Assembly (NCBI GenBank): GCA_003213715.1
Contig: QCMN01000003.1
Coordinates: forward strand, 1-64,000
Direction: 5' to 3'
Origin: Pelagibacteraceae bacterium AG-422-B15
Lineage (GTDB): Bacteria > Pseudomonadota > Alphaproteobacteria > Pelagibacterales > AG-422-B15
DNA length: 64,000 bases
Every line of letters starts with the position of its first letter. The first letter of the stretch is position 1. Below, in pieces: positions 1-64,000 of the stretch. Position numbers and translations under genes: made by a program. The notes beneath the pieces were generated by a model. That model ran no database searches and had not been told where the DNA came from. It worked only from the letters and a program-made list of their open reading frames with translations.

Positions 1-524
1 TTACATAAGAGCTTTACGGCAGCTTGATCTGCAGAAGCTTCCTGAGTTCTTGAATAATAAGAAAAATTGTCACTTACACTTGCTTGCCCAACCATTACTC
101 CCGCTATCCCAGCATCAGTTGCGCCAGCAATCATGCCAATTATACCGAGCAAGTATATTGGCAATGCTTTATTAGATAGATTTGATATTTCAATAGATGT
201 ATTAAAAATATGTCCTCCTAAAATATGAGCTATTTCGTGTGCAAGAACAGCGGCGTATTCTCTATAGTCATTTGCTGTCAAAACTAGTTCAGTATTTATA
301 AAAATATTCTGACCTCCAGTTACAAATGCATTTACCTGATCACTTTTTACAAAATAAATTTTTAAGTCTTCTGACTCAAGATTATTAGATTGTAATAACA
401 TGGAAACAATATCATCAGTGAATTGCTCTAATTCAGTATCTCTAATAATTTCAAAGGCATTTGATTGGGAAAAAAGAAAATAAAATATAATAAAAAATTT
501 AATTAAAAATTTACGGCATTTCAT
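1..524 (-). CDS. M48-family zinc metalloprotease, secreted (partial, 3' end runs off the window start)
   Basis: Read on the minus strand from ATG at 524: MKCRKFLIKFFIIFYFLFSQSNAFEII... signal peptide, then ...YAAVLAHEIAHILGGH... (HExxH motif). Not in the ORF track because it is truncated. Confidence 0.85.
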   Translation of the reverse strand, partial: MKCRKFLIKFFIIFYFLFSQSNAFEIIRDTELEQFTDDIVSMLLQSNNLESEDLKIYFVKSDQVNAFVTGGQNIFINTELVLTANDYREYAAVLAHEIAHILGGHIFNTSIEISNLSNKALPIYLLGIIGMIAGATDAGIAGVMVGQASVSDNFSYYSRTQEASADQAAVKLLC

Positions 525-2397
525 TATTTTTGCCACCAGCCTGTTTTCTTGTTCTTAATCTCTTTAAGAGTGGCTTTCGGGCTTTTATTTTTTGTCTTAG
601 AGGAGTTTGTCAATCGATCTTTTTCTGTCTTTTTGTCTTTTCCCTTTTCCTTTATTGTCTTTTTTTTGATCGATCTTTCATTATTATTTTTTATCTTACT
701 TTTTACGCCGTTTGCCTTGCTTTTATTCTTAGGCTCGTCAGTTTCAAAAACGATTTCTTCATTTTTAAATGAATCATCTCCGAACAAAATAATTTTAACT
801 TTTCTAGATAATTCAATATTATTTATTTCTTTTTGAAAATTTGTTAATATAAGATTTTTAATATAAGGACTTATTTTTAAACTCAATTTTATTGTTTTCT
901 TTTTATTTAATTCTTCATTGATCTGGTATAAAAATTTCTGAACTATTGAATGATGGCTAAGTTCAGTTTTCCATTCAATGAAGCTTTGCCTTAGACGTTG
1001 CCGTGACATTTCCAATAGTCCAAATTGACTTATCCTCGAGACTTGAGTTCTTGCCCGATCCTTTTTCACAAGCTCTTTAATCTTACGTTCAACTTGACGA
1101 TTATTTCTCATTTCATACATATCAATGAAATCGATAACAATTAATCCTGAGAGATCACGTATTTTAATTTGCTTTGCTATTTCTATCGCTGCTTCTAAAT
1201 TTGTCTTTAGGGCAGTCTTTTCAATGTTCCTCTCTTTTGTTGCTCCTCCTGAGTTTACATCAATAGCAACCAATGCTTCAGTTGGGTTAATTACTAGGTA
1301 ACCTCCAGATTTAAGCTTTACCTCAGCATCGAACATTTTAATTATTTCTTTTTCGATTTTATGCTTAGTAAACAGCGGTTCTTTACTTTTATATAGTTTT
1401 ACAAATTTTGAGTTACCAGGTAAAACTTGAGACATATATTTTTTTGTTTCCTTGTAAGCATTATTACCTTGTACCAAAATTTCCTTCATTTCTTTCGAAT
1501 AGATATCCCTTACTATTCTTCTCAGTAAATTCCCTTCCTCGTGTATTAGTGCAGGGGCAATTGCTTTTTTTGTCTCATTTACTATTTGTGCCCACAATTT
1601 ATTAAGAGTTGAATAATCTTTTTTAATCTCATTTTTTGTTCGATTTAATCCAGCAGTTCTAATAATTAAACCCATTTCAGCTGGTACTTTTAACTCTTCA
1701 ATTATTTTTTTTAATTTTTTTCTGTCATCAGATATAGAAATTTTTCTTGAAACCCCTTTAGTTTTTGTAGAGTTTGGCATTAAAACTGAATATTTTCCTG
1801 CAAGTGAAATATACGAAGTTAAAGCAGCTCCTTTATTGCCCCTTTCTTCTTTAACAACCTGCACTAAGATAAGTTGGCCTGTTTTTATTACTTCTTGAAT
1901 TTTATACGATCGATAAAGCCTTCTTCTTAAGCTAGAGGTATTTTTTCGCTTAAAAGCTTTTTTTCTATTTCATTATCTTTGTCTTCTTCATTACTACTTA
2001 AATCTAAATCATCTTTATTATTTATTTCATTAATTTGGCTTTCATTAGAGTCAGTGTCGTTCTGAACATTTTTAGTGTCGTCAATGTCCTCTGAATTATG
2101 TTCTTCTTCTAATTCAGCTTCAGCTTGAATAAGAGCCTCTCTATCTGCTACGGGAATTTGAAAATAATTTGGGTGTATTTCGCCAAACGCTAAGAAGCCA
2201 TTTTTTTCAGACCCAATATCTACGAAAGCTGCCTGTAAAGAAGCCTCGATTCTTGAAACTTTACCTAAATAAATATTTCCCTTTAAATTTTTCTTAGAGA
2301 TAGACTCAAATTCAAAATCTTCCAATTCATTATCTGATAATAATGCAAATTGAGTTTGAGTCTCATTCGAACCATCGATGAGTATTTTTTGTGACAT
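524..2397 (-). CDS. rne: Ribonuclease E/G, interrupted by a one-base frameshift in the T6 run at 1941-1946 (A6 on the coding strand)
   Basis: ORF 1927-2397 gives the S1 N-terminus (NIYLGKVSRIEASLQAAFVDIG) and an acidic insert. ORF 524-1864 continues as EERGNKGAALTSYISLAGKYSVLMPN...NPTEALVAIDVNSGG...LIVIDFIDM. The frame between them reads NTSSLRRRLYRSYKIQEVIKTGQLILVQVVKEERGNKG after a -1 shift. Confidence 0.92.
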
Positions 2398-2610
2398 TTA
2401 AGAAAACCTTTCAAAGTAATAACCACATTGAGTGGCATAGAATATATGTATGTGAATATGTTTGTTTTAATCATAATAATTATTTAACTATATGATTGTA
2501 TTGTTATATTTAGAATTTACAAAAATCAATGATTTATTATTTTGATTTTTTAAGCAAAAATTGAGTATTTTAAGTCAAATCAACGCCATATTTTTATTTA
2601 ATTATTCGAT

Positions 2611-5003
2611 ATGAACATGATTCAAACAATTAAATTATTTGCCTACGTAGGAATCATTCTCTCTTTTGTAATATTTGGAATAATTTTATATTTTATATTT
2701 CAATTGCCAGACGACTCAAGTTTGCAGAATTACAAACCAAATGTAATGAGCAGAATTCATGCGTCAAACGGTGATCTTGTAAAGGAATTTTCAAAAGAAT
2801 ACCGGATCTTTATTCCAATAAAAGATATCCCTGATGATTTAAAGAATGCATTTATTTCTGCAGAAGATAAAAATTTTTATAGACATTACGGAGTTGACCC
2901 AGTTGGAATCATGCGTGCTTTGGTCAAAAATATTATCAATCTTTTTAATGAAAAAAGGCCGGAGGGCGCATCAACAATTACTCAACAGGTTGCTAAAAAT
3001 TTTCTTTTATCTGACGAATTGAGCATAAATCGAAAAATTAAAGAAGGTCTTCTTGCGCTAAAAATTGAACAAACATTACCAAAAGAAAGAATTTTAGAAC
3101 TCTATTTAAATCAAATTTATCTAGGATCTGGAACCTATGGTATTGCTGCAGCATCAAATAGATACTTTAAAAAATCTCTGAGCGAACTTGATATTCATGA
3201 AATGGCTTTTCTGGCGGCACTCCCTAAGGCACCTAGCAGATATAATCCTGAAAGAAATTATGATATGGCATTTGAACGAAGAAACTGGGTGCTCGAAAGA
3301 ATGTTTGTGAACGGGTATATTGATAAGTATGAATTAAATTCGTTAAAAAAAATCCCTATTAATACCTATTTAAAAGAAAACAACAGAGTCTTTGCAAATG
3401 ATTATTATCTTGAGGAAATTAGAAAAAAAATAATTTTAATTTTTGGTGAAGATTATTTATATAATGGGGGATTGTCAGTCAGATCATCTCTGAATACTGA
3501 AATTCAAATTATTGCCGATAATGCTTTGAAGAAAGGGCTGCTTCAGTATGATAAGAGGCATGGCTTTCGTGGACCAATAGCTAATGATATAAGCAATAAT
3601 TGGCACTTAAAATATAAAAAAAATAATCTTCCTCATAATTTTTTAATTGCAAAAATCACTAAATTTAATGAAAAAAATAATAATGCTCAAGTTGAAGTTG
3701 TTTTAAAAGATGAAAAAATTAACGCAGAACTTGTTAATTTTAAATGGGCAAGAACCAGTCTCCCAGGCGGTTATTTAGGACCTAAAATTAACAAGGCAAG
3801 TGATATTCTACAATTGAACGATATTATTTACGTTTCAAGTGATAGTCAGCAAAGTTACAGCTTAGAGCAAATTCCAAAAATTAATGGAGGCATTATTATA
3901 ATGGACCCTTATACAGGAAGAGTTTTTGCTTTATCGGGCGGATTTGATTTCAATAAATCTAATTTCAACAGAGCCATACAAGCCAAGCGACAACCTGGTT
4001 CATCATTTAAGCCATTTGTTTATATGTCTGCTTTAGAAAACGGATTACAGCCCAATAGTTTGATTTTGGACGCCCCTTTTGTTGTTGATCAGGGTTCAGA
4101 CTTAGGTAAATGGAAACCTGAAAATTATGGTAAGAAATTTTATGGGCCTTCAACTTTAAGGAAAGGAATAGAAAATTCTAGGAATTTAATGACAATAAGA
4201 ATAGCTCAATATTTGGGAATGGAAAAGGTTGCAGAAATTGCAAACAGGACAGGGATAATGGAGAATATGCCTAACGTTCTTTCGATGGCTCTTGGCGCAG
4301 GAGAAACTTCCCTTATTGATCTTACTGCGGCCTATGCTTCTTTTGTAAATGGAGGAAAGAAAGTAGAACCAAGTCTTATTGATAGAATTCAAGACAGAAG
4401 AGGTAAGAATATTTTTTTAGAAAATTTTGCAGCATGTACTAATTGTGACGAGCCGTACATTGAGGAAAATCCGATGCCAAAACTTGTTAATTCATCCGAA
4501 AGCATATTTGATGAAGCTAAATCCTATCAAATGGTCTCTATTTTAAAAGGAGCTGTTGATAGGGGCACTGGAAGAAAAACAAAAATTGATGGAATAGAAA
4601 TAGCCGGTAAAACTGGGACAACAAATAATAATACAGATGCTTGGTTTATTGGATTTACCTCAGATTTAATTATCGGTGTATATGCAGGGTTTGATAAACC
4701 TAAATCACTTGGCAAAAGAGAAACAGGATCATCAGTTGCCGTGCCAATTTTTCGTGATTTGTAAAAAATTATTACCAAGAAAAGCCAATTTTACCTTTCA
4801 CTATTCCTAATGGAATTGAGTTAATTAAAATCAATTATGATACAGGAGAAATAGCAAGCAATTTTAATAGCAGTGAAAGTGTCTATGAAGCATTCAGTAA
4901 AAGTGATAATCTTGTAAGTAGTGGTGAAATTCTTGTTGGTTCTGAGGGCTTCCAAATAATTGAGGTTGCTGATGAAGTTATGGAGGAGTATGTAATTTAT
5001 TAG
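2611..5003 (+). CDS. mrcA: Penicillin-binding protein 1A; ORF ends at 4764 but the true C-terminus continues in another frame to TAG 5001-5003
   Basis: 717-aa ORF with GT51 (EDKNFYRHYGVDPVGI, EGASTITQQVAKN) and transpeptidase (GSSFKPF, KTGTTNN) motifs. Adding one T at 4758-4760 gives ...VPIFRDFVKNYYQEKPILPFTIPNGIELIKINYDTGEIA...EVMEEYVIY*. Confidence 0.9.
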
Positions 5004-5005
5004 TT

Positions 5006-6092
5006 ATGGAAAATGATTTTTTAAATTTATTAGCTAAAGCAAATAAAAAACTTGATTTTGTACGGAGTCATCTTTGACTTAGAAAATTTACAAAAGCAAT
5101 TATTTAAATTAAAAGTTCTAAGTGAAGAAGAAAATTTTTGGTCAGACAATGAAAAGGCCAAAAAAGTAATGGTCGAAATAAGTGAATTAGACCAAAACAT
5201 CAAACTAATTTCTGATTTTGAAAAGAAAATAACTGAAGTTAAGGATTATTTTAATCTTGCAAATGAAGAAAATGATCAATTGATGATCAGCGAGTGTAAT
5301 AACACGCTTAAAGAACTTTTAAGCGACTTAGAGAAGTCTGAGTTTCAAATGCAATTTAACGGTGAAGCTGATTCGAATAGTTGTTATTTGGAAATACATG
5401 CTGGAGCCGGAGGAACTGAAAGTCAAGATTGGGCGCAAATGTTACAAAGAATGTACATGCGCTGGTCAGAAAGAAAAAAATTTCAATTCAAAATAATGTA
5501 TGAGTCATTTGGTGAAGAGGCAGGTATCAAATCATGTACAGTTTTAGTAGAGGGCAAATATGCATTTGGATATTTAAAAAGAGAGTCTGGTATCCATCGA
5601 TTGGTAAGAATTTCACCATTCGATTCAAATTCAAGAAGGCACACTAGTTTTTCATCAGTATGGATATCACCATATGTTGACGAAACTATAGAAATTAATC
5701 TTCAAGAAAAAGATATGAGAATAGATACTTTCAGAGCCTCTGGTGCAGGAGGTCAACACGTAAATACGACCGATAGCGCGATAAGAATTACACATATTCC
5801 AACGGGCATAGTTGTTCAATGTCAAAATGAACGATCCCAACATAAAAATAAGGCAACAGCTATCAATCTTCTTAAATCAAAATTATATGAAATGGAAATG
5901 CAAAAAATTGAATCTGAAAAAAAAGCTTCTGAGGATAAAAAATCTGATATTGGCTGGGGTAATCAAATAAGGTCGTATGTTTTGCATCCATATAGGATGG
6001 TGAAGGACCTAAGAAGTGATTATGAAGATAGTGATCCAGATGCGGTCTTAGACGGTGATATTGATAAATTAATTTTTTCAAACATAAAATAA
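5006..6092 (+). CDS. prfB: Peptide chain release factor 2, with programmed +1 frameshift at 5072-5078
   Basis: ATG 5006 reads MENDFLNLLAKANKKLDFVRSHL then TGA (5075-5077) in the context CGGAGTCATCTTTGAC. The +1 frame continues DLENLQKQLFK... with GGQHVN and the RF2 core. Confidence 0.95.
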
Positions 6093-6095
6093 AGT

Positions 6096-8639
6096 ATGAG
6101 TAAGAATAAAAAAATATTTATTTATATAACTATATCAATATCAGCATTGATCTTTCTACTTATTTCATTTGTTTCAATCAAAGCGTCATTTGGAGGATTA
6201 AACCTTAATATCTTTGGAGAAAGAATATCAGATGAACTGAAACTAAATTATTCTTTTGATACAGATGTGGAAAATATTGTTCTTAAAAGATCCAGTGAAA
6301 AGGGATTTTATTTAGAAATAGAAAAAATTCAAATTAGTGACGCAAATGGTTTGGTATTAGAGACAAGTTTAATTAGTTGGGACTTTAATTTATTTAATCT
6401 TATTACATTTTCGATAGATGAAAAAAATAAAATTACATCTGAAAAAATAAATATATCTAGTAATAATTTTCAAATTTTCATCAATAACTTTAATATGGAA
6501 TATGATGAGCTTGATAAAGTAGTTGTTTCTCTAAAAAAAATTGATTTTAAGTCAAAGCATTATGCTCTCAATTTTGAGTCATTCGATAACAATATCTTAA
6601 TTCATACAAATTCTATTCTTGAAATTTTTGACTCTAAGAGTTTAATGTCAGCAAATCTCAAAATTAATAAACAAAATTTTCAAACAAATTTTGAATTTAT
6701 TCCAGCTAATCAGCAAATAAATATTTTAAAATTTAGTGGAGACTATTTTTACATTAATGAAACAAGTATTATACAATACAACACTAAGTACAAAAATATT
6801 AAAACTAAACTTGATATTAATTCAAAAAAAGATTCATTAATAAATATTCTTAATTTAAATAATGAAAGTCAAATATATCCATTTATAAATAGTTTTAAAG
6901 GCTGGCAATCTATTTTGCTTGAGACAAACTTTAATTATGAGGAAAGTAATATAATAAATTCTGCGATCAGAAATTTATATCTCAATATATCTGGGATCTA
7001 TGAATTAAATACATTAATGCCAAATGATAAATTTTATCAAAACTTCGGTGATGTAACAAAATACGATTTAGATTTTTATAATGATAAAGAGAAATATGTG
7101 ATCGATATAAATCACTTTAAAAATGATCAATTAATTCTCAAAAAGGGTAGTTTTTTTAAGTTAAATTACGACCTAAACAATGCAAATATTAATTTGGTAA
7201 CGAGTATTCACAAAGATGCTGCAATAAACTATTTGCAAAATACTATTCTATCACGTGAGACTAGAACTGATCGTGTAAGCAATTTTCTTCAACAAAATTT
7301 AAATGAGAATAATGATATAACGCTAAATTTTAATATTGATCCGACTTCAAATAATATAATCAAGTCTCTTAAAAATTTATATGTTGCTTCTTCTGGAGAA
7401 TTAAACACAAACTTTATTTTTGATGATAATGAAAATCCTAATTTTATATCAGGTCCTGTAAATTATTATATTGAAATTGAAAATTTAGAAACTCCAAACC
7501 CCTTATTTAAGGGACTAATAAATTTATCAGATACAACAGCCTTTATAAGACAAATTAATTTAAACAAAAATAATGAGACAAGTTTGAAAATTGAATTTGA
7601 AGGTGATACAAATACACTCAATGATAGTATAATTACATTTGACTCACTTGATAGTAAAATTGATTTTAATGGAAAAGTCAAAATAACTAAAACTAATCAT
7701 ATTTTTTTAGAAGATTTTTCAATTAATAATAATTCAAATGTTAAGTTAAATCTCTCAGGAGATTTATCAGAGCGTATCTTAAATTTAAATATTAGCGGCG
7801 ATATCATTGATCTGTCTGCAAATAAAGTTGAAACAAAGAAAAAAGAAAGAGTTTATTATTTAAAAAGGGAAAATTATTCGATAAATACTGAGGAAGTAAT
7901 TTTTGCTGGAGCGGTAAGAGTAAATGATTTTAAGGCAGGAATTGAGAAACAAGGCTCAACTTTATCTGTAAATAGCCGTGCGTCCTTTATGGGGCAAGAA
8001 CTAAATTATTCAAGGGAAAAAAACGATAACATTGATGTCAATATTATTAATTCAAGCGATATCACATATTTTGTAAACGGTAACCACGCAGCAAAAAAAC
8101 TGCTAAGTGATGGGGAATTTAAAATGACATCAATAAGAAATTTAAATACTCAAGAAGCTGATGTAAAAATAAACTTAAATGACTTTGTGTTGATAAATAC
8201 ACCAGCTTCTCTCAAATTGTTATCTCTTCCTTCAATCTCAGGCCTAGTTAGCATTGCTGAAGGTGAAGAGGGAATTCGCTTTGGGTATGGAGAAATTAAT
8301 TATGTAGAAACAGAAAATAAATTTAATGAAATTGAAGCTTTTGCTGTTAGCGATAGTTTGGGTCTTATTATGGATGGAAATATTGATAGAAAAGAAAAGA
8401 TTATTGATATGAAGGGAGAAATAAGTCCGATGCATCTTGTAAACGCTATTATTCAAAAATTACCTATTTTGGGACCAATAATCGTAGGAAACGAAGGAGA
8501 AGGAATGTTTTCAATAGATTTTTTAATGAAGGGATCTTCTGATGATCCCGAAGTAGAGTCTAATCCACTAACTATAATTAAGCCGAGAATCATAGAAAGA
8601 GCAATAGAAGCTATTGAAAATAGCTCTACTAACCAATAA
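6096..8639 (+). CDS. AsmA/YhdP-like large membrane-anchored protein (DUF3971-type)
   Basis: 847 aa, one N-terminal TM helix, long beta-rich body, C-terminal MKGEISPMHLVNAIIQKLPILGPIIVGNEGEGMFSIDFLMKGSSDDPEVESNPLTIIKP typical of AsmA-like C-termini. Confidence 0.75.
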   Translation: MSKNKKIFIYITISISALIFLLISFVSIKASFGGLNLNIFGERISDELKLNYSFDTDVENIVLKRSSEKGFYLEIEKIQISDANGLVLETSLISWDFNLFNLITFSIDEKNKITSEKINISSNNFQIFINNFNMEYDELDKVVVSLKKIDFKSKHYALNFESFDNNILIHTNSILEIFDSKSLMSANLKINKQNFQTNFEFIPANQQINILKFSGDYFYINETSIIQYNTKYKNIKTKLDINSKKDSLINILNLNNESQIYPFINSFKGWQSILLETNFNYEESNIINSAIRNLYLNISGIYELNTLMPNDKFYQNFGDVTKYDLDFYNDKEKYVIDINHFKNDQLILKKGSFFKLNYDLNNANINLVTSIHKDAAINYLQNTILSRETRTDRVSNFLQQNLNENNDITLNFNIDPTSNNIIKSLKNLYVASSGELNTNFIFDDNENPNFISGPVNYYIEIENLETPNPLFKGLINLSDTTAFIRQINLNKNNETSLKIEFEGDTNTLNDSIITFDSLDSKIDFNGKVKITKTNHIFLEDFSINNNSNVKLNLSGDLSERILNLNISGDIIDLSANKVETKKKERVYYLKRENYSINTEEVIFAGAVRVNDFKAGIEKQGSTLSVNSRASFMGQELNYSREKNDNIDVNIINSSDITYFVNGNHAAKKLLSDGEFKMTSIRNLNTQEADVKINLNDFVLINTPASLKLLSLPSISGLVSIAEGEEGIRFGYGEINYVETENKFNEIEAFAVSDSLGLIMDGNIDRKEKIIDMKGEISPMHLVNAIIQKLPILGPIIVGNEGEGMFSIDFLMKGSSDDPEVESNPLTIIKPRIIERAIEAIENSSTNQ

Positions 8640-9864
8640 TCACTTTAAAGTGTTTTTTCTTGCCGACACTTATTACATTTTCAAACTTTGTAATTTGATC
8701 ATAGTCTAAAAACTGAAGCTCATTTTCTACTATTTTTCCGTTTAATTTTACACCTTTGCCACGTATCAATTTCCTACTTTCAGATTTTGAGTTAGCATAT
8801 TTCATTTGAACGATAAGATCTGATAATAGAGCACCATTTTGTACATCCTCATTGCTTAAATTGAGAGTAGGCATATCTTCAGACAAGCTTTTATTTTCAA
8901 ATATTTGCTTTGCTGCCTGCTCAGCTTTTCTTGAGCTTTCAATCCCATGAAGCATAGCAGTTACCTCATTTGCAAGTATTATTTTTAAATCATTTATATT
9001 TTTCGATGAGTTTTGTTCATGGCTGTCAATTTGTTCTTTGCTTAAATCTGTGAAAAGTTTCATGAAACGAATTACGTCTCTGTCATCTACATTTCTCCAA
9101 AACTGCCAATAATCGTAGGCTGATAGAAGGTCATCATTAAGCCATATTGCTCCATCAGCTGTCTTGCCCATTTTATCGCCATTAGAATTAGTGAGAAGTG
9201 GAGTTGTGAGTCCAAAAACCTCCTTGCCATTTACTCTTCTTATAAGCTCCACCCCATTTACAATATTCCCCCATTGGTCAGAACCTCCAATTTGTAAAGT
9301 GCACGAATTTCGATTATTAAGCTCATAGAAGTCATAAGCTTGAAATATCATATAATTAAACTCTACAAAACTAAGAGACTGTTCTCTTTCAAGGCGTATT
9401 TTTACACTATCAAATGTAAGCATTTTATTAATTGTAAAATGTTTCCCAAAATCTCTTAAAAAATCTACATAACTAAGCTTATCTAACCAATCTGCATTAT
9501 CCATTACTAACGCTTTATTTTCTTCATTCTGAAAAGATAAATATTTGTCAAAAACAGTTTTAAGATTGTTTGCATTATTCTTTATTTCATCGTCAGTTAG
9601 TATTTTTCTAGTTTCATCTTTACCAGAAGGATCACCAATGCGGGTAGTTCCTGTACCAATTAATATTATTGGGGTATGACCGTATTTTTGAAATAGTCGC
9701 ATTATCATTATCTGTATTAAGCTGCCTATATGCAATGATTTAGCCGTACAATCAAAACCTATGTAAAATGTAATATTTTCAGACTTTAATTTTTTATTTA
9801 GAGATTCCTCATCAGTGCATTGATGTAAGAAGCCGCGGTATTTGAGTTCTTCAATAAGTGTCAT
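8629..9864 (-). CDS. tyrS: Tyrosyl-tRNA synthetase
   Basis: YIGFDCTAKSLHIGSL, QIGGSDQWGNIVNG, TNSNGDKMGKT, C-terminal S4-like domain. Confidence 0.96.
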   Translation of the reverse strand: MTLIEELKYRGFLHQCTDEESLNKKLKSENITFYIGFDCTAKSLHIGSLIQIMIMRLFQKYGHTPIILIGTGTTRIGDPSGKDETRKILTDDEIKNNANNLKTVFDKYLSFQNEENKALVMDNADWLDKLSYVDFLRDFGKHFTINKMLTFDSVKIRLEREQSLSFVEFNYMIFQAYDFYELNNRNSCTLQIGGSDQWGNIVNGVELIRRVNGKEVFGLTTPLLTNSNGDKMGKTADGAIWLNDDLLSAYDYWQFWRNVDDRDVIRFMKLFTDLSKEQIDSHEQNSSKNINDLKIILANEVTAMLHGIESSRKAEQAAKQIFENKSLSEDMPTLNLSNEDVQNGALLSDLIVQMKYANSKSESRKLIRGKGVKLNGKIVENELQFLDYDQITKFENVISVGKKKHFKVIIG

Positions 9865-9914
9865 TTTTTATATTCAGTAATGTATAAATTATTTAGACTA
9901 ATTATACAAAATAT

Positions 9915-11012
9915 ATGAGCAATAATAAACTACACGCAATTGGCATTATGAGCGGCACTTCATTAGATGGAATCGATGTTTCATACGTAAGTTCTGACGG
10001 AAAAAGCATATTTACTCATAATTGCTCATCTTTATTTAAGTTTAGGGATTCAACTAGAAAGTCTCTTCATAATCTTGTGAACAATTTTACGAAAAATAAA
10101 AATAGCATATCAAATATAAGTGATTGCGAAAAATTAGTTAGTGAAGATTATGTAAATGCAATTAGAAAATTTATAATATCTAAAAACATCAAAAAAGTTG
10201 ATCTTATCGCCTTACATGGTCAAACTATTTACCATTCATCTAAAAATAAATTATCAATTCAATTATGTAATAGTTCGTATATTGCCGAAAAAACTAACAG
10301 TATTATTGTAACCGATTTTAGGCAAAAGGATCTTTTAAATGGCGGAGAGGGAGCTCCATTAGTACCAATATTTCATAAGCTTTTAATCAATAAACTAAAA
10401 CTTAAAAAACCTTCCTCATTTATAAATATTGGAGGCATATCTAATATTTCCATGTTAGACAAAAGAGGTAGGTTGACAGCGCATGATATTGGACCAGGAA
10501 TGTGCTTACTAGATCAATACGTAAATTTCAAAAAGAAGCAACCTTATGATAATAATGGAACATATTCTTCTCGAGGCAAAATCAATAAAAGTATTTTAAG
10601 ACAACTTCTTAATGATAATTTTTTTAAAAAAAGTCCTCCTAAATCTTTAGATCGAAATTATTTCTCATTTAACTCAGTATTAAAAACAGACTTTTACGAT
10701 GCATGTGCTACTTTATCTGCATTTACTGCTTATGCGATAATTAATAATTTAAAAAAAATACATAATCAAAAAATTATTCTTTCTGGTGGTGGAGTGAAAA
10801 ATAAATTTATTTTAAATTTAATTAAAGAAAATATGGGGAATAAAGTTATCTCAATTGATGAAATTTATGGTGATTCAAAATTTATAGAGTCCCAGGCTTT
10901 TGCTTTTTTGGGTATAAGAAGAGTAAAGAATCTGCCTATATCATTTCCAGGAACCACAGGAGTTAAAAATCCTATTACTGGAGGAAAAATTACTAAATTA
11001 TCTATATTTTGA
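9915..11012 (+). CDS. anmK: Anhydro-N-acetylmuramic acid kinase
   Basis: AIGIMSGTSLDGIDVSY, NGGEGAPLVPIFH, NIGGISNIS, ILSGGGVKN. Confidence 0.95.
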   Translation: MSNNKLHAIGIMSGTSLDGIDVSYVSSDGKSIFTHNCSSLFKFRDSTRKSLHNLVNNFTKNKNSISNISDCEKLVSEDYVNAIRKFIISKNIKKVDLIALHGQTIYHSSKNKLSIQLCNSSYIAEKTNSIIVTDFRQKDLLNGGEGAPLVPIFHKLLINKLKLKKPSSFINIGGISNISMLDKRGRLTAHDIGPGMCLLDQYVNFKKKQPYDNNGTYSSRGKINKSILRQLLNDNFFKKSPPKSLDRNYFSFNSVLKTDFYDACATLSAFTAYAIINNLKKIHNQKIILSGGGVKNKFILNLIKENMGNKVISIDEIYGDSKFIESQAFAFLGIRRVKNLPISFPGTTGVKNPITGGKITKLSIF

Positions 11013-11660
11013 ATTAAGCTCTCTTTCAATATAACTTCGAATTGTTTTTTCAAGCTTATCAGTTTCATTATCATAAAAATGATTTGCTCCGGTTATCTCT
11101 TCATAGTCTACAGTTATATTTTTTTGAGATTTAAGTTTTTCTGCAAGTCTTGAAGTCTCTTCGGGTGGCACTAGGTCATCTCTTTTACCTTGAACAATTA
11201 AGCCTGAAGCAGGACATGGGGCTAAAAAATTAAAATCATATAAATTTGGTTGAGGTGAGATACTTATAAACCTTGTTATCTCTGGTCTTCTCATTAATAA
11301 CTGCATGCAAAGTAATGCTCCAAAAGAGAATCCTGCAACCCAACATTGGTTTGTATTTGGATTTTGCCTTTGTATCCAATCTAGTCCTGCAGCGGCATCA
11401 GCAAGTTCACCTAAACCATTATCAAATTTTCCCTCACTTTTACCAACGCCTCTTAAATTAAAACGAAAAATTGAAAAACCGAGAGAGTCAAAAATGGAAA
11501 ATAAGTCCATTACTATTGGATTATTCATTGTTCCGCCATAGAGTGGATGAGGATGTATTAATAAAGCTATTGGAGGGTTTAAAGACTGACCTTTTTTGTA
11601 CTTTCCAACTAATTTTCCGTCTGGGCCTGTAAAAACTATTTCTTTTACTTGATTATTCAT
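10998..11660 (-). CDS. Alpha/beta hydrolase
   Basis: LIHPHPLYGGTMNNPIV...RGVGKSEG...VAGFSFGALLCMQ...QGKRDDLVPPEE. Confidence 0.88.
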   Translation of the reverse strand: MNNQVKEIVFTGPDGKLVGKYKKGQSLNPPIALLIHPHPLYGGTMNNPIVMDLFSIFDSLGFSIFRFNLRGVGKSEGKFDNGLGELADAAAGLDWIQRQNPNTNQCWVAGFSFGALLCMQLLMRRPEITRFISISPQPNLYDFNFLAPCPASGLIVQGKRDDLVPPEETSRLAEKLKSQKNITVDYEEITGANHFYDNETDKLEKTIRSYIERELNSKYR

Positions 11661-11761
11661 ATTTGAGTATTAGATAGTTGACTAAATTAGTAGGTTATTA
11701 TATTTAACCTCTGAGACGGTATACTAAATTTAACATTTGAAATTCAAGGTTTTTTTTTAAA

Positions 11762-12442
11762 ATGAGTAAAATCATTGATTTAATTGACTCTTATATTGAT
11801 AGAGACCCTGCGGCAAAAGGCAGAATTGAGACTTTAGTCACTTCACCAGGTCTACATTCAATTGGAATATACAGACTGTCAAATTTTTTATGGTCAATAA
11901 GACTTACAATTCTTGCGAGGTTAATATCTTATATTGGCAGGATATTGACTGGAATTGAAATTCATCCTGCGGCAAAGATTGGTGAACGTTTTTTTATAGA
12001 CCACGGTATGGGTGTTGTTATTGGTGAAACAGCTGAAATTGGTAATGATGTTACAATCTACCATGGTGTAACCCTTGGGGGCGTTTCACCAAGTGAGGAC
12101 AGCGCTAGTCAGAAGGATAAGAAAAGACACCCAACTTTAGAAGATAAGGTAATAATTGGTTCCGGTGCACAAATTCTTGGTCCAATTACAATAGGATCTA
12201 ATTCAAAAGTAGGTTCTAATTCAGTTGTGACTAAAGATGTTGAGTCGAACAAAAGTGTAATTGGAAATCCAGCACGATATACAATTGTACCAAATTCCTC
12301 TGGAGTAAAAAAGTTCAGAGCGTATGGTCTCAGTAAAGGTGATGACAGTAGGGCAACGGTAGTTGAAAAACTAGAAAAAGATAATTCTGATTTAAGAAAT
12401 AGAATTGAGAAACTTGAAAAATTAATTGAGGATAATAAATGA
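11762..12442 (+). CDS. cysE: Serine O-acetyltransferase
   Basis: Hexapeptide-repeat acetyltransferase with [42 protein letters not shown]. Confidence 0.93.
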
Positions 12443-12861
12443 AAATAACTTCACGTGGTAGATATGCTGTTTTGGCAATGGTTGATCTCGCAAAGTTTGG
12501 ATCACAAAAACCATGCAGCTTGTCACATGTTTCAGTTAGGCAAAATATATCTTTGTCTTATTTGGAACAGATATTTAACGACCTTAAGAAGGCTGAATTG
12601 GTTAAAAGTCAAAAAGGACCAGGTGGAGGATATATTTTAAATAAAGAGAAAGATAAAATAAAAATTTTAGATATCTTTAATGCAATTGATGAGAAAATAA
12701 AAACTACTGGTTGCGGTAATAACCCAAATGCTTTTTGTTCTGGAACTAACAAAAAGTGCTTAACTCATAATTTTTGGGAAAATCTTGAGGGTGTAATTGG
12801 AAATTATTTGAGTACAGTGCACCTCAGTGATTTAGTGGAGGATAAAACATTAGTAAAATAA
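12439..12861 (+). CDS. iscR: Rrf2-family transcriptional regulator, IscR-like
   Basis: [18 protein letters not shown]...[10 protein letters not shown] plus three clustered cysteines ([16 protein letters not shown]); directly upstream of suf genes. Confidence 0.88.
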
Positions 12862-12862
12862 T

Positions 12863-14305
12863 ATGAATAAAGTAAGCAAAGATAATTTCAAACAAGAAAA
12901 GTACAAATACGGATTTGTTACTGAAATTGAAAGTGAAAAAATTCCAAAAGGTTTAAATGAAGATGTCATCAGACTGATTTCTAAGAAAAAAAATGAACCA
13001 GACTGGATGTTGGATTGGAGACTGTCAGCATTTAAACGCCTAGAAAACATGTCTGTACCGAAATGGGCTAAGGCAGAAATAGATGAAATTGATTTTCAAG
13101 ATTTATACTATTACTCTTCTCCGAAAGATTTTAAAGAAAAGCCAAAATCTCTTGATGAAGTTGATCCTAAGTTATTGGAAACATACGAGAAACTAGGAAT
13201 ACCTCTAAAGGAACAGAAGGTTTTAGCTGGTGTTGCAGTAGATGCAGTTTTTGACAGTGTGTCTGTTGCTACAACTTTTAAAGAGAAGTTAAATGAAATA
13301 GGTGTAATTTTTTGCCCTATATCAGAAGCTATACAAAAACACCCTGAGCTTGTAAAAAAATATATTGGGTCTGTTATCCCTGTAACTGATCATTTTTATG
13401 CGACTTTGAATTCGGCTGTATTTAGTGATGGTTCGTTTGTATACATTCCAAAAGGAGTTAAATGCCCAATGGAATTATCTACATATTTTAGAATTAATGC
13501 TTCTGAAACAGGACAGTTTGAGCGGACACTTATAATTGCAGATGAAGGAAGTTACGTAAGTTATCTTGAAGGCTGTACAGCTCCAATGAGAGACGAAAAT
13601 CAATTGCATGCAGCTAATGTTGAATTAGTTGCGCTTGATAATGCAGAAATAAAATATTCCACAGTTCAAAATTGGTATCCTGGAGATGAAAATGGAAAAG
13701 GAGGAATATATAATTTCGTAACGAAACGAGGTTTATGTAAAGGAAAAAACTCAAAAATTTCTTGGACTCAGATTGAAACGGGTTCTGCTATTACATGGAA
13801 GTATCCAAGTTGTATTTTGAGAGGAGATAATTCTACTGGTGAATTTTATTCTGTAGCAATTACCAATAATTATCAGCAAGCTGATACTGGTACAAAAATG
13901 ATCCACTTAGGGAAAAATACAAAAAGTAGAATCATCTCTAAAGGAATTTCTGCAGGCAAATCATCTAATACTTATCGAGGGCTTGTTAGCTTTCACAAAA
14001 AAGCTAAAAATGCAAAAAACTTTACCCAGTGTGATTCATTATTAGTTGGTAGTGAGTGTAAAGCCAATACTATTCCTTTAACTGAAAATAGCTCTAATAG
14101 TTCATCTATAGAACATGAAGCAACAACCTCAAAAATAAGTGATGAGCAATTGTTTTATTGTATGCAAAGAGGTTTAGATGCGGAAGAAGCACAAAGTTTA
14201 ATTGTAAATGGTTTTTGCAAAGAAGTATTGCAAAAACTTCCAATGGAGTTTGCTGTCGAAGCTCAAAAACTTGTAAGTATAAGTTTGGAAGGAAGTGTTG
14301 GATAG
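12863..14305 (+). CDS. sufB: Fe-S cluster assembly protein SufB
   Basis: 480 aa; [68 protein letters not shown]. Confidence 0.96.
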
Positions 14306-14306
14306 T

Positions 14307-15035
14307 ATGTTAGAGATTAAAAATTTAAATGTTACCGTTGAAGAAAAACAAATTTTAAAAAACTTAAATTTAAACATTGGAAAGGGTGAAGTACATGCCA
14401 TAATGGGTCCTAATGGCTCAGGTAAAAGCACTATCGCTCATACTCTAGCTGGTAAACCAAACTATAATGTAGATTCAGGGGAAGTTAATCTCAATGGTGA
14501 AGATTTACTCTCAAAAGATCCTTATGAGAGATCATTAAATGGTCTTTTCCTTGCTTTTCAATACCCAATTGAACTTCCTGGAGTCACTAATGCTTCATAT
14601 CTAAAGCAGATTGTTAATGCACATCGAAAGTCAAGAAAAGAAACACCAATTGATGCTGGAGAATTTCTAAAAATTCTAAAAGAAAAATCAAAACTTCTAG
14701 ATATACCAATGGACATGCATAGTCGTTTTGTAAATGCTGGCTTCTCTGGGGGAGAGAAGAAGAAAAATGAGGTCCTTCAAATGGATTTGCTTAATCCAAG
14801 TTTAATTATTATGGACGAAACAGACTCAGGCCTAGATGTTGATGCACTAAAAACCACTGCAGACGCAATTAATAAATTAAGAAATGATGAAAGATCATTT
14901 ATTATTATAACTCATTACTTAAGATTATTAGAATATATTGAGCCTGATTACGTCCATGTATTTCAAAATGGCTCAGTTATAGAAACTGGTGACAAGACTT
15001 TAGCTTCAAGAATAGATCAAGAAGGATACAGTTAA
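14307..15035 (+). CDS. sufC: Fe-S cluster assembly ATPase SufC
   Basis: Walker A GPNGSGKST, FSGGEKKKNEVLQM, MDETDSGLDVDAL. Start taken at the internal ATG; the ORF track extends upstream. Confidence 0.95.
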   Translation: MLEIKNLNVTVEEKQILKNLNLNIGKGEVHAIMGPNGSGKSTIAHTLAGKPNYNVDSGEVNLNGEDLLSKDPYERSLNGLFLAFQYPIELPGVTNASYLKQIVNAHRKSRKETPIDAGEFLKILKEKSKLLDIPMDMHSRFVNAGFSGGEKKKNEVLQMDLLNPSLIIMDETDSGLDVDALKTTADAINKLRNDERSFIIITHYLRLLEYIEPDYVHVFQNGSVIETGDKTLASRIDQEGYS

Positions 15036-15949
15036 TGAAAACTTTAACACCTTCAATAATGGAATTAACGGATAATTTTTCGATTGAAACCAATTCTATG
15101 GATCTATCTATATCACACGAGATAATAAATGATGAACTAAAATTAAAAATCACTGCGAATTATTCACAAATACCTTCACGAATAAAATTAATAAGCAGTA
15201 ATAGAAGCAACTTTAAAATTATTGCTGATATATATTTAAACGAGAATGCTACTTTAGAGATTATTGACGAAAATGATTATATAATTGATACATCTTTTAT
15301 TTTTAAATCATTTTTAGCTTCCCGCTCAGTACTTGAATTATACAGATTTAATAAGTTTCAATCCGATACTAACAACTCATTTGTTCATACTTGTAATATG
15401 TCAAATGGTTCAATTTTTAAAGATTTTAATTTTACAAACGGTTCAGATTTTACAAATAACGAGACTAAGATTAATTTAAATGAAGAAAATGCAAAGTATG
15501 TTGGCAGTGGCGTTGTCATGTCCAATTCATCAAAATGTGAAAATAATTTAGAAATAAGACACTTAAGTAAATCTGCGGTATCAGATTGTTCATTTAAAGC
15601 CGTAACTCGTGGATCATCCAATGTTTCGTTTAAAGGAAAAGTATTTGTTGATGAAAATTGCTCAAATACACAATCTAACCAAATTAGTAAAGGTTTGTTA
15701 ATTGACGAGGAATCTAAAATTAATCTTACACCAATACTTGAAATAAATAATGATGATGTAGTTTGTTCTCATGGTGCGGCTTCAGGAAAAGCTGATGAGG
15801 AAGTACTATTCTATTTAGCTTCTAGAGGAATTTCAAAGAGTGAAGCTGAAAGAATATACATACAGGGCTTTTTATCAGAGTTTATAGAAAAGATTGAAGA
15901 TGCAGAAATGCAAGCTAAAGGCCAAAATTTTATCAACGAGAATTGTTAA
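15035..15949 (+). CDS. sufD: SufD-like Fe-S assembly protein (short)
   Basis: 304 aa; C-terminal CSHGAASGKADEEVLFYLASRGISKSEAERIYIQGFL typical of SufB/SufD; in operon. Confidence 0.88.
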   Translation: MKTLTPSIMELTDNFSIETNSMDLSISHEIINDELKLKITANYSQIPSRIKLISSNRSNFKIIADIYLNENATLEIIDENDYIIDTSFIFKSFLASRSVLELYRFNKFQSDTNNSFVHTCNMSNGSIFKDFNFTNGSDFTNNETKINLNEENAKYVGSGVVMSNSSKCENNLEIRHLSKSAVSDCSFKAVTRGSSNVSFKGKVFVDENCSNTQSNQISKGLLIDEESKINLTPILEINNDDVVCSHGAASGKADEEVLFYLASRGISKSEAERIYIQGFLSEFIEKIEDAEMQAKGQNFINENC

Positions 15950-15950
15950 C

Positions 15951-17183
15951 ATGGATGACTCTAAAACTTTAAATTTAAATGTTAGAAAAGATTTTCCAAT
16001 TCTTTCTAAAAAGATATTGGAAAAAAAAGATCTTATTTATTTTGACACTGCAGCTTCTGCTCAAAAACCAAATACAGTTATTGATGAAACAAATGATTTC
16101 TATAAAAATCACTATTCTAATGTTAGCAGGGGAGTTCATACACTATCTGTTGAATCAACATTTAGATATGAGGACGCTAGAAAAAAAGTTCAAAAATTCT
16201 TAAATGCAAGGTCTGAAAATGAAATTATTTTCACAAAAAGTGCCACAGAAGGAATAAATTTAGTCGCTCAAACTTTCTATGAAAAGTTTATGCAAAAGGG
16301 AGATGAGGTAATTTTATCTCTAATCGAGCACCACTCAAATTTAATACCTTGGTTTTTTTTAAGAGACAAGTATGGCGTTGTACTAAAGTTTGCAAATATT
16401 CAACCATCAGGAGAAATTGATATTGATCATTTTAATAGTCTATTCACAAATAAAACAAAAATTGTATCTTTGACGCATCTTTCAAACGTTTTTGGTACTG
16501 AATTAAATGAAAAGGCTATAAGTATCTGTAAAGATAAAAATGTTCCCATTCTCCTTGATGGTTGTCAATCAGCTGCTCATTTGAAAATTGATGTTCAAAA
16601 ACTAGGTTGTGATTTTTTTGTTTTCTCTGGACACAAAACTTATGGTCCTGCTGGTATTGGAGTTTTATATGGAACTGAAAATCTTTTATCAGAAATGCCC
16701 CCCTATCAAGGTGGAGGAGGAATGATTGGAGACGTGAGTCTAGAAGGTGCAAGTTACGCAGAATTACCAGCGAAATATGAAGCAGGAACTCCTCCATTAG
16801 TCGAAGCGCACGGATTGGGTATAGCAATTGATTACATGAATAAAATTGGACTCGATAATATTATTGAGCATGAAAATGAAATTACTAAATATGCGTTCAA
16901 TAAATTAAACGAAATTGATTTTATCGAAATTCACGGTGGAGATAATAAAAGGAACTCTATCATATCCTTTAATATTAAAAATGTTCACTCCCACGAAGTA
17001 TCTTCGTTCTTAGATGTTGAAGGAATAGCAATTAGAGCAGGTCATCACTGTTGCCAGCCTTTAATGAAACATCTTGGTGTCAATTCAACGGCCAGATTAT
17101 CTTTTGGTGTGTATAATTCATTAGAAGAAGTTGATAAATTTGTTATTGCGCTACATAAATGTAAGGAGTTTTTTAATAAATGA
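15951..17183 (+). CDS. sufS: Cysteine desulfurase SufS
   Basis: YFDTAASAQKP, SGHKTYGPAGIGVLYG, IRAGHHCCQPLM. ATG at 15951 preferred over the track start 15894. Confidence 0.95.
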   Translation: MDDSKTLNLNVRKDFPILSKKILEKKDLIYFDTAASAQKPNTVIDETNDFYKNHYSNVSRGVHTLSVESTFRYEDARKKVQKFLNARSENEIIFTKSATEGINLVAQTFYEKFMQKGDEVILSLIEHHSNLIPWFFLRDKYGVVLKFANIQPSGEIDIDHFNSLFTNKTKIVSLTHLSNVFGTELNEKAISICKDKNVPILLDGCQSAAHLKIDVQKLGCDFFVFSGHKTYGPAGIGVLYGTENLLSEMPPYQGGGGMIGDVSLEGASYAELPAKYEAGTPPLVEAHGLGIAIDYMNKIGLDNIIEHENEITKYAFNKLNEIDFIEIHGGDNKRNSIISFNIKNVHSHEVSSFLDVEGIAIRAGHHCCQPLMKHLGVNSTARLSFGVYNSLEEVDKFVIALHKCKEFFNK

Positions 17184-17614
17184 ATAATTTAATAAATGAT
17201 CTTTACCAAGAAATAATTTTAGATCACGGACGTGAACCAAGAAATTTTGGTGAATGTGAACCTCATAATAAAAGTGCCGATGGTCATAATCCATTGTGCG
17301 GTGACAATTTAAAGCTTACTTTTCTTCTTAATGATCAAAATATAATAGAAGACATTAAATTCACAGGTGAGGGGTGTGCCATATCACTTGCTTCTGCATC
17401 ATTAATGACAGAAAAATTAAAAGGTAAAAAAATTGAAGTCGCTCAGGAAATATTTAAGGATTTTACAAATCTTGTTTCAGGTTCAGATGAAGACCTAAAA
17501 GTTTTAAATGAGGAAGATTCACTCTATGCCTTAAAGGGAGTAGGTAGATTTCCAATGAGGGTAAAGTGCGCAACAATGGCATGGCATGCTTTTAACCAGG
17601 CTTTAAAAGATTAA
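17180..17614 (+). CDS. sufU: SufU/NifU-like Fe-S scaffold
   Basis: [13 protein letters not shown]...[12 protein letters not shown]...[18 protein letters not shown]...[10 protein letters not shown]. Confidence 0.92.
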
Positions 17615-17616
17615 TT

Positions 17617-18198
17617 ATGAGACTATATCCTGTATATCTTGCACTGCTTGTATTATTTATTGTTTTGCAACTTATTTATGGAAACCGGTCTTTTGCCGAT
17701 ATAAACTTAGAGGAGTACGATATGTCAAAAGTAGAAGTAATGGATACACCTTTCTGGTGTTCTGCCACGCCTGAAGAAAGACAGGAAGCTATTAATAACC
17801 TTACTGAAGAACAGAGAATTGTTGCTTTAGAGAATGGAACAGAGAGGCCATTTTTTAATGAATATTGGAATAGTAAAGATGTTGGGATTTATGTTGATGT
17901 AATTTCAGGAGAACCCTTATTCTCCTCTTTAGATAAATTTGATTCAGGAACAGGTTGGCCGAGTTTTGATAAGCCAATAAATGGAATAGAAATTGTAGAA
18001 GTTGTTGATAAATCCCATGGAATGGTTCGCACAGAGGTAAGAAGTCAATATGGCGACGCACACCTTGGCCATTTATTTGATGATGGACCCACTGAAACTG
18101 GATTAAGATATTGTATTAATTCGGCTTCCTTAAGATTTGTTCCTCTAGAAAAGTTAAGTGAAGAAGGCTATGAGGATTTTGTAGAATTATTTAACTAA
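17617..18198 (+). CDS. msrB: Peptide-methionine (R)-S-oxide reductase with N-terminal hydrophobic/export segment
   Basis: [41 protein letters not shown]-terminal [19 protein letters not shown]. Confidence 0.92.
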
Positions 18199-18507
18199 AT
18201 GGAAAAAGTAGAAGATCAAAAAGTTATAGATGCATTAAAGACTGTATTTGACCCTGAAATTCCAGTTGATTTGTACGAATTAGGTCTAATTTACAAATGT
18301 GAGGTTACTCCTGATAATGATGTTATTATTCAAATGACATTAACTACACCAAATTGTCCTGTAGCAGATGAAATGCCAAAAAAAGTAAAAGAAGCTGTCG
18401 ACGCTGTACCTGGGGTAAAACATGTTGCAGTTGATCTTGTATGGGATCCACCATGGGATATGTCTCGCATGTCGGATGTTGCGAGATTAGAACTAGACAT
18501 GATGTAA
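18199..18507 (+). CDS. sufT: SufT-like MIP18/DUF59 Fe-S assembly protein
   Basis: VFDPEIPVDLYELGLIYKCEV...LTTPNCPVADEMP...VWDPPWDMSRMSD. Confidence 0.9.
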   Translation: MEKVEDQKVIDALKTVFDPEIPVDLYELGLIYKCEVTPDNDVIIQMTLTTPNCPVADEMPKKVKEAVDAVPGVKHVAVDLVWDPPWDMSRMSDVARLELDMM

Positions 18508-18574
18508 GATATCCACTTGAAATACAAAAATACCTATATATTTTAGATAATAATCATATATAAACTCAATTTAA

Positions 18575-18650
18575 GAGCCCGTAGCTCAGTTGGTAGAGCA
18601 CTCCCCTTTTAAGGGAGTTGTCCTCGGTTCGAACCCGAGCGGGCTCGCCA
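18575..18650 (+). tRNA. tRNA-Lys (anticodon TTT), CCA encoded
   Basis: GAGCCCG acceptor, GCTCAGTTGGTAGAGC D-arm, CTCCC-CTTTTAA-GGGAG anticodon arm, CTCGGTTCGAACCCGAG T-arm, CGGGCTC-G-CCA. 76 nt. Confidence 0.97.
18606..18646 (+). repeat. attL core (tRNA-Lys anticodon loop to acceptor stem)
   Basis: Identical to 19855-19895 over 41 bp. Confidence 0.88.
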
Positions 18651-18695
18651 CGGTTTTGAACGATTTTCAATTAGTTATTACTTTCGAAACAAACA

Positions 18696-18717
18696 GTGCA
18701 GTCAATGTGCAGTCATT
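18696..18717 (+). repeat. Arm-type-like tandem repeat, left end: GTGCAGTCAAT GTGCAGTCATT
   Basis: Two 11-bp units, 49 bp inside the att core; 19/22 identical to 19765-19786. Confidence 0.7.
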
Positions 18718-18731
18718 AGAACGGTAAAAAC

Positions 18732-19700
18732 TTAATTCATTGCCAACATATTTAGCACCTTAAGCTGAGAATTGATTTCTGCTATTTGAGCTTTCAATAA
18801 ATCATTTTCATTCTGAATCGCTTCATTCTTTGCCATCACTGCATCAATTTTATTCTCTAGTAATAAGTTGTTATCTTTAGCTTCTCTCACTGGTTTTGGA
18901 GCACCGAATTTAAATGTTATGCCAGCTTTAAGAGTTGCGTCGTCGCCTTCGCCGTAAACGACTGATGCAGCTCCTATATTGAATGATGCTTTTTGAAACA
19001 TCTCAGGCATAGAGTCAACAAATGAGTAATTGGCAAAATCAAAACCACATCCACCAGAAATTGCCGATGCACTGTCATGAAATCCAGTTCCAAGTCCACA
19101 CGTATAGCCTGCGCCTTCAGCTCCTGTTGGAAGTGAAGCAAATGCAGCGCCTAATGCAATAGAGCTGTCTATGCTTCCCATTACGTCCTCACCATCTATT
19201 AGTAAATTTGTACCAGATGGAATGTTGATATCAATTCTATTACCAGAGGAATTTGTTGCATATAAATGCTGCCGGCCACCTATTTCTTGTGTAACAAGAG
19301 AGTTTTCTCCAATATGCAAAGCTCCATTACCATCAACTCTCACCATTTTGTTAATAGGTATATTTTGATAAGGTGCTAAGCTATATATTGAACCTCCTGA
19401 TGATCTTATTGCGTCAGACCAACTATCAGAATTAAAGTCATATACCTTAATTTCGGATGTTAGACCTGCTCCTTGATGAATATAGAATTTATTTTCATAT
19501 GCATCAAAATAACTGTTATCTGTTGCTATTCCTTGATCAAGCGTGATCGATGTAACGACTGTTTCTGAGCCACTTGATTGGTCTATTTTAAGTAATTGAT
19601 AAGTATTGCCCTCTGAATTTTTAAACATCAAAAGATTATCTGCAGAGAAAGCAAAGGTTGTTAATAAAAATGAATAAAATAATATTAGAATATATTTCAT
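18732..19700 (-). CDS. Exported protein with YadA-anchor-like region and C-terminal coiled coil (possible surface/adhesin protein); sole cargo of the tRNA-Lys element
   Basis: Signal peptide MKYILILFYSFLLTTFAFSA; SIALGAAFASLPTGAEGAGYTCGLGTGFHDSASAISGGCGFDF...FNIGAASVVYGEGDDATLKAGITFKFG; coiled-coil tail. Confidence 0.65.
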   Translation of the reverse strand: MKYILILFYSFLLTTFAFSADNLLMFKNSEGNTYQLLKIDQSSGSETVVTSITLDQGIATDNSYFDAYENKFYIHQGAGLTSEIKVYDFNSDSWSDAIRSSGGSIYSLAPYQNIPINKMVRVDGNGALHIGENSLVTQEIGGRQHLYATNSSGNRIDINIPSGTNLLIDGEDVMGSIDSSIALGAAFASLPTGAEGAGYTCGLGTGFHDSASAISGGCGFDFANYSFVDSMPEMFQKASFNIGAASVVYGEGDDATLKAGITFKFGAPKPVREAKDNNLLLENKIDAVMAKNEAIQNENDLLKAQIAEINSQLKVLNMLAMN

Positions 19701-19764
19701 ATAGTCTCCTTTAAAAATTATTATTTAATTTTAACAAGTTTAATAAAAAAAAAGATGCCAATTT

Positions 19765-19786
19765 TTGTAGTCAATTTGCAGTCATT
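19765..19786 (+). repeat. Arm-type-like tandem repeat, right end: TTGTAGTCAAT TTGCAGTCATT (a third copy, ATCAGTCATT, at 19797-19806)
   Basis: Same orientation and unit length as the left-end pair; 48-68 bp inside the right att core. Confidence 0.68.
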
Positions 19787-19854
19787 TTTAATGAAAATCA
19801 GTCATTGACTTCTAATTAATTAGAACTAACTGTAGATAATTAACAATCTTGAGG

Positions 19855-19895
19855 CTTTTAAGGGAGTTGTCCTCGGTTCGAACCCGAGCGGGCTC
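19855..19895 (+). repeat. attR core: displaced 3' fragment of tRNA-Lys
   Basis: 41-bp identity to 18606-18646, followed by ACCAC (tRNA copy: GCCAC). Confidence 0.88.
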
Positions 19896-19908
19896 ACCAC
19901 TTAATTAT

Positions 19909-20073
19909 ATGAAAAAAAAATTTTATCACAAGCTTGGCCCAGTACCTACAGAGGAAGATCTCAAAAATCCAAAAAAACTAAATCCAAATAAAGCAAGAAA
20001 CACAGTAATCATATGGTATTCGTTTGTTGCTATTTCTATTATACTTTACTTTGTAGTAACAAAATTGTTCTAA
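19909..20073 (+). CDS. Small single-TM protein
   Basis: MKKKFYHKLGPVPTEEDLKNPKKLNPNKARNTVIIWYSFVAISIILYFVVTKLF; ATG just after the att fragment. The track's upstream start lies inside the tRNA fragment. Confidence 0.6.
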   Translation: MKKKFYHKLGPVPTEEDLKNPKKLNPNKARNTVIIWYSFVAISIILYFVVTKLF

Positions 20074-20081
20074 TATGAACA

Positions 20082-20921
20082 ATGAAACAATATCATTTAA
20101 ATAAACTATCTCCAGAACTGGGGGCAGAAATTGGTGGAATTGATTTGTCAAAAGATTTTAATGAAGAAATTCAAAATAAAATTTATGACGACTTAATAAA
20201 TTACAAAGTTTTATTTTTTAGGGAGCAAAATATTACTCCGCAATTTCACGTTGAATTTGCAAAAAGCTTTGGTTCGATTGAAGAGCCGCACCCCGTTTAT
20301 CCTCATATAGAGGGATTTCCTGAAATTGTTTTACTAGAAAATGATAAGGATAACCCACCGGATACAGATGAATGGCATACTGATGTAACGTTTAAAAATG
20401 ATCCACCTTTTGCATCTGTTTTGTACAGTAAAATAATTCCAGAAGTTGGAGGTGATACATTATGGAGTTCATTATCAAAAATATATGATGCGCTTCCCCA
20501 TGAATTGAAATCGCAAATTGAAAACTTAAGGGCAATTCATGACATGGGAAGTTTTCGAAATAATTATATGAACGATGATAATAAAGAGTCTTCAATTAAA
20601 TTAAATAAAGGGTTTGAAGAATTTGGAAATGCAGTTCATTCAGTTGTAAAGGTTCATCCAATTTCCAGTGAGAAGTTTCTCTATATAAACCCTAGTTTTA
20701 CTTCTCAGATCGTTGGTATGACAACAACAGACTCTAATAACTTACTCACATATTTATTTAATTTTATGTGCAAACCAGAATTTCAAATAAGATTTAAGTG
20801 GACGCCAAATACATTAGTTATTTGGGATAATCGTTGCACAATGCATTATGCTATTGGTGACTATATGCCAAATAAACGTGTTATGCATAGAGTTACAGTC
20901 TTAAATGATCGCAGAGATTAA
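20082..20921 (+). CDS. TauD/TfdA-family Fe(II)/2-oxoglutarate dioxygenase
   Basis: LGAEIGGIDLSKDF...EWHTDVTFKNDPP...WDNRCTMHYAIGDY...RVMHRVTV. Confidence 0.93.
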   Translation: MKQYHLNKLSPELGAEIGGIDLSKDFNEEIQNKIYDDLINYKVLFFREQNITPQFHVEFAKSFGSIEEPHPVYPHIEGFPEIVLLENDKDNPPDTDEWHTDVTFKNDPPFASVLYSKIIPEVGGDTLWSSLSKIYDALPHELKSQIENLRAIHDMGSFRNNYMNDDNKESSIKLNKGFEEFGNAVHSVVKVHPISSEKFLYINPSFTSQIVGMTTTDSNNLLTYLFNFMCKPEFQIRFKWTPNTLVIWDNRCTMHYAIGDYMPNKRVMHRVTVLNDRRD

Positions 20922-20944
20922 ATAACTGTTAAATATTACTTTTA

Positions 20945-21490
20945 ATGAAAAATATTCTTATTGTACCTTTATTATTAATTATTTTTATAAGCAGATCGAA
21001 TGGAGAAAATATTTTGAAAGACGATTTCACGAATGAGAATGAATGGACCTATATTGCAGATAATGTGATGGGTGGTATTTCTGAAGGTGGAGTTGAATTT
21101 AATTTGGGTGATAGCAATGTTTACGCCTTACTAAGCGGCAATGTTAGCACAGAAAACAATGGCGGCTTTATTCAAATTCGTAGAGAACTTAAGAATATTG
21201 ATTTAAGTAAAGCTAAGTCGATAAGGGTATATGCAAGAGGAAATAATGAAAAATATTATATTTTTTTAAGAACAACAGGAACGATATTGCCATGGCAATA
21301 CTATTCACATGAATTTACAGTAAATGAAGAATACAATGAATTTATAATGCAGATCCAAGATTTTAAGAAATCCGGATCTTTATTAGCAAAGCAAATTAAT
21401 CCAAAGAAAATAACTTCTATTGGAATTGTAGCATATGGCAGGGACCATTATGCTGAACTGTACGTCAAAGAATTAGAATTCTTGGAGTAA
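20945..21490 (+). CDS. CIA30-like / NADH:ubiquinone oxidoreductase intermediate-associated family protein
   Basis: WTYIADNVMGGISEGGVEF...NNGGFIQIRREL...IRVYARGN. Confidence 0.8.
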   Translation: MKNILIVPLLLIIFISRSNGENILKDDFTNENEWTYIADNVMGGISEGGVEFNLGDSNVYALLSGNVSTENNGGFIQIRRELKNIDLSKAKSIRVYARGNNEKYYIFLRTTGTILPWQYYSHEFTVNEEYNEFIMQIQDFKKSGSLLAKQINPKKITSIGIVAYGRDHYAELYVKELEFLE

Positions 21491-21494
21491 ATAT

Positions 21495-22124
21495 ATGTGG
21501 CTGTTTGAATGTGGATTAGACACAATTGAGTGGAGAAGAACTATAGTAGTTTATTTATCTGCAATGGCTCCAATAATTTTATCTTTATATCTAATATATA
21601 AAAATCAAATGAAGAAATGGATTGCATTAACGTTATTATCTTCTTTTTTAATTGCTGCTATCGGATGGGAGATATGGGTTAATTTTGGACTTGTTGATGG
21701 TGATCCGGTTAATATCAGAAGATCTGGTGCAATGACATGTGCAATTCCAATGGAAATTAATTGGTTAGTAAACTCATTGGCCGATACAGGTATTGTTTGG
21801 TTTGCAATAATTCTTGTTTATTGGATTTTTCCAAAAAGAGCTCTTGAGTATGAGAAGTTTCAATTAGTATCCTTGTCTATTTTTTTTATTTGGTTCATGG
21901 GTCAGAATTTTTTAGTGGAAGCTGTTATTTATCACAATCAAGTAGGAGGCGATGCAGTAATCTCTTGGGCACCATTAATGCCATTTGGCCCTTATTTTAA
22001 TCCAACATTAATAAATTTTGGTGAAAGAGACATAACGCTCCAATCTCAATCTGCGTGGATTATCGGAACGATAGTTTTCTATTCTATATCTGTATATTTT
22101 TATAAAAAAACAAACGGAAAATAA
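21495..22124 (+). CDS. Multi-pass membrane protein, unknown function
   Basis: 209 aa, several hydrophobic helices. Confidence 0.65.
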   Translation: MWLFECGLDTIEWRRTIVVYLSAMAPIILSLYLIYKNQMKKWIALTLLSSFLIAAIGWEIWVNFGLVDGDPVNIRRSGAMTCAIPMEINWLVNSLADTGIVWFAIILVYWIFPKRALEYEKFQLVSLSIFFIWFMGQNFLVEAVIYHNQVGGDAVISWAPLMPFGPYFNPTLINFGERDITLQSQSAWIIGTIVFYSISVYFYKKTNGK

Positions 22125-22125
22125 A

Positions 22126-22156
22126 AAACCCCATCTGCAGAGATGGGGTTTATTTT
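22126..22156. terminator. Rho-independent terminator hairpin AAACCCCATCT-GCAG-AGATGGGGTTT + T-rich
   Basis: Perfect stem followed by ATTTTAGTTTTATTT. Confidence 0.85.
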
Positions 22157-22171
22157 AGTTTTATTTCAAAC

Positions 22172-22252
22172 ATCTACGTCTTGTAGATTTTAGAATATTT
22201 TTGAAATGGTTGTGGACACCACCCCTTACAATGTTGGTGGCGTCAACTTTTT
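22172..22252 (+). ncRNA. Possible small structured RNA (two hairpins ending in TTTTT)
   Basis: ATCTAC-GTCTT-GTAGAT, then GTTG..CCACC..GGTGG..CAAC followed by TTTTT; not coding. Confidence 0.35.
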
Positions 22253-22436
22253 AACCTCCACATTATCATCAACAAATAATATCAAGCACTCTCAAAATGT
22301 GAATTAAAAATGAAAAAAGCCTGAATACAGAAAGTATTTAAGCTTTTCATGATGATAACGTGGATTGATGATCCTTCTGGATAATTCTTTATAAGAATCA
22401 ATTAATATATTTGAAAAATATATTTACTATTAAAAA

Positions 22437-22610
22437 ATGACCCAGCAAAACTGCCAATGGTGTAATACATCAATAATTCCAATTGATGTACATGGTCACT
22501 ATCAATGCCCAAATTGCAAGATTAACATCGATCCTTGTTGCTCAGGTGAACAGAATGATGATTATGATTCAACTTTGCAGTCTTGTAACACCAAACGCTT
22601 CGACGAATAA
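22437..22610 (+). CDS. Small zinc-ribbon protein (57 aa)
   Basis: MTQQNCQWCNTSIIPIDVHGHYQCPNCKINIDPCCSGEQNDDYDSTLQSCNTKRFDE*; paired CxxC motifs. Absent from the ORF track. Confidence 0.75.
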   Translation: MTQQNCQWCNTSIIPIDVHGHYQCPNCKINIDPCCSGEQNDDYDSTLQSCNTKRFDE

Positions 22611-22615
22611 TTAAA

Positions 22616-22729
22616 TCAAAAAAAATACAAAAACAACATTAAAACCAAAAAGACAATAAGTGCCATTAATGGAAAGGTGAGTATTCTATAAATAATTTGT
22701 AAGAACTGTTTAAAGCTAAACTGCTCCAT
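22616..22729 (-). CDS. 37-aa hydrophobic micro-protein
   Basis: MEQFSFKQFLQIIYRILTFPLMALIVFLVLMLFLYFF*; 8 bp downstream of the SDR gene on the same strand. Confidence 0.4.
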   Translation of the reverse strand: MEQFSFKQFLQIIYRILTFPLMALIVFLVLMLFLYFF

Positions 22730-22737
22730 AGGATTAT

Positions 22738-23601
22738 TTAACTTAGAATAATGTCTTCGCCATCATCTTTGTTTACAAAGAAATCTGGAAATGGTTCAGC
22801 ATCAGGAGTTGCAAGATATTCAGATAAATCCGTCTTACCAGCTTTCATCATCGTACTGTCATCAACACACATGTTTCCAGTAAATTTTTTGGAATCCTGA
22901 GTAAGTATTACATATGCAGCATCGCCCATGATAGCAGGTGTTCTACATTTGCTTTTTCCTTGATCATCCATTGATGCGGCTAAAATATTGTTTACTGCGG
23001 CTGTATCAATCATAGTTCTTGGCCATAATGAGTTTACTGCAATGCCTGATGACTTTAATTCTTCTGACATTCCAAGTGTACACATACTCATTCCATATTT
23101 TGCCATAGTATAAGCTACATGCGGACTAAACCACTGGCTTTCCATATTTAAAGGTGGCCCTAGGTTTAATATGTGAGGATTGTTTCCTTTTTTTAAATGA
23201 GGAATACATGACTTTGAAACAAGAAACGTTCCTCTTGTATTGATGTTGTGCATTAAATCATATCTTTTCATTTCTGTATTAACAGTAGGAGTTAAGCTAA
23301 TTGCACTTGCATTGTTTACACAAATATCAATACCACCGAATGTTTCTACGGTTTTTTCAACAGCAGCAAGTACTTGATCTTCAAATCTTATATCTGTTTT
23401 TATACCAATTGCATTACCACCAGCCTTAATTAAATCTTCTGCAGCAGTAAAAATAGTACCAGGCAATGTTGGTTGCGGCTCAGTGGTTTTTGCAATGATA
23501 GCAATATTAGCACCATCTTTTGCAGCACGCTCAGCAATTGCGTATCCAATGCCTCTTGTGGCGCCAGTTATAAATAATGTTTTTCCTTTGAGATCAGTCA
23601 T
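22738..23601 (-). CDS. Short-chain dehydrogenase/reductase
   Basis: LFITGATRGIGYAIAE...CVNNASAISL...YTMAKYGMSM. Confidence 0.92.
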   Translation of the reverse strand: MTDLKGKTLFITGATRGIGYAIAERAAKDGANIAIIAKTTEPQPTLPGTIFTAAEDLIKAGGNAIGIKTDIRFEDQVLAAVEKTVETFGGIDICVNNASAISLTPTVNTEMKRYDLMHNINTRGTFLVSKSCIPHLKKGNNPHILNLGPPLNMESQWFSPHVAYTMAKYGMSMCTLGMSEELKSSGIAVNSLWPRTMIDTAAVNNILAASMDDQGKSKCRTPAIMGDAAYVILTQDSKKFTGNMCVDDSTMMKAGKTDLSEYLATPDAEPFPDFFVNKDDGEDIILS

Positions 23602-23684
23602 ATTAACTCCTTAAAAAGGTATAAAAATTTGTCATAAAAGTTTCACTAAGATAGTCCATAATAATTTTATTTAAAGGAGTAAAT

Positions 23685-24011
23685 ATGGCTAAATTTTATA
23701 TGATGGCGAAATATACCCCAGAAGCTTTAAAAGGATTTATGAGTAAACCATCAGATGACAGAAAGGCGGCTTCGGCTAAATTAGTTGAGTCCGTTGGAGG
23801 CAGTCTTTTATCTTTTGACATAGTAAGAGGGGACTATGATCTTGTGATGGTAGTGGACGCTATTGATTTTAATGCAGCGGCAGGTGCAAAAATAGCTGTT
23901 CAATCCACTGGCATGGTAACTGATGCAGTTATACTGGAAGCAGTAGATATGACGGAAATTGTTTCTAAAGCAGGAACAGCACTTGGCAACTATACTAAAC
24001 CAGGAGCATAA
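23685..24011 (+). CDS. GYD-domain protein
   Basis: YMMAKYTPEALKGF...GGSLLSFDIVRGDYDLVMVVDAID. Confidence 0.85.
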   Translation: MAKFYMMAKYTPEALKGFMSKPSDDRKAASAKLVESVGGSLLSFDIVRGDYDLVMVVDAIDFNAAAGAKIAVQSTGMVTDAVILEAVDMTEIVSKAGTALGNYTKPGA

Positions 24012-24012
24012 A

Positions 24013-24300
24013 ATGAGCACAGTTGTTACTGTTAAATTTTTTCCTAAACCGGAAATGGTTCAAGAAATGAATAACTGGTTTAGAGAAAATTTATCCAATA
24101 CGCAATCATATGAAGGCTGTCAGCTAATTAAAGGTGGGTATAACAAGGACACTCAAGAGGTTATCCTTTATGAAGTATGGGACAGTGTTGAGGCTCATCA
24201 AAAATATGTTAATTGGAGAATTGAGATTGGTGATATTCCAAAACTTGTTGAAATGTCAACTAAGGAACCTGATATCGTCTATCATGAAGAAATTTATTAA
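24013..24300 (+). CDS. Antibiotic biosynthesis monooxygenase (ABM)-like dimeric alpha/beta barrel protein
   Basis: MSTVVTVKFFPKPEMVQEMNNWFREN...YEGCQLIKGGYNKDTQEVILYEVWDSVEAHQKYVNWR. Confidence 0.75.
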   Translation: MSTVVTVKFFPKPEMVQEMNNWFRENLSNTQSYEGCQLIKGGYNKDTQEVILYEVWDSVEAHQKYVNWRIEIGDIPKLVEMSTKEPDIVYHEEIY

Positions 24301-24324
24301 ACAAAAAAATTAAAAAGGAAAAAA

Positions 24325-24705
24325 ATGGAAGCAAAAGAAGTAGTACAAAGAGGTTATGACTTATTCGGATCTGGAGATATGGAAACATTCTTTGGTGAAA
24401 TAGTTCATGACGAGATAACATGGACGTTTCCAGGAGAAGAAGGAAAACATCCATTAGCGGGTGTACATAAAGGAAAAGAAAATTTCATCGCGAATATGTC
24501 AAAAATTCCAGAGTATTGGGATAATTTTATGGTTACACCTCAAGCAATGATTAGTGAAGGTAACAAAGTATTCGCACTAGTAAAAGGAACTGCTGATGGT
24601 ATGGATACTATGTTTGGTCATTACTTTGAAGTTGAAAACAATCAAATGAAAGTAATGATGACTTTTGATGATACGCTTACAGCATTCAATGCAATGAAAG
24701 AATAG
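24325..24705 (+). CDS. SnoaL/NTF2-like protein
   Basis: VVQRGYDLFGSGDMETFFGEIVHDEITWTFPG...HKGKENFIANM. Confidence 0.82.
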   Translation: MEAKEVVQRGYDLFGSGDMETFFGEIVHDEITWTFPGEEGKHPLAGVHKGKENFIANMSKIPEYWDNFMVTPQAMISEGNKVFALVKGTADGMDTMFGHYFEVENNQMKVMMTFDDTLTAFNAMKE

Positions 24706-24714
24706 GGAGTAATT

Positions 24715-24999
24715 ATGAATAATTATATTGTAACACATACGTTCAAGTCTAAAGAGGCAAAAGAAGCCTTTGCCAAGGCTGGTGAAGGAATTTCTGAGGA
24801 AGAACAAATACAAAGCATGACAGGAGAGAATGCTGCGTGCCAAATGAGTTGGGAAACTCCTGGAGATTCACTGACAATGTTTTGTTACTGGAAAGCAAAA
24901 AGTCCAGATGATGTTAACTCAATGCTTGCTGACTATAATGAGTTCTTTGAGCCACATCAATTTGAATTAACAAATGAACCAATAAAGTTCACAGCATAA
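24715..24999 (+). CDS. Small conserved-looking protein, unknown function
   Basis: 94 aa, AGGGAGT SD upstream, part of the small-protein operon. Confidence 0.6.
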   Translation: MNNYIVTHTFKSKEAKEAFAKAGEGISEEEQIQSMTGENAACQMSWETPGDSLTMFCYWKAKSPDDVNSMLADYNEFFEPHQFELTNEPIKFTA

Positions 25000-25015
25000 A
25001 ATTAGGAGAAGTATT

Positions 25016-25309
25016 ATGTATGTAATGTTGACGCAAAAACTTTCTAAAGGTTTTGAGTCTTGGAAAGATATGGTTCATGAAAATGAACATAAACTAAAGG
25101 GCTTTAAAGGCAGAATTATATTTGCTGGATCTCATGCAGAAGATGATAATTCGATGGTAGTTATTATGCATTATGACGATAAGGAAGGACTTATGGCTTT
25201 TAAAAATGATGAAGAATTAACTAAAGCCAGACAAGAGGCAGGGGCCTTAACAGACACAACTGTGATGACAGTTTTGACTGATGAAGCCATCTTAAATTTT
25301 CCAAGCTGA
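25016..25309 (+). CDS. Small ABM-like protein, unknown function
   Basis: MYVMLTQKLSKGFESWKDMVHENEHKLKGFKGRIIFAGSHAEDDNSMVVIMHYDD... Confidence 0.6.
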   Translation: MYVMLTQKLSKGFESWKDMVHENEHKLKGFKGRIIFAGSHAEDDNSMVVIMHYDDKEGLMAFKNDEELTKARQEAGALTDTTVMTVLTDEAILNFPS

Positions 25310-25312
25310 ATT

Positions 25313-25540
25313 TTAATTGGCTGCAAGTTGAAAGGAATTATCTTCTCTGCAGCCAGTCCCAATCGATAAACCAATTTCTTTTATTTCGCTTTCTGAATAT
25401 TTAGCCTCATCTAAATTATTTAAAACAGCCAAATTACGATCAATACAACTTTTGTGCGGTGAAGGAACAAGAGATGTAAAAAAAATGACAAAAACTAAAA
25501 GTGCGAATGCTAATGGAACTAAGCCGTATCTATTAATCAT
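25313..25540 (-). CDS. Small membrane protein
   Basis: 75 aa, N-terminal TM helix. Confidence 0.5.
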   Translation of the reverse strand: MINRYGLVPLAFALLVFVIFFTSLVPSPHKSCIDRNLAVLNNLDEAKYSESEIKEIGLSIGTGCREDNSFQLAAN

Positions 25541-25734
25541 TTTTTGAATAAACTCTCAGCATTTAGACGATCTTTTTCTTTAGATGAAATATAGTTTTCA
25601 GCTCTCTTAATTTCTACATTAAGTTCTATAATATATTCTTTAAGTTCTTCTATACTCAAAGTGTCAAAATCAATTTCTTTTGGCTTAATAATTGGCTCTA
25701 AATCATCTGTATCCATCAAAGTTGAGTGTTTCAT
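25537..25734 (-). CDS. Small DUF1192-like protein
   Basis: DTDDLEPIIKPKEIDFDTLSIEELKEYIIELNVEIKRAENYISSKEKDRLNAESLFKK. Confidence 0.6.
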   Translation of the reverse strand: MKHSTLMDTDDLEPIIKPKEIDFDTLSIEELKEYIIELNVEIKRAENYISSKEKDRLNAESLFKK

Positions 25735-25761
25735 TTTTTTGGCAACTTGTTAAGATTAAAT

Positions 25762-26865
25762 ATGGCAGAAGAAGTTCGTTTTTTTGATAACCGACAGAGA
25801 TACCTATTGTTTGTTACAACCACAAATGAAAAAGCGGTAATAGCTGAAAAATTATCCCATTTGATTAACGAATTGAAACCAGTAAAACCTGCCCTTAAAA
25901 TATTCGATGCTGGAGTAGGTGATGGAGCAGTGTTAATGAATGTGCTTCGAATTGCCCATCAAAAATTTCCAACTGTTCCTTTTTATGTTTCTTGTAAAGA
26001 TGTAAGCATGGAAGATGCAAGAATAACCATTGAGAAATTAGCTGACAGATTTGTTGAGCATCCAAACATGGTTTTTACAATATCTAATTTACACTACTCT
26101 GAAGCTGGGTATCTCAAATCAAATAACGAGTCTAAGCAACAAAATATGAATTGGAACAGTATTGCTCTAGATGGAAACTTTTCATTTGGATTTTATGAAC
26201 AGTTAAGACAGTTGGGCCCACTTTTAAAAGAAAATTGGAGAGTTGAAGAAAATAAACAGGGAAATACAACTTATGAAAACCCATCTGTAATTTGCATATA
26301 TAGAAAAGACCATGAATTCACGCTTGATCAGATAATTCCAACTAAAAAAGAATCTATTAACGAATTTGACTTAGTAATTGTCTCACAAGCATATCGTTCA
26401 CGAGCAAGTGTTGAAAAAAAAGTTAATAATGTAATTAAGCCTATGGTTAATTTACTCGCCCCAAATGGAAAAATGGTTGCTTTTCACTCTTACGGAAATG
26501 ATCCTGGTCTCAATGCAATTAATCAACTATGGCCAGATGAAAATCCATTTCCAAATAAAGGTCATGACATTATTCAGTACATGAAAAATAATTTAGACAG
26601 TGAATTCAATAGCAAAATTCATTTCAGAGAACCTGAAATATTTGAATACAAACTAAGGTCACAGCCAAATGAGATAAACAGTGGCATTGCCACATCATTA
26701 GTATTTTCTGCATGGAATGCTTGTACATATGTTGCCCAAATAAGTGATCAAATGGTTAAGGAAAAGGAAGCAGATCAAAGTTATATTAAGTGCATTGAGG
26801 ACATAATTCGTGATCATGACGGATTATGGTTTTATGACGAAATGCTTGTGGCTGACAGAAAATAA
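25762..26865 (+). CDS. SAM-dependent methyltransferase-like protein
   Basis: LKIFDAGVGDGAVLMNVLR (motif I-like), FDLVIVSQAYRSR, LAPNGKMVAFHSYG. Confidence 0.65.
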   Translation: MAEEVRFFDNRQRYLLFVTTTNEKAVIAEKLSHLINELKPVKPALKIFDAGVGDGAVLMNVLRIAHQKFPTVPFYVSCKDVSMEDARITIEKLADRFVEHPNMVFTISNLHYSEAGYLKSNNESKQQNMNWNSIALDGNFSFGFYEQLRQLGPLLKENWRVEENKQGNTTYENPSVICIYRKDHEFTLDQIIPTKKESINEFDLVIVSQAYRSRASVEKKVNNVIKPMVNLLAPNGKMVAFHSYGNDPGLNAINQLWPDENPFPNKGHDIIQYMKNNLDSEFNSKIHFREPEIFEYKLRSQPNEINSGIATSLVFSAWNACTYVAQISDQMVKEKEADQSYIKCIEDIIRDHDGLWFYDEMLVADRK

Positions 26866-26902
26866 TTATTGAATTTCTCACAAGCAATTTATATCAAATA
26901 GT

Positions 26903-27421
26903 ATGTTATCATCTTTAATAGTAGGTGCAGGGTGCTTTTGGGGCGTTGAAGTCTTATATGAACAAATGCCTGGTGTTATTGATGCAACCTCAGGTTATTC
27001 TGGTGGTCATTTAGATAATCCTAGATATGAAGACGTTTTAACTGGTGAGACAGGTCATGTTGAAGTAGTCAAGATTGATTATGATACTAGCGAAGTTACT
27101 TTTAATGAATTAATTGATACATTTTTTATCATTCATGATCCCACAACCTTAAATCGTCAAGGTCCTGATATTGGTGAGCAATATAAATCTATACTTTTTT
27201 ACAATAGCGAAGATGAAAAAGAAATTATTGAGAGTAAAATAAAAAAAATTGATTTATCAGGCAAGTTTGAAAACCCAATAGTTACAGAAATTAGAGAAAC
27301 AACAGAGTTTTATCCTGCAGAAGACTACCATCAAGATTATGCAGTAAAAACAGGCAAACTATGCTACCAGCAACTTTATGTTATGTATAATTATTCACCG
27401 ATACCCATCTCAACACCCTAA
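26903..27421 (+). CDS. msrA: Peptide-methionine (S)-S-oxide reductase
   Basis: VGAGCFWGVEVLYEQMPGVIDATSGYSGG, HDPTTLNRQGPDIGEQY. Confidence 0.96.
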   Translation: MLSSLIVGAGCFWGVEVLYEQMPGVIDATSGYSGGHLDNPRYEDVLTGETGHVEVVKIDYDTSEVTFNELIDTFFIIHDPTTLNRQGPDIGEQYKSILFYNSEDEKEIIESKIKKIDLSGKFENPIVTEIRETTEFYPAEDYHQDYAVKTGKLCYQQLYVMYNYSPIPISTP

Positions 27422-27422
27422 A

Positions 27423-28307
27423 CTATTTTGATGAAAAAGTAGGCAGTTGAGGATTACTTACTGTTGGAAGTACATACCTGCTTTTTGCAATATCTAAACA
27501 GTTTTCATTGTTGTGATTATAATAATTTGAACTTTTGAAATCTAAATGTTTCGCTTTATCATAAGTTTTATTAGATTGTACGCTGTACATTATATCCCCA
27601 GGTATTGATAGGTGCCCTCCAATGCCATCGTTGATCGTGCCTTCATCTTTAAAAACTAGATGATCTTCTGCACACTGTGGTACGGCCCCCAAAACATGAA
27701 GAATTTCATGAAGAGCAGCTTTAGCAGTTTCATTAAATTCAGGTTTAAAACCACCATTGTTTTCAATACATGAGCCACTTCTTTTTCCTGGGTAATAAAG
27801 AGCTGCCGTGTTGGCTGTTACACCCTCTGTTGCATAGCTTGGAAGTTGAGAAGACGCACAAACATCTCTGTTAGAGCCGCCATAGATGATGAAATAAACT
27901 TTTTTTGGATCATTAAAACCAAATCGACTTATTGCGGGTTGTAATACATTGACTGCCTGAATTCCATGTTTTGATATTTCATCATCATTTATGTCAAGTC
28001 TCAGAAAAGTAATGTCTATTTTATTATCATCTTTCCGATCAAATTTAAGATTCTGGCCATCTGCAAATAATCTATCTTTAGTTTTTGAATTAAACCATTT
28101 ATCGATTTGATACATTAACATGCTTATTTTGCTATCAAGATCGTAGTCTTTATCAACACCATCTTTTGGTAAAACATACATAACATGAATATTATAACCA
28201 TCATCAACATCAGGAAGATCAGCGAAGTTTCTTCCTGGTTTTTCATCAGAAAACACAGCTGAAGCTAAAAAAAAACTTATTATAATATAGCTAATAAATA
28301 TACGCAT
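27423..28307 (-). CDS. Secreted putative metalloprotease (metzincin-like)
   Basis: Signal peptide; AALHEILHVLGAVPQCAEDH resembles HExxHxxG. Confidence 0.6.
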   Translation of the reverse strand: MRIFISYIIISFFLASAVFSDEKPGRNFADLPDVDDGYNIHVMYVLPKDGVDKDYDLDSKISMLMYQIDKWFNSKTKDRLFADGQNLKFDRKDDNKIDITFLRLDINDDEISKHGIQAVNVLQPAISRFGFNDPKKVYFIIYGGSNRDVCASSQLPSYATEGVTANTAALYYPGKRSGSCIENNGGFKPEFNETAKAALHEILHVLGAVPQCAEDHLVFKDEGTINDGIGGHLSIPGDIMYSVQSNKTYDKAKHLDFKSSNYYNHNNENCLDIAKSRYVLPTVSNPQLPTFSSK

Positions 28308-28336
28308 ATTTTTAAATCTGATATTGTTTTTGTTTA

Positions 28337-29407
28337 ATGAGAAAGTTTATTACAAATCCATATTTTAAAAAAGGACTTCCAGGTGATAATGGCACTGATC
28401 CTGTTAGTACAGATGTTGAGGCTGTAAAAAAGCTTTTGAGATTGTGCCCTAAAGCAGCTGAAACACCTTTAGTGAAATCAGCTAAATTAAGCAATGAACT
28501 AGGTATTAAAAAATTATGGTTTAAGGATGAAAGAGACCGAATGGGTCTTGGAAGCTTTAAAGCACTTGGCGCAGCATTTGTAATCGCAAGTGATGCAGCA
28601 AAACATTTAAAATCTTTTAGCAAGGACTCAAATTGGAGCTCAGCTCTAAATGGGAAAACTTATATATCAGCGAGTGCCGGTAATCATGGAATTTCTCTAG
28701 CGGCTGGTGCAAGAGTATTTGGAGCAAGAGCTGTAATATATTTATCTAAAAATGTTCCTTCAAGCTTTGCAGATAAAATTAAAAGTTTTGGCGCAGAAGT
28801 TGTTGTATACGGTAATGATTATGAAGAGAGTTTAGAGGGAGCAAAGCAAGAAGCTGAGAAAAACGGCTGGATGCTTTTGTCAGATGTGACTTGGGATGGA
28901 TACGATCATGGCTTGCGAGTTATGCAAGGATACTTAGTTCTTGCAGATGAAGCGTGCGCAAGCTGCGATGAGCATCCAACACATATATTCTTACAAGCAG
29001 GAGTAGGCGGTTTCCCTGCATCTATTGCAACCTATATGAGAAAATATTTTGGCAATGAGCCAAAAATAATAATTGTCGAACCTACGAAGGCACCAGTGTT
29101 GCTTGAGTCTATAAATAAGGGAGAAGCTGTAACTGTAACCGGCGGGGTTTCTAATATGGGACGCTTAGATTGCAAAAGCCCTTCGACAAGGGCGCTATCA
29201 TCGCTTGCAATTACTTGTACAAATTTCATGACAATCGAAGATGAAGATGCAGACATTGCAGTGAAAGAGCTTAGACAAAATGATTTTGATACTTCACCTT
29301 CTGGTGGAGCTGGTTATGCCGCTATCAAAGAAGCAAAAAAATATCCAGAGTGTGGAATTGACAAAAATAGTAAGATTTTAATTATTTTGACTGAAAAGCC
29401 GGCTTAA
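28337..29407 (+). CDS. Diaminopropionate ammonia-lyase-like PLP enzyme
   Basis: WFKDERDRMGLGSFKALGAAF, SASAGNHGISLAAGARVFGARAVIYL, LQAGVGGFPASIA. Confidence 0.85.
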   Translation: MRKFITNPYFKKGLPGDNGTDPVSTDVEAVKKLLRLCPKAAETPLVKSAKLSNELGIKKLWFKDERDRMGLGSFKALGAAFVIASDAAKHLKSFSKDSNWSSALNGKTYISASAGNHGISLAAGARVFGARAVIYLSKNVPSSFADKIKSFGAEVVVYGNDYEESLEGAKQEAEKNGWMLLSDVTWDGYDHGLRVMQGYLVLADEACASCDEHPTHIFLQAGVGGFPASIATYMRKYFGNEPKIIIVEPTKAPVLLESINKGEAVTVTGGVSNMGRLDCKSPSTRALSSLAITCTNFMTIEDEDADIAVKELRQNDFDTSPSGGAGYAAIKEAKKYPECGIDKNSKILIILTEKPA

Positions 29408-29452
29408 TTTTTATTATTGAAAATTATTCAAACATTATATTAAATTTAGCAA

Positions 29453-30637
29453 ATGATAACAAAAAGTCTTCTCTCTAAAATCATAAAAACAGGGAACCTT
29501 ACATGGGTAAAGCCGAATGGTGAAATTAACACTTACGGTGATGGTACAGGAGACCCCATAAAAATTAGAACTACAAATAACTTTTCAGAGATAAAACTAC
29601 TAATGAACCCGTCAATTCATTTTGGTGAAAGTTATATGAATGGATCACTCGTAGTCGAAGAGGGGCGGATTCATGATTTTTTAAAATTAATTTTCTCAAA
29701 TACAGAGGTTGATATTGATCATTGGGTAATGAAGTTATCAAAAATAGTTCGAGCCATTTCAAATAAATTAACTACAAGCAATTATATGTCAAAATCAAAG
29801 AGAAATGTTGCTCATCATTATGATCTTTCTGATAAGCTTTATGAGCTTTTTTTAGACCCTGATAGACAATATTCTTGTGCTTATTTTAATTCTCCAAATG
29901 ACTCTTTGGAGCAGGCTCAAATCAATAAAAAAGAATTAATCTCAAAGAAGTTATTGCTTGAAGAAAATCAATCTGTTTTAGATATTGGATGCGGTTGGGG
30001 TGGAATGGCCTCGCATATTTATAAAAAATCAAACGCAAGTGTCGTAGGCGTAACTTTATCTGAAGAACAAATTGCATATGCTCAACAAAGAAAAGTTAGA
30101 GAGAAGTTGGATAAGGTTGAATACAGACTTCAGGATTACAGGAACGTAAATGAGAAATATGATCGAATTGTATCTGTTGGCATGTTTGAGCACGTCGGTA
30201 CAGCACACTACCAGGAATTTTTTAACAAAGTTTACGATCTATTAAACGATAGTGGAGTTGCGCTTATTCATACAATTGGTAGGCTGAATGAGCCTGGCAA
30301 TACAGACCCGTGGATAGATAAATATATTTTTCCTGGAGGATATATTCCAGCGCTGAGTGAAACAGTTTCTAGAGTTGAGAAATCGGGTTTATCAATGACT
30401 GATGTACAGATATTAAAATTTCATTATGCGGAAACATTAAAAAGATGGAGATATAATTTTTACGACAATATAGACAAGGTTAAAGAAATTTATGATGAAA
30501 AATTCTGCAGAATGTGGGATTTTTATTTATCTTCATCCCAGGCGTCGTTTGAGGAGTCCACGTTAGTTGTTTTTCAGTTACAATTATCTAAAAATAAAAA
30601 AACTGTTCCAGATAAAAGAGACTACATGATAACTTAG
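29453..30637 (+). CDS. cfa: Cyclopropane-fatty-acyl-phospholipid synthase
   Basis: NVAHHYDLSDKLYELFLDPDRQYSCAYF, LDIGCGWGGMASHI, VGMFEHVGTAHYQEFF. Confidence 0.95.
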   Translation: MITKSLLSKIIKTGNLTWVKPNGEINTYGDGTGDPIKIRTTNNFSEIKLLMNPSIHFGESYMNGSLVVEEGRIHDFLKLIFSNTEVDIDHWVMKLSKIVRAISNKLTTSNYMSKSKRNVAHHYDLSDKLYELFLDPDRQYSCAYFNSPNDSLEQAQINKKELISKKLLLEENQSVLDIGCGWGGMASHIYKKSNASVVGVTLSEEQIAYAQQRKVREKLDKVEYRLQDYRNVNEKYDRIVSVGMFEHVGTAHYQEFFNKVYDLLNDSGVALIHTIGRLNEPGNTDPWIDKYIFPGGYIPALSETVSRVEKSGLSMTDVQILKFHYAETLKRWRYNFYDNIDKVKEIYDEKFCRMWDFYLSSSQASFEESTLVVFQLQLSKNKKTVPDKRDYMIT

Positions 30638-30656
30638 CCGTGTTTCCACGGCTAAG
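30633..30656. terminator. Bidirectional terminator hairpin CTTAGCCGTG-TTTC-CACGGCTAAG
   Basis: Perfect 10-bp stem between convergent genes. Confidence 0.85.
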
Positions 30657-30664
30657 AAAACTTA

Positions 30665-31378
30665 TTAGTCTGTTAACATCACAGATATTCCTTGATCAAT
30701 CATCTCAATATGAGGGTTCATGTTTCTAAATAACCAAAGCTGATTTTCCTCAAGTGCATAAATGTCAAGGGCTTTACCTAAATCAGTTAGGTTTGCGGCT
30801 GAAATGTATCCAACAGCATTAGCGGGCAATACATCTGCACCACATGTTGCGCAGTATAATACATCTATGATTGCCGGCATTCCTTGTTCAGCCAATCTTT
30901 CCTGTAGTTTAGGAAAGTTTAGAGCAAAATTGATTCCATCCTTAATTTCCATGAAAGCATATGCAAATGAATTTCCTGCAGCTGGATTTTCGCCTAAAGA
31001 TGAAGTGTTCGCAAAGGTCGCAGAAGAAATAATTATTCCACTATCTTCATCTGACATTGCGCCATAAGTACTCTGTAATGGTTCAGGATTTTCAGTTAAA
31101 AGTTGTTGAGTAAACATCTGATCTTCGTAACTATCATAGTAACCATATACAAATGTTATATTAGAACCGTCGCCTCTAACTTTTTGTCCCATTCTAAATT
31201 GAGTATATTTAGCTCCTACAGCGGCTGCTTTTTCTCTATATTCTACAACTACCTTTGCTAGCTCGGCTGGATTGGCTCCTTCAATTGTCCAAACATCCAT
31301 TATAAATGCCTTTGAAGGAAGTATACTTAGAGAAAATAAGCTAAAAGCCAATACCCATATGTTGATAAATTTTTTCAT
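30665..31378 (-). CDS. Secreted protein, unknown function (tandem paralog A)
   Basis: Signal peptide; shares ...KVRGDGSN..., CATC and ...LWLFRNMNPHIEMIDQGISVML with the next ORF. Confidence 0.65.
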   Translation of the reverse strand: MKKFINIWVLAFSLFSLSILPSKAFIMDVWTIEGANPAELAKVVVEYREKAAAVGAKYTQFRMGQKVRGDGSNITFVYGYYDSYEDQMFTQQLLTENPEPLQSTYGAMSDEDSGIIISSATFANTSSLGENPAAGNSFAYAFMEIKDGINFALNFPKLQERLAEQGMPAIIDVLYCATCGADVLPANAVGYISAANLTDLGKALDIYALEENQLWLFRNMNPHIEMIDQGISVMLTD

Positions 31379-31391
31379 AAATTTCTCCTTT

Positions 31392-32108
31392 TTAGTTAGC
31401 GATTACAGAATTCATTCCAACATCAATTTGCTCAGCAAAAGGTCGAACATTTCTGTAAAACCAGATTGCTTCGTCAATTCCTAGTGCATCAAGATCTTCA
31501 CCCATTGCCGTTGCACTTTCATTTGTCAAGAACATCATATGCGTAGTGTCTCCTAATGATGCTGGGCAAAGCGTACAATTTAAAATACCAAATTGACCTT
31601 TCATTCCAGCGTCTTCCAAAACTCCAGCTATCTGTGGAGCTCTATTTAAGAAATTAAGTAAATCTGTAACATTAATAAATGAGTACCATAAAGTCTGCCC
31701 AAGTTGTGCTGGTTGATAATCCACATCAACACCAGGAGGTGTTTCAAATATTGCATTACGCGCACTTTCGGCATCAAACTCAAATGGATCAAACCATTGT
31801 TGATTAGCTGCAAATATTTCATGTGTTTCCATCATATCACTCGCATTTTCATAAATTACAGCAAATGTAAACTGTTCTCTATAGCCGTCACCCCTGATCT
31901 TAACATTTAGTGTAAAATCAATCCATTTGGCTCCACCATTAACAGCATTTTCTTTAAAGCTGTTAAATCCTTCAACCATTTGAGCTCTTTTAGCTTGAGT
32001 GTCTACACCGTCTATTGTGTATACATCTAGTACCAATGCCTTACTTGTAGTGATGCTAAAACCAATAAATGTAAGCGCAATTAAAAGTTGCTTGATAATT
32101 TTTTGCAT
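31392..32108 (-). CDS. Secreted protein, unknown function (tandem paralog B)
   Basis: Signal peptide; ...KIRGDGYR..., CTLC, ...IWFYRNVRPFAEQIDVGMNSVI. Confidence 0.65.
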   Translation of the reverse strand: MQKIIKQLLIALTFIGFSITTSKALVLDVYTIDGVDTQAKRAQMVEGFNSFKENAVNGGAKWIDFTLNVKIRGDGYREQFTFAVIYENASDMMETHEIFAANQQWFDPFEFDAESARNAIFETPPGVDVDYQPAQLGQTLWYSFINVTDLLNFLNRAPQIAGVLEDAGMKGQFGILNCTLCPASLGDTTHMMFLTNESATAMGEDLDALGIDEAIWFYRNVRPFAEQIDVGMNSVIAN

Positions 32109-32278
32109 AGAAATCTCCTTTTATTCAATTAAATTGTATGGGAATTAGATAACAAAAATATGATATATATTATCATTAATAGATAGTTTCATAATTTGGT
32201 AACAGTACTAACTATATGTAATCATTAGCATATTCTAAATGGTGTAAAACTAATAAAAAAATATATATAAATAAATTG

Positions 32279-33223
32279 ATGGATAAAAAATTTACACCAT
32301 TTTTAAAACCTAATGAAGTTCTTTCAGACGAACAAATTGATCATTTAAGAGAGAAAAGCGATCTCAAGGGAATTGGATTACTTGCTCATGCTTGGATGAT
32401 TATCCTTTTATCAGTGTGTATTTTTTCGATATTCCCAAATATATTTACTTTTATTGCCGCAGTTTTAATCATCGCTGGAAGACAACTTGGTTTAGCAATT
32501 TTAATGCATGAGGGAGCACATGGTCTAATTACAAATAATTCAAAATTAAATAATTCTTTATCACAATGGGTTTGTGCTTTTCCTGTATGGTCTGACACTT
32601 ATGGCTATCGTCACTATCACCTCGCACATCATAGAAATACTCAATTAGAAGATGATCCAGACCTAAGTTTATCAAAACCATTCCCCGTTGAAAAAAAGAG
32701 CATGTTAAGAAAAGTACTTAGAGATATTTTTGGCGTTTCAGGTCTTGTTCAAAGATATGAGTTGATTTTTAAAACTTTGCTTAAAAGCGATACAAAAAAG
32801 AATGATGGAAAAAAAATTAGTGGCTTTGAATCAAGAAACACTCTTTATGGCATTCTAATTTCAAATCTAATTATATTTTTAATTTTTTGGCTAATAGGTC
32901 AATGGTGGTATTATTTATCATTCTGGTTATTGCCACTATTCACTTTTTTTCAACTATTTTTAAGAATAAGAAATATTGCGGAGCATGCTGGGGTAAAATC
33001 TGAAAATGATTTTAATAATGCTCGAACAACGTATGCAAATATCATAGAAAGAACCTTTGTTGCTCCATATTATGTCAATTATCATCTTGAGCATCATTTA
33101 TTTATGTTTGTTCCGTGCTATAAGCTCAAGAAAGCACATGAAATGATATTAGAGAAACATACAAATGAAGGTCTAGAAATTAAAAGTAGTTATGTTTCTA
33201 TGCTACGTTCTGTATTAATTTAA
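32279..33223 (+). CDS. Fatty acid desaturase family membrane protein
   Basis: Histidine boxes HEGAH, HLAHHRNTQ, HLEHH. Confidence 0.9.
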   Translation: MDKKFTPFLKPNEVLSDEQIDHLREKSDLKGIGLLAHAWMIILLSVCIFSIFPNIFTFIAAVLIIAGRQLGLAILMHEGAHGLITNNSKLNNSLSQWVCAFPVWSDTYGYRHYHLAHHRNTQLEDDPDLSLSKPFPVEKKSMLRKVLRDIFGVSGLVQRYELIFKTLLKSDTKKNDGKKISGFESRNTLYGILISNLIIFLIFWLIGQWWYYLSFWLLPLFTFFQLFLRIRNIAEHAGVKSENDFNNARTTYANIIERTFVAPYYVNYHLEHHLFMFVPCYKLKKAHEMILEKHTNEGLEIKSSYVSMLRSVLI

Positions 33224-33236
33224 ATTATTTAGTTAA

Positions 33237-33713
33237 ATGACTGCTGATTTTGAGGAAAACATTCTAAAAAAAGCATTTGGTTCGTTTGCAACAGGAGTTG
33301 CAGTGGCTACATCTCATAAAAGTGGCTTTACAATCAACTCATTTGCATCTTTAAGCTTAAAGCCACCATTGATTATATTTAATATTTATAAGTCTGAAAC
33401 TGACCACGTAGACTTTTTAAAAAATAATTCATTTGTAATTAATTTTCTTTCAAATGAACAAGAAGAAATATCACGTTTATTCGCAACTAAAGACCCTGAA
33501 AAAGTGAGTAAAACAAACCATACTATATCATCAAGTAATAATATCATTCTTGATAACACTTTAGGTTACATTGAGTTATCAGTTTATCAACAAATTGATA
33601 TTGCTGATCACGTTTTAGTCATAGGTAAAGTTGAAGATTTAAAAATTGATGATAATAGAAATCCGCTTATTTATTATAGAAGCAATTATCAAACCTTAAA
33701 AAATGACAAATAA
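33237..33713 (+). CDS. Flavin reductase family protein
   Basis: AFGSFATGVAVATSHKSGFTINSFASLSLKPPLIIFNI. Confidence 0.9.
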   Translation: MTADFEENILKKAFGSFATGVAVATSHKSGFTINSFASLSLKPPLIIFNIYKSETDHVDFLKNNSFVINFLSNEQEEISRLFATKDPEKVSKTNHTISSSNNIILDNTLGYIELSVYQQIDIADHVLVIGKVEDLKIDDNRNPLIYYRSNYQTLKNDK

Positions 33714-33879
33714 AAAGCATTTATTAATTATCATTCCAATGTTTATTCTATTGGGACTTGCAACACTAAGTTTGTTAGAAAAAGATATTGAAAAAGAAGT
33801 CTTAAATGAAAGTTCAGGGTGTAGTAGCTGTAGCGGTCCAAAAGCATTTAAAGCAAAAAATAAGTCAAACGATAATTAA
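33703..33879 (+). CDS. 58-aa membrane-anchored cysteine-motif protein
   Basis: MTNKKHLLIIIPMFILLGLATLSLLEKDIEKEVLNESSGCSSCSGPKAFKAKNKSNDN*; absent from the ORF track; overlaps the flavin reductase stop. Confidence 0.5.
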   Translation: MTNKKHLLIIIPMFILLGLATLSLLEKDIEKEVLNESSGCSSCSGPKAFKAKNKSNDN

Positions 33880-34271
33880 GAGGAAACCTCTCCAAAATCA
33901 TTACTGCCTTCACTTCCTTTTAAGCACATAAAAAAAATAATAGTAATTATTCCAATAAAAGGAACCAGTACAATTAAGAGCCACCAACCTGAACGATTTA
34001 CATCATGAAGTCTTCTTACGTATAGTGCGAAACTTGGAACAATAAAAAGAAAATATAAAAAAATATACATGGGCCCAAGCATTATCGACTCAGATGAATT
34101 GGCTAATTGAATACCGATTAGTTGTAATTGAAAGAATATATCAAGCTGCAATCCAACAAAACCAACAGCTGTTGTAAACAAGTAAAAATACCAAAACTCA
34201 GCTCTGTTTGCTCTTGTCTTAAAATCAAAACATTTTACGAAAGCATTGTTTATTGATTTAAAAAAACTCAT
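33876..34271 (-). CDS. DUF805 family membrane protein
   Basis: CFDFKTRANRAEFWYFYLF...YVRRLHDVNRSGWWLL. Confidence 0.92.
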   Translation of the reverse strand: MSFFKSINNAFVKCFDFKTRANRAEFWYFYLFTTAVGFVGLQLDIFFQLQLIGIQLANSSESIMLGPMYIFLYFLFIVPSFALYVRRLHDVNRSGWWLLIVLVPFIGIITIIFFMCLKGSEGSNDFGEVSS

Positions 34272-34331
34272 AATGTATTAGACAATTTAATTATTTAACT
34301 AATTATAATAAAAATAGATATAATCATTCAA

Positions 34332-36119
34332 ATGTCAAAAAAACTTAGAATTGGTGGTGCAAGTGGATTTTGGGGCGATTCCGTTATTGCAACACCTCAA
34401 TTGTTGGATGGAAATGATCTAGACTTTATTGTTTATGATTATTTGGCAGAAATCACAATGTCAATTATGGCAAGGGCTAGAGCAAAAGATGCCACAAAAG
34501 GCTATGCCGTAGACTTTGTATCAAGTGTATTGAAGTTAAATTTGCGACAAATAGCTGATCAAAAAATAAAAATTCTTAGCAATGCTGGAGGCGTAAATCC
34601 TGAAGCATGTGCTGAAGCCATTAGAGAATTAATTAAAGAACTTAAATTGGATTTAAAAGTTTCAGTTGTATTAGGCGATGATTTAATTAGTCAAAAGAAT
34701 AAATTTTCAGAGTTGAATACAAAGGAAATGTATTCAAATGAAACTTTTCCGGCGGAGGACAAAATAGCAAGTATAAATGCGTACCTTGGTGCATTTCCAA
34801 TAGCTGAGGCTCTTAATAGTGGCGCTGATATAGTTATTACTGGAAGAAGTGTTGATAGCGCAGTTACATTAGGCGCATGTATTTATACATTCGGATGGAA
34901 TGAAAATGAATTTGATAAACTGGCTGCGGGCAGTCTAGCTGGTCACATAATTGAATGTGGAACACAAAGTACTGGAGGTAATTTTACCGATTGGCAATTA
35001 GTATCAAAAGACTTGCATCAAATAGGCTATCCAATTGTGGAAGTTTCAGAAGATGGTAGTTTCGATTGCACTAAGTCAAAAAATTCTACTGGCATGGTAA
35101 GTTTCGGAACTATTGCTGAACAGATGCTTTATGAAATAGGTGATCCTCAAGCATATATATTACCAGATGTTATTTGTGACTTTTCAAATGTTAAAATTGA
35201 AGAAACAGATAAAGACAAAGTAAAAGTCTCAGGAGCAAAAGGTTATCCTGCTCCTAATCAATATAAAGTTTGTGCAACATACGCTGATGGTTTTAGGGCA
35301 GGTCATGTCTGTTCATTTGTTGGTATAGATGCTGCAAAAAAAGCTCGTACATATGGAGAAGCAATATTTGAGCGTTCAAAAATGATAATGCGCATGATGA
35401 ATATTGCCGATTTTGATGAAACGAGTATTGAGATTATTGGAGATAACAGTCAATACAGCAAGAAATCATCAAATGAAAATAACCGCGAAGTGGTTCTTAA
35501 ATTTGCTGCTAAACACCAAGATATTAGAGCGGTAGGTATTATGCTTAAAGAGTCTGTTGGTTTAGGTCTTGCAACCCCTCCAGGTTTGTCTGGTTTTGTT
35601 GGAGGGCGGCCAAAACCGTCACCAATTGTAAGGTTGTTTTCATTTTTAATTGATAAGGATCAAGTGAATGTAACAATAGATAATGGTTCTTCAAATAGTG
35701 AGATAAAGATACCACAATCTGAAGAATTTGACTTGAACAGTATTGAAAAAACAACAGCTCCTAATTTTGATTATGCAAATGAAAAGTTTGTTGATGTGCC
35801 GCTTATTAAAGTTGCTTACGGACGAAGTGGCGATAAAGGCAATAAAGCAAACATTGGCATAATTGCAAGAGATCCAAAGTTTTATCCAGCAATATGCAAT
35901 TTCCTTGATGAAAAAGCTGTTAAGGATTGTTTTACTGATTTTCTTGAAGGATCTGTTGAGAGATACTTTTTACCAGGCTCAAATTCTATAAATTTCATTT
36001 TAAATGATGTTCTTGGCGGTGGCGGGCCAGCAAGTCTTAGAAACGATCCTCAAGGCAAAGCCTATGCGCAAATACTTCTTGATCAAGTGATACCAATACC
36101 AGAAAAGTTATTGGGCTAA
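34332..36119 (+). CDS. DUF1446 / AtuA-like (acyclic terpene utilisation) family protein
   Basis: IGGASGFWGDSVIATPQLLDG...DYLAEITMSIMARARAKD...YGRSGDKGNKANIGIIARDP. Confidence 0.88.
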   Translation: MSKKLRIGGASGFWGDSVIATPQLLDGNDLDFIVYDYLAEITMSIMARARAKDATKGYAVDFVSSVLKLNLRQIADQKIKILSNAGGVNPEACAEAIRELIKELKLDLKVSVVLGDDLISQKNKFSELNTKEMYSNETFPAEDKIASINAYLGAFPIAEALNSGADIVITGRSVDSAVTLGACIYTFGWNENEFDKLAAGSLAGHIIECGTQSTGGNFTDWQLVSKDLHQIGYPIVEVSEDGSFDCTKSKNSTGMVSFGTIAEQMLYEIGDPQAYILPDVICDFSNVKIEETDKDKVKVSGAKGYPAPNQYKVCATYADGFRAGHVCSFVGIDAAKKARTYGEAIFERSKMIMRMMNIADFDETSIEIIGDNSQYSKKSSNENNREVVLKFAAKHQDIRAVGIMLKESVGLGLATPPGLSGFVGGRPKPSPIVRLFSFLIDKDQVNVTIDNGSSNSEIKIPQSEEFDLNSIEKTTAPNFDYANEKFVDVPLIKVAYGRSGDKGNKANIGIIARDPKFYPAICNFLDEKAVKDCFTDFLEGSVERYFLPGSNSINFILNDVLGGGGPASLRNDPQGKAYAQILLDQVIPIPEKLLG

Positions 36120-36171
36120 AATATTGAATAATTTAATTAACATAATTGTTGGTAAGATATAAAAGTAAATT

Positions 36172-36945
36172 ATGTCAAATCCTTTATTAAGTGTTGAAAA
36201 TATTGAAACTTATTATGGGCCAATCATGGCCATTAGAGGTATTAGTTTCAAAGTTAATCAGGGTTCTATAGTAACGATCCTTGGATCTAATGGAGCAGGG
36301 AAAACAACAATTCTCAAAACTATATCGGGAGCAATTGATCCTAGAAAAGGAAAGGTCTATTTAAACGGAAGTGAAATTCAAAAAAAAGATCCTGATAAAA
36401 TATTAAGACTAGGAATGAGCCATGCGCCTGAAGGTAGAGAGGTATTTCCATATTGTTCTGTAATAGAAAATCTTCAAATGGGTGCTTTTACACGATCAGA
36501 CAAGAAAGAAATAAATAAAGATATTGAACAAGTTTTTGAATATTTTCCAATACTAAATGAAAGGATGAACCAACCAGCTGGCTTATTATCAGGTGGAGAA
36601 CAGCAAATGTTATGTATCAGTCGAGCTCTCATGAGTAAGCCAGAAATTATGCTTTTAGATGAGCCGTCATTAGGGTTGTCACCTAAGCTTGTTAAGGAAA
36701 TATTTGAAATTATCATTAGAATTAATAAAGAATTAAAAACGACAATACTTTTAGTTGAGCAAAACGCTAATATTGCACTTAGTAATTCCGATTTTGGCTA
36801 TGTATTAGAACTTGGTCGAATTGTAATGGAAGGAAACAGTAAAGAGCTTTTGGAAAAAGAAGATATCAAAGAATTTTATCTTGGACAGCAAGATGAAGGT
36901 ATAAGAGGAGAGAGACGTTGGAAAAAGAAAAAAATGTGGAGATAA
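36172..36945 (+). CDS. livF: Branched-chain-type ABC transporter ATP-binding protein LivF
   Basis: GSNGAGKTT, LLSGGEQQML, LVEQNANIAL. Confidence 0.9.
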   Translation: MSNPLLSVENIETYYGPIMAIRGISFKVNQGSIVTILGSNGAGKTTILKTISGAIDPRKGKVYLNGSEIQKKDPDKILRLGMSHAPEGREVFPYCSVIENLQMGAFTRSDKKEINKDIEQVFEYFPILNERMNQPAGLLSGGEQQMLCISRALMSKPEIMLLDEPSLGLSPKLVKEIFEIIIRINKELKTTILLVEQNANIALSNSDFGYVLELGRIVMEGNSKELLEKEDIKEFYLGQQDEGIRGERRWKKKKMWR

Positions 36946-38741
36946 ATACAATTCCAAGACTTTTTTGGGACTCAGTTAATTCTCGTAGAGAAAGAGTTGC
37001 CATGCGAGAAAAAGATCTTGGAATTTGGCAAGAAATTTCATGGTCTCACTATGGAGAAAAGGCAAAACTAACTGGCCTTGCTCTCCATACTCTAGGACTA
37101 GAAAAAGGCAATGTGGTTTCAATTGCAAGCGAAGGAAACCCCGAGTGGCTTTACACTGATATGGGCACAATCGGTGCTGGAGGAATTTCCAGTGGAGTAT
37201 ATACAACAGACTCGGCTGCACAGGTTAAGTATTTAGTAAACGACAGTGCGACAAAATTTTATTTTGTAGAAAATGAAGAACAACTTGATAAAATTTTAGA
37301 AGTAAGAGGTGAGTGTCCTACATTAAAACAAATTATTGTCTACGATATGGAAGGGTTAAGTGACTTTCATGATGACCAAGTTATTAGTTATGAAGAATTT
37401 TTAAAAGTTGGTGAAAAAACCGATCATGAAAACCCTGATCTTTGGGAGAGTTTAGTTAATAGTGTAAGTCCTGAGGACATTGCAATTTTAGTATATACAT
37501 CTGGTACAACAGGGCCTTCGAAAGGCGCAATGATTAATCATACAAACTTGCTTTATTCTATTAATACTGGATATGATATCTTTGATGTTATGGAACACGA
37601 GGAACAATTATCGTTTCTCCCATTATGCCATATATTAGAGCGATCAGTCTCAGTTATGATACCTCTAAAAACAGGAGCAGTAGTCAATTTTGCTGAAAGT
37701 ATTGATACGGTACCTGAAAATATTCGAGAGGTATCTCCGACAGTGTTTATTGCAGTTCCAAGGATTTGGGAAAAGTTTTATTCATCGATCACAATTTTGA
37801 TGAAAGATGCAACTTTCATTGGCAAGTTCCTCTATCAATTCTCAATAAATGTTGGCTCTCAATATAAAGAGTACTTTATTGATGGAAAAGAACCTCCTTT
37901 ATCATTGAAATTATCATATTGGATATGCAATCAACTGGTTTTAAAAAATATAAAAAAACTTCTAGGTTTGAATAACTGTCGTTACGCACTAAGTGGAGCT
38001 GCGCCTATATCTCCTGATTTAATAAATTGGTATCTTTCTCTTGGTATAGATATGAGAGAAGGATGGGGTATGACAGAAACAGCTGGAGTTGGAACTGCAT
38101 TTTACTCCAGAGAAATAAAACTGGGACATGTTGGCCGAGCCGTTAATGATTCTGAGGTCAGGATTGCGCAGGATGGAGAAATTTTATTTAAAGGTCCAGG
38201 TGTGTTTTGTGGTTATTTAAATAAACCTGAACAAACAAAAGAAACGCTTATTGATGGATGGCTACATACAGGAGATGTTGGTGAAATTGATAACTATGGA
38301 AATTTAAAAATTACAGACAGAAAAAAAGACATAATCATTACAGCCGGTGGAAAAAATATCTCTCCCTCGGAAATAGAAAATGAATTAAAATTTAGTCCAT
38401 TCATATCAGATGCTGTTGTAATTGGTGATAAAAGAAAGTTTTTGTCATGTCTAATAATGATAGATGAAGAAAATGTGATGAAACACGCTCAAGACAATGA
38501 CATACCATTTTCTAATTTTGAAAGTCTCTGTAAATCAGAGGAAATAGTTGCCTTGATTGATAATGAGGTTAATAAAGTAAATAAAAAATTCGCTTCAGTA
38601 GAACAAGTAAAAAAATTCTCATTAATTGATATACAATTAACAGCTGAAGACGATGAGCTCACTCCGACCATGAAGCTGAAACGCAAATTTATAAATCAAA
38701 AATACGGCGATATCATTGAAAGCATGTATCAATCTGCTTGA
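36918..38741 (+). CDS. Long-chain acyl-CoA synthetase/AMP-forming ligase
   Basis: ILVYTSGTTGPSKGAMINH, GWGMTETAG, DGWLHTGDVGEID. Confidence 0.93.
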   Translation: MEKEKNVEINTIPRLFWDSVNSRRERVAMREKDLGIWQEISWSHYGEKAKLTGLALHTLGLEKGNVVSIASEGNPEWLYTDMGTIGAGGISSGVYTTDSAAQVKYLVNDSATKFYFVENEEQLDKILEVRGECPTLKQIIVYDMEGLSDFHDDQVISYEEFLKVGEKTDHENPDLWESLVNSVSPEDIAILVYTSGTTGPSKGAMINHTNLLYSINTGYDIFDVMEHEEQLSFLPLCHILERSVSVMIPLKTGAVVNFAESIDTVPENIREVSPTVFIAVPRIWEKFYSSITILMKDATFIGKFLYQFSINVGSQYKEYFIDGKEPPLSLKLSYWICNQLVLKNIKKLLGLNNCRYALSGAAPISPDLINWYLSLGIDMREGWGMTETAGVGTAFYSREIKLGHVGRAVNDSEVRIAQDGEILFKGPGVFCGYLNKPEQTKETLIDGWLHTGDVGEIDNYGNLKITDRKKDIIITAGGKNISPSEIENELKFSPFISDAVVIGDKRKFLSCLIMIDEENVMKHAQDNDIPFSNFESLCKSEEIVALIDNEVNKVNKKFASVEQVKKFSLIDIQLTAEDDELTPTMKLKRKFINQKYGDIIESMYQSA

Positions 38742-38792
38742 TTTTCCTCTGTGAAATAATAAGATTTCCTTTTAAATTCAAGAGGACAAACG

Positions 38793-39965
38793 ATGATTAG
38801 TAAGCGGTTTTCAATTTTTACAATTTTTTTGGCACTTTTTTTAACGATTGGTCACAATTCTTATTCTCAAGGTGTTACAGACGATGAAATCATTCTTGGC
38901 ATGCATACAGATATAAGTGGTCCAGTTTCTTCATTTGGAAAATATTCAGTTGAAGGTGTTCAAATGAGAATTGATGAGATTAATAAAGCTGGAGGCATTC
39001 ATGGAAGAATGCTGAAAATCATTGCAGAAGATCATCAATACCAAGTTCCTCGTGCAGTCCAGGCAGCTAACAAGCTTCTGAATAAAGATAAAATATTTCT
39101 TATGGTTGCAAGTTTAGGTACTCCTATGAATAATGCCGTGTTTGAAGCTCAAGAAAAAAAAGATATACCGAATTTGTTTCCTCTATCATCAGCAAGATCA
39201 ATGACTGATCCTTTACATCGTTTAAAATTTGGAGCTCTTTCAAGTTATTATGATCAAATCAGAGCTGGTGTTAAGTGGGCAATCAATGAGAGAGGCAAAA
39301 ATAAAATTTGTGTTCTTTATCAGGATAATGATTTTGGACAAGAAACATATGAAGCGACTTTAGACCAACTAAGCGAAATGGGTTTAGAGTTACATGAAAA
39401 AGCAACCAATAAGCCAACTGATACAGACTTAACTTCTCAGATTACAAAATTAAAAAATGCAGGCTGTGAAGCAGTTGCAATGGGAACAATTGTAAAGGAT
39501 ACAATTCTTGGTTATACAAAAGCTAGGCAGATGAAATGGGATGCATTATTTTTTGGTCAGGTTGCAAGTTTTCACCCTGTTATAGCATCGCAACCTGATG
39601 GAGTTACAGATGGTTTTTATACATTTGCTCAATTTGATACTCCAAGTAAAGCAAATTGTACTCCTGAAATTTGTGATTGGATTGATACCTATGAGTCGAC
39701 TTTTGGAAACTTACCAAATATAGGTTCAGCTTATGGTTATATGTACATGGATATAACTGCTAGAGCATTAGAAATTGCTGGCCGTGACTTAACAACAGAT
39801 GGTTTCCTAAATGCATTAGAAAGTATAAATAATTATAAAATACCTTTTGGCGACACAGTACTTTCTTGGTCTCCAGAGAAACATTTAGGTGCAAATGTTG
39901 CTTACTTATTTGAAGTTCAAAATGGTACTTTTATCCAAACGGATAATAAAGAATATACATACTAA
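38793..39965 (+). CDS. Liv-type ABC transporter substrate-binding protein (copy 1)
   Basis: Signal peptide; ILGMHTDISGPVSSFGKYSVEGVQMRIDEINKAGG... Confidence 0.9.
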   Translation: MISKRFSIFTIFLALFLTIGHNSYSQGVTDDEIILGMHTDISGPVSSFGKYSVEGVQMRIDEINKAGGIHGRMLKIIAEDHQYQVPRAVQAANKLLNKDKIFLMVASLGTPMNNAVFEAQEKKDIPNLFPLSSARSMTDPLHRLKFGALSSYYDQIRAGVKWAINERGKNKICVLYQDNDFGQETYEATLDQLSEMGLELHEKATNKPTDTDLTSQITKLKNAGCEAVAMGTIVKDTILGYTKARQMKWDALFFGQVASFHPVIASQPDGVTDGFYTFAQFDTPSKANCTPEICDWIDTYESTFGNLPNIGSAYGYMYMDITARALEIAGRDLTTDGFLNALESINNYKIPFGDTVLSWSPEKHLGANVAYLFEVQNGTFIQTDNKEYTY

Positions 39966-41123
39966 ATGAAAATTTTTGTTTATTTATTTCTTTCATTATT
40001 TGTCTCTGGCTTATCGTTTGCTGACCAAGGGATTACAGAAGATGAGATCTTAATTGGAATGCACACTGATCTAAGTGGACCTGCCTCTATGATTGGAAAA
40101 CAAAGTGTTGACGGTGTAAACATGCGAATTGATGAATTTAATCAAGCGGGTGGAGCTCATGGCAGAACAATAAAATTTATTGTCGAAGACCATCAATATA
40201 CTGTCCCAAGAGCGGTTCAAGCGGCCAATAAACTGTTAAGAAAAGATAAAATTGGCTTTATGTTGGGCTCTCTTGGTACGCCAATGAATAATGCAGTGAT
40301 GTCTGATCAAATAGCAATGAATATACCAAGTTTATTTCCTCTTACAGCTGCACGATCAATGTTTGAACCCTACGATCGTTTGAAGTTTACATCAGGTTCA
40401 ACATATTATGATCAGATCAGAACAGGATTGAAATATCTTATTGAGAATAACAATAGAAAGTCAGTATGTGTTTTGTATGAAGATACTGACTTTGGACAGG
40501 AAATTGTTGATGCTGTAGATGATCAACTTGCAGCAATGAATATGACATTAGTTGAGAGTGCGTCAGCAAAGCCCACGGATACTGATTTCACTGCTCAAAT
40601 AAAAAAACTTTATAATGCAGGATGCGATTTAGTGGCTATGGGAACAATTGTTCGAACAACAATATTGCCTTTTATGAAAGCAAAGGAAATAAACTGGACA
40701 GATGTTGATTTTGTGACAACTTCAGCAAGTTATTACACAGTTGTGGCAGAACAACCCAATGGAGTAATGAATGGACTGTACTGTTTAAATTCTGTCGTAT
40801 TTCCTTATTACGATACGGCTAATGAAATTGAAAAAAGATGGTGGGATAAATTTAAATCTATTTATGCAACAGAACCTAATACTGGAGCCATCTATGGATA
40901 TATTTTTGCTGACATAGTTGTTGAAGCTATCCAAAGAGCAGGAAAAGATTTAACAGTTGATAGCTTTGTTGAGGCAATGGAAACTCTTAAAGATTACGAG
41001 GACCCACTAAAACTTGGCTCGGTAACGTTTAATTCAGATCAAAGACAAGGAAGTAATATTTCTTATTTCTTTAAAGTTCAAAATGAAAGATTTGAAGTAA
41101 TTTCTGGACCAATTAACTACTAA
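39966..41123 (+). CDS. Liv-type ABC transporter substrate-binding protein (copy 2)
   Basis: Signal peptide; close paralog of the preceding gene (LIGMHTDLSGPASMIGKQSVDGVNMRIDEFNQAGG). Confidence 0.9.
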   Translation: MKIFVYLFLSLFVSGLSFADQGITEDEILIGMHTDLSGPASMIGKQSVDGVNMRIDEFNQAGGAHGRTIKFIVEDHQYTVPRAVQAANKLLRKDKIGFMLGSLGTPMNNAVMSDQIAMNIPSLFPLTAARSMFEPYDRLKFTSGSTYYDQIRTGLKYLIENNNRKSVCVLYEDTDFGQEIVDAVDDQLAAMNMTLVESASAKPTDTDFTAQIKKLYNAGCDLVAMGTIVRTTILPFMKAKEINWTDVDFVTTSASYYTVVAEQPNGVMNGLYCLNSVVFPYYDTANEIEKRWWDKFKSIYATEPNTGAIYGYIFADIVVEAIQRAGKDLTVDSFVEAMETLKDYEDPLKLGSVTFNSDQRQGSNISYFFKVQNERFEVISGPINY

Positions 41124-41136
41124 TTACGGTATTAAC

Positions 41137-41751
41137 TTGATAAAGAGCGCTGTCTTAATTGCAAATGGAAATGTTTCAAAAACAAATTACGTTAAAAAGG
41201 TAATAGATAGTAACGATTACTTTATTAGTATTGATGCTAAATCAGAAAATTTAAAAGAATTAGGAGTCCAACCTAATCTAATTTTAGGTGACCTTGATTC
41301 CGCTGCAATTGATGATCTTGATAGTAAAATAGAAGTTGTTGAATTATCCGATCAGAGCAAGACTGATTTAGAAAAATCGCTAGATTATTGTAAGGAGAAT
41401 AGTATTAAAAAAGTTGTGATATTAGGAAGTACTGGTTTGAGGGAAGATCATTCAATAGCAAATGTTCTAATAGCCAGTACTTACTCAGATATTTTGCAAA
41501 TTGAACTGATAACAAATTTTTATCGAATAATCTTTGTGAGAGAATATACAAAAATAAACGCTCATAATGAGCCGGTATCTATTATTTCATTGTCGTCAGA
41601 TAATAAAATTACAACAAGAGGATTAAAATATGATTTGAATAACGAAAAATTGAAATCTTTTTCTCATGGCATAAGTAACGAAGTAAATGGAGATAGCTTT
41701 ACAGTGAAAGCTGAAAGTACAATTGTTGTTTTTATAGGAATTCAGCAGTGA
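41137..41751 (+). CDS. Thiamine pyrophosphokinase
   Basis: PNLILGDLDSAAID, VVILGSTGLREDHSIANV; TTG start. Confidence 0.85.
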   Translation: MIKSAVLIANGNVSKTNYVKKVIDSNDYFISIDAKSENLKELGVQPNLILGDLDSAAIDDLDSKIEVVELSDQSKTDLEKSLDYCKENSIKKVVILGSTGLREDHSIANVLIASTYSDILQIELITNFYRIIFVREYTKINAHNEPVSIISLSSDNKITTRGLKYDLNNEKLKSFSHGISNEVNGDSFTVKAESTIVVFIGIQQ

Positions 41752-42878
41752 AAAAAATTGGAATAATTGGCGGAGGCATATCTGGTCTTACTTTAGGTTG
41801 CGTTCTAAAGGGATCTGGAAAAGAATGTATAATTTTTGAAAGATCAAGCGCACCAAGTGAATATGGCGCAGGAATATCATTAACTCCCAACGCTTGTAAA
41901 ATACTAGATGAAATAGATATTTTAGATGCTGTTAGAGCAGAGTCTTGCTCTCCATTGGATATTGCTTGGAGAGATGATCAGGGAAATGTCATAAAAAAAG
42001 TAAATATCAATGAATTTGGAGAAGTAATTACATCAAATAGAAAAGTCTTAATAAATAAACTGTATGAGAAATTTATTAATCTAGGTGGAGAAATAAAATT
42101 TAATCATGAATTGTTAGATATAATAAAAGAAAAAGAATTAGTTTTCAAAAATCAGAAAAATATTAGTGTAGACTACATTGCAGGCTGCGATGGGATAAAA
42201 TCACTTATTAGAACAAATAAAATCAAAAAGGATAAAATTACTTTTTCAGGCTATACCGCGTGGAGAGGTATTGGTTCGTCCGATAGCAAAAGAATAAATA
42301 TATACCTAGGTAAAAATAGCCATATCGTCTGTTACCCTGTTAATGAAAAACTCGAAACAAGTTTTATTGCAATAAAAAAAAGCAAAATAAAAAATAATGA
42401 AAGTTGGAGAGAAGAGGGAAGTCATGAAGATTTATTAGAGGATTTCTCATCCTATGGAAGTTTCATTAAATCATTATTTCAATCTTCAAAAAAAGTTTAT
42501 AAGTGGGGTTTATTTGATCGAAAATCACTTAATTCTTTTTCCAGTGGTAACATAACTTTATTGGGAGACTCGGCGCACCCGATGATGCCGTTTTTGGGTC
42601 AAGGCGGCGCTATGGCACTGGAAGATGCATATATATTTGGAAATTTAGTAAATATGTCTGACGATCTTAATTTTGTAAGAAATAATTATGAGAAATTGAG
42701 GGTGGGTAGGACTAATGCAATTAAAAGATCTTCAAGATATCAGGGATATATAAATCATTTAGGAAACCCAATTCTGAAATCATTAAGAAATTTTATGCTA
42801 AAAAACACAGATATTGCTATGCGAAGAACTAAGAACATTTATAATTACGAACCATTGAAAGTTATTAACAATTTATAA
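41748..42878 (+). CDS. FAD-dependent monooxygenase
   Basis: IGIIGGGISGLTLGCVLKG, AGCDGIKSLIR, LLGDSAHPMMPFLGQGGAMALEDA. Confidence 0.92.
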   Translation: MKKIGIIGGGISGLTLGCVLKGSGKECIIFERSSAPSEYGAGISLTPNACKILDEIDILDAVRAESCSPLDIAWRDDQGNVIKKVNINEFGEVITSNRKVLINKLYEKFINLGGEIKFNHELLDIIKEKELVFKNQKNISVDYIAGCDGIKSLIRTNKIKKDKITFSGYTAWRGIGSSDSKRINIYLGKNSHIVCYPVNEKLETSFIAIKKSKIKNNESWREEGSHEDLLEDFSSYGSFIKSLFQSSKKVYKWGLFDRKSLNSFSSGNITLLGDSAHPMMPFLGQGGAMALEDAYIFGNLVNMSDDLNFVRNNYEKLRVGRTNAIKRSSRYQGYINHLGNPILKSLRNFMLKNTDIAMRRTKNIYNYEPLKVINNL

Positions 42879-42880
42879 GT

Positions 42881-43687
42881 ATGACTACACTACCAGAAAC
42901 AAAAGCCTGTAAAGTTAATATAGAAAATGAATGGTTAACTATTTCATTCAATCAACCAGAAAAAAGAAATGCATTAACTAGCGAATTAACTGCTGATATT
43001 AAAAATATTTTTGATGCAGCACGCAATGATTTGGGTGTGAGAGGCGTTACCATGAGAGGAGAAGGGGGAATATTTTGTGCAGGTGGAGATTTAAAAATGT
43101 TTAAAACTGGTTTTCAAGGTGGAGAACAGGGTATGAAAGACGTTGAAGAGGCCAGTGCTTTAACGGGTGCGTTTTTTGATATGATAAACTCTTATCCAAA
43201 GCCAGTTGTTATGCTAGCTGAAGGAGCGGCGATGGCTGGTGGTCTTGGAATGCTTTGCGCTGGAGATATTGTGGTAGTGACTGAAGACTGTAAATTTGCT
43301 TTAACAGAAACTACTCTCGGAATACCTCCTGCACAAATTGCCCCCTTTGTTGCACAAAGAATAGGTTTAGCTAAAGCTAGACGTATCATGCTTACCGCAG
43401 CACGGTTTACAGGTAAAGAAGCGTTTGAAATGGGATTAGCAGATTTTATAGCAAAAGATGCTAATGATTTAAAAAATATTGAGTCTGATATAATTAAAGG
43501 TGTTATGAATTGTGCCCCTGGGGCAAATGCTATTACAAAAGAAATTGTCCTAGCCACAAGACAGTTAGAGAGAAGTGAAATGATCGATTTTGCTGCAAAA
43601 GGTTTTGCTGAACGCATGCTAAGTGATGAAGGCAGAGAAGGCATTGCATCTTTTCTTGAGAAACGTAAACCGAAATGGTCAAAATGA
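42881..43687 (+). CDS. Enoyl-CoA hydratase/isomerase family protein
   Basis: NQPEKRNALTSELT, GGIFCAGGDLKMF, AMAGGLGMLCAGDIVV. Confidence 0.92.
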   Translation: MTTLPETKACKVNIENEWLTISFNQPEKRNALTSELTADIKNIFDAARNDLGVRGVTMRGEGGIFCAGGDLKMFKTGFQGGEQGMKDVEEASALTGAFFDMINSYPKPVVMLAEGAAMAGGLGMLCAGDIVVVTEDCKFALTETTLGIPPAQIAPFVAQRIGLAKARRIMLTAARFTGKEAFEMGLADFIAKDANDLKNIESDIIKGVMNCAPGANAITKEIVLATRQLERSEMIDFAAKGFAERMLSDEGREGIASFLEKRKPKWSK

Positions 43688-44511
43688 CAGATCAAAATTT
43701 AGAATTACAACAAGCTTATGATTTTTGTAATGAAAGCAATGCAGTATACAAACTATTATCATCTTTAAATGATAATGATTATGAGGAAAAAACTCAGTTT
43801 AAAGGTTGGAATTTTAACAACGTTATCGGCCACCTTCATGTATGGAATTATGCCGCAGATTTATCTCTTCAAGACGGAAATGATTGGAAAAATTTTGCCA
43901 ACAGTGCTCTTGAAATGCTTGGTAAAGGTTCAACGATGAATCAATTTGAGGAAACTATAACTAAGGGAATTAAAGGAAGAGAATTACTAGATACTTGGAA
44001 ATCATATTACGAGAAAATGACTGAACGATTTGCGGCAGCTGATCCAAAAAAGAGAGTTAAATGGATGGGTCCCGATATGAGTGCAAGATCCTCAATAAGC
44101 GCAAGACACATGGAGACATGGGCTCATGCCCAAGAGTTATATGATACGCTAGGCGTTGATAGAATTAACGAGGATCGTATTAAAAACATAGTTATTATTG
44201 GAAATAACACATTTAAATATTGCTTTACAATAAATAAGAGAGAACTTCCTGAAGAAACTCCAAGACTAGAATTAACTGCACCATCTGGTGAGGTTTGGGA
44301 GTTTAATAATCCGTCTAATAAAAATATAATATCAGGAAAGGCCGAAGAATTTTGTCAAGTTGTTACACAAGTAAGAAATATTAAAGATGTTAATCTTAAT
44401 GTATCTGGCGACATAGCAAACGATTGGATGTCAATTGCTCAATGTTTTGCAGGCGGCGCAGAAACACCACCTAGGCCCGGTACAAGAAAAAAAGTTAATC
44501 GAAAAAATTAA
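43684..44511 (+). CDS. TIGR03084-type / DinB-like metal-binding protein
   Basis: FKGWNFNNVIGHLHVWNYAADLSL...WMGPDMSARSSISARHMETWAHAQELYDTLGV. Confidence 0.82.
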   Translation: MTDQNLELQQAYDFCNESNAVYKLLSSLNDNDYEEKTQFKGWNFNNVIGHLHVWNYAADLSLQDGNDWKNFANSALEMLGKGSTMNQFEETITKGIKGRELLDTWKSYYEKMTERFAAADPKKRVKWMGPDMSARSSISARHMETWAHAQELYDTLGVDRINEDRIKNIVIIGNNTFKYCFTINKRELPEETPRLELTAPSGEVWEFNNPSNKNIISGKAEEFCQVVTQVRNIKDVNLNVSGDIANDWMSIAQCFAGGAETPPRPGTRKKVNRKN

Positions 44512-44824
44512 GTAATCTAAGCAAAAAAATAATTGACCAAAAAAGCATTTCAGTATTAATGCCATTAATTAAAGAACTCGCTCCGAAGACAACATTTGCA
44601 TAAATTATAATTCCAATAATAGTTAAGCAAAAAAATGTTCCTAAAGTTTTCTGATAAATATTTGGATTAAATACTGACTCCCTTAGTCCATACCCTGAAA
44701 AATATGCAAGTATGCTAGATGCAGCAAAAACGAAAGCATTTATAATATTGCTTAATGAGGATATATATATTGATAATATAAATATGAGGCAAAATAAGAA
44801 TAGTTTGCTATAATTAATAACCAT
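44495..44824 (-). CDS. Small multi-pass membrane protein
   Basis: 109 aa hydrophobic ORF. Confidence 0.5.
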   Translation of the reverse strand: MVINYSKLFLFCLIFILSIYISSLSNIINAFVFAASSILAYFSGYGLRESVFNPNIYQKTLGTFFCLTIIGIIIYANVVFGASSLINGINTEMLFWSIIFLLRLLNFFD

Positions 44825-44825
44825 T

Positions 44826-45236
44826 CTACTTTGGGGTTTTCATAGCAACACCATTTAATGGTCCGAACGTCTCAGCATCTGCCTTAATCCAATTTTCATA
44901 ATCTTTGTAAGCAGTCATTGTTAATTCTAAACTTTTTATACGCTTATCGTTAGGTAGGGGAGTTTTTTTGATAAACCCTTTTTGTATTCCAGCCTCAATA
45001 ATTGATTGTATTGAAGATTTAGAGCCTGTTTTAGGTGAAATAGACTCGCACAAATGCTGAAAAGAAGTTGTATAATTGGGATCAAAAGTTGCCAACGCAA
45101 TTATTGTCATCACATTCCAATGTAAAGGAGATTGGAAGATAAAGTTTGTGAGAGGTAAATTAAGTTCATATTCGTCATAAAATCTTAAAGCAGACTTTAT
45201 TGTTTTAACAATTTCTTGATGGTGCTTGCTATTCAT
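44826..45236 (-). CDS. Winged-helix/MarR-like protein
   Basis: SIQSIIEAGIQKGFIKKTPLPNDKRIKSLELTMTAYKDYENWI. Confidence 0.6.
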   Translation of the reverse strand: MNSKHHQEIVKTIKSALRFYDEYELNLPLTNFIFQSPLHWNVMTIIALATFDPNYTTSFQHLCESISPKTGSKSSIQSIIEAGIQKGFIKKTPLPNDKRIKSLELTMTAYKDYENWIKADAETFGPLNGVAMKTPK

Positions 45237-45312
45237 TGATAAGGAATACTATTAGACTCCCGTAATAAATAATTACCTATGTTTGGTAATAGTTTTTAAA
45301 TATTATTTTTAT

Positions 45313-46290
45313 TCAAACAGCAATTTTAGAGAGTCTTGATGCGATAATTGCTTCAGCTTCAGCAACAACTCTTTCAATTAGTTCTTTACAAGTTGGTATA
45401 TCGTGAATAAGTCCAGCTACCATACCACAACTCCATGCGCCAGCATCCATCGCACCTTCTTGCATGATTTTAGGATAAACACCTGCAACCTCACCAAAGA
45501 TATCTTGTATTTGAATCTCATCTCCCAGAGATTTTTCTTTTTCGAGTATTTTTGTAACTGCATCATTTTTTAATACTCTTTCTGTATTTCTTAATGGTCG
45601 CATAATTAGTTCAGTATCGAGTTCACTTGCATTCACTAATGCCTCTTTTACATTTTGATGCACTGGAGCCTCTTTTGTTGCAATAAAGCGTGTTCCCATG
45701 TTTACACCTTCTGCTCCCATTGCTAAAGCTGCAACTAATTGTTGACCATTTCCCATACCACCAGAAGCAATAAATGGAATTTTTAACTCTTCAAAAGCAC
45801 GCGGTAAAAGTATCATATTTGGAATATCGTCCTCACCTGGGTGGCCACCACATTCAAAGCCGTCAACACTTGCTGCGTCACATCCGATTTTTTCTGCTTT
45901 TAGAGCATGTCTAACAGACGTACACTTATGTATTACTTTTATTCCGGCATCTTTAAGAAGTGGCATAAATTTTTCAGGACTTCTTCCAGCCGTTTCTACA
46001 ATTTTTACTCCACCTTTTACAATTGACTCTATATAGCCAGGATAATCTGGGTTTGCAAAACCTGGAAGGAAAGTCAAATTAACACCAATTGGTTTATCAG
46101 TCATATCTTTGCAACGAGCTATTTCGTTCGCAAGGTCTTTCGGACTGGCTTGAGTAAGTCCAGTTATTATTCCTAAGCCTCCAGCATTAGAAACAGCTGC
46201 AGCCATTTCAGCAAAGCCAACATAATGCATACCGCCCTGTACAATTGGATGATCTATTTCGAACATTTCTGTAATTTTTGTTTTAATCAT
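45313..46290 (-). CDS. Nitronate monooxygenase family FMN protein
   Basis: EIDHPIVQGGMHYVGFAEMAAAVSNAGGLGIITGL, DGFECGGHPGEDD, IASGGMGNGQQLVAALAMGAEGVNMGTRF. Confidence 0.92.
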   Translation of the reverse strand: MIKTKITEMFEIDHPIVQGGMHYVGFAEMAAAVSNAGGLGIITGLTQASPKDLANEIARCKDMTDKPIGVNLTFLPGFANPDYPGYIESIVKGGVKIVETAGRSPEKFMPLLKDAGIKVIHKCTSVRHALKAEKIGCDAASVDGFECGGHPGEDDIPNMILLPRAFEELKIPFIASGGMGNGQQLVAALAMGAEGVNMGTRFIATKEAPVHQNVKEALVNASELDTELIMRPLRNTERVLKNDAVTKILEKEKSLGDEIQIQDIFGEVAGVYPKIMQEGAMDAGAWSCGMVAGLIHDIPTCKELIERVVAEAEAIIASRLSKIAV

Positions 46291-46385
46291 TGTTTTTCCC
46301 AGATTTATAAATAATTTGAATATTAGACTTTATCGAGCTTTTTAAATCAAGCAGATTTTTCAGCTATTTATTTGAAAGGATTATT

Positions 46386-46601
46386 ATGATTAATCGACTT
46401 AAGTGGGCTAGTACTTTCTTTATCTTGGTTGGTATTTTACTGACTAATTTAAATATTTATCCTTTAAATATATTTGTTCATGGAACAGGTGCGATTGGAT
46501 GGACAATGGTAGGATATATGATGGCAGATCGGGCAATATTAACAAATTTTGGACTTCAAATCCCTTTGTTTATAATTGGTAATATATATCTTTTGGTATA
46601 A
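46386..46601 (+). CDS. Small membrane protein
   Basis: 71 aa, three hydrophobic segments. Confidence 0.6.
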   Translation: MINRLKWASTFFILVGILLTNLNIYPLNIFVHGTGAIGWTMVGYMMADRAILTNFGLQIPLFIIGNIYLLV

Positions 46602-46610
46602 GTAATTTGT

Positions 46611-46994
46611 ATGTCTGAAAAAGAGATGGTTATTAACATATTCGGTGATGAGATTGAAGCTTGTTGCTATGATCCAATGACAGGATATTTTAGAGATGGT
46701 TTTTGTAATACTGACGAACATGATTATGGAAGTCATGTGGTTTGCGCAGTAATGACGGATGATTTCTTAGAATTTAGTAAATCTAAAGGAAATGATCTCT
46801 CAACCCCAAGACCTGAATTCAATTTTCCTGGATTAAAAGAAGGTGATCGCTGGTGCCTTTGTGCTTTGAGATGGAAAGAAGCATATGATGCAGGCGTTGC
46901 GCCAAAAGTACATCTTGAAAGTTGTCATTTAAATTCTTTAAACTTTGTTACGAAAGAGCAATTAGAAGAGCATGCAGTAAATAGATTAAATTAA
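46611..46994 (+). CDS. DUF2237 family protein
   Basis: CCYDPMTGYFRDGFCNTDEHDYGSHVVCAVMTDDFLEFSKSKGNDLSTPRPEFNFPGLKEGDRWCLCALRWKEA. Confidence 0.93.
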   Translation: MSEKEMVINIFGDEIEACCYDPMTGYFRDGFCNTDEHDYGSHVVCAVMTDDFLEFSKSKGNDLSTPRPEFNFPGLKEGDRWCLCALRWKEAYDAGVAPKVHLESCHLNSLNFVTKEQLEEHAVNRLN

Positions 46995-46999
46995 TAACA

Positions 47000-48070
47000 A
47001 TGAAATTTTTTATCTCAATAATCTTTTTTTTACTCACCTTTAATTTAAATGCTTCGGAATACAAATTAGAAAAAGTTATTTCTGGTCTTAATAAGCCATG
47101 GGGTATGAGTTTTATTAATGACAATGAACTATTCCTTACACAAAAATCAGGTGAAATTTTAAAAATTAATTTAACTACAAAAGAAGTAAAAAATTTTTCC
47201 CACAATTTAAAAGTTGTTCAGCCACATTGGCAAGCTGGTATGCTCGATATTATTTATAAAGATGGAGAGGTTTTTGTTAGTTATACAGAGGATAGAGGGA
47301 ATGACAAGACAAGCACTTCAATTGCTAGAGGTATTATTAGAGATGAAAGTTTTAGTGAAATAGAAAATATTTTTCAATCAGACTCTTCATGGAATAATAT
47401 TCACTGGGGCTCAAGACTAATGTTTAAAGATGACCTGCTCTACGCAAGCATTGGTGAACGTGGGCATGGAAGTGTTGCACAGGATCCCACAAGTTATTTT
47501 GGTAAAATGATCAGAATAAATAAAGATGGGTCAGCACCAAAAGATAACCCTTATGCAGACAATGAAGGCTGGCTACCTGAGATATATCAAATAGGCCTAA
47601 GAAACCCTCAGGGAATAATCTTAAACCCTCAAGATGATGAAATATATATAACTAATCACGGTCCAAGAGGCGGAGATTTTTTTGGAAAAGTTGAGGCTGG
47701 CACTAATTACGGTTGGGCAGATGTTGCTTGGGGCGGAATAGATTATGATGGTTCAATTATTGGCGATGGAAGTGCCTGGAAAGAAGGTCTCTTAAAGCCA
47801 ATTTATACCTGGATTCCTTCAATTGCTGTTAGTGATATGACTTTTTATGGAGGAGACTTGTTTCCTGACTTAAAAAACAAATTGCTTATAACTAGCTTAA
47901 AAGCACAGAAATTAATCTCACTTGAATTTGATGGAAAAAAAGCAAGAAATGAAACAATTCTCTTTGAAAAGATTGGCCGAGTTCGAGATGTAGAGGCAAA
48001 TAGCGCGGGTGAAATCTTTGTAATTATTGACAACGATAACAGCGGTATTTGGAAACTAGTCAGTGATTAA
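47000..48070 (+). CDS. PQQ-dependent sugar dehydrogenase family protein (secreted)
   Basis: LNKPWGMSFIND, HWGSRLMFKDD, GLRNPQGIILNPQDDEIYITNHGPRGGDF. Confidence 0.9.
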   Translation: MKFFISIIFFLLTFNLNASEYKLEKVISGLNKPWGMSFINDNELFLTQKSGEILKINLTTKEVKNFSHNLKVVQPHWQAGMLDIIYKDGEVFVSYTEDRGNDKTSTSIARGIIRDESFSEIENIFQSDSSWNNIHWGSRLMFKDDLLYASIGERGHGSVAQDPTSYFGKMIRINKDGSAPKDNPYADNEGWLPEIYQIGLRNPQGIILNPQDDEIYITNHGPRGGDFFGKVEAGTNYGWADVAWGGIDYDGSIIGDGSAWKEGLLKPIYTWIPSIAVSDMTFYGGDLFPDLKNKLLITSLKAQKLISLEFDGKKARNETILFEKIGRVRDVEANSAGEIFVIIDNDNSGIWKLVSD

Positions 48071-48606
48071 TGTTTTATTTTTATTTAATAATTAAAATCA
48101 TAGCTTATTACTCGCTTCCTCTTTATTTGTTTCAAAAAAGAAATTTTCACAACAAATTATTTAGTATTCAGTCTTTTTTATTGTTTGCATGGCTAGTTTA
48201 CTTAGCATACTTATCATATTTGCCATTCATAGATTACTACTACACGAATGAACTGAATGTTCAGTTTATAATACCAAATTATGCTGTTTTTATTTTGCCA
48301 GTTTTATTTGCTCCCATGCCATTATTATATTATTTATTTTTTACAGTCTTAGTATCTAAAGTTAAGATATTGACCATAGTCTTTGGACTTCTGTTTTTAT
48401 TAATAAGCTCAATGATAATTTTCGGTATTGAGATTTTTAATCACCAAAAAAGAGTACCATTAGAAAAGATGTGTTATGATTATCACAGCGACTCAGAAGA
48501 AAAACTTTCGTGCTGTCTAAAGGCAGGTTATATTTGGCAGGAGGGATTTAGCTATTTTGAAGATATACCCCTTGGCTGTAAAAAATATATGAATTGGAAT
48601 GAATAA
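48070..48606 (+). CDS. Membrane protein, unknown function
   Basis: 178 aa, several TM helices and a Cys-containing tail. Confidence 0.6.
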   Translation: MFYFYLIIKIIAYYSLPLYLFQKRNFHNKLFSIQSFLLFAWLVYLAYLSYLPFIDYYYTNELNVQFIIPNYAVFILPVLFAPMPLLYYLFFTVLVSKVKILTIVFGLLFLLISSMIIFGIEIFNHQKRVPLEKMCYDYHSDSEEKLSCCLKAGYIWQEGFSYFEDIPLGCKKYMNWNE

Positions 48607-49000
48607 TATGAGTAATGTTAATTTACTTTTAGGAAGAATTATAATTGGAATTTATTTTTTAGTTTTTGGAGCAATATTTAAATTATTTAATTATGAATTT
48701 ACTCTAAATTATATGTTTGATCATCAAGTGCCGTATACAGAAATATCTCTAATAATCACAATTATTTTACAAAGCATATGTTCAGTTTCAATCTTAGTCG
48801 GCTATTATTCAAAATTATCAGCCTTTGTATTAGCGCTACTGACAATACTAATAAATTACTATATGCACGATTTTTGGAATATGAGTGAGGGCTTGGAGCA
48901 AAGACATGAACTTCAAAATTTTGTTAAAAATACTGGAATAATCGCAGGCTTATTAATTTTATCAGCTGTTCACCCCGGCAAATACAAATTAGGTCATTAG
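48599..49000 (+). CDS. DoxX-like membrane protein
   Basis: LLLGRIIIGIYFLVFGAIFKLFN...SVSILVGYYSKLSAFVLALLTILIN. Confidence 0.75.
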   Translation: MNNMSNVNLLLGRIIIGIYFLVFGAIFKLFNYEFTLNYMFDHQVPYTEISLIITIILQSICSVSILVGYYSKLSAFVLALLTILINYYMHDFWNMSEGLEQRHELQNFVKNTGIIAGLLILSAVHPGKYKLGH

Positions 49001-49777
49001 ATGTACAAATATTTCCTACAAGGACTAAGAATAGGCGTCATTTCTAATTTATTTCTACTTTGGGCATCTTTAACAATAGCAAACATTAGCAATGACTTGT
49101 TCCTCGTCGTTCCTGCTATAATTTTAATATCAGTTTCTGCATTCAGATGTTTGTTTCCTGTAAATTATGCTTCTAAATCAGTAATCATTGACACAGTTCT
49201 TTCTTCAGTATTTGTGACACGATTTTTAGTAACCATCGTTGAGGTGACATATATCTATATGTTTAGTTATGTGCTCAGGATTATTAATTCTGATCAGTAT
49301 ATGTTTGTTGATTTAATTTCTTGGTTAATGGTAATCCAAGTAATTATTTCACAGTTTTTTTGCTGGGGCGCAATACTTTTGAAATACGAACGCTTTTATT
49401 TTTATGAAGAATTTGGATGGTTTGTAATATTTTTCATTAATACGATTTTAAGTATAGTTATGCTTAGCTTAGATCTATCAAATGCTCATCATTCACTTAT
49501 TATTATTAACATAGTTTTTGGAGCTTTATATCTACCCTGGCAAGTACTGCATTTAAAATCTATTACAAAAAGAATAAATACCAATCCTGAAATCAAAGCT
49601 CAAGAATTCAATATGGATCTATCTAAAGTTAAGTTGGAATTTGTAAGCTCAATCGATGATCGAAAAGTATCTTTTGAAAGTAACGATTGGGGTGGAGTAG
49701 TTGGGATGATGTGGATGTACGGATATTGGATATTATTTATTCCAGTTTGGATGTTTTATATTATTTTAATTATTTAA
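49001..49777 (+). CDS. Membrane protein, unknown function
   Basis: 258 aa multi-TM. Confidence 0.6.
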   Translation: MYKYFLQGLRIGVISNLFLLWASLTIANISNDLFLVVPAIILISVSAFRCLFPVNYASKSVIIDTVLSSVFVTRFLVTIVEVTYIYMFSYVLRIINSDQYMFVDLISWLMVIQVIISQFFCWGAILLKYERFYFYEEFGWFVIFFINTILSIVMLSLDLSNAHHSLIIINIVFGALYLPWQVLHLKSITKRINTNPEIKAQEFNMDLSKVKLEFVSSIDDRKVSFESNDWGGVVGMMWMYGYWILFIPVWMFYIILII

Positions 49778-50536
49778 CTATTCACCCATATAGGCTTGCT
49801 TAACATCTGCGTTATTTTTGATTTCTTCAGGTAGGCCCGATGCAAGTATTTTTCCGTAATTAAGAGCAAGTATCCGATCTGACACTTTATTAACAAAACT
49901 CATGTCATGCTCAATCATAATTATGGTAATTCCTAATAAAGATTGAATATCTTTTATCCAAAAGCCAAGATCAATTGTTTCCTCATTTGTTAATCCTGAT
50001 GATGGTTCATCTAATAAAAGTAATTTTGGATCAGTACAAAGAGCTCTTGCAAGCTCAACATTTTTTCGAACACCGTAGGGAAGGCCGTTTATAAGAGTAT
50101 CTCGGTAATGTTGAAGGTCTAGAAAGTCAATTACCTCTTCAACTTTAAGTCTGTATTCATGTTCTTGCTTACGGGCACTGGGTGTAAAGAATACTTCTGA
50201 TAATATATTTGTTCTTTTATAAATATGTCGTCCAAGGAGTAAGTTTTGTAGAACGGTTGCATTTTCAAATAATTCTAAATTTTGAAATGTTCTTGCTATT
50301 CCAAGCTTTGATATATTGTGAGGTTTAGTTTTTGAGATGTTTTGATTTTCAAAATATATCTCCCCTTTGCTTGGCTCATAGATTCTACTAATTACATTGA
50401 AGAGCGTTGATTTACCTGCTCCGTTTGGACCAATTATTGTAAATATTTCACCTTTGTCGACACCGAACGATACATCATTAAGGGCTTTTACTCCTCCAAA
50501 TGCTACAGTGATATTTTTTACTTCAAACAAACTCAT
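49778..50536 (-). CDS. livG: Branched-chain-type ABC transporter ATP-binding protein LivG
   Basis: GPNGAGKSTLFNVISR, GIARTFQNLELFENATVLQNL, IMIEHDMSFV. Confidence 0.93.
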   Translation of the reverse strand: MSLFEVKNITVAFGGVKALNDVSFGVDKGEIFTIIGPNGAGKSTLFNVISRIYEPSKGEIYFENQNISKTKPHNISKLGIARTFQNLELFENATVLQNLLLGRHIYKRTNILSEVFFTPSARKQEHEYRLKVEEVIDFLDLQHYRDTLINGLPYGVRKNVELARALCTDPKLLLLDEPSSGLTNEETIDLGFWIKDIQSLLGITIIMIEHDMSFVNKVSDRILALNYGKILASGLPEEIKNNADVKQAYMGE

Positions 50537-51609
50537 TATACTCGGTCCGATTTAGTAAATACTTTTTGTTTTTTAAATGTTTGTCTTTTGTAGGTAGGAA
50601 ACAGTTCAAAGAATAACTTTATTTTCATCCATCTTCCATAAATCCCAAGTGGTTCGTACAAAATGAAGAATACAAGTATTATTCCAAACAACATTGGCTC
50701 TAGACCTGGTTGTGAACCAATAGAGCTTGGTAAATAGTCGCGACAGATGGCAATTAATTGCGGTAAGAAGCCAACGAATATTGCTCCAAACACTGTTCCA
50801 TGTAAACTTCCCATTCCACCAACAACGATAAGCAAAAGTAACGTTAAAGATAAAAAGATATTAAATATATCTGGAGCTAGGTATCCAATGTAATGAGCAA
50901 GTAATGCGCCAGCTAGGCCAGTAAAAGCTCCAGAAATAGCGAATGATAAAGCTTTATAGAGACCTAAGTTAACGCCTAAACTTTGTGCCGCTATTTCACT
51001 GTCTCGAATAGCAACAAATGCTCTTCCTGTTGGTGATCTTAGTATATTGATTGCCGCAAACATCGCTGCAATAAGAAAGACAAGGCAGACATAATAAAAG
51101 AAAACACTGTCATAGAAGCTCATACCCAAGAATTCTGGTTGAGGCACAGGTAATCCTCTGTTACCGCCTGTAAAGTGTTCCCATTTTATAAAAACATGTT
51201 CCGCAATAAAGCCCAAGGCTAATGTTGCGATAGCTAAATACATCCCTGTTAAGCGTAGGATTGGTATTCCTATTGCTGCACCTACTAGAAATGAAACAAT
51301 TATTACAATAGGGATTGATGCATAAAAAGGTATTCCATTAGTTAGTAAGAAGGCATGAGTATAAGCGCCAACTCCTAAGAACGCAGCGTGACCTAAGGAT
51401 GCAAGTCCGGTGTATCCAGACAAAATCATGAGACCAATTCCAGCAATGGATAGAATACAAATATATGAAATTTCACCTAAGTAAAAATCATCTAATACAA
51501 GTGGTAACGCAACCATAATTAATATAAGCAGTGAATACCAAAAACGATCACCGTTATGCTTTGCAATATTTATATCTTGTGAATATTTTGTTTTAAAAAT
51601 AAATCTCAT
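50536..51609 (-). CDS. livM: Branched-chain-type ABC permease LivM
   Basis: GYTGLASLGHAAFLGVGAY, AIRDSEIAAQSLGVNL, VVGGMGSLHGTVFGAIFV. Confidence 0.93.
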   Translation of the reverse strand: MRFIFKTKYSQDINIAKHNGDRFWYSLLILIMVALPLVLDDFYLGEISYICILSIAGIGLMILSGYTGLASLGHAAFLGVGAYTHAFLLTNGIPFYASIPIVIIVSFLVGAAIGIPILRLTGMYLAIATLALGFIAEHVFIKWEHFTGGNRGLPVPQPEFLGMSFYDSVFFYYVCLVFLIAAMFAAINILRSPTGRAFVAIRDSEIAAQSLGVNLGLYKALSFAISGAFTGLAGALLAHYIGYLAPDIFNIFLSLTLLLLIVVGGMGSLHGTVFGAIFVGFLPQLIAICRDYLPSSIGSQPGLEPMLFGIILVFFILYEPLGIYGRWMKIKLFFELFPTYKRQTFKKQKVFTKSDRV

Positions 51610-52490
51610 TATACTTTTTTGACCTCAGCTTTATCAGAGAACAATCCTCTTGGATAAATAATCAATGTTAAGATAAGAACAAGGTAAGCAGATATTTCTC
51701 TTACCCCCTCAAATAAATAATTTTCGTAAGTTCCACACAACTGTTCAACAATGCCTATTATGATCCCACCAACAATTGCTCCAGGTATTGATCCAAAGCC
51801 CCCCAATACAGCTGCAGCAAAAGCTTTTAAACCAATTAATGAGATTGATGTGTCTACCAATGTAATTGGTGCGAGGAGCACACCCGCAACCGCGGCAACT
51901 CCTGCAGATATTGACCATATTAATGAAAAAATAAATTTAACTGGTATTCCCATATAGTAAGCAGCTAATTGGTTTTCTGAAGATGCCCTCATAGCCACAC
52001 CAATTTTTGAAAAAGTAAAAAAGAAATAGAGTGCAGACATTAAAATTGCAGTTCCAATTATTATTGAGAGATTTACGTATGAAATTATAAGACCGTTAAA
52101 CTCAGTTATCTTTCCAGAAAACGGTGTACTAAATGAAAATATGTCAGTTCCCCAGTAAATTGATGCAAATCCTCTAAAAATAAAACCTAAACCGATAGTT
52201 AGCATTACGGTTGCAAATGCAGGCTGTCCAATGATTTGTCTTACTACAACAGCGTCTAAGAAAAACCCAAATACAGCAATAATTAAAACAGTTAAGGCAA
52301 ATCCAGTAAGATAGTCCATTCCCATGATGCCTATAAGTGAGTAGGCAACAAATGCACCAAGCATGAGAATATCTCCCTGGGCAAAATTAATGGTTTCAGT
52401 TGCTTTGTAGATGAGGACAAAACCTAAAGCGACTAAGCCGTAAATACAACCTGAAGCTATTCCATCAATCAGTAATTGAATCAATTGCAT
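51609..52490 (-). CDS. livH: Branched-chain-type ABC permease LivH
   Basis: GIASGCIYGLVALGFVLIYKATETINFAQGDILML, KAFAAAVLGGFGSIPGAIVGG. Confidence 0.93.
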   Translation of the reverse strand: MQLIQLLIDGIASGCIYGLVALGFVLIYKATETINFAQGDILMLGAFVAYSLIGIMGMDYLTGFALTVLIIAVFGFFLDAVVVRQIIGQPAFATVMLTIGLGFIFRGFASIYWGTDIFSFSTPFSGKITEFNGLIISYVNLSIIIGTAILMSALYFFFTFSKIGVAMRASSENQLAAYYMGIPVKFIFSLIWSISAGVAAVAGVLLAPITLVDTSISLIGLKAFAAAVLGGFGSIPGAIVGGIIIGIVEQLCGTYENYLFEGVREISAYLVLILTLIIYPRGLFSDKAEVKKV

Positions 52491-52659
52491 ATATGATTTG
52501 TCTAACTTTTAACTTTAAGTTTATTAAAAAAATAAGAGTAAATATACATCATTTACTTTGAACAAGTTATAAAAATTAGTTCAATTTCAACTAAATATTC
52601 ACTGTATTTTTACCGTAAAAACTGAATACAATTCCATGTAAATTTAAAAGGGGATTTTT

Positions 52660-53463
52660 ATGTTTAAAACTGACGATAGGGTCATCCAGATTTGTCTATT
52701 TTTGACTGGCCTAATTTTTATGCTTTATGCAGGAATGATGGCATTTAATACAGGCGCTTTTCTGGACCGATACCCAACTTTTGATAATGATGCAACCAAC
52801 CGATTTTTTGTTGTTTGGTTTGGTTTGAACAACATCATGTTTCTAGCAGGTATTTATTACATGGGCTACAAAGGGCTGGATAAAGGTTACTTTGTTTTCT
52901 TAATACCAGCATCCATTCTCAATATTGTATGGATAGTTATGTCACATCAGGCAACTGGTGGTGAAAACTATACAGGCCTAACAATGGTATCAATTGGATT
53001 GTTATTAACTTTAATTGCTAGATATAGATCAGGCATGCCATTTTCATGGCAAAAAGCTGATACAGCATGGGGAACATCTGACGGATTAGCTAAAGCGGGT
53101 CTTTATGGTTTATTAATTCTTCAGGTACTTGTCGTTATTGGATATTTCGTTGATCCAAATAGTCTAATGAACAACAACCCAGATCTTACAGTAACAACTC
53201 AGGGCAGTCACTTTGCACTTGGCTTATTCTTTTTAAGTCTCTGCGTAATATTAGCACTTGTTTATCAATACTATGTTGGATTTAGCGGAGTTCTATTATC
53301 AATGGGACAAGTGTGGCAAACAATTTTTATGTCAATACTGTTAGCGAATGTGCTTACGGCTCAGGGTGATATGAGTCAGGGAGATCCATTGCTTGCTTTG
53401 GGCATAACACTTGGTTTTATTTTAAACACAACGGTATTTTTCCGTTTACAAAAATCATTTTAA
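52660..53463 (+). CDS. Multi-pass membrane protein, unknown function
   Basis: 267 aa, at least seven hydrophobic segments. Confidence 0.65.
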   Translation: MFKTDDRVIQICLFLTGLIFMLYAGMMAFNTGAFLDRYPTFDNDATNRFFVVWFGLNNIMFLAGIYYMGYKGLDKGYFVFLIPASILNIVWIVMSHQATGGENYTGLTMVSIGLLLTLIARYRSGMPFSWQKADTAWGTSDGLAKAGLYGLLILQVLVVIGYFVDPNSLMNNNPDLTVTTQGSHFALGLFFLSLCVILALVYQYYVGFSGVLLSMGQVWQTIFMSILLANVLTAQGDMSQGDPLLALGITLGFILNTTVFFRLQKSF

Positions 53464-53472
53464 GGAGGAGTT

Positions 53473-53886
53473 ATGATTAAAATTGAAGATAATGTATCTG
53501 TAGTACTCTTATCAGCAATGCTGGTTACGTTCTTAATTTTTGGATTTATTCATGTGTTTACGCCTCTGGCAACAACTTTTTGGATAGGTCTTGGAAATGA
53601 ACAGGCACCTGATGAAAACTTGTTAATTATGATGAGGAATTTCGGATGGATGTTTCTTATTTATGCAATAGGACTGGTAATGGTGCTTACATCTCCAAAG
53701 GATGAAAGTGCTGTGTTCATAAGAGTAATTGTTGTGCTGCAATTTATAATGTCACTTAGAATGTTCTTTTTTTATGCAGAAGGAACTATGACTGATGCAA
53801 CTCCAGTGGTTGTTTCGGTTATTGGCTTTATAGTTGCCTCAATCGTAATGAGACGATTGGGATTAAATAAAGGAACAACAATTTAA
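53473..53886 (+). CDS. Membrane protein, unknown function
   Basis: 137 aa, four hydrophobic segments; AAGGAGGAG SD. Confidence 0.65.
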   Translation: MIKIEDNVSVVLLSAMLVTFLIFGFIHVFTPLATTFWIGLGNEQAPDENLLIMMRNFGWMFLIYAIGLVMVLTSPKDESAVFIRVIVVLQFIMSLRMFFFYAEGTMTDATPVVVSVIGFIVASIVMRRLGLNKGTTI

Positions 53887-53900
53887 TAATCCTTTTTTTT

Positions 53901-53930
53901 GAAGGCCCACTCTAAGTCGGGCCTTCAAAT
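53901..53930 (+). terminator. Terminator GAAGGCCC-N10-GGGCCTTC
   Basis: Perfect 8-bp stem. Confidence 0.75.
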
Positions 53931-54020
53931 TATTACTAAAAACCATTGAATAAATTTGACTCTAGGCGATCAGATCTTCTTTTTTCTGCTTATTGTACAA
54001 ATGTCATTAATTGAAATAAG

Positions 54021-54083
54021 AGAAGAACTTCCCCATTTATATTTGGAAGGGTGGAGGATTAAATGAGGAAGTTCAGTCTTCTG
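54021..54083 (+). promoter_or_regulatory. Hairpin enclosing the SD (GGAGG 54053-54057) and start codon of a 15-aa ORF (54063-54110)
   Basis: GAACTTCCCCATTTA (54025-54039) pairs with TAAATGAGGAAGTTC (54060-54074); outer AGAAG/CTTCT extends it. Confidence 0.45.
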
Positions 54084-54119
54084 TCTAGTTACTCAACGCT
54101 TAAATTCTAATTTTTAATT

Positions 54120-54158
54120 TTGTCATAAAAATTACAAGAATATTAAAATTTTATGACA
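54120..54158. promoter_or_regulatory. Inverted repeat TGTCATAAAA-N18-TTTTATGACA upstream of plcP-like gene; Pho half-site-like
   Basis: Perfect 10-bp inverted repeat; TGTCATA matches the PhoB half-site. Confidence 0.5.
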
Positions 54159-54239
54159 GATTTCTAGAAAGTATAGCTTAACAAATCTTTCATAAATTAT
54201 TGATAATGTAATGATTATTGATTCTTTTTTACCAAATTT

Positions 54240-55058
54240 ATGGTCAACGAAAAAAATAATGTTATTCCTCTCTTAAAATATCGTTCCATATTTATTTCAG
54301 ATATTCATTTAGGGTCAAAAGGCTGTCAAGCTGAACAGTTGCTTGATTTTTTAAAAAATACCAGATCAGATTACCTATACTTAGTTGGAGATATTATAGA
54401 TGGGTGGCGACTTAAAAATAGATGGTACTGGCCACAAAGTCACAGTGATGTAATACAAAAAATTCTAAGAAAAGCACGACATGGAACTAAAGTGTTTTAT
54501 GTATCAGGAAATCATGATGAGCTTGTTAGAAAATTTGTGCCAATAACACTAGGCGAAATTAGAGTAGTTAATGAAATCAAACATAAGACAGTAGATGGAT
54601 CTGAATATCTTATACTGCATGGAGACAAATTTGACTCAATTATCAATATCGCACCCTGGTTAGCCCATCTTGGCGCTAGCGCATACGATTTAGCTTTATG
54701 GCTAAATAGAAGATTTAATCAATTAAGATTATTATTGGGTTTGAAATATTGGTCGCTTTCAAAGTATCTGAAATTAAAAGTAAAAAATGCTGTTTCTTAC
54801 ATTAATAAGTACGAAGAAATAGTTGCAGGTTATGCAAAAAAGAAAAATCTAAAAGGAGTTATTTGCGGACATATTCATCATGCTTCACATCGAATAATAA
54901 ATGGAGTTCATTACTATAATGATGGGGACTGGGTAGAAAGTTGCTCCTTTATGATAGAAAATTTTGATGGATCAATGGAAATTCTTTTTTGGAAAGATAT
55001 CGTTGAAAAGTATGAAATTTTGAACAAACATAAGGACTCCGTAAAGGTATTAAGTTAA
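54240..55058 (+). CDS. plcP: Metallophosphoesterase, PlcP/LpxH-like (possible lipid-remodelling phospholipase C)
   Basis: ISDIHLGSKGCQAEQLLDFL, LVGDIIDGWRL, VSGNHDELVRKFVP, ICGHIHHASH; adjacent to a GT4 glycosyltransferase. Confidence 0.78.
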   Translation: MVNEKNNVIPLLKYRSIFISDIHLGSKGCQAEQLLDFLKNTRSDYLYLVGDIIDGWRLKNRWYWPQSHSDVIQKILRKARHGTKVFYVSGNHDELVRKFVPITLGEIRVVNEIKHKTVDGSEYLILHGDKFDSIINIAPWLAHLGASAYDLALWLNRRFNQLRLLLGLKYWSLSKYLKLKVKNAVSYINKYEEIVAGYAKKKNLKGVICGHIHHASHRIINGVHYYNDGDWVESCSFMIENFDGSMEILFWKDIVEKYEILNKHKDSVKVLS

Positions 55059-56066
55059 TTGAAAATACTCATCGCATCAGACGCATGGCTACCTCAAATA
55101 AATGGTGTTGTTAGAACTTATCAAACACTTGGTGATAAACTTACAAGTCAAGGACATGAGGTTAGGTACATAACTCCAGATAAATTTATTACAATTCCAC
55201 TGATTATTTATCCTGAAATAAAACTTGCGATTAATCATTGGTTCAAAATTGGCGTGATCATTGAGAAGTTTAAGCCTGACTTTATACACGTTGCTACAGA
55301 GGGACCTATCGGCTTAGCGGTTAGGAATTATTGTTCAAAGAATAATTATGCGTTTACAACATCGTATTGTACAAAATTTCCTGAATATATAAACACGATG
55401 GCTAAGATACCTGTATCTTTTACATATAAAATTTTGAAATGGTTTCACAAAAATTCTAGCGCAGTAATGGTATCCTCTGACTCAATTATAGATGAACTTA
55501 ATTCACATGGAATTAAAAGAACAGTTAAATGGTCCAGGGGTGTTGATATTGAAGCCTTTCATCCGAAAAAAAAGATTGATCTCAAATTAGAAAAACCAAT
55601 TTATTTATATGTAGGAAGAATATCTAAGGAAAAATCGCTAGAGGATTTTCTTAAATTAAATTTAAAAGGTACAAAATTGCTTGTAGGTGATGGACCCTCT
55701 AAGAAAAAACTAGAAAAAAAATATACTGATGCAGTTTTTGTAGGAGCGAAGAAAGGAAGTGAACTGGCCCAGTACTATGCATCTTCAGATATTTTTGTAT
55801 TTCCAAGTAAAACAGATACGTTTGGAATGGTCATGATTGAGGCTCTCGCCAGTGGACTTCCCGTGGCCGCATATCCTGTTCCAGGTCCAATTGATGTTTT
55901 TGATAATTTTAAACATAATTGTCTTGATCATAATTTAATTAATTCAATTGATAAGGCGAGAAAAGTGAGTCGTACAGATTGTATAAATCATAGTAAAAAA
56001 TTTGATTGGCATGAGGTTTCTAAGCTGTTTTTGTCACATCAAACTGCATCACGCGTTGCAAAATAA
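55059..56066 (+). CDS. GT4 glycosyltransferase, Agt/SQD2-like (TTG start)
   Basis: SDAWLPQINGVVRTYQTLGDKLTSQGHEVRYITP, FHPKKK, PSKTDTFGMVMIEALASGLPVAAYPVPGPIDV. Confidence 0.85.
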   Translation: MKILIASDAWLPQINGVVRTYQTLGDKLTSQGHEVRYITPDKFITIPLIIYPEIKLAINHWFKIGVIIEKFKPDFIHVATEGPIGLAVRNYCSKNNYAFTTSYCTKFPEYINTMAKIPVSFTYKILKWFHKNSSAVMVSSDSIIDELNSHGIKRTVKWSRGVDIEAFHPKKKIDLKLEKPIYLYVGRISKEKSLEDFLKLNLKGTKLLVGDGPSKKKLEKKYTDAVFVGAKKGSELAQYYASSDIFVFPSKTDTFGMVMIEALASGLPVAAYPVPGPIDVFDNFKHNCLDHNLINSIDKARKVSRTDCINHSKKFDWHEVSKLFLSHQTASRVAK

Positions 56067-56196
56067 CAACACTTCAAAAAAATTTTTTTATACAGTAATC
56101 ATCTTAATGAATTAGAAATAAAAAATTAATAATCAGAAATTAAATTGAAATAATTTTGAAATAAAAAAAACACGTTGAAACATATAAAAAAATAAA

Positions 56197-56225
56197 CTGT
56201 TATATAATTTTAACGAAATTGAAAT
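56197..56225 (+). promoter_or_regulatory. Weak Pho-box-like 11-bp periodic repeat upstream of porin: CTGTTATATAATTTTAACGAAATTGAAAT
   Basis: Similar to CTGTTATAAACATGTAACC at 63917. Confidence 0.35.
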
Positions 56226-56346
56226 AATATTAATTTATCTGAAACAAAATTTTAAAAGACCTTAATAATTGTTAAAATTTACTTAACTAAAATTTTATAA
56301 AATCTCATGTATGACTTCATTTATTAATTAATTAATGGAGTAATTT

Positions 56347-57279
56347 ATGAATAACAAAATCTTAAGTGCGACGACTGCACTTGCAAGTATAATGGCTCTT
56401 TCAAGTGCGCAAGCAGATATAACTGTTGGCGGTACTTTTAATGGCTTGTGGGGAACTGGAGACTCTTACGCGTCTCAGGAAAGAATATCAATTACAGAAT
56501 CAGCATACGTGACTTACACAGATACATTAGACAATGGTATGGGTATAGAAGGTGTCATGGCTTACGAATCTGGTGGAGGTGGTGATTTTGATATTTCATT
56601 CATTTCTGACATGGGCACAGTTTCTTTTGGTAATGGTCTCTCAGGCGGCCCCGTTGATAGTATGGATAGCCACCCTGTAAAATCATCATTTGCAAGCTCA
56701 AGAAAATTACCTCAAGGCTTAAGCGCTGATTATGAAGATGGTGACGGCGTTACTGGTGCAGCAGGTTTTGATGATAGCAACCAAATTGTCTATACATCCC
56801 CTAAAATAAATGGATTTACTGTTAAAGCGGGTATCGGATTTGGAACAACGGCTGGTTATGACGACATAATGGCTTATTCAATATCAGGAAAGATCGCTGG
56901 TTTTTCAGTTAAAGGAGGCATTGTCGATGAAGGCAATACGGACTCTAGAACTGGAGATGAAAACTACATGATTGGTATTAAAGCACCTAAGCTTGCAGGT
57001 TACACAATCGGTTATGGTCTATACGACTCGGATAGTGGTGACAGCTATACAGTTATAGGAGTTAAAACGCCAAAGATTCCTGGATTGGATGCAACATTTC
57101 AATACGAGTATTTTGATGTCGATAATACTGGCTCAACGGCTGATGACGATGGCTCAATTGCTTCCTTGCAAAAGTCATTCGGTGGAGGTGTAAAAGCTTC
57201 AATTGAATATCATGTTGCTTCTGTGGGCTCAAATGCGGATGTTGAAAACTTCTTCATTGGCTACAAAATTGGCTTTTAA
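56347..57279 (+). CDS. Outer-membrane porin
   Basis: Signal peptide MNNKILSATTALASIMALSSAQA; ITVGGTFNGLWG...; terminal aromatic ...YKIGF. Confidence 0.85.
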   Translation: MNNKILSATTALASIMALSSAQADITVGGTFNGLWGTGDSYASQERISITESAYVTYTDTLDNGMGIEGVMAYESGGGGDFDISFISDMGTVSFGNGLSGGPVDSMDSHPVKSSFASSRKLPQGLSADYEDGDGVTGAAGFDDSNQIVYTSPKINGFTVKAGIGFGTTAGYDDIMAYSISGKIAGFSVKGGIVDEGNTDSRTGDENYMIGIKAPKLAGYTIGYGLYDSDSGDSYTVIGVKTPKIPGLDATFQYEYFDVDNTGSTADDDGSIASLQKSFGGGVKASIEYHVASVGSNADVENFFIGYKIGF

Positions 57280-57317
57280 CTAACTGTTTCAATCCTTTCA
57301 AGTTAGTTGATCATGGT

Positions 57318-57350
57318 AACCAGAGTGCAAATATTGCACTCTGGTTATTT
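57318..57350 (+). terminator. Porin terminator AACCAGAGTGCAA-ATA-TTGCACTCTGGTT-ATTTT
   Basis: Perfect 13-bp stem. Confidence 0.92.
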
Positions 57351-57358
57351 TAATAAAT

Positions 57359-57376
57359 GTGTAACAATCTTGTAAT
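57359..57376 (+). promoter_or_regulatory. Pho-box-like repeat GTGTAAC-N4-TTGTAAT
   Basis: 11-bp periodicity, similar to units at 63906-63934; ends 11 bp before the ATG at 57388. Confidence 0.4.
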
Positions 57377-57387
57377 ATTAATAAGTA

Positions 57388-57885
57388 ATGAAAGCGTATT
57401 TTTTCTTCATTTTTACTTTAGTCACTCTCACTAACTGCGCTCAACTTCCATTAACTATAGAAAGAGCAGACTCTGTCCATATAAGAGGAGAAGACGCAGT
57501 AAATCCTAACTCAAGGGGGATAAGCCTTAATAAATGGATAAAAGATGAAATAGGTAAATCACTCTCAATCAACAATGACAATTTAATCAATAATAAAGAA
57601 AAGTTATGGAAGGCTTCACTTGCAAAGTTGTCATTCATGCCTGTGTTGGAAGCCAACAAAGAAGACTACTTTATATTGACTGATTGGTTTTCAATTGAAA
57701 AAGATATAAACAGCCGTATTAAAATTGATGTCTATATTGTTGGTGATGATTTAACAGCAGATTCCTTAGACATAAGAATATTCATTCAAGAATTAAAAAA
57801 TAATAATTGGATAAAATCATCCTCCGATAACGATGTATTAATAAAAATTCAAAATAGTATAATTGATTACGCTGCATCAATATAA
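57388..57885 (+). CDS. DUF3576-like lipoprotein
   Basis: Lipobox-like TLTNCAQ; LWKASLAKLSFMPVLEANKEDYFILTDWF. Confidence 0.75.
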   Translation: MKAYFFFIFTLVTLTNCAQLPLTIERADSVHIRGEDAVNPNSRGISLNKWIKDEIGKSLSINNDNLINNKEKLWKASLAKLSFMPVLEANKEDYFILTDWFSIEKDINSRIKIDVYIVGDDLTADSLDIRIFIQELKNNNWIKSSSDNDVLIKIQNSIIDYAASI

Positions 57886-57886
57886 T

Positions 57887-58402
57887 CTATAAGAATCTAG
57901 GTCGAACAAAATCTGTAACTTTAAATGAATTATATTTTAAATCACTCCAATCTTTTAAATCAGATTTGAGTATTGCAAGACTTCCAGTTGGAAATTTATT
58001 TTTAATATTTAAATATTTTTCATCTTTGGTGGGTACACTTAAATCCATTGTTAAATTACGAATTGTGGGCTCATGATTAACGATTAAAATATTTGAATAA
58101 TTATTTTCAGTGTTTTTGATTAAGTCAAAAAGGTAGATTTCGTCACATAAATACAATTTATTGCTAAAAACAACCTTCGAAGTTGCCTTTAGTATTTTTC
58201 CAATAACTAAATTAAATGTATCAACAGTTCTTCTTGCAGATGAAACATAGGAAATATCTGGTATTATTTTTTTTTGTGAAAGAAATGTTTCAATTTTGTT
58301 ACAATTGTTTTTTCCTCTATTAGAAAGAGGTCTCTCATAATCATTTAAACTAGGATCATCCCAACTTGATTTAGCGTGTCTCAATAGATATAAATGCTTC
58401 AT
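57887..58402 (-). CDS. SixA-like histidine phosphatase
   Basis: MKHLYLLRHAKSSWDDPSLNDYERPLSNRGKNN; ATG at 58402 preferred over the longer track ORF. Confidence 0.9.
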   Translation of the reverse strand: MKHLYLLRHAKSSWDDPSLNDYERPLSNRGKNNCNKIETFLSQKKIIPDISYVSSARRTVDTFNLVIGKILKATSKVVFSNKLYLCDEIYLFDLIKNTENNYSNILIVNHEPTIRNLTMDLSVPTKDEKYLNIKNKFPTGSLAILKSDLKDWSDLKYNSFKVTDFVRPRFL

Positions 58403-58412
58403 CACTCTAATA

Positions 58413-60542
58413 ATGATAAGAAAAAATACATATTCAGACAATAAGTTCTTAAACAGAGAATTATCATGGCTTCTTTTTAACCAAAGAGTTTTAGATGAGG
58501 CTAATGATGCTAAAGTGCCGTTAATCGAAAGAGTTAATTTTCTCTCAATTTCTGCAAGTAATCTGGACGAATTTTATATGGTAAGAATACCAAGTCTTTT
58601 GGATGAAATAGAAAATAATCCAAACAAAATAAGCCATGACGGCATGACTGGACATCAGCAATTAAAAGCAGCACAAAATGCATCTGCAAAAATATTTAAG
58701 AGTCAGGATGTTTCTTTTAGAAAGCTTGTTAGAGAATTAAATGCAGAAAAAATAATTCATATTACGCCTAATAAATTAAATATAAGATTGAGAAAAAATC
58801 TAAAGAAACTTTTTAATGAAGAAATACTGCCTATATTAACGCCAATTTCAATTGACCCAGTACATCCATTTCCATTTATTCCAAATGAAGGACTGTGTAT
58901 TTCATTGAGTTTAGTGGCAGGAGGTTCAAATAAACCGTTTAATTCGGTAATCATTGTTCCGCGAGCATTAAACAGACTTGTGTTTATTCAAGAAGGTAAA
59001 AAAGAATACTATTTATTTGTTGAAGATATTATTAGATATTTTTTTAAAGATCTATTCCCAAATTCTAAATTGTTGGATAGTGCAATATTCAGAGTTATAA
59101 GAGACAGTGATATCGATTACGAATATGAGGATGATGAAGATGTTATAAAATACTTTGAAAAAGCATTAACAAAAAGAAAAAGAGGGGAAATAGTAAGGCT
59201 AGAAATTTTAAAAAATATATCATCTAAAAAGAAAAACTTTTTAAAAAAAAATTTGAATCTTAAAGATGCGCAAGTCATTGCTCTATCAAAGCATGTTGGT
59301 TTACAAGATTTATCGCAGATTCATAATTTAAATAGACCAAAATTAAAATTTAAAAAATTTATTTCAAGACCTGTTGAAAGGTTAAAGCAATTTGATAATA
59401 ATTGTTTTGCTGCCATCAGATCAAAAGATTTTGTTGTCCATCATCCATATGAAACTTTTGATGTCGTTGTTGATTATTTAAATCAGGCCGCTATAGATCC
59501 AAAAGTAGTAGCAATTAAACAAACGATTTACAGAACCACTGCTGATAGTCCAATTATAAAAGCCCTTACAAAAGCAGCAGATAACGGTAAGAGTGTTACA
59601 GCTGTTGTTGAGATAAAAGCAAGATTTGATGAGGAATCTAATTTAGCTCTTGCCAATCAAATGGAGAAATCAGGAGTTCAAATTGTATACGGTTTTGCTC
59701 AATTGAAGACGCACGCAAAGGCAAGCCTAATTATCAGAAGAGAAGCAGGCAAATTAAAAAGCTATGTACATGTTGGCACAGGAAACTATCATCCAAAAAA
59801 CGCTAAAACTTATGAAGACCTGTCATTATTTACAGCAGATGAAAAAATCTGCAAAGATATTGAAAGAATCTTTAATTACATGACTGGGTATGCTTCTCCA
59901 ATGAAATTAAATGATATAGTGCTCTCTCCACCCGCAATGCGAAATCAAATTAATGCAATGATTGATAATGAAATTAAAAATGCAAAGAAAAGTAAACCAT
60001 CTGGTATCTGGCTTAAAATGAACTCTTTGGTTGACCCTCAAATGATCTCCAAGCTTTATGAGGCTTCTGCAGCGGGAGTAAGAATTGAATTGTTCATTAG
60101 AGGAATTTGCTGCTTAAGACCAGGAGTTAAAAAACTTTCTGAAAATATTGTTGTTAAAAGTATCATTGGCCGGTATTTAGAGCATGCTAGAATCTTCTGT
60201 TTTGCAAACGAATCTAATATACCATCAAAAAACAACACCGTTTTAATTGGGTCAGCTGATCTTATGCCTAGAAATCTGGATAGAAGAGTTGAAATATTAA
60301 CCCCCATAAAGAACTCCACTGTCCATGAGCAAATATTGAATCAAATAATGGTTGCCAATTTCCTAGATAATGAGCAAACGTGGATAATGAACGATGATGG
60401 CACATATAAAAGAGTTAAACAAAAAGGTAAGACGTTTAATGCACATAAATACTTCATGTCAAATCCAAGTTTGTCAGGTAGAGGAAAATTAAAAGGAAAT
60501 AGAAAGCCTAAGAAACTACTCTCTCTGATGCATTATGAATAA
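58413..60542 (+). CDS. ppk1: Polyphosphate kinase 1
   Basis: FLNRELSWLLFNQRVLDEA, LTPISIDPVHPFPF, HVGTGNYHPKNAKTYEDLSLFTAD, GSADLMPRNLDRRVE. Confidence 0.97.
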   Translation: MIRKNTYSDNKFLNRELSWLLFNQRVLDEANDAKVPLIERVNFLSISASNLDEFYMVRIPSLLDEIENNPNKISHDGMTGHQQLKAAQNASAKIFKSQDVSFRKLVRELNAEKIIHITPNKLNIRLRKNLKKLFNEEILPILTPISIDPVHPFPFIPNEGLCISLSLVAGGSNKPFNSVIIVPRALNRLVFIQEGKKEYYLFVEDIIRYFFKDLFPNSKLLDSAIFRVIRDSDIDYEYEDDEDVIKYFEKALTKRKRGEIVRLEILKNISSKKKNFLKKNLNLKDAQVIALSKHVGLQDLSQIHNLNRPKLKFKKFISRPVERLKQFDNNCFAAIRSKDFVVHHPYETFDVVVDYLNQAAIDPKVVAIKQTIYRTTADSPIIKALTKAADNGKSVTAVVEIKARFDEESNLALANQMEKSGVQIVYGFAQLKTHAKASLIIRREAGKLKSYVHVGTGNYHPKNAKTYEDLSLFTADEKICKDIERIFNYMTGYASPMKLNDIVLSPPAMRNQINAMIDNEIKNAKKSKPSGIWLKMNSLVDPQMISKLYEASAAGVRIELFIRGICCLRPGVKKLSENIVVKSIIGRYLEHARIFCFANESNIPSKNNTVLIGSADLMPRNLDRRVEILTPIKNSTVHEQILNQIMVANFLDNEQTWIMNDDGTYKRVKQKGKTFNAHKYFMSNPSLSGRGKLKGNRKPKKLLSLMHYE

Positions 60543-62028
60543 TTTAATTCCCAAAAAAAAATTATTTTTTAAAGACGAACGCATTGCAATAATTGATATT
60601 GGCTCTGACACAGTTCGTTTTCAAATTTTTGAAAACTTTAGGTTTAATCAGATAGCTATTTTTAACAAAAAAATTTCATGTGGGCTAGGTAAAGATCTAA
60701 TTAAAAACAATAAGCTTAATAAAGACTCCATAAAAAAAGCAATGAATGCGTTCTATTATATAAAGGAATTGATAGACTCATCAAGTATTAAAAATTATGA
60801 AATATTTGCAACAGAAGCCGTCCGTGTTGCTAAAAATAGAGAGGCATTTATTGCTGATGTAGAAAATATTTTTAAAAAGAAAATACATGTATTAAATGGT
60901 AATGAAGAAGCAAAGTTTTCTGCCATGGGATGTATTGTCGGTCTAAAAAAATCAAGTGGTCTCGTTGCCGATCTCGGCGGTGGCAGCTTAGAACTCGCAG
61001 AAGTTAAAAAGAAAGAAATAATGAATACATTGTCCTTGCCACTAGGTGTTCACAGAGCAAAAACTAAAAATAAAAAAATAATAGAAAAATTCAAAAACTC
61101 TCTACAAAATACTGAATGGCTTAATGAAAATAAGTTTAAAAGGGTAATCCTTACGGGCGGTACGTGGAGAGCTTTAGTTAAATTATATTTTGATAAGTAC
61201 AGCTATCCTCTCAAAGTCATTCATCATTTCAAACCTGATTTTGATAACTTTGTATCGATGCTTGAAGAAGTTTCAAATTTTAAAAAAAAGGACTTGCTAC
61301 AATATTCATTAATTACAAAAGATAAAACACCATTTATACGATACGCAGCCAAGGTCGCGTTGGAAATAATAAATAAGACCTCTGCTAGGCAAGTAGTTAT
61401 TTCATACACAGCTATCAGAGAAGGCTATATTTCTAATAAAATAAACTTAAGCTCAAATAGCGATCCGCTTGAATATCAATCATTAAAAGTTGCTGCAATT
61501 TCTAACGAATTAAATCCTAGCACCGTAAATTATGAGAATATTAAATTATTCACAAATAATTTTTTTAAAAGAAAATCCTATTTAAATAAAAGAATAAGAG
61601 TGTCCTCTATAAGTTATTTATCAACGGGAGACAGTATAGCTCGTGACGAGAGGGGATTGTTTGTATTTAAACAAATATTAAAATCAGAAATATTAAAGTT
61701 TAGCCATTCTGACAGAGTTACACTCGCTACTGTTATTTATGTTTTTCACAATGGAATAGATCTAAATGAGATAAATGATTATAGAAAAGTTATAAATAAA
61801 AATAAATTATTAAGCAGTATTGAGCTTGGATTATTCTTAAGAATTGTATATGAAATTGGAAAATTATCTAATTTTAATTACAGCAATATCAGTATTTATG
61901 TAAAAGATTCAAATTTGATATTTTCTATCCCAAAAAACTATTCAGAACTTTTAAACAGTAGATTTAATAAATTTATTTTAATGCTTTCAAAGCACAAAAA
62001 ATTATCACAAAAGATTATATTTGTTTAA
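60535..62028 (+). CDS. ppx: Ppx/GppA exopolyphosphatase family
   Basis: AIIDIGSDTVRFQIF, FATEAVRVAKNREAF, GLVADLGGGSLELAEV. Confidence 0.93.
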   Translation: MNNLIPKKKLFFKDERIAIIDIGSDTVRFQIFENFRFNQIAIFNKKISCGLGKDLIKNNKLNKDSIKKAMNAFYYIKELIDSSSIKNYEIFATEAVRVAKNREAFIADVENIFKKKIHVLNGNEEAKFSAMGCIVGLKKSSGLVADLGGGSLELAEVKKKEIMNTLSLPLGVHRAKTKNKKIIEKFKNSLQNTEWLNENKFKRVILTGGTWRALVKLYFDKYSYPLKVIHHFKPDFDNFVSMLEEVSNFKKKDLLQYSLITKDKTPFIRYAAKVALEIINKTSARQVVISYTAIREGYISNKINLSSNSDPLEYQSLKVAAISNELNPSTVNYENIKLFTNNFFKRKSYLNKRIRVSSISYLSTGDSIARDERGLFVFKQILKSEILKFSHSDRVTLATVIYVFHNGIDLNEINDYRKVINKNKLLSSIELGLFLRIVYEIGKLSNFNYSNISIYVKDSNLIFSIPKNYSELLNSRFNKFILMLSKHKKLSQKIIFV

Positions 62029-62031
62029 TCA

Positions 62032-63126
62032 ATGGAAAATATCAGTTTTATTCTTAATAAGCTAGAAGATGCAATAATCGTTCTTGATTCCGATCAAAAA
62101 ATTGTTTTTCAAAATTCCCATTCAATAGATTTATTTGAAAATAATTATACTGGTCAAAATATAACAAACTTAATTAGAAGCCCAATAGTTTTAGAGGCAT
62201 TAGAAAATGTATATAAAAATAAAGAAACAGAAATAATTGAATATAATAGTGAGTACGGAAGTTTATCACCTAGATCAACAAATTTTTACAACGTGGAGAT
62301 TAGTTATGAGAAAAATCATCTCCAATTAACTAACACAAGAGACAATTATGTTATTCTCATGAAAAATATAACTCCTTTAAAAAATATTGAAAGAGTACGC
62401 TCTTCTTTCATTGCAAACGTAAGTCATGAGCTAAAAACACCTCTTGCTACAATCATGGGTTTTTTGGAGACTATAAGAGGTCCAGCAAAAGATGATCAAA
62501 AATCTATGTCTAAGTTTCTTGGTATTATGGATAAAGAAACAATTCGCATGAAAAGACTGATAGATGATTTAATTGTCGTATCTAAAATAGAGTCTGATGA
62601 GCATATTCATCCAACCAAAAAAGTTAATTTATTGAAAACAATAGATAATGTGGCTGAAAGTCTTAAAGAATACGCATTGACAAAGAATATTAAAATAAGA
62701 GTCAACCATCAACTTAGTGAGGGTTTATTTGTATTGGGAAATGAAGATGAGTTGGTACAGGTCTTTACAAATATTATAGATAATTCGATTAAATATGGAA
62801 AACTAAACAGCTCAATAGATATATTGGCAGAAAAAATCAAAAAGCAAACTGATTATAGTGATAATAAAAAGCTATTTCCACAACTTGTATCAAAAATCAG
62901 CGTTAAAGATGAAAGCGAAGGCATTCATCCTAAACATCTAGCAAGATTAACTGAACGTTTTTACCGTGTAGATGCAGCAAGATCAAAAGAAATCGGTGGA
63001 ACGGGTTTAGGGTTAACCATAGTTAAACATATTTTAAATAAGCACAGAGGACATTTAGATATAAAAAGTGAAATAAATCAAGGCAGTACATTTTCAGTAG
63101 AATTGCCTATTGCACCCATTTCATAA
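62032..63126 (+). CDS. phoR: Phosphate-regulon-type sensor histidine kinase
   Basis: FIANVSHELKTPLATIMGFLETI, NIIDNSIKYG, FYRVDAARSKEIGGTGLGLTIVKHIL. Confidence 0.9.
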   Translation: MENISFILNKLEDAIIVLDSDQKIVFQNSHSIDLFENNYTGQNITNLIRSPIVLEALENVYKNKETEIIEYNSEYGSLSPRSTNFYNVEISYEKNHLQLTNTRDNYVILMKNITPLKNIERVRSSFIANVSHELKTPLATIMGFLETIRGPAKDDQKSMSKFLGIMDKETIRMKRLIDDLIVVSKIESDEHIHPTKKVNLLKTIDNVAESLKEYALTKNIKIRVNHQLSEGLFVLGNEDELVQVFTNIIDNSIKYGKLNSSIDILAEKIKKQTDYSDNKKLFPQLVSKISVKDESEGIHPKHLARLTERFYRVDAARSKEIGGTGLGLTIVKHILNKHRGHLDIKSEINQGSTFSVELPIAPIS

Positions 63127-63166
63127 GGTGCAATAATAGTTTAACAAATCTTGGTTAAAATAAGAT

Positions 63167-63889
63167 ATGGCGACTCAATTTGTTTTGTTTGGTTATCATC
63201 ATTTGGCAACAATTTTCACAATTGTGACTATTTCAATTTTATTTCCTTTCTTTGTTCGATTTATAAATAATAAAAATGTAACTAGATCAATTTTTTTGTT
63301 AATTGGTTTTATATTAATTTCTCATGAGATAATAAAGCCATTTTATCGAGTGATATTTTATGATCATTCTATTTACGAAGTATTGCCATTGCACATTTGC
63401 CATATAGCTGCAATATCAATGGGATTATATGTGTATACAAAGATTAAATTTTTTTTCGAAGTGGGTTATTTTTTTGGATTAAGTGGAAATTTCCTTGCAA
63501 TCATTACACCAGATTTGGATTTCTCATTTCCTGATGCAGAGTATATTACTTATTATTTCGGTCATGGTTTATTACTGCTTTGTGTAATATATGCCTGTGT
63601 ATGTACGAAGGTTCAATTAACCTGGTGGTCAGTTTTACGAGTTCTTTTGTTTGCCGTTTGTTTATTACCTATAATTTATGGACTAAATATTTATATTTCT
63701 CAATTCTTTAAAGGTGTAAATTATTGGTATTTAATGATAACGCCTGCCGCGAACACACTTTTAGATATATTTCCATCTCCTCCAATGCACATTCCTTATT
63801 TGGCTGTGTTAACAGTTATTATATTCACATTAATTTATCTTCCCTTTAAATATCTTTATAAAAACAGTTATTTAAACTATCAACAATAA
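63167..63889 (+). CDS. TIGR02206/YwaF-like membrane protein
   Basis: FGYHHLATIFTIV...LPLHICHIAAISMGLY...FFGLSGNFLAIITPDL...YYFGHGLLLL. Confidence 0.85.
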   Translation: MATQFVLFGYHHLATIFTIVTISILFPFFVRFINNKNVTRSIFLLIGFILISHEIIKPFYRVIFYDHSIYEVLPLHICHIAAISMGLYVYTKIKFFFEVGYFFGLSGNFLAIITPDLDFSFPDAEYITYYFGHGLLLLCVIYACVCTKVQLTWWSVLRVLLFAVCLLPIIYGLNIYISQFFKGVNYWYLMITPAANTLLDIFPSPPMHIPYLAVLTVIIFTLIYLPFKYLYKNSYLNYQQ

Positions 63890-63905
63890 ACTGACATTCA
63901 TAAAA

Positions 63906-63934
63906 CTGTAATAAAACTGTTATAAACATGTAAC
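63906..63934 (+). promoter_or_regulatory. Pho box: three 11-bp-spaced units CTGTAATaaaa CTGTTATaaac ATGTAAC
   Basis: Units start at 63906, 63917 and 63928; resembles CTGTCATAAATCTGTCAT. Confidence 0.75.
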
Positions 63935-63982
63935 CAAGTCAAAATAATTTATTGATGATTCTAAACCTTAATGGAGAAAATA

Positions 63983-64000
63983 ATGAGATTAATCAAAATA
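63983..64000 (+). CDS. Start of a CDS cut by the window end (MRLIKI...), possibly pstS
   Basis: AATGGAGAAAATAATGAGATTAATCAAAATA; SD plus ATG after a Pho box and phoR. Confidence 0.4.

Follow-up and report, generated by a model that had tools for sequence, protein, structure and literature searches.

A 1,249-bp unit inserted in the tRNA-Lys gene of Pelagibacteraceae bacterium AG-422-B15 is best interpreted as a non-autonomous integrative cassette which has lost its integrase, retains integrase arm sites and is probably moved in trans. It lies in the window, the 64,000-nucleotide stretch of genomic DNA that was analysed. Together with its relatives it exhibits att duplication, empty sites, alternative cargo, tandem stacking and, in most cassettes, arm repeats of a kind that also occurs beside the integrases of autonomous elements.

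The 3' part of the tRNA-Lys gene is repeated downstream as a block of 46 nt with a single mismatch, a G to A change at the discriminator base, and the spacing of the two copies is exactly 1,249 bp (Table 1). The original prediction, made from sequence alone, described a 41-bp segment perfectly repeated at this distance with one substantial ORF between the copies. Both claims held, in that the first 41 nt are identical within a full repeat matching at 45/46 positions, and the sole long ORF between the copies, on the minus strand, encodes 322 aa. A second pair of repeats inside the ends, TGCAGTCAATGTGCAGTCATT and TGTAGTCAATTTGCAGTCATT, had been overlooked. The first base of the repeated block coincides with that of the 7-nt anticodon loop, CTTTTAA (18606-18612), and the block extends past the CCA; we infer that this loop is the likely crossover region. 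Within the whole 1.09-Mb genome a 39-nt core of the repeat occurs at two places only.

Table 1. Features of the tRNA-Lys cassette and its boundaries, numbered from the first nucleotide of the window.
Feature	Position	Strand	Basis and remarks
tRNA-Lys(ttt), integration target	18575-18650	+	ARAGORN; 3' half rebuilt by cassette; site empty in 27 relatives
Proximal att core copy	18606-18651	+	45/46 identity to 19855-19900
Left end module with TTTCGAAA (18682-18689), recurring in other cassettes	18652-18696	+	Left-end comparison
Left arm-type site, GCAGTCA repeated with 11-bp period, TGCAGTCAATGTGCAGTCATT	18697-18717	+	Repeat analysis
Sole cargo gene, 322-aa exported protein	18732-19700	-	Variable N-terminal head, conserved anchor-like half, C-terminal coiled coil; relatives in other cassettes
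Right arm-type site, 11-bp period, orientation as left, TGTAGTCAATTTGCAGTCATT	19766-19786	+	Repeat analysis
Right end module, common to tRNA-Lys cassettes of G032	19787-19854	+	Right-end comparison
Distal att copy, displaced original tRNA-Lys 3' half	19855-19900	+	Joined to left flank gives empty site
Host 54-aa ORF, right boundary marker outside cassette	19909-20073	+	tblastn in relatives

The locus, with the gene order nifU-msrB-sufT-tRNA-Lys, was compared in relatives, and 33 genomes of the genus, including that of the window, show the site. It is empty in 27 of these, where the 54-aa ORF found beyond the distal copy in the window comes immediately after tRNA-Lys, and the joined flanks of the window insertion show 97-99% identity to five of the empty sites. 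The occupied sites are those of the window, G029, G032, G034, G027 and G036. Between the same att copies, G029 carries three small ORFs and G032 carries two tandem cassettes, each with a relative of the window surface protein. These empty sites and alternative cargoes, together with the lack of an integrase, support the original prediction of a minimal non-autonomous integrative element carrying a surface protein. The inserts of G034 and G027 have no distal copy, and the site of G036 lies at a contig end. The G027 insert holds the decayed end of a hydrolase gene that is whole in G034, so that older insertions appear to erode at this site. An assembly duplication was ruled out as the source of the repeat, given that independent assemblies show the same architecture at two tRNAs.

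About 20 cassettes were found in relatives within the genus, at tRNA-Lys and tRNA-Met, often in tandem and usually with one gene each, and none of them encodes an integrase. The original prediction considered a one-gene tRNA cassette to be unusual and this has to be corrected, the window unit being one member of a cassette family that is common in the genus. At tRNA-Met(cat), G025, G009 and G029 carry relatives of the window protein in units likewise bounded by displaced tRNA 3' halves starting at the anticodon loop; displaced copies were detected in 12 of the 36 genus genomes with this site. The cargo includes a surface-protein family with swapped N-termini, a 4HBT thioesterase (the same cassette in G025, G004 and G042), methyltransferases of FkbM type (G019 and G005) and TylF type, and lipoprotein-like genes. 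Several arrays consist of two or more cassettes in a row, and the combinations differ between arrays. In G014, tRNA-Met copies only 193 bp apart delimit a 147-bp unit with an arm site and no gene, a minimal form resembling a MITE. A tRNA-Lys cassette close to those of SAR11 was also seen on contig JAAZYG010000051.1, which is binned as 'Uhrbacteria', probably in error.

The arm-type repeats of the window cassette match with a period of 11 at 8/8 positions on the left and 7/8 on the right (shuffle p < 0.01 for each), and the pattern TGCAGTCAATGTGCAGTCATT / TGTAGTCAATTTGCAGTCATT has two matches in the window against 0.04 expected, with none elsewhere in it. With a core and arm-type repeats at both ends, the cassette meets the attP layout of a tyrosine integrase, although recombination itself was not assayed. 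Cassette ends were examined for 8-mers repeated with at least 7/8 matches at periods of 6 to 24, with the expectation taken from shuffles. A period of exactly 11 was found in 13 of 20 distinct left ends, compared with 0.1 expected, and every other period in none or one. Left repeats are mostly positioned about 45-58 nt past the tRNA and many right repeats about 90 nt ahead of the distal copy, with arm repeats kept at both ends in many cassettes. Their sequence varies among cassettes (GCAGTCATT, GTGCGGGAT, GTCGTCATC and GCAGGCCAT) but often matches between the left and right end of a given cassette. Several cassettes retain, after the left repeat, a sequence resembling the ribosome-binding region of the integrase, AGAAAGGAAAA. 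No clear arm repeat was present in 7 of the 20 left ends, that of the FkbM cassette among them. The latter, at tRNA-Met in G019 and G005, has no recognisable arm repeats and its gene starts about 20 nt past the tRNA.

Only two tyrosine recombinases, with best matches to XerD and XerC, were found in the window genome, and neither a further tyrosine recombinase nor a resolvase was detected in this assembly, which is 85% complete. Most genomes of the genus resemble it in recombinase content, with almost no integrase-bearing partner element, though the majority of the genomes compared are themselves incomplete. A serine recombinase was rejected as helper, a resolvase-family gene being present in only two genus genomes and not in that of the window. 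In another genus of the same family, G050 carries a 6.6-kb element in tRNA-Lys with the same core as the cassettes. This element is complete, small and satellite-like; besides several small ORFs it encodes a tyrosine integrase of 336 aa, an AAA_25 ATPase of 627 aa and an HTH_17 protein. Its integrase starts just inside the tRNA and is preceded by GACGTCCATATGACGTCC, with a period of 11. A related integrase occurs in 18 of 398 genomes of the order, commonly beside a tRNA gene or fragment, and the 60 nt upstream from the integrase start show period 11 in 13 of 20 sequences, period 12 in 5 and other periods in none or one. These 20 sequences include two phage integrases, of PAJU2 and Paku, which lack the period-11 repeat, and the signature is therefore not universal in the integrase family. 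Because the same period-11 arms adjoin integrase genes, the cassettes can be understood as elements of the autonomous type in which the integrase has been replaced by cargo. The matching arm-site architecture likewise supports, without directly showing, the original prediction that the element is mobilised in trans.

Candidate helpers were also sought in IMG/VR. Five contigs contain the cassette arm GTGCGGGATNTGTGCGGGA, and all of them have an integrase-like ORF no more than about 200 nt away from it. In two, the arm lies directly upstream from the start of that ORF; these ORFs were identified by eye and not profile-tested. The contigs are mostly GC-rich and are therefore not those of SAR11 phages. 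No integrase with the window arm GCAGTCATT was found in the 398 genomes of the order or in IMG/VR, within the order the GTGCGGGAT arm matched only cassettes and was never beside an integrase, and the window arm pattern had no match in IMG/VR. A shorter form of the window arm, present in five IMG/VR contigs with no integrase of this family nearby, was treated as a chance occurrence. Exact tRNA-Lys and tRNA-Met cores were not found as attP in IMG/VR, and a defence-system library yielded no match to cargo or integrase.

Transfer of the cassettes has been recent and confined to the cassette itself. The FkbM cassettes of G019 and G005 are 98.4% identical and the adjacent core DNA 79.0%, and the thioesterase cassettes of G025 and G042 are 96.7% identical with a core identity of 81.4%. 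Identity is at the core level directly upstream from the tRNA and at a random level just beyond the distal copy, and this confinement of similarity between the tRNA copies is expected from site-specific transfer and speaks against homologous recombination in the flanks. The thioesterase cassettes of G025 and G004 are nearly identical to that of G042, except in the stretch of 45-57 nt between tRNA-Met and the arm site, where they are unrelated, and it is possible that the left end module has been swapped.

A search for the surface-protein family across 85,488 species yielded matches in single-cell genomes labelled as Pelagibacteraceae and also in SAR116, SAR86, Prochlorococcus, Synechococcus and a small number of other groups. 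In SAR86 the gene is flanked by tRNA-Thr repeats; repeats of 11-bp period (GCAAACCATATGCAAACCA) lie close to one end and, in one case, a second cassette adjoins the gene. In SAR116 it is located between repeats of the 5' half of tRNA-Ser, and in AG-891-F06 (3640-5280 and 6880-7080) the units lie upstream from an intact tRNA-Ser, a layout opposite to that of SAR11. In the cyanobacteria the neighbourhood of the gene showed no tRNA boundary.

The cargo protein of the window has a signal-like N-terminus, and across its family the N-terminal head is variable and the C-terminal half, which ends in a coiled coil, is highly conserved. A YadA-anchor-like region had been recognised in the original prediction, and this received only weak support: no Pfam model passes for the protein, the family profile matches the YadA anchor structure 2lme at E = 0.2, and two relatives match NCBIfam models of the trimeric autotransporter BimA at up to 5e-5, which is suggestive only. 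An AlphaFold model of low confidence (pLDDT 67, pTM 0.29) places a helix at residues 173-188, four long strands within 199-263 and a C-terminal helix at 276-321. When this model was used for a fold search only propeller-like matches emerged, at TM ~0.2, too weak to use. The variable head (residues 22-100) is beta-rich and one might speculate, on the basis of the same low-confidence model, that a trimer forms one propeller from the blades of three chains. The protein was not found in IMG/VR or annotated phages. Its probable role, which is inferred, is that of a surface head on a conserved anchor, with the cassettes exchanging heads.

We envisage that the ancestors were small tRNA-targeting elements with an integrase gene just inside the tRNA and that cargo took the place of this gene, leaving an attP in which the tRNA-Lys 3' half would form the core and P and P' arm sites would flank the one cargo gene. 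Another element, be it a phage, a satellite or an island, would provide a tyrosine integrase to bind the 11-bp-period arm repeats, and strand exchange in the anticodon loop would insert or excise the cassette, with a working tRNA always rebuilt. Repeated insertion at the restored tRNA would then generate tandem stacks. Mobilisation in trans, the identity of the helper and the crossover position are all inferred, and neither an excised circle nor a junction was seen.

The cassettes might alternatively be dead remnants, that is, larger integrase-bearing islands that have decayed to att copies and one gene, are immobile and are inherited vertically. The absence of an integrase in or near them would fit, as would the same-site inserts of G034 and G027 which lack the distal copy, with a broken gene. 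We nevertheless regard this as unlikely, since cassettes that are 96.7-98.4% identical occur in genomes with core DNA only 79-81% identical, many cassettes still have arm repeats at both ends, and different cassettes are stacked in different combinations.

Still less probable is that old insertions now move by homologous recombination, via flanking core DNA or between tRNA copies. Cassettes at one site do have common flanks and tRNA halves, and otherwise identical cassettes (G025 and G042) differ by a swap of the left module, but this reading is countered by the sharp limits of identity at the tRNA and the distal copy, and by the occurrence of the same gene family at different tRNAs and in other classes. 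The weakest of these alternatives is insertion by the host XerC/XerD rather than by a foreign integrase. These are the only tyrosine recombinases found in the window genome, and the arm-less FkbM cassette would suit an enzyme with no need of arm sites. Against it, the targets are the anticodon loops of tRNA-Lys and tRNA-Met and not dif-like sites, and the majority of cassettes have arm repeats such as those that adjoin dedicated integrases, which Xer enzymes are not known to require.

If the preferred reading of a cassette moved in trans is extended, streamlined marine bacteria (SAR11, SAR86 and SAR116) could be drawing on a common pool of cassettes that are attP-only and mostly carry a single gene. 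The tRNA genes would then act as integron-like docks, and integrases of phages or satellites, present only transiently and differing in arm specificity, would shuffle the cassettes, such that integrase-free genomes still gain and exchange surface and metabolic genes. Taken as a whole this broader proposal is tentative, and we judge it slightly more doubtful than probable. Genomes of SAR11 type are highly streamlined and have few integrases, yet they vary in gene content, and an integrase-free tRNA cassette system would help to explain how such bacteria gain single genes. The idea is testable, in that the arm repeats should determine which integrase moves which cassette and the cassettes can be counted in single-cell genomes. 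Moreover, two tRNA halves combined with 11-bp-period repeats provide a marker for one-gene mobile units that integrase-based searches for islands overlook.

Several known systems share properties with the cassettes. Tycheposons and VEIMEs are likewise tRNA-targeted elements of marine bacteria which employ tyrosine recombinases and carry cargo; the window unit shares the tRNA-associated insertion of tycheposons, but these are described as 4-200 kb in size with a recombinase, whereas the unit is 1.25 kb and has none. Integron cassettes and CALINs are also mostly single-gene, integrase-less and tandem, with the enzyme acting in trans, but their boundaries are attC sites and not tRNA halves with arm sites, and a search for an integron integrase in the window genome matched only the Xer proteins. 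The autonomous relatives of PAJU2 type, such as the G050 element, have the same tRNA-Lys core and the same 11-bp-period layout just inside the tRNA, and their integrase is 32% identical to that of phage PAJU2, which itself lacks the period-11 repeat. They differ from the cassettes in their arm sequences and in the presence of an integrase, which in G050 is accompanied by an HTH protein and an AAA ATPase.

In the mainly open-access literature searched, no account emerged of one-gene units that keep their arm sites, nor of a link between arm sites and helper integrases. The nearest known kinds are CIMEs and additive tRNA islands. CIMEs, including the Dehalococcoides ssrA islands without an integration module (PMC3146451), resemble the cassettes in being att-flanked and integrase-less and in accreting in tandem at one RNA gene. 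The window unit conforms to them in having att copies at a site-specific target and neither integrase nor transfer functions, but there is no adjacent integrase-bearing island for accretion in cis at its locus and, with only Xer recombinases in the genome, action in trans would therefore be needed. The cassettes also differ in carrying mostly one gene, in their size of about 0.2-1.5 kb, in occupying several tRNAs and in retaining arm sites; moreover, they fit a tyrosine system, whereas the ssrA islands employ a serine integrase. In the additive flexible genomic island of 'Ca. Methylopumilus', 20-mers of tRNA-Lys delimit units starting from 330 bp and one CDS (PMC10872708). Arm sites, a link to an integrase and transfer are not described there, and the island, which extends to 42 kb, uses another part of tRNA-Lys(ctt), but like the cassettes it belongs to an aquatic bacterium with a streamlined genome and has units bounded by directly repeated copies of a tRNA-Lys end.
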